DNA of 64,000 bases from an uncultured Pseudodesulfovibrio sp. (lineage in GTDB: Bacteria; Desulfobacterota; Desulfovibrionia; Desulfovibrionales; Desulfovibrionaceae), in the NCBI RefSeq assembly GCF_963677845.1, contig NZ_OY782498.1:10001-74000 (forward strand). Reading direction: 5' to 3'. The translations under genes were made by a program, and so were the position numbers. Under the pieces are notes generated by a model. It was given only the letters and a program-made list of their open reading frames with translations, did not search any database and was not told the origin of the DNA. Shown in pieces: positions 1 through 64,000 of this stretch; the first letter of the stretch is position 1; each line of letters starts with the position of its first letter.

Positions 1-946
<946 letters not shown>

Positions 947-1016
947 ACAACTTAATGGAATTCTCTCTTCCCCTGTTTACTTATATATTCGAGTAGACAT
1001 TACTCAACTCTTTTTC

Positions 1017-1130
1017 TTGGTGCCCAAGGAGGAGGGGGTACACCCGGTCCCATTCCGAACCCGGTAGTTAAGCCCTCCATCGCCGATGATACTGCATGGT
1101 AGCGTGTGGGAAAGTAGGTCGGTGCCAAGG
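1017..1130 (+). rRNA. rrf: 5S ribosomal RNA
   Basis: About 115 nt, with complementary ends (TTGGTGCC at the 5' side and GGTGCCAAG at the 3' side) and the conserved internal CCCATTCCGAACCCGG segment. It lies about 70 nt after the 23S end, as expected for an rRNA operon. Ends are set by the terminal stem and may be off by a few bases. Confidence 0.95.
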
Positions 1131-1140
1131 ATCTTTTAAG

Positions 1141-1176
1141 AAAAGCCCTGATTCATATGAATCAGGGCTTTTCTGC
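1141..1176 (+). terminator. Rho-independent terminator of the rRNA operon
   Basis: A perfect 32-nt palindrome whose arm is AAAAGCCCTGATTC and whose descending arm ends in TTTT. It sits 10 nt after the 5S gene. Confidence 0.85.
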
Positions 1177-1201
1177 GTTCTACGGAAATAACACCCGATA
1201 G

Positions 1202-1345
1202 CCGCACTACGCCAATCCCGGCCAGACCAACAGCGCCTTCCCGCTGTTCCAGGTAAACTCCGACTTCAGCTCGAGCTTAAACCCGGGGAAGAACGCTCCC
1301 ACCAACCAAGCCTTGGAACCACTCAGTTACTATCAAGATATTTTT
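1202..1345 (+). pseudogene. Short coding-like relic between the rRNA operon and the dimethylargininase gene
   Basis: An open frame follows the in-frame TAG at 1199. It reads P-H-Y-A-N-P-G-Q-T-N-S-A-F-P-L-F-Q-V and continues to about ...S-Y-Y-Q-D-I-F-K at 1345. Codons are strongly GC-ending (ccc, ggc, cag, acc, aac, agc, ttc, ctg), as in real genes of this genome. There is no start codon or ribosome-binding site, and a terminator follows immediately. It looks like the 3' end of a gene whose 5' part was lost, possibly by rRNA-operon recombination. I do not recognise the family. It could still be non-coding sequence with chance bias. Confidence 0.35.
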
Positions 1346-1377
1346 AAAGCCCTGACTCACCCCGAGTCAGGGTTTTT
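1346..1377 (+). terminator. Rho-independent terminator
   Basis: Stem CCCTGACTC / GAGTCAGGG with a short loop, followed by TTTTT. It resembles the rRNA terminator stem at 1141 and directly follows the coding-like relic. Confidence 0.75.
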
Positions 1378-1457
1378 GTGTGTGAGCGAGACCTTGACCA
1401 TTTTGCGTGAAGTCTGCATTCTTTTTTTAATAGAGAAGTCATTTGAGGAGAGAAGAT

Positions 1458-2216
1458 ATGTTCACCCATGCAATCACGCGTCGTCCGTCTGAAGAGATGG
1501 TCAACGGCATTACCTCCGCCAGCCTTGGTAAACCGGATTTTCAGCTCGCTTTGAAACAGCATGAGGCATATTGTCAGGTGCTTATTCATCTTGGCCTTGA
1601 TGTGACAGTGCTTGATGCAGAGCCGGGATTTCCTGACTGTTGTTTTGTGGAAGATACTGCCGTGGTTTGTGAGGAAGTAGCTGTTGTTACGCCGTTGGGG
1701 GCGCCTTCTCGGCAAGGAGAACAGGAGAGCATTGAGCCCATTCTTGCCCGGTTCAAGCCGGTTGTGAGAATATCTTCGCCAGCCCATATTGAAGGGGGCG
1801 ATGTGTTGCAGGTCGACGATACGTTTTATATTGGTCTTTCTGACAGGACAAACCATGAAGGCGCTGTGGCCTTGGGTGCTGCCGTGGAACCGTTTGGATA
1901 TAAATGGAAAGAAATGGCCTGCTGTCCAAGTCTTCATTTTAAGACGGATGTGAATTTTATCGGTAATAATACTATTTTGGTCTCGCCGTGTTGCGAGGAT
2001 ATGGAAGAGTTGGCCCACTTTGATCGAATCGTCGTTGAAGATGATGAGGCCTATGCTCGGAATTGTCTTTTTATTAATGGTACGGTCATTGTGCCTGATG
2101 GATTTCCTCAAACGCTTGCTAAAGTTCGTGGCACAGGAGTTGAGACGGTCGTCCTTGATGTCTCAGAATACCGCAAGCTCGATGGCGGGCTGACGTGTTT
2201 ATCACTTCGCTTCTAG
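1458..2216 (+). CDS. Dimethylargininase-like amidinohydrolase (DDAH family)
   Basis: A 252-aa protein of the arginine-modifying amidinotransferase/DDAH fold. Family enzymes hydrolyse N-omega-methylated arginines to citrulline and methylamines in the cytosol. Visible active-site elements are an acidic FVEDT motif (Asp66), HIEGGD (His110) and a C-terminal catalytic Cys in GGLTCLSLRF (Cys247). These match the Glu/Asp-His-Cys arrangement of the family, and length and order of motifs are normal. The start is ATG 1458, with GAGGAG at 1445-1450; an upstream in-frame TTG at 1443 lies inside that ribosome-binding site and is rejected. The gene stands alone between two terminators. Substrate could also be arginine or another guanidine, which sequence alone cannot settle. 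Confidence 0.88.
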   Translation: MFTHAITRRPSEEMVNGITSASLGKPDFQLALKQHEAYCQVLIHLGLDVTVLDAEPGFPDCCFVEDTAVVCEEVAVVTPLGAPSRQGEQESIEPILARFKPVVRISSPAHIEGGDVLQVDDTFYIGLSDRTNHEGAVALGAAVEPFGYKWKEMACCPSLHFKTDVNFIGNNTILVSPCCEDMEELAHFDRIVVEDDEAYARNCLFINGTVIVPDGFPQTLAKVRGTGVETVVLDVSEYRKLDGGLTCLSLRF

Positions 2217-2227
2217 CTTTTTCCCAA

Positions 2228-2264
2228 CAAAAAAGGCCGCTCGGATTACCGAGTGGCCTTTTTT
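2228..2264. terminator. Bidirectional terminator between convergent genes
   Basis: Stem AAAAAGGCCgCTCGG / CCGAGtGGCCTTTTT with A- and T-runs on both sides. It lies 12 nt after the dimethylargininase stop and downstream of the convergent AsmA gene, so it can serve both strands. Confidence 0.8.
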
Positions 2265-2339
2265 ACGTTGTGTGTTTTTAGTGCGGAGGTAAATAATGAT
2301 GAAGGTTATTTTTGACCACCGAACTGGATTTTGGATGAA

Positions 2340-4373
2340 TTACTTCTTTTTAAGCAGACCACCGAAAGGATTTGTCGGCTTGTCGGTTGTGTCAGTCTTT
2401 GAACCACCAAGGATATCTTTTTTCAGTTTGTCTTCCAAACCTTTAGTACCTTGTTTGAACTTACCTTTGAGCAGCGCTTCTGCCATGGCTTTCATGTCGA
2501 GGCTGATAGATGGATCGTTCAGGTCTCCCTTGACATTGATGGGGAGAGGCAGGCCTTTGAGGTCTTCCATTGACGCGCCATCCTGCCCCTTGAGTGTACC
2601 GACAACAGTCACTGTGGCCGTATAGTCAGTGTTATTTTTGGGTAAGTTGGCCCATCCCTTTCCCGAGACTCGCAAGAGAGGGGATTTCATCAGCAGGTCA
2701 TTATTGGTTATGTGACCATTTTTGAGGACTGCGGAACCGAGCAATTCAGCAAAGTCTGTCCGGGCAGGTTCGTCGGAGCTGGCGGATTTGCCTTTGATTT
2801 TGTTCCAACCGTCGCGGAGCATTTTTGCTACGTTTACACCGTTGATGGCTCCGTCTGTAAAGGCAAAGGACGCAGTGCCGGTAATCGTCTGTTTGATGTT
2901 GGGAGGAGTCAGGCCCATGCCCTTGAGGTCGTATTTAACGACAGTGGTGCCGAGCACATGGTCCTTGCCTGTTAAATCTTTGAGCAATGGTCCAGCCTGG
3001 ACGCCTTTGAGGTCCGCAGATTCGGTCCAGCTTGCGATTTTTGTGTTGGCGTTGAGTACCGAGTGCGCCATAAGGTTTCCCTCGTAGAGGTTTGCGGAAA
3101 AAGGCTTGATCGTGACAACACCGTCTTTTGCTTTCAATTCGCAAAGGATGTCGGATATCCGCAAGTTCATGGCCTTGAGCTTTCCGATGGTCATCTTACC
3201 GGTCAGATTTAGTTCCTTGAGTGCGCTGAGGTCAGGTTCCTGAGCCGGACCCGTGTCTGTGCCGGAAGTAGCTGGCTGCGCCTGCGTTTTAGCCCCGTCT
3301 GATTTGGGCGGCATGTACCTGTCAGCATCAATATCGTCGACGTTAACGGCAAAAGCGATGGCCGGTTTGGCAAAATTATTGACCGAGCCGGTGGCTGTAA
3401 TGGTGGTGTCATCCAATTTTACAGTCATGTTTTCCAAAGATACTGCGTTGTCAGAGCCGTTGTACTTAAGATCAAATGTCAGTTTTTCCAGAGCCTTTGA
3501 ATCTGCGGTTTCCAATGCTTCCATGCCGATTTCCTGCATGAGTTTTTTGATGGAAGCTTCGGCTAATGTGAGTTCACCGGAAAAGGCGTTTTTCCCTGCT
3601 GTTGATTTTGCAAAGAAATTTCCTGACAGTTCCAGGTTAAGGGCTTTGAAAAGCAGTTCGTCAATTTCGAAAGTCCCTGCTTTTTGGTCAAACTTCGCAT
3701 ATCCGGTTAGGGTCGGACGAGTTTCGATTTTGGGAGAGTCAAGTTTGAGATCAAAGCGCAACTCGAATGGGAAACGAACTGCATCTCCCACTTCTCCAAT
3801 AATAAGATTTAAGTTGCTCAATGAGCTTGTGCTGCCTGCTTGTTGGTCTTCAAAGATAATATTGGCATTGGTGATTTCAACGCCCTGTACAGAGAGACTC
3901 TCAACTTTTGTTTCTTTGCCTTTGGATTCTTTTGTTGCAGTTTTTTGTTCTGATTGGGTTTTGTCCGTGTCTTTGACGAGGTCATCCCAGTTGGTGATGC
4001 CTTTTGTGTTTTTGGTCAGGTTGAGGGTCAGTCCGTCTAATACGACCATGCCGATGGTGGCATTGCCCGAGAAAAGCGGAAGGATACGGATAGAGGCTTC
4101 CGCTTTGTTGATGCGCACCATCTCGGCAGGACTGAAACCTTTTGCGTTGCCAAGGGCCATGGAGCCGACTTCGAGACCGAGGGTCGGGAAGAAAGTAAAG
4201 CCGATGTCGCCTTCAAAAGTGAGATCACGACCGGTTTGTTCTTTTACAGCCTGAGAAATTTCTCCTTTGTACTCATTCGGGTCGACCGTTGTTACTAGAA
4301 TAATGACCGCGATGATGAAGAGGGACAGGATAGTCCCTGCTGCTATCAGGAGGATCTTTAGCAGTTTGTTCAT
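2340..4373 (-). CDS. AsmA family protein
   Basis: A 677-aa AsmA-type protein. Family members are bridge-like or periplasmic repeat-beta-groove proteins anchored in the inner membrane and affecting outer-membrane lipid homeostasis. The N-terminus is a single uncleaved membrane helix (about residues 5-28, LLKILLIAAGTILSLFIIAV). It is followed by the typical DPNEYKGEISQAVKEQTGRDL segment and long beta-rich repeats. A charged Ser/Thr/Lys/Glu linker lies near residues 135-155, and the C-terminal AsmA_2-like region ends in GDLNDPSISLD. The start ATG 4373 has TAGGAG upstream. The gene lies 9 nt downstream of the DUF4197 gene, so the two are probably co-transcribed. The specific cargo is unknown. Confidence 0.9.
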   Translation of the reverse strand: MNKLLKILLIAAGTILSLFIIAVIILVTTVDPNEYKGEISQAVKEQTGRDLTFEGDIGFTFFPTLGLEVGSMALGNAKGFSPAEMVRINKAEASIRILPLFSGNATIGMVVLDGLTLNLTKNTKGITNWDDLVKDTDKTQSEQKTATKESKGKETKVESLSVQGVEITNANIIFEDQQAGSTSSLSNLNLIIGEVGDAVRFPFELRFDLKLDSPKIETRPTLTGYAKFDQKAGTFEIDELLFKALNLELSGNFFAKSTAGKNAFSGELTLAEASIKKLMQEIGMEALETADSKALEKLTFDLKYNGSDNAVSLENMTVKLDDTTITATGSVNNFAKPAIAFAVNVDDIDADRYMPPKSDGAKTQAQPATSGTDTGPAQEPDLSALKELNLTGKMTIGKLKAMNLRISDILCELKAKDGVVTIKPFSANLYEGNLMAHSVLNANTKIASWTESADLKGVQAGPLLKDLTGKDHVLGTTVVKYDLKGMGLTPPNIKQTITGTASFAFTDGAINGVNVAKMLRDGWNKIKGKSASSDEPARTDFAELLGSAVLKNGHITNNDLLMKSPLLRVSGKGWANLPKNNTDYTATVTVVGTLKGQDGASMEDLKGLPLPINVKGDLNDPSISLDMKAMAEALLKGKFKQGTKGLEDKLKKDILGGSKTDTTDKPTNPFGGLLKKK

Positions 4374-4382
4374 TAGTTGCTC

Positions 4383-5078
4383 CTAAAAGAGTTTTTTAAG
4401 AAGTTCGCTTGCATTGGCTGCACCATTGGATCGTAAATCTTTTTCCTGATCACCAATATACATGAACATGGCATCAAGAGCTTTGTCTGTCACGTAATCC
4501 GTTGGATTAAAGGGAGAGCCGGAGGCATTGGACATGAGCTGGGCTGCTGAGATGGCGTTTGTGTAAGCTCCAAGGCCCGCTGTTTCCAGTTGTTGTTCGA
4601 CAACAGGCCGAGCGAGTTCCTTGAGTGTAGGACGTGCCGTTTCTTCAAAGTAATCCGTAATGGACGTATCGCTGCCGCTGATCATGGATGCAGGGTTCCC
4701 TATGTCCATGGTATCGATGGTTTTGTGGAAGAGACCACCAATGGGTTCGACTGAATTTTCTGCTGCTGTGTTGAATGAGGAAAGCAGTCCTGATTCGCCG
4801 ATCATGGATGAAAGCATGTCGGGGAGTGGGATTGATGCGGCTGGATTAGCTGCGAAACCACCGTCTTTTCCAAGTTCTGCAACTGCATAGTCGGTTCCCA
4901 TATGCAGGACCTCACGAATGCCGGCGTCGGCTTCCGTCGGTGTGTAAGGCAGTCCTATCGCTTTGGATCCGGCGTCTCCCATTTCCTTGAGAGAGTCTCC
5001 CCATCCTGCCATTCCGGGCAGAACAAGGAGTGTGATCGATAGAAATAAGGACATTGGGAGATGGAGTATAAGCCTCAT
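4383..5078 (-). CDS. DUF4197 family exported protein
   Basis: A 231-aa protein with an N-terminal signal peptide (hydrophobic residues about 8-24, then a GMAGWGD cleavage region). The C-terminal pattern VTDKALDAMFMYIGDQEKDLRSN...ASELLKKLF matches my knowledge of DUF4197, a helical periplasmic family of unknown function. The start ATG 5078 is preceded by AAGGAG. It is the first gene of a probable two-gene unit with asmA-like DNA 9 nt downstream, which hints at an envelope role. Function is not known. Confidence 0.82.
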   Translation of the reverse strand: MRLILHLPMSLFLSITLLVLPGMAGWGDSLKEMGDAGSKAIGLPYTPTEADAGIREVLHMGTDYAVAELGKDGGFAANPAASIPLPDMLSSMIGESGLLSSFNTAAENSVEPIGGLFHKTIDTMDIGNPASMISGSDTSITDYFEETARPTLKELARPVVEQQLETAGLGAYTNAISAAQLMSNASGSPFNPTDYVTDKALDAMFMYIGDQEKDLRSNGAANASELLKKLF

Positions 5079-5165
5079 GGGTGCTCCTTCTTGTAAAAAT
5101 AATTGTTTACTTGAAAGTATACCACGTGGCGCGGCCTCTGCCTAGGGGAGAGGAATGATTATCAC

Positions 5166-5196
5166 AAGAAATGAGCGGCCCGGAGACCGCTCATTA
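5166..5196 (-). terminator. Terminator of the beta-helix/ASST gene
   Basis: On the minus strand, ATGAGCGG pairs with CCGCTCAT across a short loop. The hairpin is followed by a T-rich stretch and lies immediately after the stop at 5202. Confidence 0.65.
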
Positions 5197-5201
5197 GGAT
5201 T

Positions 5202-8200
5202 TTACTTGTTGATCGAGAGGCGTTTTAGCCCTGGATGCTGAGGGGGAATTCGTGTGGCACGGAATATTTTGTGGCTTGAAGTGCTGTTGGAGCCGGTATA
5301 CGTGTATTCCCAGACGGGTTTGGCATTGGCAGAAACTTCGAGAATGCGTCCTGCCGGGCCATTACTGATGAGAGTGTGCCCGTTTGCCAACCGTTGTGCC
5401 CCGGATGCCTGTTCCGCAAAGAAGCGCTTGCCGCCTTTTTCATTGTACGACCATACGACCTTGGCGTTCAGACGAGTCGATTTGAAGTAGTACTCTGGAA
5501 GGATCTCTAGGACATCGGACCGTTGGGTCTGTCGGTTTCCGTTGTTGAAGATGAGGATATGTTCTTTACCGGGTTTTGCCCCTTTTACCCATCGGGCATC
5601 ACGTTGATCGACAAGTTCAGGACGACCTGAAGCGCCGTATGCCTGTGGATTGCCCCACCGGAACAGGATGTCGCCTCCCCTGTGCATGATGCCACCGGTT
5701 GTGGACGCGGCCTGACTGGTGCTCGTGGAGTGGTCGATTATCCAAACTTCACCTGTATTACGGAGACTCAGCACGATCTGTCTGAGTTGTGGGTTATAAT
5801 CGATGGAATTGGCGTGAAGCCATTCCGGGCGGCGTGAGGGATTGTAATTGATGTCTATGCGTTGCGGAAGACGAACCGGATTGGCGAAATTCGGGGCAGA
5901 CTGATCAGCATTTTGTATCAAGTGGTCCCAGGCATGCCATTCCCAGACAATATAACCACTGCGGGGTCCTGATTTACGGACTTCCACGATATGTTCGGCC
6001 CAGATTTTTCCGTCCGGGTGGTTACGTATTGAGCCGCCGACGGCTTCGATGTCCGATTCGTTTTTTAGTTCCCAAGCCAGAAGCAGCACATTGCCGTTGG
6101 GAAGTGGGGCGATATCGTGGTGCTGTCGGACTTTGTTTGAAACATAAGTGTATTCCCAGACAATTTGGCCCCGAGGTGAGACTTCTTGAATAATACCGCC
6201 GGAAACATCTTTGCCGATGAATGGAGTACGGACTTCTCCTTTGCCCGGAGATACACATCGAAGCAGGTTGCCGTTATTGAGCAGATAGACTGCTCCGGAC
6301 GATTGATCCTTGCCATGCCATGTCTTGACGGTTTTCCCCTGCATGTCCACCAGAAGAGTGTCTTTGGAACCCATGGGGGCGAACAGGGTGTATCCGTTGG
6401 AATCAGTTGCGGCTTGCGTGGTTTGCTTGGGAGCGATGACTGGAGCCGGAGCAACCTTTGGGGTTTGCGGGGTCGGGGCTTTGGCCGGAACCAAGGCCGC
6501 TGTTGAAGTATGGGTGGGTGCCACGGCCTGTGCGACTGGTTGTTGTGGGCGTTTCGTCTGACCCGATGCTCTGGCTATTTCTTTTTTGGACAGGCAATTG
6601 TCTCCATTGAGGTCCATACGCCAGAATTTTTGTTGCATTTCACCGGTTGCCTCATTGACGGTAATGCAACCGTTGCCGTCCATGTCCATGCTCAGCATGA
6701 GTGCTTCAATATTGGGTTTCCGGCTCGGTTTGGCTGGCGTTGGATGTGTGTCCAATATCGAGGGCGTTGGGGCAAGCAAAGCTAGATTTTCTGGTTCTTT
6801 TTGAGGAGCAACAGGTGCCGCTTTCTTTCCTTGAGCTGGAGCGGTTGATTTTGAAGTTGCGCTTGGAGTGGCTGCCACCGGGGCCATGGCGGTGGGTGCG
6901 ACTTTTGCTGCTGGTGTAGCTGGTGCTTTTGTTACGGATTTCGGGGTCGGGGTCGGGGTCGGGGTCGGGGCCGTCTTGGGTGCCGGAGCTGTTATGACAG
7001 GTTCGGCCATTGGTTTTGGTGCCGGAGTCGCAGCAATTTGGGGAATGAGTGTGGCAACAGGGGCGTTCATGGTGTCGAGCAGTTTCTGGTCGACGGATGC
7101 CGTGTATTTGGCTTCATAGGGTGGCAGATTCTTGATAACTTCGAATCGATCTATGTCCTTGATCCGGTATTCGAGCTTGGATGCACGGAAACGGTGTCCG
7201 TTGGTTTTGTACCCCACGTTCAGCATGGTTTCGGATTTTCGGTCCAGACCGGGGTTAGCCCGAAAAACGGATTTTCCCTTGTAGCCATTCTGGATGACTG
7301 AATCTTGAACTCTTACAACGGATGTGTCTCCATTGAAAAAACGAGTGTCTTCGCATTCACACTCGTTGTCCCAGACAACTGACTTTGTCAGGACGGTTGT
7401 ATTGGGTGCTCCGACTCCTTGATAAATGGCCGGGCCATTTTTTAATGATCGGTTACCGGTAAATGTCGAATAGTATGTAATCGGCGTTGAACCGCCTTCA
7501 TTGGCCATGCCGCCGCCGTTCTCCGCTTCGTTGTTGCGGAAAATGGAGTTGAGCAACATGGGAGCGGCTCCGAAGTCATTAAACATGCCGCCACCTGAGA
7601 TGTCTGCGATATTGGAATCGAAGACACAGGAAACGAACAGGGGAGCCGTTTGCATTTCATTGACGACACCACCACCGTGGGCCAGTGCCGAGTTTTGCCA
7701 GAAGGTACAATCCGAGAATTTTGGAGAGGCCGAAGGCTTGGCCGTGGGATTGTCGGAAGTGGCGGTCATGTTGTATGCTGCACCGCCCATAAGAGCGTGG
7801 TTGTCTTGAAAGGTGCAGTTGCGTATTTCAGGTGCAGCTTGATAGTTGAGTATGCCTGCACCGAATCCCGGTTGGGGGCCAGCCGTCAATGTCTGCGCTG
7901 TCAGCTTCTTCCCACCGGTCCACGCCGTGTTGAGGCTATATCCACCGGTAATGGTAAACCCATCCAGTATAGCTTTGTCTGCGCCGACAACGACGTGAAA
8001 CACGTTGTCATCAGGGGTGCCGGGTTGGCCAATATCGCCGGATAGAATGGTCGGATGTTTTTTGACGTCTCGTTTTTTGAGTTCCGTTTCAGTGCCGGAA
8101 AATCCGCCAATCACTTCCACCCCGGATTTGAGGTGGAAGGAGGCGTTTCTGTCATTGGTAGTTGTGGGCGTATACATGCCCTCGGCAACCCATATTTGAT

Positions 8201-8372
8201 CACCGCTTTGAGCCGTTTCAAGAGCGAGAGTCAGTGTCTTGAATGCCGTTGCCCAAAAACTTCCGTTGCCGGGTTGGGCGACTTTTTCATTGACGAACAG
8301 GGTGCCTGCATGAGCGGTGGCCGAAAACAGGAAAACACAGAGTATGGCGGTGATGAGTCGATTTTTTTGCAT
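5202..8372 (-). CDS. Secreted multidomain protein: beta-helix, EF-hand and arylsulfotransferase-like domains
   Basis: A 1056-aa exported protein with a signal peptide (residues 1-22, ending SATAHA). Domain order: a right-handed beta-helix/choice-of-anchor-type region (about 25-390) with GGG..N.. rungs and an initial GDQIWVAEGMYTPT motif; a Pro/Ala/Thr-rich linker (about 440-560) with a Thr-Pro repeat; paired EF-hand-like calcium loops (DMDGNGCITVNE and DLNGDNCLSKKE, about 560-600); a second Pro/Ala linker; and a C-terminal arylsulfotransferase/WD-like region (about 660-1050) with repeated LLNNGN, VWEYTY, HHDIAPLPNGNVLLL and HANSIDYNP elements. Such ASST-type domains are beta-propellers; catalytic activity here is not shown. 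It is likely periplasmic or cell-surface. It is monocistronic and followed by a terminator. I consider the domain combination unusual. Confidence 0.8.
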   Translation of the reverse strand: MQKNRLITAILCVFLFSATAHAGTLFVNEKVAQPGNGSFWATAFKTLTLALETAQSGDQIWVAEGMYTPTTTNDRNASFHLKSGVEVIGGFSGTETELKKRDVKKHPTILSGDIGQPGTPDDNVFHVVVGADKAILDGFTITGGYSLNTAWTGGKKLTAQTLTAGPQPGFGAGILNYQAAPEIRNCTFQDNHALMGGAAYNMTATSDNPTAKPSASPKFSDCTFWQNSALAHGGGVVNEMQTAPLFVSCVFDSNIADISGGGMFNDFGAAPMLLNSIFRNNEAENGGGMANEGGSTPITYYSTFTGNRSLKNGPAIYQGVGAPNTTVLTKSVVWDNECECEDTRFFNGDTSVVRVQDSVIQNGYKGKSVFRANPGLDRKSETMLNVGYKTNGHRFRASKLEYRIKDIDRFEVIKNLPPYEAKYTASVDQKLLDTMNAPVATLIPQIAATPAPKPMAEPVITAPAPKTAPTPTPTPTPKSVTKAPATPAAKVAPTAMAPVAATPSATSKSTAPAQGKKAAPVAPQKEPENLALLAPTPSILDTHPTPAKPSRKPNIEALMLSMDMDGNGCITVNEATGEMQQKFWRMDLNGDNCLSKKEIARASGQTKRPQQPVAQAVAPTHTSTAALVPAKAPTPQTPKVAPAPVIAPKQTTQAATDSNGYTLFAPMGSKDTLLVDMQGKTVKTWHGKDQSSGAVYLLNNGNLLRCVSPGKGEVRTPFIGKDVSGGIIQEVSPRGQIVWEYTYVSNKVRQHHDIAPLPNGNVLLLAWELKNESDIEAVGGSIRNHPDGKIWAEHIVEVRKSGPRSGYIVWEWHAWDHLIQNADQSAPNFANPVRLPQRIDINYNPSRRPEWLHANSIDYNPQLRQIVLSLRNTGEVWIIDHSTSTSQAASTTGGIMHRGGDILFRWGNPQAYGASGRPELVDQRDARWVKGAKPGKEHILIFNNGNRQTQRSDVLEILPEYYFKSTRLNAKVVWSYNEKGGKRFFAEQASGAQRLANGHTLISNGPAGRILEVSANAKPVWEYTYTGSNSTSSHKIFRATRIPPQHPGLKRLSINK
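6941..6970 (+). repeat. Five tandem TCGGGG hexamers inside the beta-helix/ASST gene
   Basis: Exactly five TCGGGG units. On the coding (minus) strand they encode the alternating Thr-Pro stretch of the interdomain linker. Copy-number change by slippage would keep frame and only lengthen or shorten the linker. Confidence 0.8.
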
Positions 8373-8430
8373 AGTCGTACTCTAGTAGCCATACTCATAT
8401 GTTTCCGTCAACGCCCATATAAGTATAAGT

Positions 8431-9474
8431 TTATGTCTGATTTTTTTGAGCTAGCGCTATACCTTTAATAAGACCAAAACATCCGGCAAGCATCATGTCT
8501 CCACCCGGTGCCGGGAATGAGACATCATACCCTTCCAACATGGCCCTGCGCGGTCCGAGAACAAAGGTTGGCTTGAACCCTTTGGCCCCTTCTGGCAGCT
8601 CTCTGGTCAGACAGCCGTGTCCTCGTTCTTCAAAGACTTGTTCGAAAGGAAGACATCCACAGCGGAACTGCTCTAAGTCGGCCCAGAGTTTTTCGCCGGT
8701 TACGCAACCTGTGTGCTGTTCATACACGCCATGAATCTGGCCCTTGAACAGGAGGAATGCAATAAGGTGTGAGTTGCCTATGTTGACCAAGGTAATGCCT
8801 TGTTTGAAGCTGAGTTCTTCGATTTCGTTTACGTACAATGCGCCGAGTACGGCAGCCGCGCCGGTGTCAGCGACCACGCCTCCCGCGATGTCTTTCTGAA
8901 GGTCGTGCAGGCGAGTCAGCATTTCGGGCGGCGTCTGGTAGACCAGTGACTCGGGACGACCTTCGCCTTCTGTCAGGAATGTCTGCCAGAGTTTGAATCG
9001 GCCTCGTCGGTTGGATTCACCGGGGTGAAATCCGTGATCCTGAGCACAGGCTGCAATGTGATCGGGCCATGGGAGCTCGGCTGCTTCAAGGAAATTACGC
9101 CACCAGTCCTCGTCAAAGTCTGTGAGACGGACAGGTTCGAATCCTTCTGGACATGTATCGGTTAGCTCGATTCCCATGTCAGTGACACGAGTGAGGTCGT
9201 CAGCCATGGTATATGCGGCACTTCGGCTGGCGGCAACCTTGAGTCCGGCTTTCTGGTGAGCGCGGATGAACCTTGTCACACCTCCACCCATATTGCGGTC
9301 ATGGAGCCATATGTTCTGTCCCTGCATACGCAGATTCTCAATCCTTCGACCAATTTGAAGGGCCGGGGATGGAATGACGAATTTTGGACAGTTTTCGATT
9401 TCTATATTGGGAGAATACAGCAGTACATCTTGAGTGCCGCTACCGATATCGAGACAGAGAGTGGTGTTTCCCAC
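8431..9474 (-). CDS. DUF1786 family protein
   Basis: A 347-aa protein beginning V-G-N-T-T-L-C-L-D-I-G-S-G-T-Q-D. This resembles the phosphate-binding loop of actin-like/ASKHA ATPases, as is typical of DUF1786 proteins. A second Gly-rich segment (VVADTGAAAVLGAL) and VNIGNSHLIAF agree with an ASKHA-type fold. No biochemical role is known to me. The start is taken as GTG 9474 because AAGGAG (9481-9486) sits 6 nt upstream; an ATG-initiated extension to 9558 has no such site and would run into the divergent gene's leader. It is divergent from the hydrolase gene with a 112-bp gap. Confidence 0.78.
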   Translation of the reverse strand: MGNTTLCLDIGSGTQDVLLYSPNIEIENCPKFVIPSPALQIGRRIENLRMQGQNIWLHDRNMGGGVTRFIRAHQKAGLKVAASRSAAYTMADDLTRVTDMGIELTDTCPEGFEPVRLTDFDEDWWRNFLEAAELPWPDHIAACAQDHGFHPGESNRRGRFKLWQTFLTEGEGRPESLVYQTPPEMLTRLHDLQKDIAGGVVADTGAAAVLGALYVNEIEELSFKQGITLVNIGNSHLIAFLLFKGQIHGVYEQHTGCVTGEKLWADLEQFRCGCLPFEQVFEERGHGCLTRELPEGAKGFKPTFVLGPRRAMLEGYDVSFPAPGGDMMLAGCFGLIKGIALAQKNQT

Positions 9475-9586
9475 GTTGATCTCCTTTTTGTTTGGTAAGG
9501 AGATACACCCGGAATTGTCCAAAGGGCAAGATGTGTCACTATGGTACCAAGTTGACACCGACTCGCTCTGCCGTCATTGTGCCGTC

Positions 9587-10414
9587 ATGCTGATATTCAT
9601 CCTTTCCCTTATGGTTTTTATTATCGTGGTCCTGTCCGTGTTGCGGTATGGAGCGTTCATTCTTTCCAACGGCATCGCCGGGCAATTATCCGAAATTCGT
9701 GAAGGTACCGGTCAAATGGATCGGGCGGTCGGGAAGGGGGTGCTTACGTCTGTTGCTGCTGACTGTATCGTACTTCCGACCAGTTTGCTTGCCTTGCTTC
9801 CAGATCGGGATGAATACGCACCGGGAACCCCCATACTGATGGTACATGGTTTATATCATAACAAATCTGCATGGACCGTGTTTCGGCGTCGACTCAAGCA
9901 GGCTGGTTTTTCTAACTTGCACACGTATCAATACAATAGTTTTACCAAGGATTTCGATACGGCATTGGCCGGGATGGAGGCGAAGCTCAATCAAGTGCTT
10001 GCTCAGAGTTCTGACGGCAAGGTTATACTTATAGGCCATAGTCTCGGAGGTCTGGTGTCTCGTTGCGTTGCGGGAAAAACTGAGTATCAAGATCGGGTGG
10101 CTGCTTTGATCACTTTGGGATCACCGCATAAAGGCAGTGATCTGGCGTGGCTTGGAAGTAACCGTATGGCTCGTTCTCTTATTCCGGGCAGATATATTGC
10201 GCAAAAAGTGGAGGGGACACCGGACCCGAATTGTCCCCGACTCGGTATTTATACGCTGACAGATGATTATGTTTTCCCTTTGGATATGCTTCGCACAGGG
10301 AGAGCCGGATGGAAGGAACAAATCTGTTCCCCCATGAGTCACGTGTGGATGCTCTTTTCTGAAGAGGTGGCTGAAATGGCTATCGAGTTTCTCCGGGCAT
10401 CGAAAACAGAATGA
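9587..10414 (+). CDS. Membrane-anchored alpha/beta hydrolase (lipase-like)
   Basis: A 275-aa protein with an N-terminal membrane helix (residues 2-19). An alpha/beta-hydrolase domain follows: oxyanion-region MVHGLYHNKSAW (about 85-96), nucleophile elbow GHSLGG (Ser152), a later TLGSPHKGSDLAWLG segment typical of PGAP1/triacylglycerol-lipase-like enzymes, a candidate acid in TLTDDYVFP and a candidate His in SPMSHVW. It probably hydrolyses an ester or amide at the inner membrane; substrate unknown. The start ATG 9587 is chosen because the membrane helix begins directly there. A longer frame from 9434 would overlap the divergent gene and carries no obvious signal. Confidence 0.8.
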   Translation: MLIFILSLMVFIIVVLSVLRYGAFILSNGIAGQLSEIREGTGQMDRAVGKGVLTSVAADCIVLPTSLLALLPDRDEYAPGTPILMVHGLYHNKSAWTVFRRRLKQAGFSNLHTYQYNSFTKDFDTALAGMEAKLNQVLAQSSDGKVILIGHSLGGLVSRCVAGKTEYQDRVAALITLGSPHKGSDLAWLGSNRMARSLIPGRYIAQKVEGTPDPNCPRLGIYTLTDDYVFPLDMLRTGRAGWKEQICSPMSHVWMLFSEEVAEMAIEFLRASKTE

Positions 10415-10435
10415 TTTTGTGTTTTGGTTTGCAAT

Positions 10436-10466
10436 AAAAAAGGCCTCTTAACGAGGCCTTTTTTAT
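10436..10466. terminator. Bidirectional terminator
   Basis: Stem AAAAAAGGCCTC / GAGGCCTTTTTT with a short loop, between convergent genes ending at 10414 and 10467. Confidence 0.85.
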
Positions 10467-12050
10467 TTATGAAGTAATCTCAGCGATTTTTGCTTTAAGC
10501 TCGTCCGGTTTGAACGGCTTGGTAATGAAGGCTGTGACTCCGGCTTTTGTGGCCAGATTTTGTTGGGATGCTTCTGATTCGGTGGTGACCATGATGATAG
10601 GGATGTCTTCCAGCCCTGGTGTGGATCGAACCTTGCCCACCAGTTCCATGCCGTCCATGACGGGCATGTTCATATCAGTGATGATGATTTCGAATTCTTC
10701 TCCCTGCTCAATAAACTCGTAGGCTTCTTCGCCATTGGTGGCCATGAACGGTTCAAAGCCAAGGTCCGTCAGGATGGCACGGTGCATGGCACACATGGAT
10801 CGTGAGTCATCTGCGGCCAGTGCTTTTTGGGACCCCGTGGAGACCTGAGGCAGTCTCTGGATGTCTTGTTCAGCGCGTGAGCCACCGATTTCATTAAGCA
10901 CAACACGGAATTCTTCGATGATTTCTGGGTCATTGGATTCGGCCAGTGCGTCCATCAGAGCATCTGCGGCGCCTTGAGTCTCGTAAAGAGCATCAAAAAT
11001 GGCGGTAGCCTTGGAGGAGATAACGCCTCGGGCAAGTCTGTCTGCCTGGTCGTCTGCCCTGATGATCATTGAGGTCAATGTAGAAATCATGCCAGGGTTG
11101 ACGTGTTTTTCCAGACCTCCGATGACAGCCATGAGAATCAATTCTTCGGTTTCGGAAAGGCCGTCTACCAAACAAATGATGCCCTTCATTGTGCCGATGC
11201 GACCAAGGGCCTCATAAACGGCATAACGGACGTTTTCGTCTTCAGCCAAGCCTTTGTCGAAAGCTGCGACCAGTCCGTCTGCGCCCAGTTTGTTACGCAG
11301 GAAGCCAAGAACGTTGGCTGCCAGAATTTTGTTGTCAGTGTCACCTGCTTCGAATGCGGACAGAAGCATGGGAATGCATTGGGCGCCGATGGAAATCAGG
11401 GCGTCGGTGATAATGCGTCTGACTGTGGGGTTGTTGTGGTGCAGCTTTTCCACCAGAAATGCGATGGTGTCGTCTGAGTCATATGTCGCCAGAGCGTCCA
11501 CGGCCTTCCATGTGGTAATATCGCAGACTTCAAAGCGATCCGGGGCTTCGCTTTCGGTAATCATGGCCTTGAGATGTGTAACGGACTCGGTGTCTTTTAG
11601 TTTACCAAGTGCTTCGATGCAGGAAGATTGGATGAAAGCATCTTCATGGCTCAGGAATTTTCTGAATATGGGCAAGGCTGAATCGTCAGCAATGCGAGCA
11701 AGCGAAGTGAGTATTTCCATGAGACGGTCAAGGTCAGTCTCAACTTCGGCAAGGGCAACCAAAGGATGGGCCGCTCTTTTGATGGCATATTCGCCTGCAA
11801 CTCGAATGCAGAGGATTTTGTATCCGTCATGGGAGTCATTCAAGCCTGCAACAACCTCATCTTCGTTGCTGGACAGGACTGCGTTGAGGGCGTTGACTAC
11901 CATATAATCGATGGAAGTGTCTCCCACCGGGTTTTTGAGAAGTTCCAGAAGGCCGGGAAGGGCATCCGGGTTCTTGCTTCCTGAAATTTCATTGAGGATC
12001 GTTATTTGATCCAGAAATTCCTTGTCTCTAAAATTGTCAAGCATTGGCAT
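10467..12050 (-). CDS. HEAT-repeat protein with C-terminal receiver domain
   Basis: A 527-aa cytosolic protein. Residues about 1-390 are a series of HEAT/PBS-lyase-like helical repeats (for example LLELLKNPVGDTSIDYMVVNAL and LKDTESVTHLKAMI). Residues about 405-527 form a CheY-like receiver with acidic pair ADDSRS, phosphoacceptor Asp in ITDMNMPVMDG and conserved Lys in ITKPFKPDEL, so it is probably phosphorylatable. The start ATG 12050 has GGAGAG. It lies 30 nt downstream of cheX in the same direction. The pairing suggests a chemotaxis or signalling scaffold whose HEAT interactions are switched by phosphorylation. The partner is unknown. Confidence 0.88.
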   Translation of the reverse strand: MPMLDNFRDKEFLDQITILNEISGSKNPDALPGLLELLKNPVGDTSIDYMVVNALNAVLSSNEDEVVAGLNDSHDGYKILCIRVAGEYAIKRAAHPLVALAEVETDLDRLMEILTSLARIADDSALPIFRKFLSHEDAFIQSSCIEALGKLKDTESVTHLKAMITESEAPDRFEVCDITTWKAVDALATYDSDDTIAFLVEKLHHNNPTVRRIITDALISIGAQCIPMLLSAFEAGDTDNKILAANVLGFLRNKLGADGLVAAFDKGLAEDENVRYAVYEALGRIGTMKGIICLVDGLSETEELILMAVIGGLEKHVNPGMISTLTSMIIRADDQADRLARGVISSKATAIFDALYETQGAADALMDALAESNDPEIIEEFRVVLNEIGGSRAEQDIQRLPQVSTGSQKALAADDSRSMCAMHRAILTDLGFEPFMATNGEEAYEFIEQGEEFEIIITDMNMPVMDGMELVGKVRSTPGLEDIPIIMVTTESEASQQNLATKAGVTAFITKPFKPDELKAKIAEITS

Positions 12051-12080
12051 GGTCTCTCCACATCTTACATTGTCGTCGGT

Positions 12081-12539
12081 TTACTCGAAGCAGAATTCAA
12101 TGGTGAAGTCCCCGTCCTTCGTTGTGAAGGGGATAGCCATGATGGGCGATTTCGCCATGTGGGAGATAGTATGATTGTCTCCCATGACGACTGTTGGAGT
12201 TGATCCCTGAAAAACAAGGCCGCTTTCGGCAAGCCCAGCTCGGGCTTGACCGGAAATCATGTTGGTCAATTCGCCGACTGCGTCTTTAACATCCTGCATA
12301 ATATCATCAATTTCGTCTCCAAGCATGTTTTTGACGATGGCTACGGCACACCCTTTTGAGAAGGAGAGGGAAACGCTACCGTTCTTTTCACCGGTGATGC
12401 CTACCATGCCGGAGACGTCACCCGCCGCGACATTGTTTTTTTTGACGTAGGGCTTGCCAACCTCGGGTTTGATGAACGCCATGGTGGACAGTACATCAAC
12501 GGCTGCTTTTATGAAGGGCTTTGCCAGTTTAACATCCAT
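12081..12539 (-). CDS. cheX: Chemotaxis phosphatase CheX-like protein
   Basis: A 152-aa CheX/CheC-type protein. Members dephosphorylate CheY-P. The family signature is seen in AVGELTNMISGQARAGLAESG (about residues 85-105), with the Glu and Asn (ELTN) expected for phosphatase catalysis. MDVKLAKPFIKAAVDVLSTMAF is a typical N-terminus. The start ATG 12539 is preceded by AAGGAG and matches the usual family start; a longer frame to 12665 is unsupported. It forms an operon with the downstream HEAT-receiver gene, whose receiver could be its substrate (inference). Confidence 0.87.
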   Translation of the reverse strand: MDVKLAKPFIKAAVDVLSTMAFIKPEVGKPYVKKNNVAAGDVSGMVGITGEKNGSVSLSFSKGCAVAIVKNMLGDEIDDIMQDVKDAVGELTNMISGQARAGLAESGLVFQGSTPTVVMGDNHTISHMAKSPIMAIPFTTKDGDFTIEFCFE

Positions 12540-12790
12540 GCTTATTCTCCTTGAAGAATCATATTCGCGGTCACACAATCTTTGCGATACAACCGTTTGA
12601 AATGGTTTAACAAAGGTTGCGCAGGTTATCCAATGAAAACGAGATATTAAATCCTCGTATTTCAATTACCTACCGGCTTCGGTAAAAGCGGTCAAGACGT
12701 GTATAGTGAGAAATAATGCCCCGTGTGAAATTTTTCTCGTTAAAGATGACCTGTTCAGAGATCAAGTAATGTCGGGAACGGCCCTGCCGC

Positions 12791-12820
12791 TTGACAAAAT
12801 TGCAGGCTCGTTCATACGTT
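12791..12820 (+). promoter_or_regulatory. Possible sigma-70 promoter for the MBL hydrolase gene
   Basis: A perfect -35 hexamer TTGACA (12791-12796) is followed after 18 nt by TACGTT, a weak -10. It lies 30 nt upstream of the ATG at 12850. Confidence 0.35.
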
Positions 12821-12849
12821 GAGACAGCAGAGAAAAGGGAGTTATAATT

Positions 12850-13599
12850 ATGAGCATATACACCATTCATCCCATAGTCATGGGAACCAAGGTATTTGAC
12901 AAGGGAATGATGACGTACCAGCAGGGGTACGGCACTCCGTATACTATCCCTATATATACTTGGTATATAGAAGGTGGAGATAAAAAAATTCTGGTGGATA
13001 CGGGTGAAATGCACCCGATTATTTCGGATGAACGGGAAAAATCCATTGGGGGCAAAATTTATACTTTTGAGGAGGGGCTGGCGAAATACGGTCTCAAGCC
13101 TGAAGATATTGATATCATCATCCACACCCATCTGCACAACGACCATTGCGAGAACGATTACAAGTGTGAGAATGCGAAAATTTATGTGCATGAAAAGGAA
13201 ATGGAACATATTCATGATCCTCATCCGCTCGATTTTCGTTACCTTGAGGACTACATTGAAGACGTAGAGGAAAATGGTCAGGTCATCACCGTGGATGGTG
13301 ATACCGAAGTTTTGCCGGGTATTACCATGATTCATACCCCGGCCCATACCCCCGGCGGCATGTCCGTGAAGATTGAAACCGATAAAGGGTCGGTTCTTAT
13401 CTGTGGGTTCTGCACTATTTTGGAAAATTTGAATCCTCCCATTGAGGTCAAGGCCATGGAGATGGAAGTTATCCCCCCCGGAACGAATACCGGCCCGAAC
13501 GAAGCTTATGATATCCTGCTCAAGGCCAAGGGCATGGCTGATCACGTCCTGCCGCTGCATGAACCGAAGTGGGCGAGTATGGAGACGGTACCAGAGTAG
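12850..13599 (+). CDS. Metallo-beta-lactamase-fold hydrolase, lactonase-like
   Basis: A 249-aa MBL-fold protein with the zinc motif H-L-H-N-D-H (residues 94-99), a later HTPAHTPGG His site and C-terminal LPLHEP. The overall shape matches the N-acyl-homoserine-lactonase-like MBL subgroup. The start ATG 12850 has AAGGGAG upstream. The usual bridging Asp after the beta strand (I-x-G-D in relatives, from memory) appears here as I-C-G-F-C, so the second metal site may be altered. The gene is monocistronic and ends in a terminator. Substrate cannot be assigned; quorum-sensing lactonase activity is not demonstrated. Confidence 0.83.
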   Translation: MSIYTIHPIVMGTKVFDKGMMTYQQGYGTPYTIPIYTWYIEGGDKKILVDTGEMHPIISDEREKSIGGKIYTFEEGLAKYGLKPEDIDIIIHTHLHNDHCENDYKCENAKIYVHEKEMEHIHDPHPLDFRYLEDYIEDVEENGQVITVDGDTEVLPGITMIHTPAHTPGGMSVKIETDKGSVLICGFCTILENLNPPIEVKAMEMEVIPPGTNTGPNEAYDILLKAKGMADHVLPLHEPKWASMETVPE

Positions 13600-13625
13600 T
13601 TTTGATATGATTTTTCAGCCTTTTT

Positions 13626-13657
13626 ACGGGAAGTCTCTTTTGAGGCTTCCCGTTTTT
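13626..13657 (+). terminator. Rho-independent terminator
   Basis: Stem ACGGGAAGtCTC / GAGgCTTCCCGT with a TTTT loop, followed by TTTT, 26 nt after the MBL gene. Confidence 0.85.
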
Positions 13658-13695
13658 CTTGCCACTACAGCCTGACCCGGCGTAGGGTTTCAACC

Positions 13696-14604
13696 ATGTC
13701 TCTGGTCATCCTTGCCATTGCCCCTATTTTCGGGCTAATTCTGATTGGTTTCCTTTTGCGTCGTTTTGAATTTCCTGCACAGGGATTCTGGCCTGCATCG
13801 GAGAGGGTGACCTATTATGTCCTCCTTCCGGCCCTGTTAGTGCAGGGACTTTCCGGCAAGAATATTCAAGCGGACAGCCTTCCGCTTGCCGGATCGGTGT
13901 TTATTGCGGTGCTTTCCTCTGCCTTGCTTGCTCGATTGGTCTGGCCGTTTCTCAAACTCGACGGGCCTGCATATACATCATTGTTTCAAGGGGCTTTCAG
14001 ACCGAATACTTATGTTGGGTTATCCATCGCGTCGGCCATGCTTGGCCCGGATTGGATGACTTTATCCGCGGTGGCGCTGTTGACCATGATCCCGATAATC
14101 AACGTTATCTGTGTGTTGACACTTTCCCGGCACGGCACTCCCGTCAATGGCGTTATGGGGGTGGTCCGTGAATTGGCGAAGAATCCGCTTATTCTTGCCT
14201 GTCTGGTCGGATTGTGTCTGAACATGTTGCATTTCCCGTTGCCGAAAGTGCTTAATGATTTTCTGGATATTTTGGGGCGGGCTGCCTTGCCCATGGGGTT
14301 GCTGGCTGTGGGGGCCGGGTTGCGACTGGAGAAGGTCGGGGGTGGCAAACGGACGTTATTGGTTTCTTCTGTCCTTCATTTAATCTTTCTTCCAATTATA
14401 GCTGCTGGATTATGTGCTCTGTTTGGTGCAGATGCGGATGCAACATTGACGGCTGTCATTTACACCGCGATTCCTGTGTCGGCGTCGTCTTTCATTTTGG
14501 CTCGTCAAATGGGAGGGGACCATCGACTGATGTCCCAGATTATTACTTTTCAAACGCTGGTCTCTGCCATAACCCTTCCGCTTATGTTGGGGCTATTGGG
14601 ATAG
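13696..14604 (+). CDS. AEC (auxin efflux carrier) family transporter
   Basis: A 302-aa integral membrane protein with about ten hydrophobic helices in two halves. The N-terminus (ILAIAPIFGLILIGFLLRR) is characteristic of the AEC/YfdV-type permease family, and the second half begins near ELAKNPLILACLVGL, also typical. AEC proteins move small organic anions such as malate across the inner membrane; the substrate here is unknown. It sits alone after a terminator, with the next gene 81 nt away in the same direction. Confidence 0.85.
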   Translation: MSLVILAIAPIFGLILIGFLLRRFEFPAQGFWPASERVTYYVLLPALLVQGLSGKNIQADSLPLAGSVFIAVLSSALLARLVWPFLKLDGPAYTSLFQGAFRPNTYVGLSIASAMLGPDWMTLSAVALLTMIPIINVICVLTLSRHGTPVNGVMGVVRELAKNPLILACLVGLCLNMLHFPLPKVLNDFLDILGRAALPMGLLAVGAGLRLEKVGGGKRTLLVSSVLHLIFLPIIAAGLCALFGADADATLTAVIYTAIPVSASSFILARQMGGDHRLMSQIITFQTLVSAITLPLMLGLLG

Positions 14605-14685
14605 TTGGGGAAAACCCCTTGATTCTATGGGGGAATTGAGAGACTATGCCGATTATTTGTGCATACGGTATACAAGGAGACCATA

Positions 14686-15186
14686 ATGGCTAAAGATTTC
14701 AGAGAATATCTTGTTGAAGTGTCCCGGCACGAGACCTTTGGACGCGTGTTCAAAGAGGTGGCCGTCGGGAGCAAGGTGTTGATCTCGTTTCAGGCGAGCA
14801 ACGTTCATGGTTGTTATCCCGAAGAAACCTTGGATGATGTTTATGCATACACGCATTGGGAAGTCTCTTTGCGAGCCACGAAGCCTGCAATTGATGTCCC
14901 CAAGGCCGGAGCATGGGAATTCCTCAAGCATAACTATTGGGCTAAGCCGTTCGATAAACCTGATTTTCAGCGTGCTATTGCTGCGGACAACGTACCAGCC
15001 AAACATTGCCAACAGATTTTGGAGGATGTTATTGAGTACGCCCTGTTGAAAGGGCAGCTTGAATCCGAAGATGATATTCGGCTGATTGAGCAGGATGAGG
15101 AAGTAAAAAAATACACCAAGACCGCCAGCATGGGATGTGGTGGTTGTGGTGGCGGTCAAAAGACCATTGAAAAGAAAGCCGATTAA
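14686..15186 (+). CDS. Conserved-looking hypothetical protein with Cys/Gly-rich tail
   Basis: A 166-aa protein not assigned to a family. It is soluble, mixed alpha/beta and acidic, with two internal Cys residues (HGCYPEE and KHCQQ). Near the C-terminus it has a flexible GCGGCGGG motif (about residues 149-156) followed by Lys-rich residues. The Cys-rich tail could bind a metal or serve as a redox site (inference). The start ATG 14686 follows AAGGAG by 7 nt; the nine upstream codons from 14659 lack support. A strong terminator follows. Confidence 0.7.
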   Translation: MAKDFREYLVEVSRHETFGRVFKEVAVGSKVLISFQASNVHGCYPEETLDDVYAYTHWEVSLRATKPAIDVPKAGAWEFLKHNYWAKPFDKPDFQRAIAADNVPAKHCQQILEDVIEYALLKGQLESEDDIRLIEQDEEVKKYTKTASMGCGGCGGGQKTIEKKAD

Positions 15187-15208
15187 TACGGCATTTAAGG
15201 TTACGTCG

Positions 15209-15240
15209 AGGCCCGTTCCATAGGGAGCGGGCCTTTTCTT
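15209..15240. terminator. Rho-independent terminator
   Basis: Stem AGGCCCGtTCC / GGgAGCGGGCCTTTTCTT between convergent genes. Confidence 0.75.
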
Positions 15241-15922
15241 ATGCGAAAATGGCAGTCAGAATGACTACATAGGCCAAAGAGGGGAGCAGGTTCGCCATTC
15301 TGATTTCGGTCAATTCAAGCAGGTTGATGCCTATGCCTATAATAAGTAAGCCGCCGCAACCAGTGATCTGGGCAATCATCAGATCCGAGAAATATTGTTG
15401 AAAAAAATTGGCTCCCAAGGTCAATGCCCCTTGATAGAACAGGACCGGGATAAAAGAGAAAAGAACGCCGGAGCCATATGTGGCGGCAAATGCGATAGAG
15501 GCGAAACCGTCGAGAATGGACTTGGTGAACAACACGGTTGTATCGCCACGTATGCCTTCCTCAAGAGGACCGATGATGGCCATGGCTCCGATGCAGTAGA
15601 CGAGGGAGGCTGTGATTAAACCTTCAGTGAATTTGGCGTTTTTTGAACCGATGAGTTTTTTGAAGCGGTTGCCGAGACGTTCGAAGAGCGTATCCAGCCG
15701 CAACAGCTCTCCAGTGATGCCGCCCAGAAGAATAGCGAAAATGACGAGGAGGGTGTCTTCGGTTTTGAGTGCCATCTGGATGCCGATAAGCAGAACACTC
15801 AGACCCAGGCCTTGAAAAACAATAGTCCGAATTCGTTCAGGAAAATGAGATTGAAGCCAACACCCGAGAACAGAGCCACCAATGATGGCGAAGGCGTTGA
15901 CGATGGAACCGATGGGCAGCAA
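15239..15922 (-). CDS. DUF554 family membrane protein
   Basis: A 227-aa protein with about six to seven hydrophobic helices. The family signature is seen in the N-terminal P-I-G-S-I-V-N-A-F-A-I-I-G-G-S and in CIGAMAIIGPLEEGIRGD (about 113-130), as in YqgA/DUF554 proteins. These are inner-membrane proteins of unknown transport function. The start is a TTG at 15922, because CAGGAG lies 7 nt upstream and the protein begins there exactly as its relatives do. It is monocistronic. Confidence 0.85.
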   Translation of the reverse strand: MLPIGSIVNAFAIIGGSVLGCWLQSHFPERIRTIVFQGLGLSVLLIGIQMALKTEDTLLVIFAILLGGITGELLRLDTLFERLGNRFKKLIGSKNAKFTEGLITASLVYCIGAMAIIGPLEEGIRGDTTVLFTKSILDGFASIAFAATYGSGVLFSFIPVLFYQGALTLGANFFQQYFSDLMIAQITGCGGLLIIGIGINLLELTEIRMANLLPSLAYVVILTAIFA

Positions 15923-16274
15923 GGCAGTCTCCTGAAGTTACAATAAGTATGGAAGACGATTGCTACCATTAAGCAGATGCTTGTGACAAGACTGGCGGGG
16001 CGCTAATATTCTCATATGTAGCCCCAAGCCTCCTCAGACAATAGTTGGCGGACAGCGTGTGCACAGATGATGAACCGATGAAAAATAATCTTGCCGGATG
16101 ACATCAATCATGAGCGTTACACCAAGCTCTTGATGTCTTTCATTACCGAATTATTCGGGTGTTGTTGAAATAACAACCTTGGCATGCCCATGCTTGAAAT
16201 AGACGTTTATGATGTGCTGTCGTCTGAATGGATAGTTTTTTTGAGAAAAAAAGACACTTGAGTGTACAAGAGGA
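15923..16274. other. Intergenic region, no gene seen
   Basis: About 350 nt with no convincing ORF. The only structure noted is a small inverted repeat GTTGTT-gaaat-AACAAC at 16161-16177. A tRNA promoter follows. Confidence 0.5.
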
Positions 16275-16303
16275 TTGACAGCAACTCTCACCTGCCCTAT
16301 GAA
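16275..16303 (+). promoter_or_regulatory. Sigma-70 promoter of tRNA-Leu
   Basis: TTGACA (16275-16280), a 17-nt spacer, then TATGAA (16298-16303). It ends 13 nt before the tRNA gene. Confidence 0.75.
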
Positions 16304-16316
16304 AGACGTCTCCCGT

Positions 16317-16403
16317 GCCAGGGTGGCGGAATTGGTAGACGCAGCGGATTCAAAATCCGCCGGCGGTAACGCTGTGGGGGTTCGAGTCCCCCCCTTGGTA
16401 CCA
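16317..16403 (+). tRNA. tRNA-Leu (anticodon CAA)
   Basis: An 87-nt class II tRNA with a long variable arm. The anticodon stem GCGGA / TCCGC encloses TTCAAAA, giving CAA (reads UUG). The T-arm carries GGTTCGAGTCC and the 3' CCA is encoded. The acceptor stem GCCAGGG pairs with CCTTGGT using G-T wobble pairs, including one at the first position. Confidence 0.95.
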
Positions 16404-16413
16404 GAATAAAATT

Positions 16414-16450
16414 AGCGGCTTACGATATTAATCGTAAGCCGCTCTTTTGT
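16414..16450 (+). terminator. tRNA-Leu terminator
   Basis: A long stem AGCGGCTTACGAT / ATCGTAAGCCGCT followed by CTTTTG, 10 nt after the tRNA. Confidence 0.8.
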
Positions 16451-16786
16451 TGTTTTGAGTCTTTGAAAGCGTGTTGTGCATTCTGGATTTGTTGTTTGTG
16501 GAAAAATTTCGATTTTCAAATTGATGTTTTGGTAAAATATTACAGCTTGCCCAAACCATACATGCCGACATTTTAGCATCACGTTTTTTTAGTGAAAATT
16601 ATAGACTGTTGATCGTTAGTCTTTTTTGTTCGAATCAAATCGGTTTTGTTTCTGTGTTCAGTTTGGTTCGTTGATTTGGCTTGAAAAGGCGGCCCTCCCC
16701 CAGGGTTAAGACCTCGTCAACTTCATATCCATTATGCGAAATAGATCACCTCAACCTTGCGAAACAACACGTTTATGGGTAGTGCT
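16451..16786. other. AT-rich intergenic leader upstream of the LytTR gene
   Basis: About 335 nt with no ORF I can support. It is T-rich in its first 250 nt, unlike flanking genes, and probably carries the promoter for the LytTR gene. I could not fix hexamers with confidence. Confidence 0.4.
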
Positions 16787-16803
16787 ATTGGTGAATCACC
16801 AAT
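16787..16803. promoter_or_regulatory. 17-nt perfect dyad upstream of the LytTR gene
   Basis: ATTGGTGAATCACCAAT: two perfect 8-bp arms around a single A, 34 nt before the ATG at 16838. The position suits an operator or a leader hairpin. The binding protein is unknown. Confidence 0.5.
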
Positions 16804-16837
16804 CTCAATTCATTGCAACAAAGGCTAACATCACCCA

Positions 16838-17710
16838 ATGCCCAAGCTGAAAACTCTTCTCATCCACCCTGACCCGGAAGTCCGCACAGCCCTGCGTGAT
16901 GTCTTGGATGAGGTCCCGTTTATTCAGGTGCTCGGCGAGGCTGTGACAGCTTTTGAGGCTATGGAAATGCTTGAATCCATCCCTTATGGTGTATTTTTTC
17001 TTGGCGTTGATTTGCCGGGGGGAGCCAGTGGTATCGAGATGGCTCAGATGCTTGGTGGACGAAAAAATAAACCTGCATTGGTGTTTATCTCTGATTCTGA
17101 AGGGCAAGCGTATTCCGCTTTTGAATTGGGAGCTACGGACTATTTGCTTTGGCCTCCTGCGCCGGGGCGCATGGCTCGGACAATGGATCGGCTCCAGACG
17201 TTCAAGACCCGGTTCCGCGAAGTGCCGCCGCCTGAGCCTCACATGGATGAAGCGGATGAAACCCCGGATGAGAGCAAGGAGCAAACCGTTAAGCTGCCCC
17301 TGCCCGAAGATGAACAGGATTCATTTTTGGCTGCACTCAAGGCAGCATGGGATCAAACCGCCAACCGTAGGCCGGAAATCGACAAGCTTGCCGTGAGTCA
17401 AGACGGGCGGACCATTCTTATTCCGTATGATCAGATAATTTTTGTGGAGGCGTTTGAGGATTATTCTTACGTCCACACGGCCAATCAAAAATTTCTTTCG
17501 TCCCATCGTCTCAAGAACCTTGAAGACCGGTTGGGACCGCACAGGTTTTTTCGCGTGCACCGCAAGTATTTGGTGAATCTCGACATGGTTACGGAGATTG
17601 CCAGTATGCCTGGTTCCAATTTTATGTTGCGCACGGCAGGCCGGACTCGCATCGAGTTGCCTATCAGTCGGCGGCGTATCGCTGAATTGAAGAAGATCAT
17701 CGGGCTGTAA
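16838..17710 (+). CDS. LytTR DNA-binding regulator with degenerate receiver domain
   Basis: A 290-aa protein. Residues 1-125 align with a CheY-like receiver: LLIHPDPEVRTAL, FFLGVDLPGGASGIEMA and DYLLWPPAPGRM. The phosphoacceptor Asp of the usual L-D-x-x-x-P-G pattern is Gly, and the conserved Lys of the K-P-F/P motif is Trp. A charged linker (about 128-165) leads to a complete LytTR DNA-binding domain (about 185-288, with IFVEAFEDYSYVHT, HRKYLVNLD and ISRRR). It is therefore probably a transcription factor controlled without Asp phosphorylation. The weak AAGG before ATG 16838 suggests low translation. acsA lies 104 nt downstream on the same strand and is a plausible target (inference). Confidence 0.87.
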   Translation: MPKLKTLLIHPDPEVRTALRDVLDEVPFIQVLGEAVTAFEAMEMLESIPYGVFFLGVDLPGGASGIEMAQMLGGRKNKPALVFISDSEGQAYSAFELGATDYLLWPPAPGRMARTMDRLQTFKTRFREVPPPEPHMDEADETPDESKEQTVKLPLPEDEQDSFLAALKAAWDQTANRRPEIDKLAVSQDGRTILIPYDQIIFVEAFEDYSYVHTANQKFLSSHRLKNLEDRLGPHRFFRVHRKYLVNLDMVTEIASMPGSNFMLRTAGRTRIELPISRRRIAELKKIIGL

Positions 17711-17814
17711 CCGTTTAACGTGCTCGGGCAACCGCTGACCGAATAAGGCGGGAGTTGCCGGGATAAATTGATATGAAAGAGACTCGCCGAACCGTTTTGC
17801 GGCGAGGAGGAAAT

Positions 17815-19731
17815 ATGGACCAGTCAGGAACAGTAGACAGCTTGTTGCAGGAAGAGCGCGTTTTTCGTCCCCTTCCGCAATTGGTTATCGAGGCCAACGT
17901 CAATCCCCAGGAATTGGAGGCTGCGCACAAATTTGCACGCATGGACTCTCTTGGTTACTGGGAGGAGGCTGCTGACGAACTCGATTGGTTCAAGAAGTGG
18001 GATCAGGTGCTCGATGACAAAGACGCACCGTTCTACCGCTGGTTTCCCGGCGCACGATGCAACATTGTTTACAATGCGCTCGATCGGCATATCGAAACAG
18101 CCAACAAGAACAAGCTCGCCCTGATCTGGGAAGGTGAACCCGGCGATCAGCGTAAATACACCTATTTTGAACTCTATCGCGAGGTGAATAGGTTCGCTAA
18201 TGCTTTACGTTCACTCGGTATCCGCAAAGGTGATCGGGTGGTTATCTATATGCCGCCGCTCCCGGAAACCATTGTTGCCATGCTGGCCGCTGCCAAGATC
18301 GGGGCCATTCATTCCGTGGTTTTCGCCGGATTTTCGGCCAAGGCATTACGTCAGCGTATTAATGATGCACAGGCAAAGCTGCTTATTACTGCTGATGGAT
18401 TTTATCGCAACGGCCAGATCGTCAATCTCAAGGAAACCGCTGATGAAGCACTGGTCGGGGCCTGTGCTGACTGTGTTGATTCCATGGTTGTGGTCCGCCG
18501 CTGTAATCTCAGTGTGGACATGATGGATGGTCGTGATTTTCAATACGAAGACCTTGTCCGTCAGGAACGCAACGAAGCTCCCACCGAGGTCATGGACGCG
18601 GATGATCCGCTCTTTTTGATGTATACTTCTGGTACTACCGGCAAACCAAAGGGAATTGTTCATTCTCATGCGGGATATATGGTGGGTGTTAACCGGACGT
18701 TGACCACGGTATTTGACATCAAACCGACAGATATTTTTTGGTGTACCGCTGATCCGGGGTGGGTCACCGGCCATAGTGCCGGGATATATGGTCCACTTAT
18801 GGCTGGTACTACCTCCGTCATGTATGAAGGCCATCCCAATTATCCGCAGGCGGACAGACTTTGGTCCATTGTCGCGAAATACGGGGTAACCACCTTCTAC
18901 ACCGCACCGACCATGATTCGTATGCTTATGCGATTTGGCGCCCAGTATCCCAAGCAGCATGATCTTTCCAGTTTGCGTCTACTCGGTTCCGTGGGGGAGC
19001 CTATATCCCCGGAAGCTTGGACGTGGCTCTATAAGAATATCGGACGCTCCGAATGCCCTGTGCTCGACACATGGTGGCAGACAGAGACCGGTATGTTCAT
19101 GATCGCCCCCATGCCGATATCTCTACTGAAACCCGGTTCCGTGACCAAACCTCTCCCAGGTGTGGAGTGCGATGTTGTGGATCGAGACGGTAACCCTGTG
19201 CCTCCCGGCAAAGGTGGATTGCTTGTCGTGACCAAGCCGTGGCCCGCTATGATGACGGGCTATTGGAATGACGACGAAGCTTTCAAGGAATGCTGGGAAA
19301 AGATTCCCGGTGTATATTATGCCGGTGATGTGGCTAAGAAGGACGAGGACGGTTATTTCTGGATTCAGGGTCGGGCCGACGATGTCATCAACATCGCCGG
19401 GCATCGCATCGGCTCAGCCGAACTGGAAGCCGCTTTCGGCATGCATCGTGCCGTGTCTGAATGTGCTGTCATCGGTGTGCCTGACAAGATCAAGGGCGAG
19501 GCTGCCAAGGCATTTATTCAGATTAACGACGACTTTGATCCCGACGACGATCTTATCAAGGATCTTAAGCGGACCATTCGGAACGAACTCGGTCCTGTTG
19601 CCGTGATCAAATCTATTGAGTTCCGTGATAAGTTACCCAAGACCCGATCCGGCAAAATTATGCGCCGAGTGCTCAAGGCCGAAGAATCCGGTCACGAAAT
19701 AGGCGACCTCACCGGGCTTGAGGAAGATTAA
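17815..19731 (+). CDS. acsA: Acetyl-CoA synthetase (acetate--CoA ligase)
   Basis: A 638-aa AMP-forming acetyl-CoA synthetase, which converts acetate, ATP and CoA to acetyl-CoA, AMP and PPi in the cytosol. Full-length family features are present: the ACS N-terminal region (FYRWFPGARCNIVYNALDRH), AMP-binding loop TSGTTGKPKG (about 271-280), the W-W-Q-T-E-T-G substrate motif, YYAGDVAKKDEDGYFWIQGR hinge segment, and the catalytic/acetylatable Lys in PKTRSGKIMRR (Lys614). The start ATG 17815 is chosen because GAGGAGG precedes it; the 14 upstream codons from 17773 would contain that site. It follows the LytTR gene and is terminated by a very strong hairpin. Confidence 0.96.
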   Translation: MDQSGTVDSLLQEERVFRPLPQLVIEANVNPQELEAAHKFARMDSLGYWEEAADELDWFKKWDQVLDDKDAPFYRWFPGARCNIVYNALDRHIETANKNKLALIWEGEPGDQRKYTYFELYREVNRFANALRSLGIRKGDRVVIYMPPLPETIVAMLAAAKIGAIHSVVFAGFSAKALRQRINDAQAKLLITADGFYRNGQIVNLKETADEALVGACADCVDSMVVVRRCNLSVDMMDGRDFQYEDLVRQERNEAPTEVMDADDPLFLMYTSGTTGKPKGIVHSHAGYMVGVNRTLTTVFDIKPTDIFWCTADPGWVTGHSAGIYGPLMAGTTSVMYEGHPNYPQADRLWSIVAKYGVTTFYTAPTMIRMLMRFGAQYPKQHDLSSLRLLGSVGEPISPEAWTWLYKNIGRSECPVLDTWWQTETGMFMIAPMPISLLKPGSVTKPLPGVECDVVDRDGNPVPPGKGGLLVVTKPWPAMMTGYWNDDEAFKECWEKIPGVYYAGDVAKKDEDGYFWIQGRADDVINIAGHRIGSAELEAAFGMHRAVSECAVIGVPDKIKGEAAKAFIQINDDFDPDDDLIKDLKRTIRNELGPVAVIKSIEFRDKLPKTRSGKIMRRVLKAEESGHEIGDLTGLEED

Positions 19732-19747
19732 GATTTGTCTCCGACGG

Positions 19748-19803
19748 CTGGGGGAAGGGAAGGAAAAAACTTTTGAAAAGGTTTTTTCCTTCCCTTCCCC
19801 CAG
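19748..19803 (+). terminator. Very long perfect hairpin after acsA, likely terminator
   Basis: A 56-nt inverted repeat with arm CTGGGGGAAGGGAAGGAAA pairing with TTTCCTTCCCTTCCCCCAG through an A/T-rich upper stem and small TTTTGAAAAG loop region. It lies 17 nt after the acsA stop. The arm is far longer than a minimal terminator, and the purine/pyrimidine-strand asymmetry suggests a repeat-family element. Confidence 0.65.
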
Positions 19804-20051
19804 ACCTCCATCCCATCCTTTTTCTAAACTTTTTGGTACCGCTTCGCGGGGATTCTTCGTTAAGGTGTTATTCGAAGAGGGCTTCGGGTGCGTTACATGA
19901 ATAAGACTGGAATTTTAAGAACGGTCTTTTGCCTCCCCCCCCCCACCCTTCGCCGAAGGCGACATACAAAGTTTAGGAAGGGAGAGGGGATGGGCGGTCG
20001 GGGGCAATCTCACATCTTGCTGTAAAGGACTGTAGAGTATAGGGTTGCTTC
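19804..20051. other. Intergenic low-complexity region
   Basis: About 250 nt with no gene. It holds pyrimidine-rich CCCCCAGACCTCCATCCCATCC sequence just after the hairpin, a run of ten C at about 19935-19944, the small hairpin TTCGCCGAAGGCGA near 19949, and a purine-rich GGAAGGGAGAGGGGA block near 19976. Such stretches resemble repeat debris. The metallophosphoesterase start follows. Confidence 0.5.
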
Positions 20052-20777
20052 ATGAGTCGAATTGCCGTCATGTCGGATATTCATGCCAATTTTGAGGCAT
20101 TGAAAGCTGTGCTAGCGGACCTTGATGGGTTTGCTGTGGACGCGGTGTATTGTCTGGGCGACCAGATTGGATATGGGCCGCAGCCGCAGGAATGTGTAGA
20201 TTTGCTTCGCGAACGCGGGGTCAAGTGCCTCATGGGCAACCATGAACAGGGACTGATCAATATTTATTATTTGCGAGGGTTTAATCAACCTGCTGCGGAT
20301 GCCTTGCGCAAGACTCGTGAGATGATTTCCGAAGAGACTTACCAATGGCTCGTGTCCCGCCCCAAGAGCATGGTGGAATATGGGTGTCGGTTTGTCCATG
20401 GCACACCGCCGGACGTCGTGGCCGAGTACCTGTGGAAACATGAAAAAAGTATGGGTGAAGTTTTTGCTCGTTATTCAGAAGAGATTTGTTTTGTGGGGCA
20501 TACCCATGATTTGATCCGATATGTTCATCGGAATGGGGTCTCTGAAAAGATTTCTCTTTGCCAAGGGGATACTCCGCTTGAACCCGACATGCGGCATCTG
20601 GTGAATATCGGAGCCGTTGGTCAGCCGCGAGACGGTGACAACCGGGCCAAATACGGGCTTTTTGATGTTGAATCCCGTCTTTTAACCATGCGTTTTGTCA
20701 AATATGACATTCAAAAAACCGTGAATCGCATACGCGAACACGGTTTTCATCGAGCCTTTGGCGATCGCCTTTGGTAA
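20052..20777 (+). CDS. Metallophosphoesterase (YfcE/DUF2437-like phosphodiesterase fold)
   Basis: A 241-aa calcineurin-like phosphoesterase with the full metal-site series: D-I-H in MSDIHANFEAL (residues 8-10), G-D in YCLGDQIGYG, G-N-H-E in CLMGNHEQG, H-G-T-P and G-H-T-H in CFVGHTHD. Family enzymes use two metals to hydrolyse phosphomono- or diesters in the cytosol. Substrate is unknown. The ATG at 20052 has only AGGG 8 nt upstream. It is convergent with the OmpA gene, with 6 nt between stops, so little room exists for a terminator. Confidence 0.87.
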   Translation: MSRIAVMSDIHANFEALKAVLADLDGFAVDAVYCLGDQIGYGPQPQECVDLLRERGVKCLMGNHEQGLINIYYLRGFNQPAADALRKTREMISEETYQWLVSRPKSMVEYGCRFVHGTPPDVVAEYLWKHEKSMGEVFARYSEEICFVGHTHDLIRYVHRNGVSEKISLCQGDTPLEPDMRHLVNIGAVGQPRDGDNRAKYGLFDVESRLLTMRFVKYDIQKTVNRIREHGFHRAFGDRLW

Positions 20778-20783
20778 GAAATC

Positions 20784-21356
20784 CTACCTGACAAGGACCT
20801 CTACACGTCTGTTCTTTGGTTCCCGCTTGCCGTCCGGTGTAGGGATCAGAGGATTGGTTTCCCCATGGGATGTGGTCTGGATTATATCCGCAGGCATTCC
20901 GTCTTCTATGAGTTTCTTTTTAATGCTGAGTGCCCGCCTGAGCGAGAGATCATAGTTGTATTGCTTTTCTCCGACCGTATCGGTGTGGCCGATTATTGAG
21001 ACGTCGGTGGATGAGCGCGTCCGATAACTCTCCATGATTTTAGAAAGTACTGTTTCGGATTCAGCTTTGAGCTTGGTTGAATCACTGAAGAAGTACAGTA
21101 GGAACCGTGCAGTCGGCTCCGGCTGGGCAGCCAATGCCTCTGAAAAGGCAGACTGAACTTCGCTTTCTGACATTGTATATACGTCATCTTTTCCGCTGAC
21201 AGTCTGATTGGCTTGGTTCAGAGTCACTGTTTCGCCTGAATGGGCAGTCACGGTAACTTGTCCGACATGTCCATCCAGATCAGGCAGAAGAACTACTTTC
21301 TGACCGCATCCGACCAACAGTAATAAACTGAAAATAAGCAGAGTGATTTTTTTCAT
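20784..21356 (-). CDS. OmpA-family peptidoglycan-binding lipoprotein
   Basis: A 190-aa protein with a lipoprotein signal (hydrophobic 5-15, lipobox LLLLVGC with Cys17). A short N-terminal beta region is followed by an OmpA C-terminal domain (about 85-190) containing LYFFSDSTKL, IIGHTDTVGEKQYNYDLSLRRA and NRRVEVLV. This domain binds diaminopimelate in peptidoglycan, so the protein likely tethers a membrane to the cell wall. The start ATG 21356 has TAGGAG. It is downstream of the FecR-domain gene by 9 nt, so the two probably form an operon. Confidence 0.9.
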   Translation of the reverse strand: MKKITLLIFSLLLLVGCGQKVVLLPDLDGHVGQVTVTAHSGETVTLNQANQTVSGKDDVYTMSESEVQSAFSEALAAQPEPTARFLLYFFSDSTKLKAESETVLSKIMESYRTRSSTDVSIIGHTDTVGEKQYNYDLSLRRALSIKKKLIEDGMPADIIQTTSHGETNPLIPTPDGKREPKNRRVEVLVR

Positions 21357-21365
21357 GGTGTGCTC

Positions 21366-21875
21366 CTAATCGACCTTGACGAGAAATCGGGTGCCCCGGA
21401 TTCCGATAGTTGAAAGGGGCGTCTCTACAGTCATCTTGTCCGGTGCGACCTTGGCGATCTGCCCGGAAATGAATTGGGCGGTGCCTTTGGAGACGCTGGT
21501 AACAAAGGACACGTCATCGTGCGCCGGATCGAAAATGAATTCATCAATGCATACTTCCGACCGGGAGCCGAGGGACAAGATTGTGTCATCGCGAAAAATG
21601 ACGCCGAGGGAGGAGTTGTCGGCCGTGATAAGTATGTCGTTTTTATACAGATGGTCACCGACATGAGCGATGAGCAATTGGCCGTTGCGGTTGAGATTGG
21701 CCGTGCCGGTCACAGTCTTTACCGAGCCGACAGTGGGTTCTTCTTCGGCAGCCTGTGCGGTGGAAATAGTGCTCGCGACAATGAAAAAACCTACGGTGAG
21801 AAGAAGTGGCAAAAAGAATCGAATACCGTCTTTGATCAGCATTCGGTAGTGCGGGAAAAAAGTGGAGCCGATCAT
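21366..21875 (-). CDS. FecR-domain exported protein
   Basis: A 169-aa protein with an N-terminal signal or anchor (hydrophobic residues about 19-40, ending AQA-AEEEP). A FecR domain follows: VGSVKTVTGTANLNRNG, HVGDHLYKNDILITADNSSLGVIFRDDTILSLGSRS and the terminal TPLSTIGIRGTRFLVKV. Here FecR is a periplasmic beta domain without an anti-sigma N-terminus, so a role in iron signalling is not implied. ATG 21875 has GGAGG 6 nt upstream, which supports it over the internal ATG at 21842. It is co-directional with and 9 nt from the OmpA lipoprotein gene. Confidence 0.87.
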   Translation of the reverse strand: MIGSTFFPHYRMLIKDGIRFFLPLLLTVGFFIVASTISTAQAAEEEPTVGSVKTVTGTANLNRNGQLLIAHVGDHLYKNDILITADNSSLGVIFRDDTILSLGSRSEVCIDEFIFDPAHDDVSFVTSVSKGTAQFISGQIAKVAPDKMTVETPLSTIGIRGTRFLVKVD

Positions 21876-21985
21876 GTGAACCTCCGCGTCAGACGTGAAA
21901 TGTTGTTAGGCGTATAGGGCCTTATACTCTAAAATTTGAGTAGTGCCATGATAATTTTATTGGGGTTTTCATCATTCTAGACGAC

Positions 21986-22014
21986 TTGACACCTATACCC
22001 CGTATGGGTATACG
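21986..22014 (+). promoter_or_regulatory. Operon promoter with embedded CsoR/CstR-type operator
   Basis: TTGACA (21986-21991), a 17-nt spacer and TATACG (22009-22014) form a good sigma-70 promoter. Overlapping the spacer and -10 is the dyad TATACCCCGTATGGGTATA (21994-22012), with perfect 7-bp arms TATACCC / GGGTATA. C/G-tract dyads flanked by AT are what CsoR-family repressors bind. It lies 115 nt before the cytochrome c ATG. A CsoR-family gene is at the other end of the module. Confidence 0.72.
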
Positions 22015-22128
22015 AGAATCAGAGAGCCCATATTGGGTCAGGTTATAATGTTCGTAAAAACACCCGCACGGTAAAGCGGGAGAGTGTCACAACTGTAACC
22101 ATGAACTCACTTTTATTCTGGAGGAAAC

Positions 22129-22452
22129 ATGAACCGCACAATCGTTCTGGCTGTTGCAACGGCCCTGATTACTATTTTTGCAGTTTCCATGGCCTTTGCC
22201 ATGGGTGGCGGCAATGCTCGCAAGGGTAAGTTCCTTTACCGTAAAAACTGTCGTACCTGCCATAATGGTGCTCAAGCTCCTGATTTGAGTCCGGCTGATC
22301 GTACTCAGGCTGAATGGACTGCCACGTTCAAGGACACAAGCAAGATCAAGTGTTCCGGCGACTGGTCGGCTTCTGAAAAAGATCTGAACGACATTTTCAC
22401 GTATCTGCATGATTTTGCCAAGGACTCTCCGTCCCCGGCTAAGTGTAGCTAG
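22129..22452 (+). CDS. Small monohaem cytochrome c
   Basis: A 107-aa exported cytochrome with a signal peptide (residues 1-24, ending AFA) and a single haem-binding CRTCH (about residues 40-44). A Met-containing region is not obvious, though MGGG lies near the mature N-terminus. A second Cys pair (Cys about 83 and the penultimate Cys) might form a disulfide. The start ATG 22129 has GGAGG. It is the first gene of the Phs-type operon and may pass electrons to or from the periplasmic reductase (inference). A 10-bp hairpin follows it, which could set the ratio between this and the downstream genes. Confidence 0.85.
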   Translation: MNRTIVLAVATALITIFAVSMAFAMGGGNARKGKFLYRKNCRTCHNGAQAPDLSPADRTQAEWTATFKDTSKIKCSGDWSASEKDLNDIFTYLHDFAKDSPSPAKCS

Positions 22453-22515
22453 TTGAATGTTCTCGGTGCCCATGGTGGCATCTGAAGTTTCAGCGTGTAT
22501 TGAATAGACTTTTTT

Positions 22516-22546
22516 CGACACCTCGTCCGAGGGTGGCGAGGTGTCG
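22516..22546 (+). promoter_or_regulatory. Intercistronic hairpin between cytochrome c and phsA-like gene
   Basis: CGACACCTCG / CGAGGTGTCG, 10 perfect bp around an 11-nt loop, with a run of five T before it and none after it. It is better explained as a processing or partial-termination structure than as a full forward terminator. Confidence 0.5.
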
Positions 22547-22597
22547 GGGAAAGGTTGTGACACCAACGGTAGAATGGTGGATATCCGGAGGTATTTA

Positions 22598-24793
22598 GTG
22601 TCGAATTCCAAGCAGACAATGTCTCGTCGTGATTTCTTCAAGGCTACTGGCCTTGTGGCGGCAGGGGCGGTAGGCGGTCCGGCTTTACTGGGTGGTCTGA
22701 AAAAGGCGCAGGCGGCTTCCGTTGCGGCCCCGGCTTGGGACTCCAAGTTTTCGGCCTGCGACATGTGTTTCAATAAATGTGGCCTTATCGCTCGCGTTGA
22801 AAATGGGGTCATCAAGAAGCTCGATCCCAATCCCAAATTTCTCAAGTCGCGGGGCATGTTATGTGCCCGCGGTAACGCCGGTCTTGATCAAGTCTATGAT
22901 CCAGATCGTCTCAAGCATCCCTTGCTCAGAAAGGGAGCACGCGGCGAAGGCAAGTGGCAGCGCATCCCGTGGGATGAAGCCATTGATATGGCCGCGCAGA
23001 AAATGGAAGAAGTTCGCAAGAAGTATACCCCCTGCGGTCATCTTTTCTCTGCCGGAACTGATCTGCATTCTCAGTTCGTGGGCCGGTTTGCCGAAGTCTA
23101 TGGTTCGTTTAATGTCACGTCCCATGAATCACTGTGTCTGGTTTCGGGCAACAGGGCGTTTCTTGATACTTACGGAGAAGTGCCGTTCCCGGACGTGCTC
23201 AACTCCAAGTATATCATTATGGCAGGTGCCAACCGCTTCGAAGCTTTGGTCACCCCGGATTCCATTGATTTGATGACCGCCATCCGTGAGAACGGGTGCA
23301 AGTTGGTGACGCTTGATCCGCGTTATACCAAGACTGCGGCTCTTTCAGATGAATGGTATCCCATCAGGCCCGGTTCGGACATGGCGTTTATGCTCGCTCT
23401 GGCACATGTCATCATCGGTGAAAAACTTTACGACCCGCAGTGGATCGAAGAGAAGACATACGGTCTCGAACAACTGGCCGAACATGTCAAACAGTATACC
23501 CCCGGTTTTGCCGCAGAAGAGTGTGGCATTCCGGCAGAAGATATAACCCGTATGGCCCGTGAGCTGGCAGCGGCCGCTCCGGCAGCCATGATTTATCCCG
23601 GTCGTCGGACTTCGGATTATGAAGATTCCACCCAGATTCGTCGTAGTTTTGCCATTGTGAATGGTTTGCTCGGCAACTGGGACCGTCCCGGTGGCCTGTT
23701 GGCCGCTCGGCAGGTTGGCCTCAAGGGAGTGTCGTATGACGCCCCATGGTATGATGAGAATCAGGACGATCGTATCGACGCCCACAAGGTGCCGATGATG
23801 TTTGAGCACGAAGGTTCATTTCTGGTCACGCGTGATTCCGTACTGGCCGAGGACCCATATCCCATCAAGGGGTGGTTCGTGTACAAGACCAACCCTATGG
23901 GCACGGCTCCCAATCGGAAGAAGACCATCGAGATGATGAACAAGATGGACTTTGTCACCGTGGTGGATATCGCCATGTCCGACACCGCTTGGTACGCCGA
24001 TCTGGTTTTGCCATCTCAGAGTTATCTGGAGCGGATTGATCCGTGTGCCGGTTTGCAGGGTTCTGTGGCTTGTGCCTGTGTGGTCAAACGCGACCCACTC
24101 ATCAAGTCATTGTACGAATCCCGTTCACTCTTCGACATTATGAAGGGTATTGCCGGCAAGATGGACCTCGGTGAATATTTTGATTTCACTATTGAGGAAT
24201 TTCGCAAGAAGCAGACTCGTGAGATCCCGGAGGCCCTTGAGGTCATGGATCGCGACGGCGTCTACTACAATCCGTCCAAGGTGTACGGCATTTATGAAGG
24301 TCGGATTTACAAGACCTTGTCCAAGAAGGTGGAACTGTACAACCAGCGGTACGAACAGATGGGGCTTGATCCCATGCCCATTTATACCCCGCCCACTAAG
24401 GTTCCCAAAAATCAATTCCGTCTGGTGCTTGGCCGGGATGCCGCAGTCACCCAGACTTCGACCATTAACAACAAGTTGCTCAATGAGTTGAATCCCACCA
24501 ATACGTTGTGGCTCAACATCGAAGCAGCTGGGAAGCTCGGCATTGCTGACGGTGATCTGGTCGAAGTGTCCAGCCCCGTTGGCAGGCAGGAACTCAAGGC
24601 CGAAGTGACGGATAGAATTAGAAAAGACACGGTGTACATGCTTTCGGGCTACAACACTTTGTCCACCATGCAGACCCTGTCCCATGGCAACGGCGCGTCC
24701 ATCAATGAACTGTTGGATGACGATTATGACACGATCACAGGGAATGCTTCCATGCATACGACCTTTGTCACCGTAACAAGGAAGGTGGCGTAA
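22598..24793 (+). CDS. Thiosulfate/polysulfide reductase-like molybdopterin catalytic subunit (PhsA/PsrA type)
   Basis: A 731-aa molybdopterin oxidoreductase. A twin-arginine signal (S-R-R-D-F-F-K, residues 9-15, then a hydrophobic stretch ending A-Q-A) sends it to the periplasm. The first [4Fe-4S] site is Cys54-x2-Cys57-x3-Cys61-x27-Cys89. SHESLC (about residue 195) supplies a plausible Cys ligand to Mo, as in PsrA/PhsA and Nap-like enzymes. The C-terminal molydopterin-dinucleotide-binding domain includes RLVLGRDAAVTQTSTINN. The start is GTG 22598, with GGAGG just upstream; an earlier GTG at 22541 is inside the preceding hairpin. Together with the next two genes it forms a membrane-anchored reductase. 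Thiosulfate, polysulfide or sulfur as substrate fits the rhodanese neighbours, but related arsenate or tetrathionate enzymes cannot be excluded. Confidence 0.87.
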   Translation: MSNSKQTMSRRDFFKATGLVAAGAVGGPALLGGLKKAQAASVAAPAWDSKFSACDMCFNKCGLIARVENGVIKKLDPNPKFLKSRGMLCARGNAGLDQVYDPDRLKHPLLRKGARGEGKWQRIPWDEAIDMAAQKMEEVRKKYTPCGHLFSAGTDLHSQFVGRFAEVYGSFNVTSHESLCLVSGNRAFLDTYGEVPFPDVLNSKYIIMAGANRFEALVTPDSIDLMTAIRENGCKLVTLDPRYTKTAALSDEWYPIRPGSDMAFMLALAHVIIGEKLYDPQWIEEKTYGLEQLAEHVKQYTPGFAAEECGIPAEDITRMARELAAAAPAAMIYPGRRTSDYEDSTQIRRSFAIVNGLLGNWDRPGGLLAARQVGLKGVSYDAPWYDENQDDRIDAHKVPMMFEHEGSFLVTRDSVLAEDPYPIKGWFVYKTNPMGTAPNRKKTIEMMNKMDFVTVVDIAMSDTAWYADLVLPSQSYLERIDPCAGLQGSVACACVVKRDPLIKSLYESRSLFDIMKGIAGKMDLGEYFDFTIEEFRKKQTREIPEALEVMDRDGVYYNPSKVYGIYEGRIYKTLSKKVELYNQRYEQMGLDPMPIYTPPTKVPKNQFRLVLGRDAAVTQTSTINNKLLNELNPTNTLWLNIEAAGKLGIADGDLVEVSSPVGRQELKAEVTDRIRKDTVYMLSGYNTLSTMQTLSHGNGASINELLDDDYDTITGNASMHTTFVTVTRKVA

Positions 24794-25533
24794 TGGCACA
24801 GCAACTTGCGATGGTTATTGATGCGGCCAAGTGCATCGACTGCAAAGCGTGTGTGGCTGCCTGCAAGGTAGCCAACCAAGTCCCTGAAGGGCAGTGGCGC
24901 AATTGGATTAAACCGACCAACGATACGCCGGTTCCCGGCAAAAAAAGCGATGCCGCCAGATTCCAGCCCGGCGCATGCATGCACTGCGAAAACCCCACTT
25001 GTGTGGATGCCTGTCCCACTGGTGCGACATTTAAGGATACGGAAACCGGCGAAGTCGTTATTAACGAAGGACTGTGTATTGGATGCGGTAACTGTATTCC
25101 TGCCTGTCCCTATGACGCCCGTTTCCGTAACGAGGTCAAGCGCAAGGCGGATAAGTGTAATTACTGTCCCGAGCGCAGGGCCGCGGGTGTTCCTCCAGCA
25201 TGTGTGGACACTTGTCCCACCAAGGCTCGGGTCTTTGGCGATATCAATGATCCCGACAGCGAAGCCGGTCGTCTGTATCTTAAGAATAAGGACCGTCTGA
25301 CTCGTGTGGCCGCCAAGACCGACACCAAACCGAATATGTTTTATCTCGGTAACCCCGGTCCGGGCGAATGGGGCCGAGAGGCCATCATTCCTGCATCCAT
25401 GGTCGCCATGAAGCAGTCCGCACCATTGGTGAAGGGTATCGTGGCCCTGTCCGGTCTGGGCGTGCTTGCCATGCTTGGCCGTCAACTGTTTGTCGGCTCC
25501 GATTCCGACCACAAGGAGGATTCCGATGCCTAA
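24793..25533 (+). CDS. Electron-transfer subunit with four [4Fe-4S] clusters (PhsB/PsrB type)
   Basis: A 246-aa ferredoxin-like subunit with sixteen-Cys architecture in four groups: CIDCKACVAAC, CMHCENPTCVDACP, CIGCGNCIPACP, and CNYCPER...CVDTCP. This is the pattern of DmsB/PsrB/PhsB subunits that wire the Mo site to a membrane quinol site. A C-terminal hydrophobic helix (about 213-233) could anchor it, which is not typical of all homologues. The ATG overlaps the preceding stop (TAATG), so translation is coupled. The next gene's ATG overlaps its end by 8 nt. Confidence 0.92.
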   Translation: MAQQLAMVIDAAKCIDCKACVAACKVANQVPEGQWRNWIKPTNDTPVPGKKSDAARFQPGACMHCENPTCVDACPTGATFKDTETGEVVINEGLCIGCGNCIPACPYDARFRNEVKRKADKCNYCPERRAAGVPPACVDTCPTKARVFGDINDPDSEAGRLYLKNKDRLTRVAAKTDTKPNMFYLGNPGPGEWGREAIIPASMVAMKQSAPLVKGIVALSGLGVLAMLGRQLFVGSDSDHKEDSDA

Positions 25534-26245
25534 CACCATGTTCAAACGACACGATAAAACCGATATATTCATTCATTGGTTCAACGCGGTCTGCTGGCTG
25601 CTGCTTCTGCTGACAGGAGTGGGGCTGATCCAGCACCCGGCCATTGATCCGTTTGGTTCCGGCTATCCCGAGGCTATGCGTGCCATGGTGGGCGGCGGGG
25701 CAAATCTGCTGGTCATCCATGAAATTATCGGTCTGCTTTGGCTGGCCGGGTTCGTTTTCTATCTTCTCGTCAACTTTAAGGGTGCCCGGTTTTTTCTGGC
25801 AGAAGTATTCGCCGTCAGTCCGGCGCGTGACATGGCGTGGATGATCAAGAAAATGGTGCTCATGACGCTGGGCCCCAAGGCCCTCAAGATGATGGGCATG
25901 GACCCGGAATTACCGGATCAGGGATATTACAACATGGGCCAGAAGGCGTTTGCTCAGGCCTCTGTTGTGGGAGGCATTGTTATCGCTGTGACCGGCGTGA
26001 TCATGTTCATGTCCGACCGGACTTTCGGGGCCGAGTCCACAGGCATGGTCGGTTGGGCCGTGACCCTGCATTTTATTGCCGTGGGGCTGGTTTTTGCCGG
26101 ATTGCTGGTTCACATCTATATGGCCGCCATTTCGCCGGAAGAACGTCCCGGCTTCAAGTCCATGTTCACCGGCGTGGTTCCCGGCAACTATGCCAAACAT
26201 CACCACCGTCTGTGGTGGGAAAAGGTCAAAACCGAGGGTGAATAG
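25526..26245 (+). CDS. Cytochrome b membrane subunit (PhsC/FdnI type)
   Basis: A 239-aa integral membrane protein with four main helices (about 20-38, 68-92, 140-160, 175-198) and His residues for haem b, including IFIHWFN, VIHEIIGL, LHFIAVG and LLVHIYM. This resembles the gamma subunit of formate dehydrogenase and PhsC-type quinol-oxidising cytochromes b. It completes a three-subunit periplasmic-facing reductase. The start ATG 25526 is set by AAGGAGGA 7 nt upstream, inside the end of the previous gene. The last residues (HHHRLWWEKVK) are cytosolic and basic. Confidence 0.9.
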   Translation: MPNTMFKRHDKTDIFIHWFNAVCWLLLLLTGVGLIQHPAIDPFGSGYPEAMRAMVGGGANLLVIHEIIGLLWLAGFVFYLLVNFKGARFFLAEVFAVSPARDMAWMIKKMVLMTLGPKALKMMGMDPELPDQGYYNMGQKAFAQASVVGGIVIAVTGVIMFMSDRTFGAESTGMVGWAVTLHFIAVGLVFAGLLVHIYMAAISPEERPGFKSMFTGVVPGNYAKHHHRLWWEKVKTEGE

Positions 26246-26326
26246 GCCTCGGAAACGATAGTGTCAGAGAGGACTTTGTCCCATGCGGGGCAGAGCACAA
26301 GCAAATCTTTAGGAAGGGAGTTTGTT

Positions 26327-27424
26327 ATGTATAGGAAATTGTTTGCCGCAGTCATGATGCTGGTGTTCGCTCTGGTGACGACAACCGGTGTTGTAATGGC
26401 TGATGAAGCCAAGAAGCCGAAGTTCAAGGAATTCCACTCCATCGTGGATTACAAGTTCGTGGCCAAGTACGCCAAAATGCCCAAGCCCAAGGGCGCGATG
26501 ATCGTTGATTCCAGACCATACAAACCGAAGTATGTCGATGGATACATTCCGACTGCTGTGTCCATTCCGACCAGCCAGTTCGACAAGATGGTGGATAAGT
26601 TGCCCGCCAACAAGGACGATCTTCTTATTTTCTATTGTGGTGGCTTTCATTGCGGACTCTCCCATAAAGCGGCCTGGAAGGCAGAAAAGCTTGGCTATAC
26701 CAACGTCCATGTCTACGCCGCGGGTTTTCCGGATTATAAGAAGCACGCGTTGTACTACTCCATCGGTCTGGAAAATCTCCACGGCAAGATGGCCAACGGC
26801 GATAAATATGCATTGATCGACGCCCGTCCGTACCAGAAGTATCTGGCTGGCGCGATTCCGTCCGCTATCGGCATTCCTGAAAAGGACTTTGCCGACAAGC
26901 GCGGTATGTTGCCAATTGATAAAGCTGAAGTCACACTGGTTTACTATTGCGGCGGCTACAAATGTGCCCTGTCGCACAAGTCCGCAATCAAGGCCCGTTA
27001 CCTTGGCTACAAGAAAGTTGTGGTTGCTGAAGCCGGTTATCCCGGTTGGAAGGAAATGTTCGGTGGTGCCGATGTGGCCGTCAAGGCCGGTGAAGCTGAA
27101 GGTGCAGTCGATGCTGAATGGTTCCTGAAGACCATCAAGGAAAACCCGGATTCCATTCTGCTGATCGATGTGCGTGATCCTGAGGAATACGCAGCCGGTC
27201 ACTTCCCCTCCGCCATCAACATGCCTGTTGATATGGTTGAGAAAAAGGCCAAGGAAATCCCGACAGACAAGCCTATCGTATTCTCCTGTGCCACAGGCGC
27301 ACGAGCAGGCGAAGCTTATTACCTGTTTATGGACATGGTACCTGATGCCAAGAATGTCTTCTATCTGGAAGCCACCAATGACTTTGGTGAAGACAATTCT
27401 TACGAGGTTCATCCAAATAAATAG
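26327..27424 (+). CDS. Exported triple-rhodanese sulfurtransferase
   Basis: A 365-aa protein with a signal peptide (residues 1-25, ending MADEAKK) and three rhodanese domains. Domain 1 has active-site loop YCGGFHC (Cys104 and Cys109), domain 2 YCGGYKC (Cys208 and Cys213), and domain 3 SCATGARAG (Cys321). The double-Cys loops in domains 1 and 2 are unlike the classical CxxGxR loop, while domain 3 is near-classical. Periplasmic rhodaneses carry sulfane sulfur as persulfide, consistent with feeding or draining the adjacent reductase. The start ATG 26327 has AGGAAGGGAG. It is co-directional with PhsABC, 81 nt downstream, and followed by a small hairpin before the next rhodanese gene. Confidence 0.9.
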   Translation: MYRKLFAAVMMLVFALVTTTGVVMADEAKKPKFKEFHSIVDYKFVAKYAKMPKPKGAMIVDSRPYKPKYVDGYIPTAVSIPTSQFDKMVDKLPANKDDLLIFYCGGFHCGLSHKAAWKAEKLGYTNVHVYAAGFPDYKKHALYYSIGLENLHGKMANGDKYALIDARPYQKYLAGAIPSAIGIPEKDFADKRGMLPIDKAEVTLVYYCGGYKCALSHKSAIKARYLGYKKVVVAEAGYPGWKEMFGGADVAVKAGEAEGAVDAEWFLKTIKENPDSILLIDVRDPEEYAAGHFPSAINMPVDMVEKKAKEIPTDKPIVFSCATGARAGEAYYLFMDMVPDAKNVFYLEATNDFGEDNSYEVHPNK

Positions 27425-27439
27425 ATTCCAGTTGCAGAA

Positions 27440-27456
27440 GGCCGGATAGTCCGGCC
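27440..27456 (+). promoter_or_regulatory. Intercistronic hairpin
   Basis: GGCCGGA-tag-TCCGGCC, 7 GC-rich base pairs with no T-run. It lies 15 nt after the triple-rhodanese stop and is more likely an mRNA-stability element than a terminator. Confidence 0.5.
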
Positions 27457-27488
27457 AGACGTCACACACAGACAGGCGGGGAGCAGAT

Positions 27489-28499
27489 ATGATGATACGG
27501 ATATCTTCCATTGTATATATGCTCCTCGCCTTATGCCTTTTCTGGAGTGCACCCGCCAATGCTGACGAAAACGAAGTTTGGTGGTCCGCTGCACAGGGTG
27601 AAGCCGAACGTGAAGGGTATAAGCTCATCAACACCAGCGGGTTGAAGGCGTTGATTGATTCAGGCGTAAAACCACTTATTATCGATGCGCGAGCTGATTA
27701 TGAATTTGTCGCCGGGCATATCCTCGGTTCCATCAATATGGAATTTGATCTTGGCGACCGGATGGATTTGCCAGAAGCCAAGCGGACGGCATTCAAGGAT
27801 TTGGTCGGATACGATCAAAAACGTCTGTTGGTGGTGTATTGTCGAAGTTTCAGGTGACTGCGCAGTGGCATTGCGGCGCGCTGGGCAGCGCGTCTCGGAT
27901 ACACTGATGTTTATCGATATGCAGCGGGATTTCATGACTGGAAAGAAGCATACCCCGAACTCGTGGATGGTGTGCAGGAAGAAAAGCATATTCTGGCCGT
28001 GGGCGATACGTTCCCGGCATGTCGGGTGGCGGTGTTGAATGGCGATGCGGATCGCGAGTATTTGAATTTACCGGAAGGGACCAAATGGTTGCAACTTTCC
28101 GAGTTGTCCGCCCGTTTTGTGCTGATTCAACTGTACAATACCATGTGCAACGATTGCGTGAGGGAAACCAAGTTGCTTTCGCGGTTTTTCAAGGATGTGG
28201 AGAATGATCCTGTGTTGGCCGGACAACTCAAGATCATTGGGTTGGGTGTGTATGATTCGAATCATGCCGTTGTTCGTTTCAAGAAACATTATGATGTGGC
28301 CTACCCGTTGTTTTCGGATAAAAGCGGGCAGATCTTCGAATGTCTCGGACAGGCCGAATTGCCGCTGGCATATCTGGTTCGGGCCGAGGGTGATGGTAAC
28401 TGGACCATTGAATTGATCCGGCGTGGCTATTTTGAACCGGACACCAGATTTTTGGATGTATTGCGGTCAGCCGTTATTCGAACCGAAGAACTGGACTAG
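27489..28499 (+). CDS. Rhodanese-redoxin fusion with in-frame TGA, probable selenoprotein
   Basis: Read through one TGA (27855-27857), this gives a 336-aa exported protein: signal peptide (1-25, ending SAPANA), rhodanese domain (about 45-145) and AhpC/TSA-redoxin-like thioredoxin fold (about 165-330) with Cys220-N-D-Cys223. The TGA is codon 123 in Y-C-R-S-F-R-(U)-L-R-S-G-I-A-A. In the two paralogous domains just upstream the loops are Y-C-G-G-F-H-C and Y-C-G-G-Y-K-C, so TGA falls exactly on the second Cys. Homology continues in the same frame (LGYTDVYRYAAGFHDWKEAYP). A SECIS-like hairpin follows. Without readthrough the rhodanese is cut off mid-loop. A sequencing error or recent nonsense mutation is the alternative. 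The stop overlaps the convergent torD stop. Confidence 0.78.
27858..27894 (+). promoter_or_regulatory. Candidate bacterial SECIS element
   Basis: Downstream of the TGA, GGCGCGCT (27875-27882) and AGCGCGTC (27887-27894) form an 8-bp stem, including one G-U pair, with apical loop GGGC. The loop starts 25 nt after the TGA and begins with GG, fitting the loose bacterial rules (loop about 16-37 nt from UGA, G in the first two loop positions). It lies within coding sequence, as bacterial SECIS elements do. Confidence 0.6.
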
Positions 28500-29110
28500 A
28501 TCTTTGAAACAGTTTCCAAGGTTGTTACTGTGAGGTCTGCGACACAGGTGAATATAGGGTGTGGGGCGGCCTTGTTCAGTGCGTCCCGGAAACGGCGTAC
28601 CCATGGAAGCATGATCGATTCTGCGAATTCGGTGCCTTGAGCGGCTTGTTCCTTTTGTCCGAACCACCCTTCGGAGAGTAAGTAGAAGAGGAATTCGAGT
28701 TCAATGGTCAAGTGGTCGGCTGGTTCGTTGGAGTCTAACGACATTTCAAGTCCGGCTTCCTGAAGACGACTTTGCATGTCCAAGGCGCTCTGGCCCATGG
28801 TTCGGGGTGTGGTGTCGAGATGGCAGGATTCATACAGCGGGGCGGGAACTCCTCCAGAGCCGGCAATGAACAGGCGGACATATTCGGTCTCAAGAATTGA
28901 GATGTCTTCATCCGAAAGATTTGCTGACAATTGGTTCAAGCATTGAGCCGGAGCGAGGAAGGTGTCGGGGTTTTTCTGGACACTGGCAAGGAGTTCAGGC
29001 ACTCCAACCTTGGCGAGATTGGCCCATTCTTCTGCATTAGGGCCACGAAATACGGTGACACACAGTTCCAATACATTAAGTAAATGAAGTTTTGATTGAG
29101 ATATGGACAT
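28496..29110 (-). CDS. TorD/DmsD-family molybdoenzyme chaperone
   Basis: A 204-aa all-helical protein of the TorD/DmsD redox-enzyme maturation family. The ETEYVRLFIAGSGGVPAPLYESCHLD segment (about 80-105) contains the family's E-Y-x-R-L-F and P-x-x-S/E-S motif, and the later ADHLTIELEFLFYLL is typical. Such chaperones bind the Tat signal of a molybdoenzyme until cofactor insertion is complete, here most likely the PhsA-like subunit. The start ATG 29110 has AAGGATCC upstream; the extra N-terminal 22 codons to 29176 lack support and would cross the palindromic operator. It is convergent with the selenoprotein-like gene and divergent from the CsoR-family gene. Confidence 0.88.
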   Translation of the reverse strand: MSISQSKLHLLNVLELCVTVFRGPNAEEWANLAKVGVPELLASVQKNPDTFLAPAQCLNQLSANLSDEDISILETEYVRLFIAGSGGVPAPLYESCHLDTTPRTMGQSALDMQSRLQEAGLEMSLDSNEPADHLTIELEFLFYLLSEGWFGQKEQAAQGTEFAESIMLPWVRRFRDALNKAAPHPIFTCVADLTVTTLETVSKI

Positions 29111-29138
29111 TTTGGATCCTTTTGTCGGCAGTGATTTA

Positions 29139-29158
29139 TACCGTACTACAGTACGGTA
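29139..29158. promoter_or_regulatory. Perfect palindrome between torD-like and csoR/cstR-like genes
   Basis: TACCGTACT-ac-AGTACGGTA, 9-bp perfect arms with a 2-nt centre, located in the 98-bp divergent intergenic region. Its outer TACC/GGTA resembles the ATACC/GGTAT of the 21994-22012 dyad, so autoregulation by the CsoR-family protein is possible. The arm content differs, so a different regulator is also possible. Confidence 0.6.
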
Positions 29159-29208
29159 AAGTTTGAGACCCGGCAACGGGAACTTGCCCTGAAGTCAAGG
29201 AGAATGAC

Positions 29209-29502
29209 ATGGAATCAGCAGCAACAGTTGAAGAACAGAAAATCAAAAAAAACGTTTTGTCTCGTATGAAGCGGATCGAAGGGCAGGTGCGCGGCATTCA
29301 AGGAATGATTGAGGCAGGCAAGGAATGTCAGGATATTTTGGTTCAGGTCCGGGCTGTTCGGTCTGCCTTGCAATCCGCCAACAAGTTGATTTTGAAACGG
29401 TATATGTTGCGGTGCTATGCAGATGCCATGGAAGGTGAAACGGATGAAAAGGAAGCTTTGGATAAGCTGATTAAGGTTTTGACCGGTTTTATTGAAGGAT
29501 AA
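29209..29502 (+). CDS. CsoR-family repressor with CstR-like Cys pattern
   Basis: A 97-aa all-helical protein of the CsoR/RcnR/CstR (DUF156) family, with signature MKRIEGQVRGIQGMIE (residues 20-35) and VRAVRSALQSANKLIL. The sensing positions are Cys40, Tyr65 and Cys69. Copper-sensing CsoR has Cys, His, Cys at this spacing, so loss of His together with retention of both Cys is the pattern known for persulfide-sensing CstR. This suits its place beside rhodaneses and a sulfur-compound reductase. The start ATG 29209 has AAGGAG. It is divergent from torD across a palindrome and is followed by an EF-hand gene. Confidence 0.88.
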   Translation: MESAATVEEQKIKKNVLSRMKRIEGQVRGIQGMIEAGKECQDILVQVRAVRSALQSANKLILKRYMLRCYADAMEGETDEKEALDKLIKVLTGFIEG

Positions 29503-29524
29503 TGTAATGATATTTGGAGAATAC

Positions 29525-29782
29525 ATGAAGAAAATATTTCTAGCTTGTGTGCTGGTTCTTATTGCGAGCCAGTCTGTTTCAGCCAATACAAACTATAATG
29601 TCTGCTTTAATTCTCTGGATGCGGATGTGAATGGGACCATCACCAAAGGTGAATTTTTGGTTGCGTTTCCTAGTGGAAAGTTGGCTGTTTTTGAGAAGGC
29701 TGATACCAACGCGGATAACGCGGTGGACCATGAAGAATGGGAGACCTACAAGACGGAACAGGGGTTTGAAGAGAATCACTGA
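29525..29782 (+). CDS. Small exported EF-hand protein
   Basis: An 85-aa protein with a signal peptide (residues 1-20, ending VSA) and two EF-hand loops, D-A-D-V-N-G-T-I-T-K-G-E-F and D-T-N-A-D-N-A-V-D-H-E-E-W, with acidic residues at most calcium-ligand positions. It is likely a periplasmic calcium-binding protein; partner unknown. The start ATG 29525 has TTGGAG; an upstream ATG at 29507 would put six extra residues ahead of the signal peptide. It lies 22 nt after the CsoR-family gene and may be co-transcribed. Confidence 0.75.
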   Translation: MKKIFLACVLVLIASQSVSANTNYNVCFNSLDADVNGTITKGEFLVAFPSGKLAVFEKADTNADNAVDHEEWETYKTEQGFEENH

Positions 29783-29809
29783 TCTGTATGATGGATATCG
29801 GGTCATAAG

Positions 29810-29839
29810 CCGCTGTCCCCATAAGGGGCAGCGGTTTTT
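29810..29839. terminator. Terminator between EF-hand gene and hybrid kinase gene
   Basis: CCGCTGtCCCC-ataa-GGGGCAGCGG followed by TTTTT, 28 nt after the EF-hand stop and abutting the convergent kinase stop at 29838. Confidence 0.8.
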
Positions 29840-32318
29840 ACGTTCCGAGTATTTTGTTGAGAATCGCTCTAAGGCCGTCAAGACTGACTGGTTTGGCAAG
29901 ATAGTCGTCCATGCCGACTTCGAGGAATTTCTCACGATCTCCGCTCATTGCATGGGCCGTTAAGGCAATGATTGGGATGGCTTGTTTCTTTTCGTCTTTC
30001 ATTAAACGAATTTGGCGAGTGGTTTCAATGCCGTTCATGATGGGCATCTGTATATCCATGAGTATGATGTCAAAGTCTTCTTCAGCCAGTTTTTCCAGTG
30101 CTATCCGGCCATTATTCGCGTTGGCCGTGGTATGCCCCAATCGTTCCACCAGCTTAGTGATGGCGATTTGATTGACCCGTTCGTCTTCCACGATCAGTAT
30201 TTTCTGTGGAGGGATATCTTCCGCCAGCATGTCCATGGGGGCATGACATTGGGCTTCGGATCGATCATCCCATTTGAATGTGGCCGAAAAATGGACTGTG
30301 GTTCCTTTGCCCTCGGCACTTTTAATGGAAACCTTGCCGTTCATGAGAGCCGCCAACTGTTTTACTATATGAAGGCCGAGCCCTGTCCCCTGAAATTTTT
30401 GGGACGTACCCGGCACCTGAGTGAATGCTCCGAAAATTTTATCCTGCATGGCTTTGGGGATACCTATGCCTGTGTCGATGACCGAGAAGAGGAGTGTGGA
30501 GGCTTCTGATGATTTCACAGGTTGTTGTGAAACTTGAATCGAAACCGATCCTTGTTCGGTAAATTTGATGGCATTGCCCACGAGATTGAAAAGAACCTGC
30601 CGCAGGCGAGCGGAATCTCCGATTACACATTCTGGAATATTTTTATCTATCAAAAGAGAAAGCTTCAGGCCTTTTTCTTTGGCTGGTTGAATAAATGCAT
30701 CCCGTACGGTCAAGAGAAGTTGACTGGGGTTGAACGGAATCGGGGTGAGTTCCATTTTGCCTGCTTCGACTTTGGAGAGATCAAGAATATCCCCGATGAG
30801 CCGAGCCAAACTTGTGCAAGAGGAAAGGGCTGTGTCAACATACTCTGAATGGGGAGGCTTGATGTCTTCCAGTGCCATGAGTTGGAGCATGCCCATGATA
30901 CCGTTGAGCGGTGTGCGTAGTTCATGGCTCATATTGGCAAGAAATTCACTTTTACTTATATTGGCGGCTTCCGCGTTTTCTTTGGCTTCGATGAGTAGGG
31001 CCTCGGTCCTTTTTTGGCGTGTAATATCCTGAATGGCACCTATGCGTCTGACAGGGGTGCCGTCGGCGGAAAATTCATAAGAAAAAACACTGGCACCTGT
31101 TTTATATGTTCCCTTACCCGGCTGTCTGAAACGAAATTCCAGAAAAAAGGATGGAGCTTCAGGGGAAACTGCGTTGGTTTTCCGTTCATATTCTTTGAGG
31201 TCATCCGGGTGAAGACTCGCACGGAATTCTTCTGTGCTGGGAGCTTTTTCTGATTGGGGGAAGCCAAGGACCTTATACAGTCCGACGGACCATTGGCCTT
31301 CGTCCGTGATGAGATCTCGTTCAAGGCTGCCGAGCGAAGTTAATTCTTGAGCTCGACTGAGTTGAGATTCTCTGGCCTTGAGTTTTGCTTGAGTTTTGAC
31401 CAGTCTTTCCATGGACAGTTTAAGTTTTTCGTTGATTCTGGACACGGACAGCCAACGCCAAAGCGAGAATCCTATTACCGTCAAGATTAAAAGGATTGTT
31501 CCAATGGAGATGACTTTTTGCGTAGTCCAATAGGGGATGGGTTTACCTCGCCATTTCAAATATACGGTATTAAAGGCTGGAGAAGCCACATAGGTATGTA
31601 AGGCCTTGTCCAGTTGGTCGCGTAATTCGGTGTGGTCCTTGCGCAGGAGGTATCCGCGTTTGACTTCCATAAGAGGTGGACCAACGACTTTGATTTTGTC
31701 TTCAATGCCGATTCCTTGCGCCGTCCGCCACAGGAACGGTTCAGGAAAAATTATAGCATCCGATTTTCCTGACAAAAGACTGAACAAGGCTTTATCAACA
31801 GAGCGGAGCGGTAACAGGGTGACATCAGGAATTGTCTTGAGCAAGGTCTGTGGTGCTGTCTTGTCGATGAAAGCTATACGGCGTCCAGGGAAGTCGGCGA
31901 TTCCCTGGATGTTAGTGGATTCAGAGCGAACAAAACAGGAGATCGACACTGTTTCGAAAACTTCTGTGAAGATGAATTTTTGTTTGTTCGGTTTAGTGAT
32001 CCCTATGCCGGGAATAAAGTCTGCCTCGCCTGTGGAGATCGCTTCTAATGCTTCGGCCCAAGTTTCCACGACAAGTAGGTCATAATGGATTCCAGCTTCG
32101 GCACCAACGGCTTTCAGCACATCCAGAGCGAATCCATCCGGGGCGCCGCTGCCGGTGGTCGTATATAGGGGAGGAAAGTCCGCGAGAACAACCGCTGTGA
32201 AGTGATCGCTCAGATGTTCTGCCTGAGCCGGGTATGTGAAAAAAAGTCCGCAACAAAGCGTTGCCAAAAGGATGGCTTCGGTTAGGAGCCGAACGCGATG
32301 AATCAGAACTGCAAGCAT
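29838..32318 (-). CDS. Hybrid sensor histidine kinase with periplasmic solute-binding-like sensor
   Basis: An 826-aa inner-membrane kinase. Order: signal/TM segment (about 8-32, AILLATLCCGLFF), periplasmic SBP_bac_3 domain (about 40-255, with GFALDVLKAVGAEAG, AISTGEADFIPG and YLKWRG), TM helix (about 270-290), PAS/PAC region (about 320-435), HisKA with FLANMSHELRTPLNG (His near 456), HATPase with NLVGNAIKFTEQG and GTGLGLHIVKQL, and a C-terminal receiver with MDIQMPIMNG Asp and LAKPV Lys. This is an EvgS/BvgS-like layout that senses a small ligand, possibly an amino acid. ATG 32318 is preceded by GAGGTGG and is preferred over TTG 32336. No partner regulator is adjacent. Confidence 0.92.
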   Translation of the reverse strand: MLAVLIHRVRLLTEAILLATLCCGLFFTYPAQAEHLSDHFTAVVLADFPPLYTTTGSGAPDGFALDVLKAVGAEAGIHYDLLVVETWAEALEAISTGEADFIPGIGITKPNKQKFIFTEVFETVSISCFVRSESTNIQGIADFPGRRIAFIDKTAPQTLLKTIPDVTLLPLRSVDKALFSLLSGKSDAIIFPEPFLWRTAQGIGIEDKIKVVGPPLMEVKRGYLLRKDHTELRDQLDKALHTYVASPAFNTVYLKWRGKPIPYWTTQKVISIGTILLILTVIGFSLWRWLSVSRINEKLKLSMERLVKTQAKLKARESQLSRAQELTSLGSLERDLITDEGQWSVGLYKVLGFPQSEKAPSTEEFRASLHPDDLKEYERKTNAVSPEAPSFFLEFRFRQPGKGTYKTGASVFSYEFSADGTPVRRIGAIQDITRQKRTEALLIEAKENAEAANISKSEFLANMSHELRTPLNGIMGMLQLMALEDIKPPHSEYVDTALSSCTSLARLIGDILDLSKVEAGKMELTPIPFNPSQLLLTVRDAFIQPAKEKGLKLSLLIDKNIPECVIGDSARLRQVLFNLVGNAIKFTEQGSVSIQVSQQPVKSSEASTLLFSVIDTGIGIPKAMQDKIFGAFTQVPGTSQKFQGTGLGLHIVKQLAALMNGKVSIKSAEGKGTTVHFSATFKWDDRSEAQCHAPMDMLAEDIPPQKILIVEDERVNQIAITKLVERLGHTTANANNGRIALEKLAEEDFDIILMDIQMPIMNGIETTRQIRLMKDEKKQAIPIIALTAHAMSGDREKFLEVGMDDYLAKPVSLDGLRAILNKILGT

Positions 32319-32391
32319 GACCACCTCATATTTCAAGGCCCATGGTGCATTATTTCAAGATTTTCGCAAGTGGGTTATATTTGAAGTAGAA

Positions 32392-33300
32392 CTATTCCCC
32401 CAGTCCCATGGCCCTGAGAAATCCCGGATCTTCCGTCCAGCCTTCGCGTACCTTTACCCAGAGTTCCAGATGAACTTTTGAGCCGGTCAGTTCACTGATG
32501 TCTTTTCGAGCGTCTGTGCCGATGCGTTTAAGGTTTGATCCCTGTTTGCCAATGATCATACCTTTGTGGCTTTTACGAGAGGTGTAGATGACTGCATTAA
32601 CGATGATCATGTCGTCTCGAGATTCTTCATCCCATTGTTCGATCTCAACGGCTGTGGAGTACGGAAGTTCCTGCCTGAGAGAATAGAACAGTTTCTCACG
32701 GATGATTTCGGATGCCATGAAGCGCATGGGAGCCGTGGAAATTTGGTCTTCCGGGAACATGGGAGGGCCTTCGGGCAGAAGAGAGAGGATGCGGTCCATG
32801 AGTTGATCCGTTCCCTTCCCGCGCAGGGCAGACACCGGGATATACTCGGCTTCGGGCCACATCTCGGCCACGCGGGCCATGAGCGGCAGGAGTTTGTCCT
32901 TTTCCTTGACCCGGTCAATCTTGTTGACAGCTACCAACACAGGTCTGCCGGATTCGCTGATGGGTTTGACCAACGGAACAATTTCTTTTTCCAGCAGGTG
33001 TGGTTTGGCACAGTACAGGGCCGCATCGATGAGTACTACCACGGCGTCTGAAGAGGACAGGGCATTCCAGGCTGATTCCAGCAGAAACCGATTCATCTTA
33101 CCGCGCAGTTGGTGGATACCGGGTGTGTCCAGAAATACGATCTGTGCATCTTCCTCGGTCAGGATGCCGCTGATACGATTGCGTGTTGTCTGCGGCTTGG
33201 GGGATACAATGGCTACCTTTTGTCCGAGGTAGGTGTTCATCAGGGTGGATTTGCCTGCGTTAGGCGGGCCGATCAGTGCGACCATTCCAAATTTATGCAT
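32392..33300 (-). CDS. era: GTPase Era
   Basis: A 302-aa ribosome-assembly GTPase that binds 16S rRNA during 30S maturation. G-motifs are visible: G1 GPPNAGKST (about 10-18), G2/G3 region with DTPGIHQ (about 58-64), G4 NKID (about 125-128) and G5 SALRGKG. The C-terminal KH domain contains [19 protein letters not shown]. Length is normal. The ATG at 33300 is 3 nt after the upstream DUF1992 stop, so the two genes are coupled. Confidence 0.97.
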
Positions 33301-33303
33301 GAT

Positions 33304-33729
33304 TTACTCGTTGTTTTTATGGGTGGTGCCGAATCGTTTTTCTGCGATCCGTACTTTTTCTACAATGCGGTGATAATATTCATCCGAATCATCCAGCTGG
33401 ACCGGACGGCCGCGTCGTTCGTTCATCTTTAATATCATGACGTTCAGTTTTTGCATCTGTTGATACCGTTCCTGTTCGTCTTTCATGTGTGCCAGAAGAT
33501 CTATGGTGCGTACGATTTCGTTTTCTTCAGCTATTTCAGCAGGAACATAGCCAGAACTTTTTAGCACTCGATACGCCATTCGCAGTTCAGGTGGTAAATT
33601 TTCAGCTTCATCCTTGGGAAGTGGTTTGCCTTTCCCTTCAAGGTTGTCAAATTTGCCTTCCTTGATTGCCCGTTTGATATGGGCTTCAGACACGATCTGC
33701 GCGAAATTGAACATTGGGTAGTTTCCCAT
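33304..33729 (-). CDS. DUF1992 (DnaJ-homologue subfamily C28-like) protein
   Basis: A 141-aa protein whose N-terminal segment (IVSEAHIKRAIKEGKFDNLEGKGKPLP, about 13-39) is the clear signature of DUF1992, followed by ELRMAYRVLKSSGYVPAE. The rest is helical and charged. Function is unknown; bacterial members are small cytosolic proteins. The first Met (33729) lacks a good ribosome-binding site, and the fifth-codon-downstream ATG at 33714 (MFNFAQIV) is an equal candidate. It precedes era with a 3-nt gap. Confidence 0.85.
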   Translation of the reverse strand: MGNYPMFNFAQIVSEAHIKRAIKEGKFDNLEGKGKPLPKDEAENLPPELRMAYRVLKSSGYVPAEIAEENEIVRTIDLLAHMKDEQERYQQMQKLNVMILKMNERRGRPVQLDDSDEYYHRIVEKVRIAEKRFGTTHKNNE

Positions 33730-33832
33730 ACAAAGAGCATCGGGTCAAAGCGAGGGGGGGGCGGAATCTTTTTTTGCTGAGCGACAGGCTTTACTCCTTG
33801 CGGTGAAAAGAGTAAAGACTTTCAAAATTCAT

Positions 33833-33851
33833 GATAATGAAAATCAAAATC
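33833..33851. promoter_or_regulatory. Putative Fur box upstream of the AraC-type regulator
   Basis: GATAATGAAAATCAAAATC matches the classical 19-bp Fur consensus GATAATGATAATCATTATC at 16 of 19 positions. It lies 14 nt before the ATG at 33865, so binding would block transcription or initiation. An 8-bp inverted repeat CTTTACTC/GAGTAAAG lies just upstream (33789-33817). Confidence 0.6.
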
Positions 33852-33864
33852 AAATGGTGTAATT

Positions 33865-34833
33865 ATGTCGGACATCCAAACATTCGAAGCCGAACCGCTT
33901 GTCCCTTCGAGCAATCCAGGCCACGTCTTTTTTCATTGCCCGAAACCTATCGGCACCGGAAACTTTTCCATGGAATCCTTTGCGTCAGGGTTGAATTTGG
34001 TGGTCATGGATGTTGCTTTTAACAAACCGGCCGTCATTCACCAGCAATGCTCATCGCAATCTGTGGGGATGGGTTTTATTCTCAGGGGACATTCCGAATC
34101 GGCTTCCCCATCCTACAAACGGTCTATGAAGGTCGTTCCGAATATGAATGGTCATTTTGTCTTTCCTGAAACCGTTGATATGAGAGTTAAAATTTTTCCG
34201 GAAAGGTGCCAAAAGGTGTGGATCCTCATGAATAAGAACGCCTTGATTAATATGACTCGTGATGACGAGGAATCCTTTTCCCTTTTTTGGGAAGGGCTAC
34301 AGCAGCAAAAAACGATTGTCGCGTCGGACAAGCTTACTTCCGTCATGCGCCATACCTTGCTTCAGGTCTTGAACTGCCCGTACCGAGGAAAGGTCCGATC
34401 CCTGTTTCTGGAGAGCAAGACTCTGGAGCTGATGAGTTACAAGCTTGAACAGATTCAAAATAGTCGTCGGAAAGGAATGAGCAGGACAGCTACGGTGAGG
34501 CCTGCCGATGAAGAGCGAGTTCAATATGCTGCTGATTTGCTGGTTCAGGATATGCAGAGCCCACCGGATCTTTCTGCCTTATGCAGTGCCGTCGGTCTGA
34601 GTCGCAGTAAGCTCCATTCCTCTTTTAGACTCGTGCATGGGTGCACCCCTTTGGAGTACCTGCGCGACTATAGACTTGCCTCCGCCAAAAAGATGCTGAA
34701 AGAAGGGCGCTGCAATGTCAACGAGGCTGCCTACTGGGTCGGCTACGAAAGTGTCGGTTATTTCTCCAAGCTTTTTTCGGCGCGTTTTTTGAAAACCCCG
34801 AAGGAATTTCTTCGCACGAACAGCCGTTGTTGA
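33865..34833 (+). CDS. AraC-family regulator, probably siderophore-uptake related (PchR-like)
   Basis: A 322-aa protein with an N-terminal ligand-binding region (about 1-200) and a C-terminal double helix-turn-helix AraC domain (about 215-320, with DLSALCSAVGLSRSKLHSSFRLVHGCTPLEYLRDYRLASAKKML and WVGYESVGYFSKLFSARF). PchR/YbtA-type AraC regulators sense ferri-siderophores and activate TonB-receptor genes, and a TonB receptor follows 207 nt downstream. A Fur box overlaps its leader. Identification as PchR-like rests on context and is an inference. No strong ribosome-binding site precedes ATG 33865. Confidence 0.82.
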   Translation: MSDIQTFEAEPLVPSSNPGHVFFHCPKPIGTGNFSMESFASGLNLVVMDVAFNKPAVIHQQCSSQSVGMGFILRGHSESASPSYKRSMKVVPNMNGHFVFPETVDMRVKIFPERCQKVWILMNKNALINMTRDDEESFSLFWEGLQQQKTIVASDKLTSVMRHTLLQVLNCPYRGKVRSLFLESKTLELMSYKLEQIQNSRRKGMSRTATVRPADEERVQYAADLLVQDMQSPPDLSALCSAVGLSRSKLHSSFRLVHGCTPLEYLRDYRLASAKKMLKEGRCNVNEAAYWVGYESVGYFSKLFSARFLKTPKEFLRTNSRC

Positions 34834-35040
34834 TTCTTTTTTTGCAACACCCATTCTTACTTTTACGCGATTTCGCGCCTTTAACGTCCATTTTTGGCTG
34901 ATAAGAGCCGATTTTATCATTTTTACAGACGATCGTGGGTAAAATTTGGACGTTTGTGCCACTCAATATTGTCGGATTTTGCTAACAGTTTCACCTTACT
35001 GCTGAAGGGCTATTCAGAATTTCATAAATAAGGAGAAACA

Positions 35041-37107
35041 ATGTTTGCACGATATGTCACTCTTGCCGTCGCATTGACGACGCTTTTTCTTTTCACGAGT
35101 CATGCCTTTGCAGAGGGTGATCAGGAAGTGAGGTTGAAAGGGGTAACAGTCACGGCTCAGAAACGGGAGGAGAATGTTCAGGATGTTCCCGTCAGCATGA
35201 ATGTTGTCACGGGAATTGATATTGAGGAAGCTCGGATTACTGATTTGTCGGAATTGATTCAGTATACTCCTAATGTATTTTCAACCCAGTCACTCGATAA
35301 TCGGTCCATGGTCATACGAGGGATATCAACCATGAATACCGCATTAAGTCCGGCAGTTGGTCTTTTTGTCGATGATATCCCGTATGCCATTAATAGAATG
35401 CAAAACCCTGCCCTTTTGGATGTCGAACGAGTCGAGGTTTTACGCGGTCCTCAAGGCACTTTGTACGGCAAAAATACAGAATCCGGCGCTGTTAATATCA
35501 TCACCCGGCAGCCGGACAACGAGTTGCGCGGCAAAATCTTTGGTGAATACGGATTTTATGACATAGGCAAAGCCGTCCCCCTATACCGAGCGGGTGGTAA
35601 CGTGAGCGGTCCTATTCTTGAAGACGAGCTGTTTGTTGCTGTCGCGTTCCAGGGTAAAACCTCTGATAGTTACATGGAAAATATTTATGATGGGGACAAA
35701 AGTGCTGCCGAGTATGATCAGAAGCTCGGCAGGGTTTCTTTGCGTTGGACTCCTGCACAGGTGTGGGATATTTCGTTCATCGTGGATGCAGAGAAAAATA
35801 GGAATAAATATGCATGGTTGCGATATGAATCTGGCGCCGGAGCCAGCGACAAGCATAAGTCCAACTGGAATGGCGGAAACGACTGGGACACGGACAGTAA
35901 TAATCAAGTTCTCAAAGCCAAATACAGCGGCAAACATTTCGACCTGCTTTCCATTACAAGCCGAAGCGATTATCGGACCGAAATTCTCAATGACGCGGAC
36001 TTCGGCCCTTTTAATTTTGGAAATCAAGACTTCACGTTCGACAGCGTTTCCTACAATCAAGAACTCAGGCTGTCGTCTCCCAATGATGGGAAAGCGTTGG
36101 AATGGTTGGTCGGCCTTTTCGGTTCCAAGGACAAGACGTTTGCGAAATCACACACCCCCGCATATTTCGCGGTGCGCGATACGGATATAGATATCGGAAC
36201 AGTGGCCGTCTTCGGGCAGGCCACATATACACTGTTTGACAGTCTGCATCTGACTGTGGGGACTCGTTACGAACATCAGAATTTGGAAGGAAAACAAACC
36301 AACCAATTTGCTGCAACGCCCAAGTATTCTCATTCAGAGACTAATGATGAGTTCTTGCCGAAGTTATCGATAGCTTATGACTTGACTGATGATATCATGG
36401 CTTATGGAACGTATTCCAAGGGATTCCTGTCCGGAGGGTACAACTTCCACATGGGGAACAATGCTGATGACATGTATTTCAAGCCAGAACATACTACCAG
36501 CTATGAAGCCGGCTTCAAGTCTGTTTTCTGGGATAGCCGTCTTACCGTCAACGCCGCACTTTTCCACATCGACATCAAGGATAAGCAGGTGATTGAATGG
36601 CCGGTTGGTGGTGCTCCTACACTGAGACGGGTTTCGAATGCCGCTCAGGCGTCCTCCAACGGACTTGAGTTGGAAGTTTCGGCTCGTCCATGGAACGAAA
36701 TCGAGTTTTTTGGTGGAGTTGGATACACTGAGGCCAAATTTGACAACTGGGTAGCACCGCGTCCTGGCGGCAACAGTTTTGATTACAAAGGCAAATATTT
36801 ACCCAACGCCCCCAAGTATACCTACAATCTGGGAGCGCAATATCGGGCCATGAACGGTCTGTTCCTGCGGGGTGATCTTCTGGGAACAGGGAGTTATTAC
36901 TGCGACTCGGAAAACACCCAAAAGGTGGACGGGTATAAGACCGTGAACCTCAAGGTCGGTTATTCATGGGAAGATGTTGATGCCGTTTTGTGGGCGAACA
37001 ACGTGTTCAACGAAAGCTACGTCGTCAGCCGGATGGCTTATATGGGGTCACTCGTTCAAGACGGGGAACCTCGGAGCACCGGTCTGACTTTGACTTACAG
37101 ATTCTAA
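35041..37107 (+). CDS. TonB-dependent outer-membrane receptor
   Basis: A 688-aa receptor with a signal peptide (1-24, ending SHAFA), a TonB-box-like LKGVTVTAQKREEN start, a plug domain (about 40-150, with VPVSMNVVTGIDIEEARI, MVIRGIS and VEVLRGPQGTLYGKNTESGAVNIITRQP) and a 22-strand-type barrel ending in the aromatic C-terminus LTLTYRF. Such receptors import ferri-siderophores, cobalamin or other chelates with TonB energy. The Fur box and AraC regulator upstream favour an iron chelate. Ligand unknown. AAGGAG precedes the ATG. No TonB/ExbBD genes lie in the window. Confidence 0.93.
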   Translation: MFARYVTLAVALTTLFLFTSHAFAEGDQEVRLKGVTVTAQKREENVQDVPVSMNVVTGIDIEEARITDLSELIQYTPNVFSTQSLDNRSMVIRGISTMNTALSPAVGLFVDDIPYAINRMQNPALLDVERVEVLRGPQGTLYGKNTESGAVNIITRQPDNELRGKIFGEYGFYDIGKAVPLYRAGGNVSGPILEDELFVAVAFQGKTSDSYMENIYDGDKSAAEYDQKLGRVSLRWTPAQVWDISFIVDAEKNRNKYAWLRYESGAGASDKHKSNWNGGNDWDTDSNNQVLKAKYSGKHFDLLSITSRSDYRTEILNDADFGPFNFGNQDFTFDSVSYNQELRLSSPNDGKALEWLVGLFGSKDKTFAKSHTPAYFAVRDTDIDIGTVAVFGQATYTLFDSLHLTVGTRYEHQNLEGKQTNQFAATPKYSHSETNDEFLPKLSIAYDLTDDIMAYGTYSKGFLSGGYNFHMGNNADDMYFKPEHTTSYEAGFKSVFWDSRLTVNAALFHIDIKDKQVIEWPVGGAPTLRRVSNAAQASSNGLELEVSARPWNEIEFFGGVGYTEAKFDNWVAPRPGGNSFDYKGKYLPNAPKYTYNLGAQYRAMNGLFLRGDLLGTGSYYCDSENTQKVDGYKTVNLKVGYSWEDVDAVLWANNVFNESYVVSRMAYMGSLVQDGEPRSTGLTLTYRF

Positions 37108-37200
37108 TTATGAGTGTTGTCCGCATGGCGTGAAGTACACTGTACGGACAGCTTCTTTTTATTCGATCATGAAAATACTCAATGAAAAAGGAAAGAGAAA

Positions 37201-38082
37201 ATGAAAATAGTATCTCAAGCTATTATAGCCTTGTTGCTGCTGGTTGCTCCCGCCCATGCGCATATGTTGTGGGTGAATGCCTTTGAATCCTTCGCGCATA
37301 AGCCCGGTCACACCACGGTATCTATCGGGTGGGGGCACTCCCTACCCATTGATGACATGACGAATAGTGTGAATGCCAGAACCGTCGTCAAGGATTTCTC
37401 TTTGATCGATCCGACCGGCAAAGTTATTTCATTACATATTCCTGCGTCAAAAGTGACAAAGCCCTTTGCAAAAACGTCTGATGTTGGGATTTTTGATGCA
37501 GACACCGCTTGTCAGAAGATCTTATTTAACAAGAACACAACACCCGGTACATATCTGGCGGCGGCAAAAACGGAAATTAAATCATATACCCGGTACATCG
37601 ACTCCAAAGGACGAACTCGTCTGGCTTTGAAGCCTCAAAATGAGGTTAAGGATATCGAGAAGGTGCTGTTTTCCGTCCAATATCAGGCTTTTGCCAAATC
37701 GTATTTTTCTGTAGAAAAATGGATCAGTCCCAAACCTGTGGGGCATGGGTTGGAAATTACTCCCCTGACTGATCTTTCCAATGTGAAAGTGGGTGATTTG
37801 GTGGAAGTGGATGTCCGTTTTCTGGGAAAACCATTATCGTACGGCCCTACCGGAATTGAATATGTGACAGCATTCAGCCCTTCATTTGGGCAGGGGAAGG
37901 GATTTGAGCTGTTCTCATATATATCTGAAGGAAAAGCCCAGTTCGAGGTGCAAAGTGTCGGGCAATGGGTTGTGAATGTTTTTCATAACGAACCCGTAAC
38001 AAAAGACGGTCCACTGAAAGACCTTTATGGAAAGGTGACGTCGGTCAATTACGGGGCCACCCTGACCTTTACCGCAAAATAA
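37201..38082 (+). CDS. DUF4198 periplasmic protein
   Basis: A 293-aa exported protein with a signal peptide (1-21, ending APAHA) directly followed by His-rich H-M-L-W-V-N at the mature N-terminus, the usual DUF4198 start. Beta-rich domains follow, with PVGHGLEITPLTDLSNVKVGDLVEVDV (about 179-205) as a family hallmark. DUF4198 proteins are often encoded beside metal-uptake genes and are thought to bind metals in the periplasm. Here it lies 93 nt downstream of the TonB receptor on the same strand. GGAAAGAG precedes the ATG. A role in processing the imported chelate is an inference. Confidence 0.84.
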   Translation: MKIVSQAIIALLLLVAPAHAHMLWVNAFESFAHKPGHTTVSIGWGHSLPIDDMTNSVNARTVVKDFSLIDPTGKVISLHIPASKVTKPFAKTSDVGIFDADTACQKILFNKNTTPGTYLAAAKTEIKSYTRYIDSKGRTRLALKPQNEVKDIEKVLFSVQYQAFAKSYFSVEKWISPKPVGHGLEITPLTDLSNVKVGDLVEVDVRFLGKPLSYGPTGIEYVTAFSPSFGQGKGFELFSYISEGKAQFEVQSVGQWVVNVFHNEPVTKDGPLKDLYGKVTSVNYGATLTFTAK

Positions 38083-38128
38083 GTTGAGCCGTTAAGCGGC
38101 TGCTTCAGGTGTTTGTCAGGCGGTTGAA

Positions 38129-39490
38129 TTAGCCTGTCTCACCATGAAGCAGTCGTTTCCATTTTCGAGCTTTTTCCCAGTTGAATCCACCGGGGACACA
38201 GGGCCAGATGGAGTTGTTTTGGAATAGCGGGTCATCGGCTAGTGGGTATGGGCTAACTGTGCAGGCAGTCTCAAACATGGGTGAACCGGGAATGGGCGTG
38301 TAATGTGCTAGGTGTGGTCGGAATCCAAAGGCGCGGACATGCTCAACTGCATGGGCTACATTGTCGAGGTCCTGATTTGGCAGGCCAAACAGAATATAGA
38401 CGCCGATGTCGTCAAGATCGAATCCGGCATCCAGAAGGTTGCGAGCGCCGGATTCCCACTCTTCGCGGGTGAGTTTGACGTCGTTGCGGTGGTCAAAATC
38501 TGTGGTCTCCAGTCCGAGTCGAACAGTGTGTAAACCGGCTGCCTTGAGTCTGGTGCAGACCTCTGGTGTAAGCCTACGGATGTGCATGGCGTTGGGCGTG
38601 TGCAGTCGGAGGTCTGGAGCGTGTTCGGTTATTTGATCAAGCACCGGCCAGAGCCATTGCTTCGGGTTGACAAGCAGGGCATCGTCATAAAAGGAGAAGT
38701 CTCGTACTCCTCGGTCATACTCTGATTGTATCGATCGCATGATCGCATTGGGCGACCCTTGGCAGAAGTTGGGGTACAGAGCATGACTCGCGCAGTATTC
38801 GCAGGAAAATGGGCAGCCTCTTGATCCGAGAATAATCGAGTATGATGGGTCTTCGTATAAATCGAGTGCTAATGAAAGTCCTGCATTGTCGGGCAATTGT
38901 GGAATCGATGAATTAATGCGACTCCAGAAATCAGCCCAGTTGTCTGAACGTTCAAGCGGGCCTTGTTGCAGGTGTGCGTTCGCGTGTTTTTTTGCATGGT
39001 CCGCACACAGGGAGGCATAACCGCCGCCCAGAAAACGGGGCGTATCCGGCCAGAGTTCAGCGGCCATGTCGAGTACGTCCAGCGCGCCGGGATACCAGTA
39101 GGTCATGATGGATGAGACCATGACTGCATCAGGTTTGGGATCAAGCGCGGTCAGTGCTTCGCGTACCTGTTCGTGTGGCAGTCCATAGCGAGAGAATCGT
39201 CGGTCCATGAAAGACAGTTGCTCGGGGAGTGCTATTTCTTCCTTGGGATAATGGCCGGTGCCGTACTTGCCCGGTTTGGGCCAATGCATGTCTCCCCATG
39301 TGGGGTTCAGGCAGTCCATTAGGGCCACGGATGCTCCCGCCCTGCGCACCATGTCAAGGCAGGCGAGTAAGCCCACAGGCCGCGACCAGACATTGAAGGC
39401 AGCGAAGTCATGTATCCATGGATTGATGCCGAGAATGCGGGGGCCGTCCCCTTCGGTCCAGGGAATATGTGGAAAATCAGGTTTGGTCAC
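38129..39490 (-). CDS. B12-binding-type radical SAM protein
   Basis: A 453-aa radical SAM enzyme. An N-terminal region (about 15-190) resembles the cobalamin-binding-like domain of this class (LACLDMVRRAGASVALMDCLNP and PDAVMVSSIMTYWYPG). The SAM core carries the cluster motif CPFSCEYC (Cys-x3-Cys-x2-Cys, about residues 225-232) and GLETTDFDHRNDVKL, and the C-terminal part is long. The reaction is unknown. The start is GTG 39490, 4 nt after the upstream 58-aa gene. It is the last gene of a four-gene minus-strand operon with pgeF and a folate enzyme. Confidence 0.87.
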   Translation of the reverse strand: MTKPDFPHIPWTEGDGPRILGINPWIHDFAAFNVWSRPVGLLACLDMVRRAGASVALMDCLNPTWGDMHWPKPGKYGTGHYPKEEIALPEQLSFMDRRFSRYGLPHEQVREALTALDPKPDAVMVSSIMTYWYPGALDVLDMAAELWPDTPRFLGGGYASLCADHAKKHANAHLQQGPLERSDNWADFWSRINSSIPQLPDNAGLSLALDLYEDPSYSIILGSRGCPFSCEYCASHALYPNFCQGSPNAIMRSIQSEYDRGVRDFSFYDDALLVNPKQWLWPVLDQITEHAPDLRLHTPNAMHIRRLTPEVCTRLKAAGLHTVRLGLETTDFDHRNDVKLTREEWESGARNLLDAGFDLDDIGVYILFGLPNQDLDNVAHAVEHVRAFGFRPHLAHYTPIPGSPMFETACTVSPYPLADDPLFQNNSIWPCVPGGFNWEKARKWKRLLHGETG

Positions 39491-39494
39491 AACA

Positions 39495-39671
39495 TTACCG
39501 CGTCAGGAAGTTGGACAGAATGGACAATCCGAGCATCACGATAACGATGATCAACAGTACGTTGGTCCATTTGTCACGGCGGTGCGCTCGTTCCACCTTG
39601 GATTTGGTGAATTGGCTGATAATGAGAAAGATCAGTCCGAGTACGATGATGAGTTTGATAAATAAGCCCAT
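39495..39671 (-). CDS. 58-aa membrane protein
   Basis: A small ORF that reads M-G-L-F-I-K-L-I-I-V-L-G-L-I-F-L-I-I-S-Q, then a basic loop (KSKVERAHRRDKWTN), then a second helix (VLLIIVIVMLGLSIL). It is a two-helix hairpin with the basic loop predicted cytosolic. A GGAG lies 7 nt before the ATG, and it is 3 nt after pgeF and 4 nt before the radical SAM gene. That tight packing in an operon is the main evidence that it is real. Function unknown. Confidence 0.72.
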   Translation of the reverse strand: MGLFIKLIIVLGLIFLIISQFTKSKVERAHRRDKWTNVLLIIVIVMLGLSILSNFLTR

Positions 39672-39674
39672 GGT

Positions 39675-40442
39675 TTATTCTCCACGTATCCAGATAATAC
39701 CCGCTTGCCGGCCGGTATCTCGGTTCGGGGTCTTGCAGGCTTTGCGGTATGAGAAAAAGGTATCGTCCAAGCCCATGGTGCAGAGATCCATGCCGAAGAT
39801 TTGATTTTCAGGCAGTCCTGCATCCATGAGTTGGTCGCGGGTAATCTGCCACAGGTTCACGGTGTTGGTGGATCTATTGAAATATTTTTTGAAGTTTGGA
39901 CCAAAATCTGAATCAAAATTGATGAATTCGGCAGCGTCAGGACCAAGGGACGGGCCGCGTACTGCGAAGATGTCTTTGGGCTTGAGATTGTACTGTTCGC
40001 AAAAACGACGGACTCCAGAGCCGGGGAAGTTGATCTTGTTGCCGCGCCAGCCAGCGTGAAGGCCGGCGATATATTTGCCGGAACGATGGGCGAGCAGGAT
40101 GGGCTGACAGTCTGCGGTCTTGATGACCAGTCCAATACCGGGAGTGGCCGTGGTCAAGCCATCTCCGTCGAGAGTCGCGTGGATTTCGGGCTGTGTTGGT
40201 TCCAGGTCACAATGAATTATGTCGCCGTGAATTTGGTTCAGTTCGCACCAGCCGTTCAATTCCAGACGGTTAAAAATGGCGCGTCGATTGTTTTGCACGG
40301 CCTGTTCGTCGTCGTTGACGTCAAAGGAGAGATTCGCCGAATCGTGGGGTGGTTCGGAGATTCCGCCCCGGCGAGAGGTGAAGGCGCAGGCAACATTGGG
40401 GATGTCGATGAACTGATAGGGGAAGAACGCTATGGCCGCCAT
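39675..40442 (-). CDS. pgeF: Purine nucleoside phosphorylase/laccase-domain protein (YfiH/PgeF family)
   Basis: A 255-aa multicopper-oxidase-like YfiH/DUF152 protein. Family members act on purine nucleosides and, in E. coli, correct peptidoglycan by removing wrongly placed L-Ser. Signature motifs: TSRRGGISEPPHDSANLSFDVNDD (about 22-45), NQIHGD with the metal-binding His, IKTADCQPILL with the active Cys, and LHAGWRG with the second His. The start ATG 40442 has AAGGAA. Its start overlaps the end of the folate gene by 13 nt, so translation is coupled. Confidence 0.9.
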   Translation of the reverse strand: MAAIAFFPYQFIDIPNVACAFTSRRGGISEPPHDSANLSFDVNDDEQAVQNNRRAIFNRLELNGWCELNQIHGDIIHCDLEPTQPEIHATLDGDGLTTATPGIGLVIKTADCQPILLAHRSGKYIAGLHAGWRGNKINFPGSGVRRFCEQYNLKPKDIFAVRGPSLGPDAAEFINFDSDFGPNFKKYFNRSTNTVNLWQITRDQLMDAGLPENQIFGMDLCTMGLDDTFFSYRKACKTPNRDTGRQAGIIWIRGE

Positions 40443-41011
40443 AATTCCTTGTCCGTGCAGACCGCGTGCATGGGTTTGTCCCATGGTTCGGTGGGGAGAG
40501 CTTCCACGAATTGAAAATCGTAGCCAATGCCCACGGTCAGAGTGTTTTGCATGTTTGCAGTGGTTAAAAGCCGGTCATAGTAGCCGCCGCCAAAGCCGAG
40601 TCGATTGCCAGCGCGGTCAAATCCAACACCGGGAATGAGAGCGATGTCCGGGCAGAAATCCTGTTTGGGCGGACATTTCTCTGCGTCCGGTTCCATGATG
40701 GAGAACGGACCGGGCGTGAGGTCACCCTCACACGTTGCGCAGGCCAGATCCATCTTGCCGTTTGCGCCGGGATGACATCGTGGCAGGAGTACTCGACAGT
40801 CACGTTGCCATAGTTCGGTGACCAAAGGACGCAAATCCACTTCCCCCCTGATGGGCCAGTATATGAGTGCTTCGGTGGCGTCCTTCCATCGTGGCAGGGT
40901 ACGAATGTGTTCCAAGACCTTTCGGCTGGCATCACACACCTGTTCCGGGGTGAGGCTGTCACGTTGTTTCAGAAGCGTTGTACGCAACGTCTGTTTGTCC
41001 ATCCCTTTCAT
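40430..41011 (-). CDS. 5-formyltetrahydrofolate cyclo-ligase
   Basis: A 193-aa enzyme that converts 5-formyl-THF to 5,10-methenyl-THF using ATP. Family motifs: an N-terminal LRTTLLKQRDSLTPEQ, YWPIRGEVDLRPLV, and the catalytic P-loop-like GVGFDRAGNRLGFGGGYYDRLL (about 138-159). The start is ATG 41011, with a near-equal ATG at 41002. It is the first gene of the operon. I looked for a 6S RNA here because of its common linkage with this gene elsewhere, and saw none in the 122-bp upstream gap. Confidence 0.93.
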   Translation of the reverse strand: MKGMDKQTLRTTLLKQRDSLTPEQVCDASRKVLEHIRTLPRWKDATEALIYWPIRGEVDLRPLVTELWQRDCRVLLPRCHPGANGKMDLACATCEGDLTPGPFSIMEPDAEKCPPKQDFCPDIALIPGVGFDRAGNRLGFGGGYYDRLLTTANMQNTLTVGIGYDFQFVEALPTEPWDKPMHAVCTDKELWRP

Positions 41012-41133
41012 GAGGAATGTCTATCATGCACGCTCGGGACAATCCAGCATGGAGAATATCCCTGCTTGGGTTTCGGACCGTCTTGTTGTATCGTATCCGG
41101 CGATATCAACGAAACTGATCGAGCGGAGTACTG

Positions 41134-42513
41134 ATGGCTGCGAATATACTGGTTTTAGACGACGAAAAAAACTATCTGCTCATCCTTGAGACTATTCTGG
41201 AGGACGAAGGGTTCAACGTGACCACTTTGTCAGACCCGGAAATGGGGTTGGCCTACCTTGAAGACTCCGAGGTAGACATTGTCCTGACCGACATGAAAAT
41301 GCCCGGCCTGACAGGACAGGATGTGCTGGAACATTGTAAAAAGAACTATCCGCATATTCCGGTGCTGATCATGACCGCTTTCGGGTCGATCGAAGCCGCG
41401 GTGGAAGCCATGCGAATTGGTGCATTCGATTACATCACCAAACCCTTTGCCAACGAAGAACTGTTGCTTTCCATTTCCAAGGCCGAGCAGTTTGCGGCCA
41501 CACAGCAGGAGAACATTCGGCTGAAACGGGAAATCCGTGACCGCTATTCCAAGGACAATATTATTGCGCGTGGCAAGGGCATGCAGCAGGTCATGGATAT
41601 GGTGGACCGGGCTGCGCCTTCTAAATCCACGGTACTCATTCTCGGTGAATCCGGTACAGGTAAGGAACTTATCGCCCGTTCAATTCATACTTCATCTCCG
41701 CGCCGGGAAGCCCCGTTTGTCACGGTCAACTGCATGGCACTGAACCCCGGTGTGTTGGAGTCAGAACTTTTCGGCCATGAAAAAGGGTCCTTTACCGGTG
41801 CTACGGCCATGCGCAAAGGTCGTTTTGAGCAAGCCAACAAAGGGACACTTTTTCTCGACGAAATCGGCGAACTGACCCCGGAATTGCAGGTTAAGCTGTT
41901 GCGCGTTTTGCAGGAACATCAGATCGAGCGCGTTGGTGGTGCCGAGACCTTTGACGTGGATATTCGCATCGTGGCCGCCACCAATAAGAATTTGCAGGAG
42001 GCTGTTGCCAAGGGCGAATTTCGCGAGGACCTGTTTTATCGACTTAATGTGGTTTCCGTATTTATGCCCCCCTTGCGCGAACGGCGTGAGGACATTCCGC
42101 TGTTGGCTGCACATTTTCTGGAAAAATATACCAAGGAAAATGAGGTTGAGATCAGTGGTTTTTCTTCCGGTGCCATGGATTATCTGACCGCCTACGAATG
42201 GCCTGGTAACGTTCGTCAGCTTGAGAACGTGGTGGAGAGATGCACTGTCTTGTCACGGGCTGATGTTATTCATGCAGATGACTTGCCGCCCGAAATCAAG
42301 GATGAGGATGCACAGTTCAAGTCTGCTGTTGATTTGCTGCCTACCAAGTTGAACTTGGCTGACACCATGGATAAAATTGAAGGTGCACTGGTGAAGCGCG
42401 CTTTGGTCAAAACCGAGTTCGTGCAGGTCAAGGCAGCTGAGATGCTTGGTTTGTCCAAGTCGAATCTTCAATATAAACTCAAGAAATACAGCCTGTCCGG
42501 CAAAGCGAAATAA
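41134..42513 (+). CDS. Sigma-54-dependent NtrC-family response regulator
   Basis: A 459-aa three-domain regulator: a receiver (1-120, acidic pair LDDEK, Asp53 in LTDMKMPGLTG, Lys in ITKPF); an AAA+ domain with Walker A GESGTGKE (about 171-178), sigma-54 contact loop GSFTGA (usual GAFTGA with Ala to Ser), Walker B LFLDEIGEL; and a C-terminal Fis-type HTH (VKAAEMLGLSKSNLQYKLKKY). It activates sigma-54 promoters when phosphorylated. GGAG precedes the ATG. The ATP-grasp gene starts at the very next base after its stop. No cognate kinase is adjacent. Confidence 0.94.
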   Translation: MAANILVLDDEKNYLLILETILEDEGFNVTTLSDPEMGLAYLEDSEVDIVLTDMKMPGLTGQDVLEHCKKNYPHIPVLIMTAFGSIEAAVEAMRIGAFDYITKPFANEELLLSISKAEQFAATQQENIRLKREIRDRYSKDNIIARGKGMQQVMDMVDRAAPSKSTVLILGESGTGKELIARSIHTSSPRREAPFVTVNCMALNPGVLESELFGHEKGSFTGATAMRKGRFEQANKGTLFLDEIGELTPELQVKLLRVLQEHQIERVGGAETFDVDIRIVAATNKNLQEAVAKGEFREDLFYRLNVVSVFMPPLRERREDIPLLAAHFLEKYTKENEVEISGFSSGAMDYLTAYEWPGNVRQLENVVERCTVLSRADVIHADDLPPEIKDEDAQFKSAVDLLPTKLNLADTMDKIEGALVKRALVKTEFVQVKAAEMLGLSKSNLQYKLKKYSLSGKAK

Positions 42514-43674
42514 ATGTTTCTTCTCGATGCTCCCTATGTTTCCGAGTTCCTGAAAAAAACAGTCAAGGAACTCGGTCAGTCGGTTTTGGACACCCCTGAA
42601 GCTCGCGCTCTTGCTGGTGATGCGGGGCTTGATTTTATCGATACCGTCGATTTTTCTGCCCGTCTTGGGGCTGGTGAAAAGGTTTTGGCCAATTCGGAAA
42701 ATGCTCTTGAGCATGTCATCCGTTGCGGGTGCCAACCAAATTTGGCGCGTCAGATAGATATCTGTAAAGACAAGGCGTTGTTCCGCGAAACCGTGGCTGA
42801 CATGCACCCTGACTATCGCTTCATGCGTGTGGCATTTGATGATCTTGCCGGATTGGATGTCTCGTCCATGCCGTGTCCGTTTGTGGTCAAGCCTGCCCGT
42901 GGTTTTTTCAGTCTGGGTGTGCATGTTGTAGATGATCACAGTCAGTGGCCCGAAGTGGTGGCTACCATTCACGATGAGCGCGAGGCCATGAATGCCGAAT
43001 ATCCGGAAGAAGTGGTCAATTCGGGCGAATTTATTGTGGAGCAGGGTCTTGATGGCGAAGAATATGCCATTGATGTCTATTATGATGACGATGGTGAGGC
43101 CGTGATTACCAATATCATGCACCATCATTTCATCTCCGAAGATGATATCTCGGATCGTCTTTATTACACCTCGACCAACATTATGAAAACGTGGTTGCTG
43201 CCATTTTCGGAGTATGTATCCGAGGTCGGAAGAGCCTGTGAATTCAATAAATTCGCTACGCATATCGAAGTGCGTGTGACCACGGACGGCGAGATTGTTC
43301 CCATTGAGGCGAATCCGCTTCGATTCGCAGGATGGTGCGTGGCCGATATCACCCATCACGCTTGGGGATTCAATCCGTATGAGTGCTACTTTGAAAATTT
43401 GCGCCCGGATTGGGATGCCATTTTAGAAGGGCAGGAGGACGTGGCAACAGTCATGGTTATCGGCGATCTCATGCCGGGGACTGAACGAGAGGAAATTGAG
43501 TCTATCGATTATGATGGATTTTGTTCATTGTTCAGTAATTTATTGGAATTGAGAAAGATTGACTATTTAGCCTACCCAGTGTTCGCCTTCGCCTTCGCTC
43601 GCATGAACGAGGCGGACCTCAAAGCATTGAAGTCCGCCCTCACGGATGATTTCAGTCGATTTGTCGAGATGTAG
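42514..43674 (+). CDS. ATP-grasp domain protein
   Basis: A 386-aa ATP-grasp enzyme, recognised by PCPFVVKPARGFFSLGVHVV (about residues 125-144), an EYAIDVYYDDDGEAVITNI core strand pair, and late acidic/Asn metal ligands in FATHIEVRVTTDGEIVPIEANPLRFAGW (about 247-275). Such enzymes ligate a carboxylate to an amine or thiol with ATP. Substrates are unknown. Its ATG directly follows the NtrC-type regulator stop (TAA-ATG), so the two are co-translated. Whether the regulator controls this gene is not shown. Confidence 0.85.
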   Translation: MFLLDAPYVSEFLKKTVKELGQSVLDTPEARALAGDAGLDFIDTVDFSARLGAGEKVLANSENALEHVIRCGCQPNLARQIDICKDKALFRETVADMHPDYRFMRVAFDDLAGLDVSSMPCPFVVKPARGFFSLGVHVVDDHSQWPEVVATIHDEREAMNAEYPEEVVNSGEFIVEQGLDGEEYAIDVYYDDDGEAVITNIMHHHFISEDDISDRLYYTSTNIMKTWLLPFSEYVSEVGRACEFNKFATHIEVRVTTDGEIVPIEANPLRFAGWCVADITHHAWGFNPYECYFENLRPDWDAILEGQEDVATVMVIGDLMPGTEREEIESIDYDGFCSLFSNLLELRKIDYLAYPVFAFAFARMNEADLKALKSALTDDFSRFVEM

Positions 43675-43686
43675 TTTTGCGTTTGT

Positions 43687-45084
43687 TTAGCTGTCCCAGT
43701 CGTTTGAGGGGCTGACGATGCCATTGGATTGTTCATACCAATCCATAAAGGCGTCGACACATTCTGGGCAAAATTGTTTGTTTCGTCCTTCAAAAATGAT
43801 GTCTCGAATCTTTTCTTTTGGCATTCCTTTGCGGTAGACGCGATCACTGGTCATGGCGTCGAAAACGTCAGCGACGGCGAGGATTCTTCCGAGCAGAGGA
43901 ATATTTTTCCCCTTGAGACCGTGAGGGTATCCTGTCCCGTCCCATCGTTCATGATGGGATGATGCGGCAACGAGAACATCTTCCATTCCGGGCAGCGGAT
44001 CAAGAATGTCGACCACCACTGTGGTGTGACTCTTGATGTGTTCAAATTCCTCAGTGGACAGTTTGTCGGGTTTGAGGAGTACGTTGTCCCTGATTCCTAT
44101 TTTGCCCAAGTCGTGAAGGTTGCCTGCTATGTGGAGCCTTGTCATTTGGTCGTCACTGAAGTCCAGCCGTTTGGCTATTTGCATGGCAATGTGTGTCACT
44201 GATTCTGAATGACCGCTTGTGTAGTGGTCGCGAGCTTCCAGAGCCTTGACCAGGCTGGCTATTGATCCCAAGGTCATCCGTCGTTCAGCCCTGAGCCTGT
44301 CCCTTTCCACCAGCATGATACGGAACTGTTCGGAGAGTATCTTTTCGATAATCTGGATAAGATTGTTCATGCCGAATGGTTTGGTAATGTAGGAAGCCGC
44401 TCCGTCATGAATCATGCGATGCATAACCGCCTTGTCTCGCATGGACGACATAATGACCATTGGTATGGCCTTGAGATCTTCGCGATTTTTGATTTGTCTG
44501 CATAGTTGGTGCCCATCCATATTGGGCATCATCAGGTCAGACAGAATCAGATCTGGAGTGACCTCGTCGAGTATGGTCATGGCTTCATTCCCGTCATTGG
44601 CGAGAAGGACCTTGAATCCCGCGATGGAGAGGCCGTTCTGAAGGAATGTTCGTATAGCCTCTGAATCATCAACGACGAGCAGAACCCTGTCTTGAGTCAT
44701 GGCCGTTCTATCCAGAATTTGTTCTATGCGTGGGATAAGTTCTTTTGCGGCGGAGCTTTTGGGGACGTAGCCGTCGGCACCGACTCTGAATCCGTTGTCG
44801 ATGTCTTGATCTGATTCTCGGGAACTGAGGATGATGACCGGGGTGGTATTTGTTTTTGGATTTTCTTTGATCCATTTGCAGAATTCCAAACCATCGAGTC
44901 TGGGCATGTCTACATCGGTTATAACCAAATCAAAAGAATGCTTTTCCATTATTTCCCGAGCTTCTAGACCATCCATAGCCGTAGTGAGGATGGCATCCGT
45001 GGGAGCAAGGTTTTTTTTCAGTGCATAAAGCGCTGATGTAGAGTCGTCGGCAATAAGAATCTTGAGGGATTCAATCATAGCCAC
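43687..45084 (-). CDS. Response regulator with two receivers and an HD-GYP domain
   Basis: A 465-aa protein. Receiver 1 (about 5-125) has ADDSTS, Asp in VITDVDMPRLDG and Lys in VPKS. Receiver 2 (about 133-250) has VDDSEA, LSDLMMPNMDG and ITKPFG. Then comes an HD-GYP domain (about 275-445) with HSESVTHIA, NLHDLGKIGIRDNVL, SHHERWDGTGYPHGLKG and MTSDRVYRKGMP, all metal and GYP motifs intact, so it is probably an active cyclic-di-GMP phosphodiesterase. The C-terminal RNKQFCPECVDAF adds a CxxC. AAAGGTGG precedes the ATG. A degenerate HD-GYP paralogue is just upstream. Confidence 0.92.
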   Translation of the reverse strand: MAMIESLKILIADDSTSALYALKKNLAPTDAILTTAMDGLEAREIMEKHSFDLVITDVDMPRLDGLEFCKWIKENPKTNTTPVIILSSRESDQDIDNGFRVGADGYVPKSSAAKELIPRIEQILDRTAMTQDRVLLVVDDSEAIRTFLQNGLSIAGFKVLLANDGNEAMTILDEVTPDLILSDLMMPNMDGHQLCRQIKNREDLKAIPMVIMSSMRDKAVMHRMIHDGAASYITKPFGMNNLIQIIEKILSEQFRIMLVERDRLRAERRMTLGSIASLVKALEARDHYTSGHSESVTHIAMQIAKRLDFSDDQMTRLHIAGNLHDLGKIGIRDNVLLKPDKLSTEEFEHIKSHTTVVVDILDPLPGMEDVLVAASSHHERWDGTGYPHGLKGKNIPLLGRILAVADVFDAMTSDRVYRKGMPKEKIRDIIFEGRNKQFCPECVDAFMDWYEQSNGIVSPSNDWDS

Positions 45085-45178
45085 CTTTCCGGTTCAGAGT
45101 GGGAATAGCGTTGCCGCTCATTGTATACCCACGACTTGTGGATGCATTCAATTATAAACGTGGCAGCATACATTCCTT

Positions 45179-45784
45179 TTATTCATTTTGGGTTTCTATC
45201 CGGCCTCCGGTTTTATCAAACCATTTTTGGAATGCATCTACACAGAGGGGACATAGCAATGTCCCTTTCCCCTCATTGAGGATGTCGGCTGCGACAGGTT
45301 CCGGCATGGAATCGCGATGAGGCCGCTCGGAAATGATGGCGACATAAACATCGGCCGTACTGATGAGACGGGCAGCAAACGGAATTTCTTCACCTCGGAG
45401 GCCGTGCGGGTAGCCTGAACCGTCCCAGCGTTCGTGGTGGGTCAGACAGACTTCAGCGACATCCTCAAGCTCCTTGATGGGGGCGAGCATTTGTGCTCCC
45501 AGAACCGTATGGTTTTTGACGTGGGCGTATTCCGTGTCAGTGAGCTTGTTTGTCTTGAGCAGGACGCTGTCACGGACTCCCGCCGTGCCAATGTTGTGCA
45601 GTCTGCCCATAAGCAGCAACCGTTCAAGTTTTTTGGTCGGAAGATCAAGCTCCAGCCCAATGCCGTGGGCCACTTGCGCTACACGTTCGGAATGACCTTT
45701 GGTCAGGGTGTTTCGGGCTTCAGCGGCTTGGGCCAGACTGATGAGGGTCGTCAGAACATCGTTTTTTTCAAGCTGTTGGGTCAT
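45179..45784 (-). CDS. Degenerate HD-GYP domain protein
   Basis: A 201-aa stand-alone HD-GYP domain related to the neighbour at 43687. GYP (HHERWDGSGYPHGLRG) is intact and HSERVAQVAHGIG is present. The HD signature H-D-L-G-K-I-G is instead H-N-I-G-T-A-G, so the metal-ligand Asp is Asn. Catalysis is therefore doubtful, and it may bind cyclic-di-GMP or partner the active paralogue. It ends with the same C-x2-C-x-D-A-F tail (LLCPLCVDAFQ). The start ATG 45784 has CGGAG; the longer frame to 45883 overlaps the divergent helicase start and is not favoured. Confidence 0.84.
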   Translation of the reverse strand: MTQQLEKNDVLTTLISLAQAAEARNTLTKGHSERVAQVAHGIGLELDLPTKKLERLLLMGRLHNIGTAGVRDSVLLKTNKLTDTEYAHVKNHTVLGAQMLAPIKELEDVAEVCLTHHERWDGSGYPHGLRGEEIPFAARLISTADVYVAIISERPHRDSMPEPVAADILNEGKGTLLCPLCVDAFQKWFDKTGGRIETQNE

Positions 45785-45843
45785 AGGCTGCTCCGTATGT
45801 AAAACTCTAGTTCCTTCATACAATATGCGTCCACAATACGTCC

Positions 45844-48786
45844 TTGGCAAGTATATTTCACGGCTTGCTTCGGGATGCTGCACGTACTACCATCCGACCT
45901 GTGGAAACTCCTGTCACAGAATATGTCGCGGCTATGCTCGATTCCAAGCGCATGGCCCATCAGATAGCTCATCATCGTATGCTGGATGGTGCAGAGGCTT
46001 GTTTGGGTGAACCGCGCCGTCCGTGGCCTGCGGCTTTGCAAAATGCGCTTTCCCTGCTCGGTGTGGATGAGTTGTACGCGCATCAGGCCGAGGCCGTTGA
46101 TTATGTTCGGGCCGGGCGCCATATTGTGGTTGCCACGCCGACAGCCAGCGGCAAGACGTTGACCTATAACTTGCCGGTCATGGAACGGTGCATGGCGGAC
46201 CCTGAAGCTAAGGCTCTGTATCTTTTCCCGCTCAAGGCGCTGGCTCAGGACCAGCTCAAGGGATTCAATGAACTGGCTGCTTTGTTGCCCGAGGACAATC
46301 GGCCCACGGCTGCCATTTATGACGGCGACACCACGCCTCATTTTCGTAAGAAGATCCGTAATTCACCGCCCAATGTCATTATGTCCAACCCGGAAATGGT
46401 CCATCTGTCCATGTTGCCGTATCACGCGAGTTGGGCCGAATTCTTGTCAGGTTTGACGCATATCGTGGTGGATGAGGTTCACACTTATCGAGGTGTCATG
46501 GGCGGGCATATGGCCATGGTTTTCCGCCGATTACTTCGGCTTTGCCGGTATTATGGCGCCACTCCGACTTTTGTGTTTTGTTCGGCCACCATCGGCAACC
46601 CGGCTGAACTTTGTCATATGCTCACGGATCTTGAAGTGCATCCCATCCTTGAGTCCGGGGCTGCTCGCGGCGGTCGGCATATGGTGTTCCTTAATCCTGA
46701 CGGCAGTCCGTCACAGGCTGCCATCCAGTTGTTGCAGGCCGCATTGGTCCGTGATTTGCGGACCATAGTCTATTGCCAGTCGCGCAAGATGACCGAGTTG
46801 ATTTCCATGTGGGCCACAGAACGTAGTGGGCAGTTTAAAGAGAAAATTTCTGCATACCGGGCCGGTTTTTTACCTGAAGAGCGACGCGAAATCGAAACGA
46901 AAATGGCGGATGGCGATTTGCTGGCTGTTATTTCCACCTCGGCCCTTGAGCTCGGCATCGACATCGGTGGGCTGGATGTCTGTATTATGGTTGGCTATCC
47001 CGGCTCAATCATGGCGACGTTGCAGCGCGGTGGGCGCGTGGGCCGGAGCCAGCAGGATTCCGTGGTGGCGCTTATCGCGCAGGAAGACGCTCTTGATCAA
47101 TACTTCATGCGCAACCCGGACGATTTTTTTAGTCGACCTCCAGAGTCAGCCATGCTCAATCCGCACAATCCGGTGATTATGGACCGGCATCTTATCTGCG
47201 CTGCCGCTGAATTGACCTTGCGGCGTGGCGAGAATTTTCTCCGTGAGGAGCCTGTCAGCAAGCGCGTGGAAGAGCTGATCGGTTTTGGTCAATTGTACGA
47301 GGTGCAGCCTGACACGTCAGGTCATCCGGCAGAAGTGGTTTCCAGCCGCAAGCGGCCACATCGGGACGTTGATTTGCGTGGAGCAGGTCAACAACTCCAT
47401 ATTGAGGACAATTCGTCGGTTCGGGAAAAAGCGCCTGTTATCGGAACCATTGACGCACATCGGGCTTTTCGGGAAACACATCCCGGTGCCGTTTATCTGC
47501 ATCGCGGCCAGACCTATGTCATTTCTGATCTCAATGTGGGGGCGGGTGCTGTCCATGCTCGCAAGGAGCGAGTGGGCTACTACACCAAGCCTCGCGGGAG
47601 TAAGGATACCGAGATTCTGGAAGTCCTTGGACAGAAGGCGAGTTTCGGAACTCGTGTCTACTTCGGGCGGGTCAAGGTTACGGAGCAGATCACCGGCTAT
47701 GAAAAGCGTTCCGTACGTGGCGGAAAGTTGCTCGGTATCATGCCGCTTGATTTACCCCCGTTAGTGTTCGAGACCGAGGCCATTTGGTTTGAGGTGGGCC
47801 ATGACATCCGTCGTCGGTGCGAGGATGAGTTCCTGCATTTCATGGGGGGTATTCATGCCTTTGAACATGCGGCTATCGGCATGTTGCCGTTGCTGGTTAT
47901 GACTGATCGGAATGATCTTGGTGGTATCTCCACGCCCATGCATCCGCAGGTGGAAGGTCCGGCGGTTTTTATTTATGATGGCATGCCCGGTGGAGCCGGT
48001 CTGACCCGACAGGCTTTCGAGCGTGCCGATGAGTTGATTGAGACAACGCTCAAGACCATTGTTGACTGTCCGTGCGACCTGGGGTGTCCATCTTGCGTGC
48101 ATTCGCCCAAGTGTGGATCAGGCAACCGGCCCATTGATAAACGGGCCGCACAGTTTGTGCTGGAAGCAATTCGCTCCGGCGATCCGAAATCAATCGAACC
48201 AAAGGAGATAGACGTGAATCTTCTACCCGGAATCGACATGAAGAAGCCCGCGCCCAAGCGGTATGGTGTGATTGACATTGAGACTCGCTATTCCGCCGAC
48301 GAAGTGGGGGGGTGGGGACGTGCCGACCGTATGGGCGTGTCCATTGCCTGCGTGTATGACTCGGATGATGATGCCATGCATGATTATGAGCAGGATGAGA
48401 TGCCCGAGTTGGTCGAACATCTGCAACAATTTGATCTTGTTATCGGTTTTAACCACGTGAAGTTTGATTATGCCGTGCTTGGCGGGTTGAATCCTTTTCA
48501 TTTCAGAGGATTGCCCAATCTTGATTTGCTCATGGAAGTGCATAACCGGCTTGGGTATCGCCTCAAGCTTGATAATATTGCATCTGCCACCTTGGATGTC
48601 GGCAAGTCAGCCGATGGGTTGCAGGCGCTCAAGTGGTGGCAGGAAGGACGGCTTGATCTCATCACTGAATATTGTCAGCAGGATGTCGCGGTGACTCGTG
48701 ATGTCTATTTATTTGGTCGAGAGCATGGGCATGTGTTTTTTACGAATAAGGCGGGACAGAAAGTCAAATTGCCCATTGATTGGTAA
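45844..48786 (+). CDS. MrfA-like DEAH helicase fused to an MrfB-like DEDD exonuclease
   Basis: A 980-aa protein. The N-terminal about 770 residues are a YprA/MrfA-type superfamily 2 helicase: Walker A ATPTASGKT, VVDEVHTYRG, FCSAT, motif IV/V IVYCQSRK and STSALELGIDIGGLD, QRGGRVGRSQ, and a C-terminal Zn-binding MZB/DUF1998 region (CPCDLGCPSCVHSPKCG). The last about 205 residues are an RNase H-like 3'-5' exonuclease (VIDIETRYS, IGFNHVKFDYAVLGG, YCQQDVAVTRDV; DEDDy order). In Bacillus these are two proteins, MrfA and MrfB, needed for mitomycin-lesion repair. The start is a TTG at 45844 with no clear ribosome-binding site; start uncertain. Confidence 0.87.
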   Translation: MASIFHGLLRDAARTTIRPVETPVTEYVAAMLDSKRMAHQIAHHRMLDGAEACLGEPRRPWPAALQNALSLLGVDELYAHQAEAVDYVRAGRHIVVATPTASGKTLTYNLPVMERCMADPEAKALYLFPLKALAQDQLKGFNELAALLPEDNRPTAAIYDGDTTPHFRKKIRNSPPNVIMSNPEMVHLSMLPYHASWAEFLSGLTHIVVDEVHTYRGVMGGHMAMVFRRLLRLCRYYGATPTFVFCSATIGNPAELCHMLTDLEVHPILESGAARGGRHMVFLNPDGSPSQAAIQLLQAALVRDLRTIVYCQSRKMTELISMWATERSGQFKEKISAYRAGFLPEERREIETKMADGDLLAVISTSALELGIDIGGLDVCIMVGYPGSIMATLQRGGRVGRSQQDSVVALIAQEDALDQYFMRNPDDFFSRPPESAMLNPHNPVIMDRHLICAAAELTLRRGENFLREEPVSKRVEELIGFGQLYEVQPDTSGHPAEVVSSRKRPHRDVDLRGAGQQLHIEDNSSVREKAPVIGTIDAHRAFRETHPGAVYLHRGQTYVISDLNVGAGAVHARKERVGYYTKPRGSKDTEILEVLGQKASFGTRVYFGRVKVTEQITGYEKRSVRGGKLLGIMPLDLPPLVFETEAIWFEVGHDIRRRCEDEFLHFMGGIHAFEHAAIGMLPLLVMTDRNDLGGISTPMHPQVEGPAVFIYDGMPGGAGLTRQAFERADELIETTLKTIVDCPCDLGCPSCVHSPKCGSGNRPIDKRAAQFVLEAIRSGDPKSIEPKEIDVNLLPGIDMKKPAPKRYGVIDIETRYSADEVGGWGRADRMGVSIACVYDSDDDAMHDYEQDEMPELVEHLQQFDLVIGFNHVKFDYAVLGGLNPFHFRGLPNLDLLMEVHNRLGYRLKLDNIASATLDVGKSADGLQALKWWQEGRLDLITEYCQQDVAVTRDVYLFGREHGHVFFTNKAGQKVKLPIDW

Positions 48787-48832
48787 ATTTATTTGAAGGC
48801 ACCGGGGTATGAAATCCCGGTGGAGATGAAAG

Positions 48833-48863
48833 AAAAGGGCCGTTTAAAAGCGGCCCTTTTTTT
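48833..48863. terminator. Terminator after the helicase-exonuclease gene
   Basis: AAAAGGGCCG / CGGCCCTTTT with a TTTAAAAG-type loop and a T-run on the plus strand. It also lies downstream of the convergent 101-aa gene. Confidence 0.8.
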
Positions 48864-48953
48864 GTGGGATTTAAGCAACGAAGTCGTTTTGATAAATTTT
48901 CATGGCACATCGTGATTTTGCATCTGAATTGTTCGGACGGCTGGGATCATCGC

Positions 48954-49259
48954 TTATTGCTTTATGGCTTCAGCCTTGACGTCATATGTCATTTGTTGGT
49001 GTGGGGCTTGCGTGGGGATTTTTCCGAATCCTTTTTCAACCATCCCGAGTTCTCGAATAATGTAGCCCACGTTTTGTAGTATTTGTTTTATCTGATGACT
49101 GGAAAGGGGCGTGGAGATATCTTCAGCGCTTTCTCTTATGCGCATGGCCTCATCAAGAAGTTTTCCAATCGCTCGTTCGAAAGCGTTTTGTGTATTTAGG
49201 GTTTTGTTGACGAGGTCGTCGATGATTTGGATTGCCTGTTCGGCGCTTGGATTTTTCAT
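48954..49259 (-). CDS. Hypothetical helical protein, 101 aa
   Basis: A soluble, all-helical protein with no family I recognise. Hydrophobic heptad-like spacing in AIQIIDDLVNKTLNTQNAFERAIGKLLDEAMRIRE suggests coiled-coil or helical-bundle packing. GGAGGG lies about 12 nt before the ATG, slightly long. It is convergent with the helicase gene and stands just left of the tandem repeat region. Codon use is mixed. Function unknown; existence as a gene is likely but not certain. Confidence 0.6.
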   Translation of the reverse strand: MKNPSAEQAIQIIDDLVNKTLNTQNAFERAIGKLLDEAMRIRESAEDISTPLSSHQIKQILQNVGYIIRELGMVEKGFGKIPTQAPHQQMTYDVKAEAIKQ

Positions 49260-49372
49260 GGTGTAGTATGCCCTCCAATTCAGTTGTTTTGAATTTTAAA
49301 GCAAATTTCGCACCCTGTTCTATTTATTTTTATTAATAGATTGTGTTGATTTATTTGTTTTTTGAAGAAAAA

Positions 49373-49718
49373 AGCCGTCACTGGCGTTCCTCCAAGTTTT
49401 TTTGTTGCCCTCCCGGCGGAGTCTATTTCTTTTGCTGCGCCAAAAGAAATAGACGAAAGAAAAGGCGCTTGCGCTAGCTTGCCCGCCTGCACACCCGCGC
49501 CCAAGAATCTCCACCGACCGGCTGCGCTCCCGAAACAGTCGCCGAAGCGGCTCCGGGTTTCGAAGAGCCGCTCCGCCGTTCGGGGAGCTTCTAAGGTGCG
49601 GGTGTGATGCTGGGGGGTGATGTTCAATGAATTGGAAGAATTCTCGCTTGTGAATAGGTAGGGATTTCTTTGGGGGATTTTAAGAGAAGAGGTCGTCTTG
49701 TTGGCGGTTGAAGAGGAG
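49373..49718 (+). repeat. Tandem repeat unit 1 (~346 bp)
   Basis: First of three tandem copies. It starts at AGCCGTCACTGGCGTTCCTC and carries an internal perfect hairpin CTATTTCTTTTG-ctgcgc-CAAAAGAAATAG, then GACCGGCTGCGCTCCCGAAAC, a second inverted segment CGGCTCcgggtttcgaaGAGCCG, and a tail with ATTGGAAGAATTCTCGCTTG. It contains only chance ORFs. Confidence 0.85.
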
Positions 49719-50060
49719 AGCCGTCACTGGCGTTCCTCCAAGTTTTTTATAGCCCTTCCGGCGGAGTCCATTTCTTTTGCTGCGCCAAAAGAAATAGACG
49801 AAAGAAAAGGCGCTTGCGCTAACTTGGCCGCCTGCACTCCCGCGCCCAAGAATCTCCACCGACCGGCTGCGCTCCCGAAACAGTCGCCGAAGCGGCTCCG
49901 GGTTTCGAAGAGCTGCTCCGCCGTTCGGGGAGCTTCTAAGGTGCGGTTGTGATGGCTGAGGGTTGACGTTCAATGAATTGGAAGAATTCTCGCTTGTGAA
50001 TAGGTGATTTTTTTGGGGATTTTAAGAGAAGAGGTCGCCTTGTGGGCGATTTAAGAGGAG
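49719..50060 (+). repeat. Tandem repeat unit 2 (~342 bp)
   Basis: Second copy, nearly identical to unit 1 through its core and including the ATTGGAAGAATTCTCGCTTG tail. Differences are small, for example a one-base change in the first hairpin arm (CCATTTC). Confidence 0.85.
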
Positions 50061-50300
50061 AGCCGTCACTGGCGTTCCTCCGAGTTTTTTTTATGCCCTT
50101 CCGGCGGAGTCCATTTCTTTTGCTGCGCCAAAAGAAATAGACGAAAGAAAAGGCGCTTGCGCTAACTTGGCCGCCTGCACCCCCGCGCCCAAGAATCTCC
50201 ACCGACCGGCTGCGCTCCCGAAACAGTCGCCGAAGCGGCTCCGGGTTTCGAAGAGCCGCTCCGCCGTTCGGGGAGTTTCTAAGGTGCGGGTGTGATGGCT
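50061..50300 (+). repeat. Tandem repeat unit 3 (partial, ~240 bp)
   Basis: Third copy covers the core but stops before the tail. The adjoining sequence switches to the AT-rich HEPN-type gene, whose stop is at 50307. Confidence 0.85.
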
Positions 50301-50306
50301 GGTGAG

Positions 50307-52079
50307 CTATTGCAATACACCAAAGACAAGGTTTAGATAGTTGCTTTTCTCACATGCTTGTTTTTTCTCAGAAAGTCTTTTTTTATAAGCGATATCCAAC
50401 AACTGAACTTCTTTTACAGCATGTTCCATGCTGTATGCCTGTTGCTTTTCAATGACTAAGTGTAAAACTTGGCGGAGAAAAATATCTAAATATGTATGCG
50501 CATTTTCGACTAATACATCAAGGTATTGTGGTGTGTCGCCAGAATGGACTATTAAGTTTCTTGTCCTGTATATTCTCCGAAGTTGTAATCTTACTCTTTT
50601 TTCATGAAGGTTGGTAAATTCAAGAATCCGATCAGAAGAGGTTAGTTGTTCACTGAGAGTAAAGAAGCGGTAGCGCATCAATGTGAATTTATCTAATTCG
50701 GTATATAGCTCTTTTCTAATGGGTTCATATTCTTTTATTGAGAGGAGGGCAGCTATTTTGTTTGTTCTATTTTGTTCATTGTCACAGTCTATTTTATTAA
50801 TGATTGAATTTATAGTATTTGCTCTCCATCTGAAAAGACTGTTGGCTAAATTTTCAATAATATATCTTGTGTAATTAATCGTTTGGAATGGAACAAGCGT
50901 GTCGATTACGTTCTTTATGTTTGATTTATTAGTTTTTGTTGGTGGGGTTAATGTCTCAAGGGCTGTCCAAAGATTTAAAAGTTGGTTGTCTAGCGAATTG
51001 GTACTGATTGTTGAGCCATGTAGTTTGACGACTCGGATAAATTTTTCAATGTCAACAGGGTGTAATCTAAACCCTTTGGAGAATTTTGTAATTTCTTTAT
51101 ATGCCTTTATAGGTTTGCTATCTATGCATTTCTCTATTGGAGATGGGCCTGTTTTTATTATAAATGAATTTTTGGTTTTTTCTTCGCAAACAATAGCATC
51201 TTTAGACCAAGATATCTTCCTTTTGTGCCTGTATATTGCAACTATGTTAGAAAAGTTTCTTATCAAACTTTCCGTTATAACCTTTGCACTGTATGGGTCC
51301 AGTGATTTAATTCCATTTGCTTTAATGAAGAGTTCATCAGGTTTAATGTCTGATATATATGATATTTCTTGTGGTTTGTCTGAGAATTGCTGGATGTTGT
51401 TATGTGCGTTCAAACCGAAGATAGTAAGAAGTTCTTTATATTCAGGAGCAAGTTTTTTCACTTTAAAAACAACATGATAACTTTTATGTTTTAAGTCAAA
51501 AATTTTGAAAAAATTCAGTAAATCGGATGGGGTTGAGATCTTCTCAGCCCTTCGGTAGAAGAAGAAATTGTTAGCTTTTTTATAGATATAATTATTGTTG
51601 TATCCGCTTGTTCTTAAGCAAAGTGCAAATTGGATTGTTAATCTATCAATTTTTTTCTTTTCACAATTTTTAATTGCTTCGTAAAGTTGTTGTTGAGTTT
51701 CTTTAATATATTGTGTTTTTCCTAATTTCATGAGCATCAATTCAATTCCATTTTTTTTATCTTTTAAGTTGTGCTCATTTGTGTCGGTAAGATATAATTT
51801 ATAATCAATTCCAATCATTTTTTTTGCAATTGTATCATCGCGAATACTTTGGTCTAACTCTTCTAATATATGAGTGATGTTTTTTGGGCTTATGATTTTG
51901 GCTTCAATAGCCTCAATTGTTTTGATAGCCTCAATGCATAATGTTTGGGTATGCATCGCCGGAATTTTATATTTATCAAAAGAATAATCAAAAAGGGATT
52001 CATTGAGTCTTTGTGCAAAAAACAAGACGCCTTCAAGGGCTTTTGTGTAATTCCATCTAGATATGTTTGCAAATTTCAT
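50307..52079 (-). CDS. HEPN-domain protein of unknown function, candidate defence gene
   Basis: A 590-aa AT-rich gene. The C-terminal segment RIYRTRNLIVHSG contains R-N-L-I-V-H (Arg507-x4-His512), the Rx4-6H motif of HEPN domains, in the Apea-like style with a following helix (LDVLVENAHTYLDIFLRQVL). HEPN proteins are often RNases in toxin-antitoxin, Abi and CRISPR-linked defence, but not always. The long N-terminal part is Lys/Ile/Asn-rich, helical and unrecognised. Base composition differs sharply from neighbours, and repeat copies flank it on both sides in opposite orientation, which suggests acquisition. The upstream GGAC is a poor ribosome-binding site. Function unproven. Confidence 0.72.
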   Translation of the reverse strand: MKFANISRWNYTKALEGVLFFAQRLNESLFDYSFDKYKIPAMHTQTLCIEAIKTIEAIEAKIISPKNITHILEELDQSIRDDTIAKKMIGIDYKLYLTDTNEHNLKDKKNGIELMLMKLGKTQYIKETQQQLYEAIKNCEKKKIDRLTIQFALCLRTSGYNNNYIYKKANNFFFYRRAEKISTPSDLLNFFKIFDLKHKSYHVVFKVKKLAPEYKELLTIFGLNAHNNIQQFSDKPQEISYISDIKPDELFIKANGIKSLDPYSAKVITESLIRNFSNIVAIYRHKRKISWSKDAIVCEEKTKNSFIIKTGPSPIEKCIDSKPIKAYKEITKFSKGFRLHPVDIEKFIRVVKLHGSTISTNSLDNQLLNLWTALETLTPPTKTNKSNIKNVIDTLVPFQTINYTRYIIENLANSLFRWRANTINSIINKIDCDNEQNRTNKIAALLSIKEYEPIRKELYTELDKFTLMRYRFFTLSEQLTSSDRILEFTNLHEKRVRLQLRRIYRTRNLIVHSGDTPQYLDVLVENAHTYLDIFLRQVLHLVIEKQQAYSMEHAVKEVQLLDIAYKKRLSEKKQACEKSNYLNLVFGVLQ

Positions 52080-52211
52080 ATGTATGTCCAGTCGTTAACG
52101 ATAATTGAGTAAGCCGAAAGTCTATATCATTTTTTGTTTTGTGTGCCAATGAGCATAGTGTGTTTAGAATGGAGTGTGGCTTTTTATAAATTCCAGCCAT
52201 TCCATCTCCTA

Positions 52212-52440
52212 AACCTTAGAAGCTGACGATTTTGCCGGAGCGGCTCTTCGAAATTTGGAGCCGCTTCGGCGACTATTTCGTGGAGCGGAGGCGAAATCGA
52301 TCAGATTCTTGGCTTGGGAGTGCTGGCGGTTAAGCTAGTGCAAGCGCCTTTTCTTTCGTCTATTTCTTTTGGCGCAGCAAAAGAAATGGACTCCGCCGGA
52401 AGGGCAAGAAAAAAACTGGGAGGAACGCCAGTGACGGCTC
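52212..52440 (-). repeat. Inverted, diverged copy of the ~344-bp repeat core
   Basis: Reading the minus strand from 52440 gives AGCCGTCACTGGCGTTCCTC, the same start as the tandem units. It keeps the internal hairpin TTTCTTTTG-ctgcgc-CAAAAGAAA, then diverges in the middle and recovers GTCGCCGAAGCGGCTCC. It is oriented opposite to units 1-3 across the HEPN gene. Confidence 0.8.
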
Positions 52441-52666
52441 TCTTCTTCAAGTCGTTTAAACGACCTCCCAAATCGCCGCCGCTGAAAGCGGCATCTACCC
52501 CTTCTTCTCCCCGTCGGGGTTGCAACCCCGACTGCTTCAGTCCGCGACCAGCGACCATATATATTAGACAACCACACCCAAATCCTTTACAAGACTGTTC
52601 CGAAACGCCGTCTCCCACGGGTCTTTCCGTGTGTCCGGCAAAAAATGCGCTCCCCCAAAAGGCATT

Positions 52667-54472
52667 ATGAACAAAATAGATAAAATACGTAATTTCAGCA
52701 TCATCGCCCATATCGACCATGGCAAGTCGACCTTGGCCGACCGCATTCTCGAACTCACCGGCATGGTCGGCGACCGCGAGAAAAAAGACCAGTACCTTGA
52801 TAAAATGGAACTGGAACGCGAACGCGGCATCACTATCAAGGCGCAAACCGTGCGAATTCCGTACACCGATACGGACGGCGAAAAATATATCCTGAACCTC
52901 ATCGACACGCCCGGCCACGTTGATTTCAGCTATGAAGTCTCGCGTTCGTTGTCGTCCTGCGAAGGCGCACTGCTCGTGGTTGACTCCACGCAGGGCGTTG
53001 AGGCCCAGACCCTTGCCAACGTGTACCTCGCCATGGATAACGACCTCGAAGTTATCCCGGTGCTCAATAAGATCGACCTGCCGAGTGCAGACCCCGAGGC
53101 GATCAGCCACGAGATTGAAGACGTGATCGGTCTGGACTGCTCCAATCCGATTATGGTTTCGGCCAAGACCGGCCTGAACGTGCAGGAAGTCATCGACGCG
53201 GTCATCAACCTGTTGCCCCCGCCCGAAGGCGACCCGGAAGCACCGCTCAAGGCGCTCATTTTCGACTCATGGTATGATTCATATCAGGGCGTTGTGGTGC
53301 TGTTCCGTATCCTCGACGGCAAGCTCAAGAAGGGCGACAAGATCAAGATTTTCTCCACGGGCAAGGAGTTCGACGTCACACGTGTCGGCGCGTTCATGCC
53401 CGAAGCCGTGGATATCAAGGCCATGGGACCGGGCGAGGTCGGGTTCCTGTGCGCATCCATGAAAGAACTTGGCGACGCACCAGTCGGCGATACCATCACC
53501 AAGGCTGAAAACCCGGTGGCCGTGCCGTATCCCGGCTTCAAACCGGTCAAGCCCATGGTGTTCTCCGGTCTGTATCCCATTGAACCGGCAGAGTATGAAA
53601 CGCTCAAGGCCGCACTGGAAAAACTCCAGCTCAATGACGCGGCGTTTAGCTACGAGCCGGAAACTTCGCAGGCTCTGGGCTTCGGCTTCCGCTGCGGATT
53701 TCTCGGACTGCTGCATATCGAGATCATTCAAGAACGGCTGGAACGCGAGTTCGAGGCCAAGCTCATCACTACGGCTCCGTCAGTCATCTATGAGGTGTCG
53801 GATATCCATGATGAGATCATGACCATCGATAACCCGTCCAAGTTGCCTGATCCGTCAAATATCGGCAGCATCCGCGAACCGTTCGTGCGTCTTGAAGTGC
53901 ATGTGCCCAATGAATTCGTGGGCGCGGTGCTGGCTCTGTGCGAGGAGAAACGCGGCATCCAGAAAAACATGGCCTACCTGACCGAGAAGCGCGTGGTGAT
54001 TACCTACGAGATTCCGTTCGCCGAGGTCATGTACGACTTCTTCGACAAACTCAAATCCTCTACCAAAGGATATGCGAGCCTGGATTACGAGATCATCGAT
54101 TACCGCGAGGCCGACCTTGTGCGTCTCGATATTCTGATCAACGGCGACCCCGTGGACGCATTCTCCTGCATTGTGCACCGCGAGAACGCGGCCCGTATCG
54201 GCCGGTCACTGGCTCTCAAGTTGAAACGCTCGATTCCGCGCCAGATGTTCGAAGTGGTCATTCAGGCCGCCATCGGCAACAAGATCGTTGCCAAGGAACG
54301 CAATGCGCCGTTCCGTAAAGACGTTACCGCCAAGTGTTACGGTGGTGACATCACTCGTAAACGTAAATTGTTGGAAAAACAGAAAGAAGGTAAGAAACGT
54401 ATGCGCCGTATGGGCAACGTTGAAATACCTCAGGAAGCGTTTCTCTCAGTACTTAAATCTGACGAAGACTAA
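52667..54472 (+). CDS. lepA: Elongation factor 4 (LepA)
   Basis: A 601-aa translational GTPase that acts on stalled or mispositioned ribosomes. G1 A-H-I-D-H-G-K-S-T (about 13-21), effector RERGITIK, G3 DTPGHVDF, G4 NKIDLPSA, then EF-G-like domains and the LepA-specific C-terminal domain with basic [25 protein letters not shown] (about 560-585). The start ATG 52667 gives the usual [20 protein letters not shown]; a GTG at 52631 is less likely. AAAAGG precedes it. lepB follows 135 nt downstream, a common pairing. Confidence 0.97.
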
Positions 54473-54607
54473 TAGACCGACCCAAATGCCCCGACGATGG
54501 CGTTTCTCTCATGTGGAAACGTTTTGCACAACCGTGCACATCGGACCGCGTTGTGATACGCCCTGCATTCGAGTCTTCTTACAAGAATTAACATTGGACT
54601 AGATATT

Positions 54608-55228
54608 ATGACCCAAAGCTCTCTGAAATCCTTTCGCGACTCCATCGAGGCCATTGTCGTCGCCCTGCTGCTCGCCTTTGTTATCCGCGCCTTTATTGTT
54701 CAAGCTTTTAAAATTCCGTCCGGCTCCATGCTGGAGACCTTGCAGATAGGCGACCACTTGCTGGTCACCAAGTTCGCGTATGACGTGCGCCTGCCGTCCA
54801 ATATCTGGCTCGACACCACAGATGGTAAAGTCCTTGCCAAGACCGGCGACCCTGAACGCGGCGATATCATCGTGTTCAAATTCCCGGAAGATGAGTCCAA
54901 GGATTTCATCAAGCGTGTTATCGGTCTGCCCGGTGAGACCATCGAGATTCGTAATAAAGTAGTCTACATCGACGGCCAGCCTATCGATGAGCCGTACACC
55001 CAGCATACCAAATTCACCCGCAATCCCATTCGTGACGACTTCGGGCCGTTCACCGTGCCGCAGGACGAGTTCTTTGTCATGGGCGATAACCGTGAAGGCT
55101 CCTACGATTCCCGCTGGTGGGGACCGGTCAAGCGTCAGAAGATCGTGGGTAAAGCCCTCGTCATCTACTGGTCCTGGGGCTCTCTGACAGATATCAGATT
55201 CAACCGCATCGGAACCATGTTCAACTAG
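54608..55228 (+). CDS. lepB: Signal peptidase I
   Basis: A 206-aa membrane serine protease (S26) that cleaves Sec/Tat signal peptides at the outer face of the inner membrane. One N-terminal TM helix (about 12-32), catalytic Ser in IPSGSM (Ser40), Lys in DFIKRVIGLPGE (Lys102), and the C-terminal GDNREGSYDSRWWGPV box are all present. Length is short but normal for this group. The ATG at 54608 lacks a strong ribosome-binding site. It is downstream of lepA and marks the left border of the AT-rich island. Confidence 0.95.
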   Translation: MTQSSLKSFRDSIEAIVVALLLAFVIRAFIVQAFKIPSGSMLETLQIGDHLLVTKFAYDVRLPSNIWLDTTDGKVLAKTGDPERGDIIVFKFPEDESKDFIKRVIGLPGETIEIRNKVVYIDGQPIDEPYTQHTKFTRNPIRDDFGPFTVPQDEFFVMGDNREGSYDSRWWGPVKRQKIVGKALVIYWSWGSLTDIRFNRIGTMFN

Positions 55229-55266
55229 ATCGGTTGTAAAAAGAGATGTGAATTCTAAAGCTGAAC

Positions 55267-55304
55267 GCGACTGAACATCGATAAAGGCGACTGAAACAAC
55301 GATA
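55267..55304. repeat. Two iteron-like direct repeats after lepB
   Basis: GCGACTGAACATCGATA (55267-55283) and GCGACTGAAACAACGATA (55287-55304) are imperfect direct repeats spaced 20 bp apart. They lie between lepB and the first island gene. Confidence 0.55.
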
Positions 55305-55392
55305 GACGCTATTGAGGTGTAAGCGAAGGATGGTACTACTTAGTCCTTCCATAGAAATTTCACAAATAAATCGCCCTAGAATTTGGGGCTTT

Positions 55393-55439
55393 AACGGCGA
55401 CTATTGGATTGCAATTATTGCAATTCAATAGTCGCCGTT
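55393..55439. other. 47-nt near-perfect inverted repeat at the island's left edge
   Basis: AACGGCGACTATTG pairs with CAATAGTCGCCGTT, continuing through a G-T wobble into ATTGCAAT / ATTGCAAT. The result is about 23 bp with almost no loop. There is no T-run, so it is a poor terminator. It sits 37 nt before the island gene start at 55476. Confidence 0.7.
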
Positions 55440-55475
55440 CTGTTTAATCGTCCCGATGAAAACATAGAGGGTAGT

Positions 55476-57188
55476 ATGTCTTCAAGAGTTCAAATCCCTA
55501 GAATTAAAGCGTTCCCGAAAGATGGCCGGAAATGGCAGATAGATTGGCTTGGTGCAATCAAAGCCAATTCTCAACAATCAATTGAGCCAACGATAGAGGT
55601 AATTATACGTCCTTTGGGGGGGCGGTCCTCGTCTGTCAATGAAGAGGGGGCTCAGCAGGACGTTGTAGATGTAGGTGTCGGGTTGTTGCCATTTCTTAGG
55701 GTCGGGTCGGTATGGTTAAATGGTCGATCCTGTCCTGGTTTTTTAGGGTTTAGCAGAACTTTCAAACAGATCACCATTTCTTCTAAATCTGTTATATCGT
55801 TCCGAGCTAACGACTATGATCCAGAGCTAGGGAAAGGGTATTATATTGTCCCAAAGTGGGAATATGAATTCGGCAAAAACGGCCTTAACTCTCAATGTCT
55901 TGCTATCAAGAACAATGATGACCCCTATGGGATTATCCTACCAGCAATCGAGGCAATTAGATTTTATTACGCCGGGTCAACGAACCTGACAAGTCTATCC
56001 CTTTTTGGTGCATATGATAATTATTTGACAGACATAATTAATCCAGAAAAGTCGGGGTATCTAATAGAACAAGAACGTTGTGTTTTACGCTTGCGACGCT
56101 GGATAACGGATGATGATGGTTGGACGATAGGAAGAGTTTTACATGAGCCACTGGCAAAAGCTGGCGTCCAAAGAATATATCAATCAATTCTTCCTTACTC
56201 AGTGGAAGGGGCTTGCGTTTATCCAACGTGTAGCTTCCCTTTTGAGGGAGAAACAAGGTGGATGGCGCGCGGGATATGGATAGAGACCATACCGGGAAAA
56301 AGGCGATTTTTAATTTTTGAGTTAACTCGTTGTTCATCGCCATTTCCGTTCAAACAACTTCATGTGACAAGGGATAATGATGGCAGAAAAGCGGCAAAAG
56401 AAACTGACATTCCTGAAGATGAAAAACAGCCGTGTTGGACTATTCCAAAATCTACAACATCCTTAAAAGGTAAAGAAGCTGAGCTTCAAACAGGCACAGA
56501 TCCGCAGCGCTATGTAAAACCGATGCTTCTCGATATGATAGGAGAACGTTTTGATGAATTGAGTGGGAAAGAGATAATTAAGACTGAAAAAATTGAGAAC
56601 CCATATAAATCTGGACAGTTGGCGGGATTGCATTCTGTGCCAATCGAATCTTTAAGTACAGGAAAAGAGGTTGGTGGCAAACAACCTGTTGGCCCTGTGA
56701 AAGTGCAAGAAATTACGAGGCGCAAGGGGGCCGAGCCTTCATTTGAAATATTATTGGAGGCCTCTGAAATCCTTAATATGAAGGAGGGCTTTACGGCTTC
56801 TATGCGTTCGGTAAGCTATGATCAGTTTGTCACCCCTCGTCTTAAGCCTGAGAATAGGCGGCAGTGGCCCTATCTGGATTTTAAAACAAAGGCTCTTCGT
56901 TGTGTTTGGGGCATGGATATCGTTTACAATGAAATATCTTACTGCTTTGTTGACTACGAGCTCCGTAGAAAAGGCGAAAGGACTGCAGGGCTTCTAAGGA
57001 ACCTGAATGGAAGCGAAATTACTTATTCCGATTTTGGTATAATTCTGCATGGACTCTCGATCTCGGAAGGCAACTGGGAAAACTTGTACTTTATCCAGCA
57101 TGATTTGGTTGCGATAAAACGCAAGCACACATGGATAAATGGCGAACAGTGCGCTGAAGCTATCGCTACGATGATTATGGGTAGCTAA
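55476..57188 (+). CDS. Uncharacterised 570-aa island protein
   Basis: No family is assigned with confidence. It is a soluble, beta-rich protein. Segments include YYIVPKWEYEFGKNGLNSQCLAI (about 125-147), IILPAIEAIRFYYAGSTNLT (about 157-176) and a C-terminal region CFVDYELRRKGERTAGLL...WENLYF (about 500-545). The long beta-rich N-terminal part plus small C-terminal domain faintly recalls Tn7 TnsE, but I see no decisive motif and no other Tn7 genes are present. Start: ATG 55476 after GAGGG, chosen over TTG 55404, which lies inside the hairpin. It has its own terminator. It is the first gene of the AT-rich island. Confidence 0.6.
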   Translation: MSSRVQIPRIKAFPKDGRKWQIDWLGAIKANSQQSIEPTIEVIIRPLGGRSSSVNEEGAQQDVVDVGVGLLPFLRVGSVWLNGRSCPGFLGFSRTFKQITISSKSVISFRANDYDPELGKGYYIVPKWEYEFGKNGLNSQCLAIKNNDDPYGIILPAIEAIRFYYAGSTNLTSLSLFGAYDNYLTDIINPEKSGYLIEQERCVLRLRRWITDDDGWTIGRVLHEPLAKAGVQRIYQSILPYSVEGACVYPTCSFPFEGETRWMARGIWIETIPGKRRFLIFELTRCSSPFPFKQLHVTRDNDGRKAAKETDIPEDEKQPCWTIPKSTTSLKGKEAELQTGTDPQRYVKPMLLDMIGERFDELSGKEIIKTEKIENPYKSGQLAGLHSVPIESLSTGKEVGGKQPVGPVKVQEITRRKGAEPSFEILLEASEILNMKEGFTASMRSVSYDQFVTPRLKPENRRQWPYLDFKTKALRCVWGMDIVYNEISYCFVDYELRRKGERTAGLLRNLNGSEITYSDFGIILHGLSISEGNWENLYFIQHDLVAIKRKHTWINGEQCAEAIATMIMGS

Positions 57189-57235
57189 GTTGTGCTTGCC
57201 GCCTTTTGTTTGATTGGCCTAAAAAAATAAATGAT

Positions 57236-57261
57236 AAGAGCAGCATGGGGGCTGCTCTTTT
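57236..57261 (+). terminator. Rho-independent terminator
   Basis: AAGAGCAGC / GCTGCTCTT with a 6-nt loop and a following T-run, 48 nt after the 570-aa gene. Confidence 0.75.
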
Positions 57262-57390
57262 GAGTATCCTCACTAAGTCGTTAGTGTGTTTTTGTTTTTG
57301 ATGAATCGTTTCATTTCTCCGTCCGTTTCTCCCCCACTCTTTCATAGTTGTGACGTTTTGAAGGATATGGTTGCGATAGGTTGGTTTATG

Positions 57391-57438
57391 TAGTATTTAA
57401 TTGATACGTTTGGTCGTAATTGTATTAATTAAACACTA
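57391..57438 (+). promoter_or_regulatory. Dyad operator overlapping a promoter of the methylase operon
   Basis: TAGTATTTAATTGATAC (57391-57407) and GTATTAATTAAACACTA (57422-57438) are 17-nt inverted arms matching at 15 of 17, with a 14-nt centre. Inside it lie TTGATA (57401-57406), a 16-nt spacer and TATTAA (57423-57428), a plausible sigma-70 promoter. The ATG at 57441 is only 12 nt past the -10, and no ribosome-binding site exists, so a leaderless or near-leaderless mRNA is implied. Confidence 0.62.
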
Positions 57439-57440
57439 CT

Positions 57441-57842
57441 ATGAGAAAAATTCTTTATACCAATCAAGAGGTTAGTGGCCTTGTTTCATCCGAGCTCGTT
57501 GCGCGAGGCTGGTCTGTAAGGCGGTGTTGTAGAGAGTTTAATAAAAAAAACCATTTGAGGGTTTTACGCGGTGAAGTTCGGGGCTTAGATAAGGATTTTT
57601 TGCAGCGAGTTAAGAGTAATAATTTTAAGGTGCTTTCCCAAAGAGTGCTTGAGTTGTGTCTTTTCTTGGAATTGGATTTGTGTCGCAGAAAACAAATACA
57701 TGCCCAACATCATCTCGTGGATGAATTTTTAACTCTTGAGCACGTCATAAAAACGAATCCGAGCATAAAGCATGATTTAAAGAAAATTTTAAAAAACCTA
57801 GCGATCGTGGCTGGGGGGGAGGCCATAAATGAAATTTGTTGA
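57441..57842 (+). CDS. Small putative regulator preceding the 5mC methyltransferase
   Basis: A 133-aa basic, helical protein. Residues about 12-75 (SELVARGWSVRRCCREFNK...SQRVLELCLFLELDL) look like a short DNA-binding helical domain, though I cannot name the family. Position and size recall control (C) proteins of restriction-modification loci. Its promoter carries a dyad it might bind. It overlaps the methyltransferase start by 14 nt, so they are co-translated. There is no Shine-Dalgarno sequence at its ATG. Function as regulator is an inference. Confidence 0.62.
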   Translation: MRKILYTNQEVSGLVSSELVARGWSVRRCCREFNKKNHLRVLRGEVRGLDKDFLQRVKSNNFKVLSQRVLELCLFLELDLCRRKQIHAQHHLVDEFLTLEHVIKTNPSIKHDLKKILKNLAIVAGGEAINEIC

Positions 57843-59094
57843 TCTATTCTCGGGCCTTGGCGGATTTCATGTTGGTCTATCCAACAACGGACACCAATGT
57901 GTGTTCGCTTGCGAAATTGATAACGATTTGAGGGAACTTTACTATAAAAACCATGGGATACTGCCCTATGAAGACATTCGATCTGTGGATGTTGAGTCGA
58001 TACCAAAACACGATATCTTGTGCGCAGGATTCCCGTGTCAGCCTTTTTCGTTGGCGGGCAAAAAGAAAGGGGCAAAATGTCCTAAGTCGGGGAAATTGAT
58101 CGATTATGTCGTTGAAATAGCAAGGGTTCACTCCCCTCAATTTGTTTTGTTGGAAAATGTTCCAAATATTCTGACTATTGAAGAAGGAAAGTTCTGGCAT
58201 TATTTGCGATCGGCATTCAAATCAATCGGGTACAGCTTGAGTTATAAGGTAATATCCCCTGTTGATTTTGGGATTCCTCAGAATAGAAAGCGTGTTTTTG
58301 TCGTAGGAACCAAGTGTGGTTTGCGAGAAGTTGGTTTTGAGTGGCCTTCTTCGGAAGGGGTAGGCTCATCCCTAATTGAAATCTTGGACGATTCTGTGCC
58401 GTCAAAACCGCTTGAACCGAGCAAGGATGAGGTTCTTCAGAATTGGCAGTTGTTGCTAGATGGGTTGAAGGTGAAAACGTTGGGCTCTCTTTCTTTAGTC
58501 GCGCCGGAGTTTGGGGCTACATACCCACATGATTTTCGGGATTTGTCACTTTCTGAAATGAGGAAGTACAAGGGGGCTTACGGTGTTTCTCTTTCGGGGT
58601 GTTCTACGTGGGATGATGTTTTACAAAAACTGCCTGCGTACGCCCGGAAAAAAAGCCAAGTGTCTGCTTGGATAAAGAAGTCTGTAGCTTATAGCCGTGA
58701 AGTATACATTGCGAACAGAACCTTTTGTGATGAGTGGGCTTTAAATAGCCACAAAAAGTATAATAGTTGGCAAATTCTTGAGTGGCGAGGCGATAGATAT
58801 AACCATTGTATCGATAAACATCTTGTCCAATTTAGGGCTTCAGGGATTCGCGTCTTCAAGCCGCATACTGCCCCATCGTTAATATCTATGACCCCAACAC
58901 AGGTGCCAATAATTCCATCAAAAAAACGCTACCTGTCGACATACGAAGCTGCCAAGCTTCAACATCTAGATACGCTGGCTTACTTGCCAAATCATCCGCG
59001 AGAAGCTTTCAAGGCTCTTGGCAATGCTGTGAATGCTAAAATTGTTGAGTTAATTACTGAAAACCTCAGGCCATTGACAAGTTGCACTCCCTAG
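57829..59094 (+). CDS. DNA (cytosine-5-)-methyltransferase
   Basis: A 421-aa 5mC methyltransferase. Motif I FVDLFSGLGGFHVGL (3-17), motif IV GFPCQPFSLAG with catalytic Cys70, motif VI ENVPNI (Glu109), motif VIII QNRKRVFVVG, the variable target-recognition region (about 195-330) and motifs IX/X TYEAAKLQHL and ALGNAVN are present. It transfers methyl from SAM to C5 of cytosine in a sequence not deducible here. GGGAGG precedes the ATG, inside the previous gene. Its AT-rich codons and the neighbouring MORC-like ATPase gene suggest a restriction-modification or epigenetic defence cassette. Confidence 0.94.
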   Translation: MKFVDLFSGLGGFHVGLSNNGHQCVFACEIDNDLRELYYKNHGILPYEDIRSVDVESIPKHDILCAGFPCQPFSLAGKKKGAKCPKSGKLIDYVVEIARVHSPQFVLLENVPNILTIEEGKFWHYLRSAFKSIGYSLSYKVISPVDFGIPQNRKRVFVVGTKCGLREVGFEWPSSEGVGSSLIEILDDSVPSKPLEPSKDEVLQNWQLLLDGLKVKTLGSLSLVAPEFGATYPHDFRDLSLSEMRKYKGAYGVSLSGCSTWDDVLQKLPAYARKKSQVSAWIKKSVAYSREVYIANRTFCDEWALNSHKKYNSWQILEWRGDRYNHCIDKHLVQFRASGIRVFKPHTAPSLISMTPTQVPIIPSKKRYLSTYEAAKLQHLDTLAYLPNHPREAFKALGNAVNAKIVELITENLRPLTSCTP

Positions 59095-59106
59095 AATAGG
59101 GCTTTT
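59089..59106 (+). terminator. Weak terminator-like hairpin at the methyltransferase stop
   Basis: CCCTA-gaa-TAGGG followed by CTTTTC, overlapping the TAG stop. Five base pairs only, so it may be leaky and let transcription continue into the ATPase gene 50 nt on. Confidence 0.4.
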
Positions 59107-59144
59107 CATATGTAGATTTATATACTTGTTCATATGGAGCCGTT

Positions 59145-60833
59145 ATGAAAACCGTTGCTGTTGATCCTGACATGCGTTTCTACAATCTTTTGGAAAGCTA
59201 TCCGTATACTCCAACTACTGCTCTTTGCGAATTCATTGACAATTCGATTCAGGCTTTTGAAGATGCTAGGCAGGATGGAAGCATCACCGATGGAGAAAAA
59301 TTAGAAATTCATATAAAATTCAAGGATGAAGAGCTCGGTGAACCGTCAATTGTAATAAGAGATTATGGGGTCGGCATTGCTGAAACAGATCTCCAGCAGG
59401 CCTTGAAGCCAGCTTTTGCGCAAAAAGATAAAGCACTAAGCGAGTTCGGAATAGGAATGAAGGCCTCTGCCATTTGGTTTGGGAGGCGCTGGCAGCTTAC
59501 AAGTTTATCTCGGGTTAAGGGTGAACAGTTTTGTATAGAATTTGATTTGGATCATCTTCTTTCCAACGGATTGAGTGAGCTTCAAGTTAATGAGGCAGGT
59601 AGGCTAAAAAAGCCTGGTGTTGAGATAAAAATCTCAAAATTAAAAAACAAAATATATAAACGTATTGTAGAAGATACCCATTTGAATTTACAGGAGATAT
59701 ATCAGCTTTTTACTCGGGGAGAGGGGGCTTTCCTTAAAATTACTACAGAGTTTAATGGGACGCGCATAACAAAAAGTAATAAGCAAAAAAGTGATTTCTA
59801 CGAAGTGTTACGCTATCCTCGTGCAGAGGAAAGAGTAGAGCCCAAAACCAAAGAAAAGATTTTTTATTCATACGGAGAGACTCTTTTTTGGAAAGAGCAT
59901 TTCGATTTCAAGTTCAATGGCAAAAAAGTTCATGGATTTCTCTCTGTACTGAAAACTTCTAGTCAAAAGTCTAATCCAGGCATTCGGCTATTTCGTTTCA
60001 AAAGATTGATTCGAGGCATGGTACATGCCCCATATCGTCCAGTAGATTTAGTTGGAACGGCAAATAAACATGCTGCTTCAAGGGTATATGGTGAAATTCA
60101 TTTAGATGGTCAGCCTATTAGTAATCATAAAGGTGACTTTCAGTTTGATGAGGCTTTCTTTTTAGAGACTCTTAAAAATCAGCCCCAAATAAGCGCGCTG
60201 ATTGATCAGGCAGAAAGTTATAGAGCAAAGCTGGTTGAAAAAGGAAAAACTCAACATTTTGGTAGTTTTGAGGATTTTCAAAAAGCCACTAACAAGAAAA
60301 CAACTCGGCGAACATCTCCTGCGAAAAAGAAAAAAGGGAAAACTTCCAAGCCTGGTTCATCGCCAAAATTCACATCCGCTTCTCCTCAGACCTCACTTCA
60401 AAAGCCAATTGATGCACTTGTGAATGCATCATTGCCTTCGCAACTGTTCCTGTTACATCAGATTCGCGACGTTACTGTTGAAATGTACCACTTATCCCAA
60501 TGGTGGCCATTTTGTTTGTGCTATCGTGTGGTGTTGGAAGTTGGGATAATTGAAAAATTAAAACAGGAGCATGAGGCTCATTACGAGAAAGCTTATGATA
60601 AATCTATTGAGGGACTTTTAAAATATCTAAGCACCCATCGAAAGGAATTAATCGATGAGGCTAAGTTTAAAGTGCTGCATAAAAATCTGCGCGATGGCGG
60701 TAAGATTATTGAGAATATTCCGATGATAGCAGTTCTGAATAATGCTTCTCATGGTAACTTCAGGCCATCGGAAACCGAAGTGGACATATTGCTGACAAAT
60801 ACTCAAGCATTGATAGAGTGGATATCTGAATAG
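59145..60833 (+). CDS. MORC-like GHKL ATPase
   Basis: A 562-aa protein with an N-terminal GHKL (Hsp90/MutL/MORC) ATPase: N-box LCEFIDNSIQAF (Glu29, Asn33), G1 DYGVGI (Asp73), lid FGIGMKAS (about 101-108), and a following S5-like region (about 190-340, with RLFRFKRLIRGMV). A basic Lys/Arg-rich linker (about 385-410) and a C-terminal helical domain follow. Prokaryotic MORC/MutL-like ATPases are known to be linked to 5mC methylases and nucleases in restriction-modification systems. It is 50 nt downstream of the methyltransferase with GGAG before its ATG. The role in DNA clamping or remodelling is an inference. Confidence 0.87.
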   Translation: MKTVAVDPDMRFYNLLESYPYTPTTALCEFIDNSIQAFEDARQDGSITDGEKLEIHIKFKDEELGEPSIVIRDYGVGIAETDLQQALKPAFAQKDKALSEFGIGMKASAIWFGRRWQLTSLSRVKGEQFCIEFDLDHLLSNGLSELQVNEAGRLKKPGVEIKISKLKNKIYKRIVEDTHLNLQEIYQLFTRGEGAFLKITTEFNGTRITKSNKQKSDFYEVLRYPRAEERVEPKTKEKIFYSYGETLFWKEHFDFKFNGKKVHGFLSVLKTSSQKSNPGIRLFRFKRLIRGMVHAPYRPVDLVGTANKHAASRVYGEIHLDGQPISNHKGDFQFDEAFFLETLKNQPQISALIDQAESYRAKLVEKGKTQHFGSFEDFQKATNKKTTRRTSPAKKKKGKTSKPGSSPKFTSASPQTSLQKPIDALVNASLPSQLFLLHQIRDVTVEMYHLSQWWPFCLCYRVVLEVGIIEKLKQEHEAHYEKAYDKSIEGLLKYLSTHRKELIDEAKFKVLHKNLRDGGKIIENIPMIAVLNNASHGNFRPSETEVDILLTNTQALIEWISE

Positions 60834-60871
60834 TTGCCAACAGTAGTAACAATATTGAGGGATAAAAGTTT

Positions 60872-62992
60872 TTAAGTATTTGCTTCTTCGAGCGCTTTTA
60901 AGAAGTCAGTGTGAAATATCCTTTCAGGAGGGAGTGTGAATGTCGAAAAAGATATTGCGAACTCTCCAAGATTATATGTGTTATTTTGGGATTCACAAAG
61001 AGGTGCCATTGAAATGTTGGTTCCTCCTGATTCGACAAACCACGCTAGATCCTCTTCGCAAAGAGTGTCCCCTGCCCACATGTTGTATTCTTTGCCATCC
61101 TTTACACTAACTCCGGTCTCTAGGAAGTTTTCAATTTCACCCGAATAACGTATGGGGTGCCCTTCAATTTTGTACCCAGTAAAGACCCTGTTTCCGAGAA
61201 TGGTGCACGTAAATATTTTTTTAGAAGCGATGTTCGTAATGCCAAAATCAGTTTCGATTCTTTGCTGATGTTTGGTCTTTGATAATTCTTCGACAGCTCT
61301 AAAGAGTTGCTTTGATGACTTTTTTATATGGTCATACGTGGTGCGCTCTTCAGCATAATTACAGGGCAAGAAATTGTTCTTTACCTCAAAAATAAAAATG
61401 TAATTATCAAATATAGAGATGCAGTCTACCTCTTGTGTTCCAATGAAATAGTTACTTTTGGTTAAGCTGTTCACTTTTAATAGAGAATTGTACAGATTGA
61501 GTACTAGTGGCTCGTTTACATTATCTTCGAAAAAGCGTTGTTTGTGGTAAACCAAAGAGTTTCGTATGAGGTCTGAACATATTAGTGATTGGACATTGCA
61601 ATAATAAAAATTACCTAAATCTGTAATTGGCTTGTACTGAATGTCAAAAAAAGAATCTTTTATTGGATCAAAACTAAATGTTTTGATGAAGGATTCAATA
61701 ATTGATTCATCGAAAAATAATCCTAATAGGCGATGTATATCTTTTTTCTCAAAATATGGGATAATTGAGCGCATTACTAACGCCGGAGGGGGGAAGGAAG
61801 GGGAATGAGCTTCTTTTAAAAGTGCATGTCCAAATATCGTCCCTATAAACACGAAAAATCTTCGAAGTTTTATAACATCAAGTACTGTTATCTGGCCATT
61901 GATTTTAAAATTATAAAGGGCGTCAGCTTTGATGTGGTACTGTGAACATGTGTAGGCTATAAGGGATGCTTCATCTGTTGAGATGGAGTCCCTATTAAAA
62001 TAGCCATGAAATGCCATGATTAAGGAGTTATCTTCAGGTAAACCGAACACAAGCCTTTCTGGTCCGTTTTTGCTAGTCCTTATAACTAGTGAATTAGAAA
62101 GCTCTTCTTTGTGTAATTCTAATTGGTGGTGAAAGTCGTTGTTGATGTCAAGATTGTTAACAATCGCGGAGTGCACTTTGAAGCTTTGTATTTGGTGGTT
62201 TGTGTATCCACACACGCGACACTTTTCATACTCAGGGTCAATTGGCTTGATGATCAATGATTTGTCATCTAAGTGTGCGACATATGGAAGCTTCCCAATA
62301 ACAATTTCTGCATAAATGTATTGCTTTAGTATGTGCGAAAAAATAATAACGTTAAAGTGCTCTTCCAATTTATATTCGTCAATATCACCATTGATACTGG
62401 GAAGGACTTCTGATGTGTCGTAAAATATTGAAGCTATATAAGAACAAGATTCTGCAATTTCTTCTGTAGTTACCTGGTGACCATTTGATAATTTCCAATT
62501 TGCTTTGTTCAGAAAGAAGACGTCTGCATATGCTAAAACAGATTTTAAAAACGATACATTGTCCGTTTCTATAGTGTTTTTTATTTTACTGTATGCGACC
62601 AAGGCAATTGAAGAAAATTTAATTATTGCCATTACAGATTTGATATATTGACTGACTTTTCTATGGATAAAATTTGATTTGTATAATGCAAAAAGATGTT
62701 TGTAAATCTGCTCTGGATATTTAAAGTCAAATGACGAAGGCTTAAAAATATTACTTTTGTATGATTCGTTAATGCCAGTATTTGTATGTTGAAGTGCTAA
62801 ATAAAGAAATTTTATTGATGAATCGCTTTTGTCGAATAACTCTTTATATTTTTTTAATGCAGTTCGACAACGTTTGCTTTTCTTTTTTATAGATAAGCAC
62901 CCTTCAAAGTACGCATCATCCTTGTCTCTTAATCTTAATTGAGCTTCATTTAAATAACTCTGCAGTTCTGATATATGTTTTGTGTTTGTCAT
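60872..62992 (-). CDS. Large island protein with PD-(D/E)xK-type nuclease motif
   Basis: A 706-aa protein, mostly helical and Lys/Ile-rich. Near residues 519-541, TQEVDCISIFDNYIFIFEVKNN fits the core of PD-(D/E)xK nucleases: Glu521, Asp523, then a hydrophobic strand ending Glu536-Val-Lys538. A YEKCRVCGY element (about residue 257) offers a CxxC. The N-terminal half is unrecognised. As a convergent neighbour of a 5mC methylase and MORC ATPase it could be the restriction or effector component, but nuclease activity is only predicted. Its gene is AT-rich and oriented against the methylase operon, with 38 nt between stops. Confidence 0.7.
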   Translation of the reverse strand: MTNTKHISELQSYLNEAQLRLRDKDDAYFEGCLSIKKKSKRCRTALKKYKELFDKSDSSIKFLYLALQHTNTGINESYKSNIFKPSSFDFKYPEQIYKHLFALYKSNFIHRKVSQYIKSVMAIIKFSSIALVAYSKIKNTIETDNVSFLKSVLAYADVFFLNKANWKLSNGHQVTTEEIAESCSYIASIFYDTSEVLPSINGDIDEYKLEEHFNVIIFSHILKQYIYAEIVIGKLPYVAHLDDKSLIIKPIDPEYEKCRVCGYTNHQIQSFKVHSAIVNNLDINNDFHHQLELHKEELSNSLVIRTSKNGPERLVFGLPEDNSLIMAFHGYFNRDSISTDEASLIAYTCSQYHIKADALYNFKINGQITVLDVIKLRRFFVFIGTIFGHALLKEAHSPSFPPPALVMRSIIPYFEKKDIHRLLGLFFDESIIESFIKTFSFDPIKDSFFDIQYKPITDLGNFYYCNVQSLICSDLIRNSLVYHKQRFFEDNVNEPLVLNLYNSLLKVNSLTKSNYFIGTQEVDCISIFDNYIFIFEVKNNFLPCNYAEERTTYDHIKKSSKQLFRAVEELSKTKHQQRIETDFGITNIASKKIFTCTILGNRVFTGYKIEGHPIRYSGEIENFLETGVSVKDGKEYNMWAGDTLCEEDLAWFVESGGTNISMAPLCESQNNTYNLGEFAISFSTFTLPPERIFHTDFLKALEEANT

Positions 62993-63116
62993 GTAGGGTC
63001 CGAGGAGTTGCTTGTCGAATATGCATTGTAAGGCGCTGGGGGCGGTAAGCTTCTGAAAAACTTTGCTTTGCTAATTCATGTCGTGGGTAAAACTGTTGGT
63101 TTAAGTCTTTTGCTTT

Positions 63117-63575
63117 TCAGTATGTTATTGCGTCCCATTTCGATATGAGCTGATCCGCCAATTCACTCAATTCATGTGTTTTTCCATTATACGATAAATG
63201 GTATTCAGGTTCCGAGTTTAACGTTATTTCATTTAAGGCTGCGCCATTTAGTAAAGAGCTTTTGGTACTGGGGATCGCGTTTTTGTCTATTTGCTGTAGT
63301 TTAGGGTCGCGAAGCTTTAAATGTTTATTCTTGTTACAAACAAACTGCATTATAATATAGAGATTGCCGAAATGAGTTCGGATTTTATTCTTTGTCCATT
63401 TTTTATGAATCCGTTTTCTTCTGTTCGTGCGAGGGCCTTTGATCAGGTAGTCTTCAATGTGATATATAGTCACGAATAAGTTGAAAATATTGTCTGGGGT
63501 TGGGGCGTTGCGATAAACAACTAAATCCCTCTTTGCCTTTGCGAGCATCTCGCTTGCGCAATTAATCCCGAACAT
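63117..63575 (-). CDS. Small HEPN-like hypothetical protein
   Basis: A 152-aa protein with helices TPDNIFNLFVTIYHIEDYLI (about 26-45) and LYIIMQFVCNKNKHLKLRD (about 72-90). This two-helix pattern with a late N-K-x-K-H-L is seen in HEPN/Abi-type small proteins. It lacks a clear Rx4-6H. GGAG precedes the ATG. It lies 124 nt upstream of the 706-aa gene on the same strand and may be co-transcribed. Function unknown. Confidence 0.6.
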   Translation of the reverse strand: MFGINCASEMLAKAKRDLVVYRNAPTPDNIFNLFVTIYHIEDYLIKGPRTNRRKRIHKKWTKNKIRTHFGNLYIIMQFVCNKNKHLKLRDPKLQQIDKNAIPSTKSSLLNGAALNEITLNSEPEYHLSYNGKTHELSELADQLISKWDAITY

Positions 63576-63736
63576 TTTTCGATCTCCTTGCTTTCTGATA
63601 GCTCAAACTGCCTTCATCGCTCTCAGCGCATGTTTGTCACGCACTGCCGTATATATACAAAATCTTGATCACACTCAAACAGTCTGTTTATAAATGGCAG
63701 CAAATATGTGAAGTGTGGGCCATCTGGTTGCATCAC

Positions 63737-64000
63737 TTAGTGGTGCTTTTCAAAGTGACGCTTTTTGATGTCCCGTAGCTTGTTGTATTGACGGTTCATT
63801 TTTTGTGTGAATACTCGATACCAGTTAGGCGGATTTGGAAAGTCCCTTACTAGTGAAGCATATCTCACAGCACCTTCTTTCCACGCGTCCGTAATGCGCA
63901 TCTTTGGACTTAACATTATCCAGAGTGCGAGGTGGATGATGTGATGACGTGTGGAAATGCCTCTCCAAGAAAAAGGCGTTCTTTTGTGCGGAATCATAAA
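63737..64000 (-). CDS. Hypothetical protein, probably partial at window edge
   Basis: An open frame from the stop at 63737 to the window end, giving 86 aa from an ATG at 63997 and open beyond it. Aromatic-rich and basic (SWRGISTRHHIIHLALWIML, PNPPNWYRVF, KMNRQYNKLRDIKKRHFEKHH). The true start probably lies outside the window. I do not recognise it; a link to mobile or defence functions is possible only by location. Confidence 0.45.
   Translation of the reverse strand, partial: FMIPHKRTPFSWRGISTRHHIIHLALWIMLSPKMRITDAWKEGAVRYASLVRDFPNPPNWYRVFTQKMNRQYNKLRDIKKRHFEKHH

What the first reader, a model, noticed from the sequence alone, without database searches (positions are those of the whole stretch)
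27489..28499. Probable selenocysteine in a rhodanese-redoxin fusion inside a sulfur-reduction operon
Seen: TGA at 27855-27857 lies in frame between the N-terminal rhodanese half and a continuous downstream frame of rhodanese C-terminus plus a redoxin domain. In paralogous domains of the upstream gene the active loops are Y-C-G-G-F-H-C and Y-C-G-G-Y-K-C; here the loop is Y-C-R-S-F-R-(TGA), so TGA replaces the second Cys exactly and similarity resumes at once (LGYTDVYRYAAGF vs LGYTNVHVYAAGF). Known: Desulfovibrio-type bacteria use Sec in hydrogenases and formate dehydrogenases, and Sec usually replaces redox Cys. Inference: a Sec/Cys pair in a periplasmic persulfide carrier fused to a CxxC redoxin.
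Basis: partly seen in the sequence, partly recalled or inferred. Interest (0 to 1): 0.93.

Follow-up and report, generated by a model that had tools for sequence, protein, structure and literature searches.

The report
Selenium-containing rhodanese-redoxin fusion protein
An apparent stop codon in the middle of a sulfur-handling gene of a sulfate-reducing bacterium is almost certainly read as the rare amino acid selenocysteine, placing selenium next to the reactive sulfur of a probably exported enzyme that sits in a conserved sulfur-respiration-like gene cluster.

Summary
In detail: TGA 27855-27857 lies in frame inside one 336-codon gene (rhodanese + ResA-like redoxin) and replaces the second Cys of the rhodanese loop (YC-RSFR-U). 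The genome has tRNA-Sec, selA, selB and selD. Of 36 genomes of the genus, 24 have the gene with TGA, 5 without a stop, 7 lack it. The site is Sec or Cys in 50 of 50 homologous rows; a tree needs 7 Sec/Cys exchanges. Synonymous change drops around the TGA and a SECIS-like hairpin follows, though total folding energy did not beat synonymous shuffles. The operon (cytochrome c, Phs-like molybdoenzyme, Fe-S, cytochrome b561, triple rhodanese) is conserved, often with a CsoR-family repressor and operator. Best reading, inferred: Cys118 takes sulfane sulfur, Sec123 releases sulfide, the redoxin re-reduces the pair. Sec at this rhodanese position is broader than the finding (74 domains) and probably overlaps published forms: a new variant of a known kind.

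The parts
27489..28499 (+). Sec-containing rhodanese-redoxin gene, 336 aa with TGA read as Sec; signal-peptide-like N-terminus (by eye), rhodanese 52-154, ResA/TlpA-like redoxin about 171-335 with C220-x-x-C223
27855..27857 (+). in-frame TGA, Sec123, +5 from the catalytic-type Cys118
27875..27894 (+). SECIS-like hairpin GGCGCGCT[GGGC]AGCGCGTC, 25 nt between the TGA and the loop
   Evidence: overlaps the stretch of lowest synonymous change
26327..27424 (+). triple-rhodanese protein (ORF from 26261; likely start 26327) with YCGGFHC and YCGGYKC loops and a third loop SCATGAR; signal-peptide-like N-terminus (by eye)
25526..26245 (+). cytochrome b561 / formate-dehydrogenase gamma-like membrane subunit (ORF from 25466; likely start 25526)
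24793..25533 (+). 4Fe-4S electron-transfer subunit
22541..24793 (+). molybdopterin oxidoreductase with a Tat-like SRRDFFK motif (by eye), closest to PhsA but below the PhsA cut-off (524 vs 694 bits); exact start uncertain
22129..22452 (+). small cytochrome c with one CxxCH, head of the operon
21996..22010 (.). CsoR-type operator-like palindrome TACCCCGTATGGGTA upstream of the operon
28496..29110 (-). TorD/DmsD-like molybdoenzyme chaperone (ORF to 29176; likely start 29110), convergent with the operon
29140..29157 (.). perfect palindrome ACCGTACT-AC-AGTACGGT between the chaperone and repressor genes
29209..29502 (+). CsoR/DUF156-family repressor with Cys-Tyr-Cys in place of the copper sensors' Cys-His-Cys

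Best explanation
The gene encodes one probably exported selenoprotein. UGA-123 is decoded as Sec by the cell's SelA/B/C/D system, helped by a hairpin just downstream. Supported by sequence evidence: one gene, Sec at +5 of the rhodanese active loop, fused to a ResA-like thioredoxin domain, last in a conserved operon with a Phs-like molybdoenzyme and a triple rhodanese. Inferred mechanism: Cys118 takes a sulfane sulfur atom from thiosulfate, polysulfide or a partner rhodanese as Cys-S-SH. Sec123, five residues on, attacks the sulfur bound to Cys118 and releases HS-, leaving a Cys-S-Se-Sec bond. The CxxC redoxin domain (or another periplasmic thiol reductant fed by a DsbD/CcdA-type transporter) reduces that bond for the next turn. 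The protein would thus be a self-regenerating periplasmic sulfane-sulfur reductase, or clearing partner, of the molybdoenzyme. I put the selenoprotein identity at about 0.95 and the reductive mechanism at about 0.5.
For: Sec machinery in the same genome. TGA in 24 of the 29 genus genomes that carry the gene and in other families, in the same loop wherever I read it. Site Sec or Cys in 50 of 50 rows; 7 exchanges on the tree, at least 6 forced by starred branches. Purifying selection continues after the TGA. Synonymous change is lowest, of 320 windows of 14 codons, in windows covering the TGA and the next 11-13 codons. bSECIS criteria of the 2026 review met at 39 of 47 Sec sites against 7.4% of 12,316 other codon positions in the same genes. 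Hairpin 85.2% paired, covariation 0.170 against 0.133 in shuffles, 1 of 500 shuffles as high. For the mechanism: the redoxin domain matches ResA/CcmG; a related rhodanese (TsoB, UxxxxU) is fused to a DsbD-type electron transporter, so two fusions couple this rhodanese type to thiol reduction; a like scheme (rhodanese persulfide, disulfide formation releasing sulfide, re-reduction) was proposed in print for the multidomain protein Pcar_0429 (passage). In 20 neighbourhoods fetched around the gene the other four operon genes are present in 20. A CsoR-family repressor with both Cys and no His lies beside the operon in 15 of 20.
Against: No Se detection and no enzyme assay. Total folding energy after the TGA is no lower than in synonymous recodings (39 Sec rows, mean z -0.33; 11 Cys rows, mean z -0.31), and 5 of 11 Cys homologues also meet the bSECIS criteria while 8 of 47 Sec sites do not, so part of the hairpin follows from the protein sequence. 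Five of 36 fused homologues lack the CxxC and 6 of 42 lack the redoxin, so an internal electron relay is not essential. AF2 pTM is 0.57, so the domain-domain arrangement is not reliable.
Confidence: 0.75

Rival explanations
1. Same selenoprotein, but it works as a sulfur supplier: it loads sulfane sulfur and hands it to the molybdoenzyme or the triple rhodanese rather than reducing it, as rhodaneses have been proposed to supply sulfur-energy enzymes.
For: Linkage with the molybdoenzyme and triple rhodanese (20 of 20 loci fetched). Rhodanese-only members without redoxin exist in the same operon. A rhodanese as sulfur supplier for sulfur-energy enzymes was seen here only as a cited title.
Against: A pure carrier needs no second Cys/Sec in the loop and no CxxC redoxin (reasoning). 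The site is nothing but Sec or Cys in 50 of 50 rows.
Confidence: 0.3
2. The protein handles selenium itself (selenite or selenide chemistry, or Se delivery), so Sec reflects selenium metabolism rather than sulfur chemistry.
For: Sec site; selenium-substituted rhodanese has been reported (seen only as a cited title).
Against: Operon is Phs-like, with rhodaneses and a CsoR-family regulator. Cys versions occupy the same operon position in 5 of the 20 loci (L080, L081, L093, L094, L096).
Confidence: 0.08
3. TGA is a true stop: the gene is split into a rhodanese fragment and a separately started redoxin (GTG 27963).
For: GTG 27963 opens a 178-aa ORF, and a start-capable codon is there in 21 of 25 orthologues (20 GTG, 1 ATG).
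Against: In 4 of 25 orthologues that codon is ATT, ATC or GTC. The 35 codons between TGA and GTG are as constrained as the rest (pN/pS 0.30). A redoxin started there would lack the signal peptide, and the rhodanese would end inside its domain. Homologues with Cys are continuous.
Confidence: 0.03
4. Sequencing error or recent pseudogene.
For: Would explain a single in-frame stop in one genome.
Against: Same TGA in 23 other genomes of the genus at 62-92% identity, and outside the genus.
Confidence: 0.01

Closest known systems
TsoB, rhodanese/DsbD fusion-like selenoprotein (NCBIfam NF045694; review form 5, UxxxxU)
   Same: Homologous rhodanese domain (8.5e-29 over residues 6-154); Sec at the same +5 position; fused to a thiol-reducing module
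   Different: Window protein has Cys at the first site, no DsbD membrane part, a ResA-like redoxin instead; 100 bits against a cut-off of 805
Rhodanese-like domain-containing selenoprotein form 1 (motif UxxS, review PMC13188914 Table 1)
   Same: Window motif after Sec is U-L-R-S, and 64 of 74 Sec+5 rhodaneses seen here have Ser at Sec+3, which fits UxxS
   Different: I could not see the form 1 sequence, so identity of position is an inference; the table gives only domain PF00581 and motif
ResA / CcmG / TlpA thiol-disulfide oxidoreductases
   Same: C-terminal domain fold and CxxC
   Different: Here fused behind a rhodanese; CxxC lost in 5 of 36 fused homologues
PhsABC thiosulfate reductase
   Same: Molybdoenzyme, Fe-S and cytochrome-b type membrane subunit order (the PhsC comparison is recalled)
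   Different: Below the PhsA equivalog cut-off (524 vs 694 bits); extra cytochrome c and two rhodanese proteins
MOLY cluster (MolyA, MolyB, TorD/DmsD chaperone), proposed sulfur-disproportionation marker of Desulfobacterota (PMC12998232, passages)
   Same: Molybdoenzyme of the same superfamily with a TorD-type chaperone, in related bacteria
   Different: Not compared: I did not test whether the window's enzyme is MolyA; the passages do not name rhodaneses as part of MOLY
CstR persulfide-sensing repressors
   Same: DUF156/CsoR family, two conserved Cys, no His at the copper-ligand position (fingerprint recalled); beside rhodanese genes
   Different: No sensing test; below the cut-offs of the three NCBIfam models it matches (RicR, FrmR, RcnR)

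Membership tests
bacterial selenoprotein | Sec machinery (selA, selB, selC, selD) in the genome | tested here: met
bacterial selenoprotein | in-frame TGA aligned with Cys in homologues, in several organisms | tested here: met
   50 of 50 rows U or C
bacterial selenoprotein | SECIS-like hairpin, loop 16-37 nt after TGA, G in first two loop positions, MFE <= -7.5 | tested here: met
   window hairpin meets it at -12.4; 39 of 47 Sec sites against 7.4% background, 5 of 11 Cys sites; not separable from synonymous recodings by total energy
bacterial selenoprotein | selenium physically present in the protein | not testable with these tools
   needs mass spectrometry or 75Se labelling
TsoB (NF045694) | score over curated cut-off, rhodanese plus DsbD part | tested here: not met
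   100.1 vs 805 bits, rhodanese part only
TsoB (NF045694) | Sec at both loop positions (UxxxxU) | tested here: not met
   C-x4-U in the window
rhodanese form 1 (UxxS) | PF00581 domain with Sec in a UxxS motif | tested here: inconclusive
   PF00581 met, ULRS fits, but the published sequence was not seen
PhsA thiosulfate reductase | over PRK15488 equivalog cut-off | tested here: not met
   524.3 vs 694 bits
MOLY cluster | orthology to published MolyA/MolyB | not tested
   only passages of the paper seen
ResA/TlpA-like redoxin | thioredoxin fold with CxxC | tested here: met
   Foldseek 1su9 TMt 0.79, C220/C223
CstR persulfide sensor | DUF156 family, two Cys kept and copper-ligand His absent (fingerprint recalled) | tested here: met
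   both Cys in 15 of 15 loci, His absent in 15 of 15
CstR persulfide sensor | persulfide-dependent release of DNA | not testable with these tools
   needs binding assay

The most novel reading that the evidence does not exclude
Rhodaneses with a Cys-x4-Sec loop form a large, mostly unrecognised class of exported sulfane-sulfur reductases in Desulfobacterota. Sec acts as the resolving residue that turns a sulfur-transfer enzyme into a sulfide-releasing one, and the window protein is its self-contained form (own redoxin domain) serving a persulfide-regulated molybdoenzyme respiration operon.
Probability: 0.4. Interest if true: 0.78.

Novelty: new variant of a known kind. Interest (0 to 1): 0.6.

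Why it matters
It gives a concrete, testable case of selenium at the heart of sulfur transfer: a rhodanese loop in which Sec sits at the position of the second Cys. The position looks general in the set examined (81 TGA codons in 74 of 226 distinct rhodanese domains: 74 at +5, 7 at the first site of UxxxxU, none elsewhere). Cys and Sec versions of the same protein exist in one genus, so the effect of selenium can be compared directly. It also means that automatic annotation may split this gene (not checked in any record), and it links a Sec protein to a Phs-like operon and a CsoR-family regulator.

Tried and rejected
Blind folding test: energy of the 42 nt after the Sec/Cys codon against 400 synonymous recodings gave no separation (mean z -0.33 for 39 Sec rows, -0.31 for 11 Cys rows, Mann-Whitney p 0.61; only 4 of 39 Sec rows at p <= 0.05). 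I therefore rest the RNA element on synonymous constraint, pair counts and published geometry, and call it SECIS-like. In one search the hairpin slid by +2 also scored high (covariation 0.149; 9 double-change cells against 5 unslid); I read this as the shifted hairpin seen in a few genomes (loop at +22), which is an inference.

selB as a discriminator between Sec and Cys genomes: rejected. 48 of 50 genomes have it over the cut-off, the seven Cys ones included; the two misses (G249, G243) are 82%-complete drafts, and G249 carries the TGA gene.

Phylum search with a CGFVKC-type rhodanese: 30 of 395 genomes matched, and none of the 31 matches holds a stop.

Alignment used the wrong strand for two loci; it was discarded and redone with right coordinates. 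Script one search failed to map the catalytic Cys for 42 TGA codons; it was replaced.

Rows dropped before counts: L023 (near-copy of L022), L065 and L066 (TsoB), L074 and L095 (same genes as L086 and L076) and L102-L107 from the tree; two TsoB sequences and identical stretches from the 32-sequence pair count; L096 from the operator and cytochrome c counts because the fetched stretch ends at the start of the molybdoenzyme gene.

Full report
What is there. The 1011 bases 27489-28499 form one frame of 336 codons plus a stop, interrupted only by TGA at 27855-27857. Before the TGA stand a signal-peptide-like N-terminus (by eye) and most of a rhodanese domain; after it come the rest of the rhodanese and a redoxin domain. 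AlphaFold2 with 42 aligned homologues gave mean pLDDT 89.0 but pTM 0.57, so each domain is credible and their mutual placement is not. Foldseek matches the C-terminal domain to ResA and CcmG and the N-terminal one to a rhodanese-like protein, 6mxv; a sequence search of the PDB also gives ResA.

The TGA sits at +5 from the catalytic-type Cys: Y-C118-R-S-F-R-U123-L-R-S. The gene immediately upstream has Cys at both places in its first two rhodanese domains (YCGGFHC, YCGGYKC).

Sec machinery. In the window's own genome (one contig, 3,701,887 bases) there is a tRNA-Sec at 81.8 bits over a gathering score of 47, selB at 398 bits over 242, selA at 615 over 268, and selD at 342 over 125, with a TGA inside the match. 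The genus is probably Pseudodesulfovibrio: two of three named contigs with orthologues at 69-92% identity bear that name, the third is titled Desulfovibrionaceae; the window's own record is not named.

Conservation. Of 36 genomes of the genus (the window's included), 24 carry the gene with one TGA (the 23 others at 62-92% identity), 5 carry it without a stop, and 7 have only weak matches. In all 24 the TGA is in the loop YCRSFR(U). In 50 aligned rows, which include rhodanese-only forms, two TsoB proteins and four single-domain rhodaneses, the site is U in 39 and C in 11 and never anything else (tally). Outside the genus, full-length TGA forms occur in 9 genomes of the family, all read at the site, and in 6 of another family of the order, of which I read three. 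In a family outside the class I read five: two Sec, three Cys. A maximum-likelihood tree of 58 rows (44 Sec, 14 Cys, of which 4 are the outgroup), with the site masked, needs 7 Sec/Cys changes; starred branches force at least 6, and 500 label shuffles never came as low. The program warned of long branches and of half-empty rhodanese-only rows, so single placements are unsure. Repeated exchange between Sec and Cys at one column is the classic signature of a selenoprotein.

Translation past the TGA. For 25 genus orthologues (300 pairs) pN/pS is 0.41 before the TGA, 0.30 in the 35 codons between the TGA and the first downstream GTG, and 0.31 after; pS is 0.55-0.64, near saturation, so the ratios are rough. 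For the close pair L021/L022 they are 0.21, 0.13 and 0.03. The GTG is start-capable in 21 of 25 and is ATT, ATC or GTC in 4, so a conserved internal start is unlikely.

RNA element. Among 24 TGA orthologues, synonymous change relative to codon-usage expectation is 0.48 in the 13 scorable codons after the TGA against 0.84 elsewhere (Mann-Whitney p 1.6e-4); the seven lowest of 320 windows of 14 codons all overlap this place. A hairpin, GGCGCGCT[GGGC]AGCGCGTC, has 25 nt between the TGA and its loop. It meets the bSECIS model quoted from the 2026 review (passages); 39 of 47 Sec sites do, against 7.4% of 12,316 other codon positions in the same genes and 5 of 11 Cys sites. In 32 aligned sequences 85.2% of pair cells are paired and the covariation score is 0.170 against 0.133 in shuffles (1 of 500 as high), with a partial second signal at a slide of +2. 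Against this, the total folding energy is no lower than in synonymous recodings, and the fold of the window stretch has z -1.07 against dinucleotide shuffles. I therefore call it SECIS-like: constraint at the RNA level is shown, SelB binding is not.

Operon. The gene follows a molybdopterin oxidoreductase (best NCBIfam model PhsA, 524 bits, below its cut-off of 694), a 4Fe-4S subunit, a cytochrome b561-type subunit and the triple rhodanese. I fetched 20 neighbourhoods around the gene, chosen from four families of the order (15 from the window's own family); the other four genes are present in 20 of 20 and in the same order in 19 (in L090 the triple-rhodanese match lies further downstream). Five of the 20 carry the Cys form. 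A small CxxCH cytochrome c precedes the molybdoenzyme in 18 of 19 evaluable loci. A TorD/DmsD-like chaperone lies opposite.

Regulation. The gene at 29209-29502 is a CsoR/DUF156-family repressor, present beside the operon in 15 of the 20 loci. Both sensor Cys are kept in 15 of 15, and the copper-ligand His of CsoR is Tyr in 14 and Ala in 1. That copper sensors have His there and persulfide sensors lack it is recalled knowledge; that CstR senses reactive sulfur and often represses rhodaneses was read in passages of PMC10318464. A palindrome TACCC-N5-GGGTA lies upstream of the cytochrome c in 14 of 14 evaluable loci with the repressor and 0 of 5 without it (Fisher 8.6e-5); after mononucleotide shuffling, 0.012 of the 19 stretches hold one on average. 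The Fisher value overstates the case: the five without repressor are all of the loci from the other three families, so relatedness could explain the split. CsoR-family sites with runs of G/C and TAC/GTA ends are described in the same passages.

How it most likely works. Supported by sequence: one protein, Sec at +5, ResA-like partner domain, conserved operon. Inferred: Cys118 accepts sulfane sulfur; Sec123 attacks the sulfur bound to Cys118 and sets free HS-; the selenenylsulfide is re-reduced by the CxxC of the redoxin. Two fusions support a reductive role: this one, and TsoB, where a related rhodanese with UxxxxU is fused to a DsbD-type transporter (two loci over the NF045694 cut-off, 977 and 985 against 805). 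A comparable scheme (persulfide on a rhodanese domain, disulfide formation releasing sulfide, re-reduction by electrons from NADH) was proposed in print for the multidomain cytoplasmic protein Pcar_0429 (passage of PMC3543383). The own genome has two DsbD-type membrane proteins elsewhere that could feed electrons in. Against strict intramolecular relay: CxxC is absent in 5 of 36 fused homologues, and 6 of 42 aligned homologues have no redoxin domain.

Compared with what is known. Selenoprotein rhodaneses are known. The 2026 review (PMC13188914; section 7 parts 1 and 2, which hold Table 1, read; otherwise passages) lists five rhodanese forms with motifs UxxS, UxxG, CxU, UxxG and UxxxxU; no row gives a CxxxxU motif or a rhodanese-redoxin fusion. 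NCBIfam of June 2026 has no model over cut-off for this protein. However, the window motif ULRS itself fits UxxS. Of 226 distinct rhodanese domains in the loci I had fetched, 74 hold in-frame TGA, 81 codons in all: 74 at +5, 7 at the first position of UxxxxU, none elsewhere; Ser follows at Sec+3 in 64 of 74. Many of those loci are homologues of the window gene, and 20 were picked because a TGA lay inside the match, so the share of domains with TGA is not a frequency; the position was not selected for in those 20. So Sec at this position is a broad theme, probably already covered in part by form 1, whose sequence I could not see. I did not find in print the rhodanese-redoxin selenoprotein, its operon, or the regulator; the searches were and 101 of an open-licence library, and the paper that named TsoB is not held. 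Of other papers I saw passages only: PMC1794560, PMC9312934, PMC1088965, PMC2398784, PMC12013277, PMC8318568, PMC5029168, PMC12998232 and PMC9751629, PMC5877670, PMC6148476, PMC1914089 and PMC3543383. One of them, PMC5029168, lists 25 sequences of a 'sulfurtransferase homologous to a rhodanese-like protein' without a motif in the passage seen, and PMC8318568 mentions a Sec rhodanese-like domain in a marine deltaproteobacterium; either could include relatives of this protein.

Verdict. Novelty: a new variant (new fusion and new context) of a known kind, Sec rhodaneses. Interest 0.6: moderate surprise, but a clean, testable system with natural Cys and Sec versions in one genus.

Noticed in passing
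L033 (G244), TGA at 614; same contig as L071: The first rhodanese domain of the triple-rhodanese protein has YCGGFT(TGA) where orthologues have Cys: an apparent second, independent Sec at the same loop position, in one draft genome.
   Followed up: partly
L065, L066, also L125, L161, L168, L188, L189: Double-TGA rhodanese loops of the type YUAGLTU; L065 and L066 score over the TsoB cut-off, the others are by motif only.
   Followed up: partly
L175 (G651 C211): One frame with two consecutive rhodanese domains, each with YCGGxTU: two TGA codons in one frame, both at +5.
   Followed up: no
L173, L178: Two frames in each locus with a Sec rhodanese loop (YCMG.DU and HCLS.RU types), possibly paired genes.
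   Followed up: no
window 29140-29157: Perfect palindrome ACCGTACT-AC-AGTACGGT between chaperone and CsoR-family genes; exact matches in 7 of 189 loci held, all of them the window's gene or its nearest relatives; unlike the TACCC-N5-GGGTA site.
   Followed up: partly
L054, L055, L056, L058, L059 (one genus, g34): Redoxin domain fused to the Sec rhodanese has lost its CxxC (RLES or HAEN) while the TGA is kept.
   Followed up: no
G000:C1:3423424-3424353: The selD match of this genome holds a TGA, i.e. SelD is itself probably a selenoprotein.
   Followed up: no
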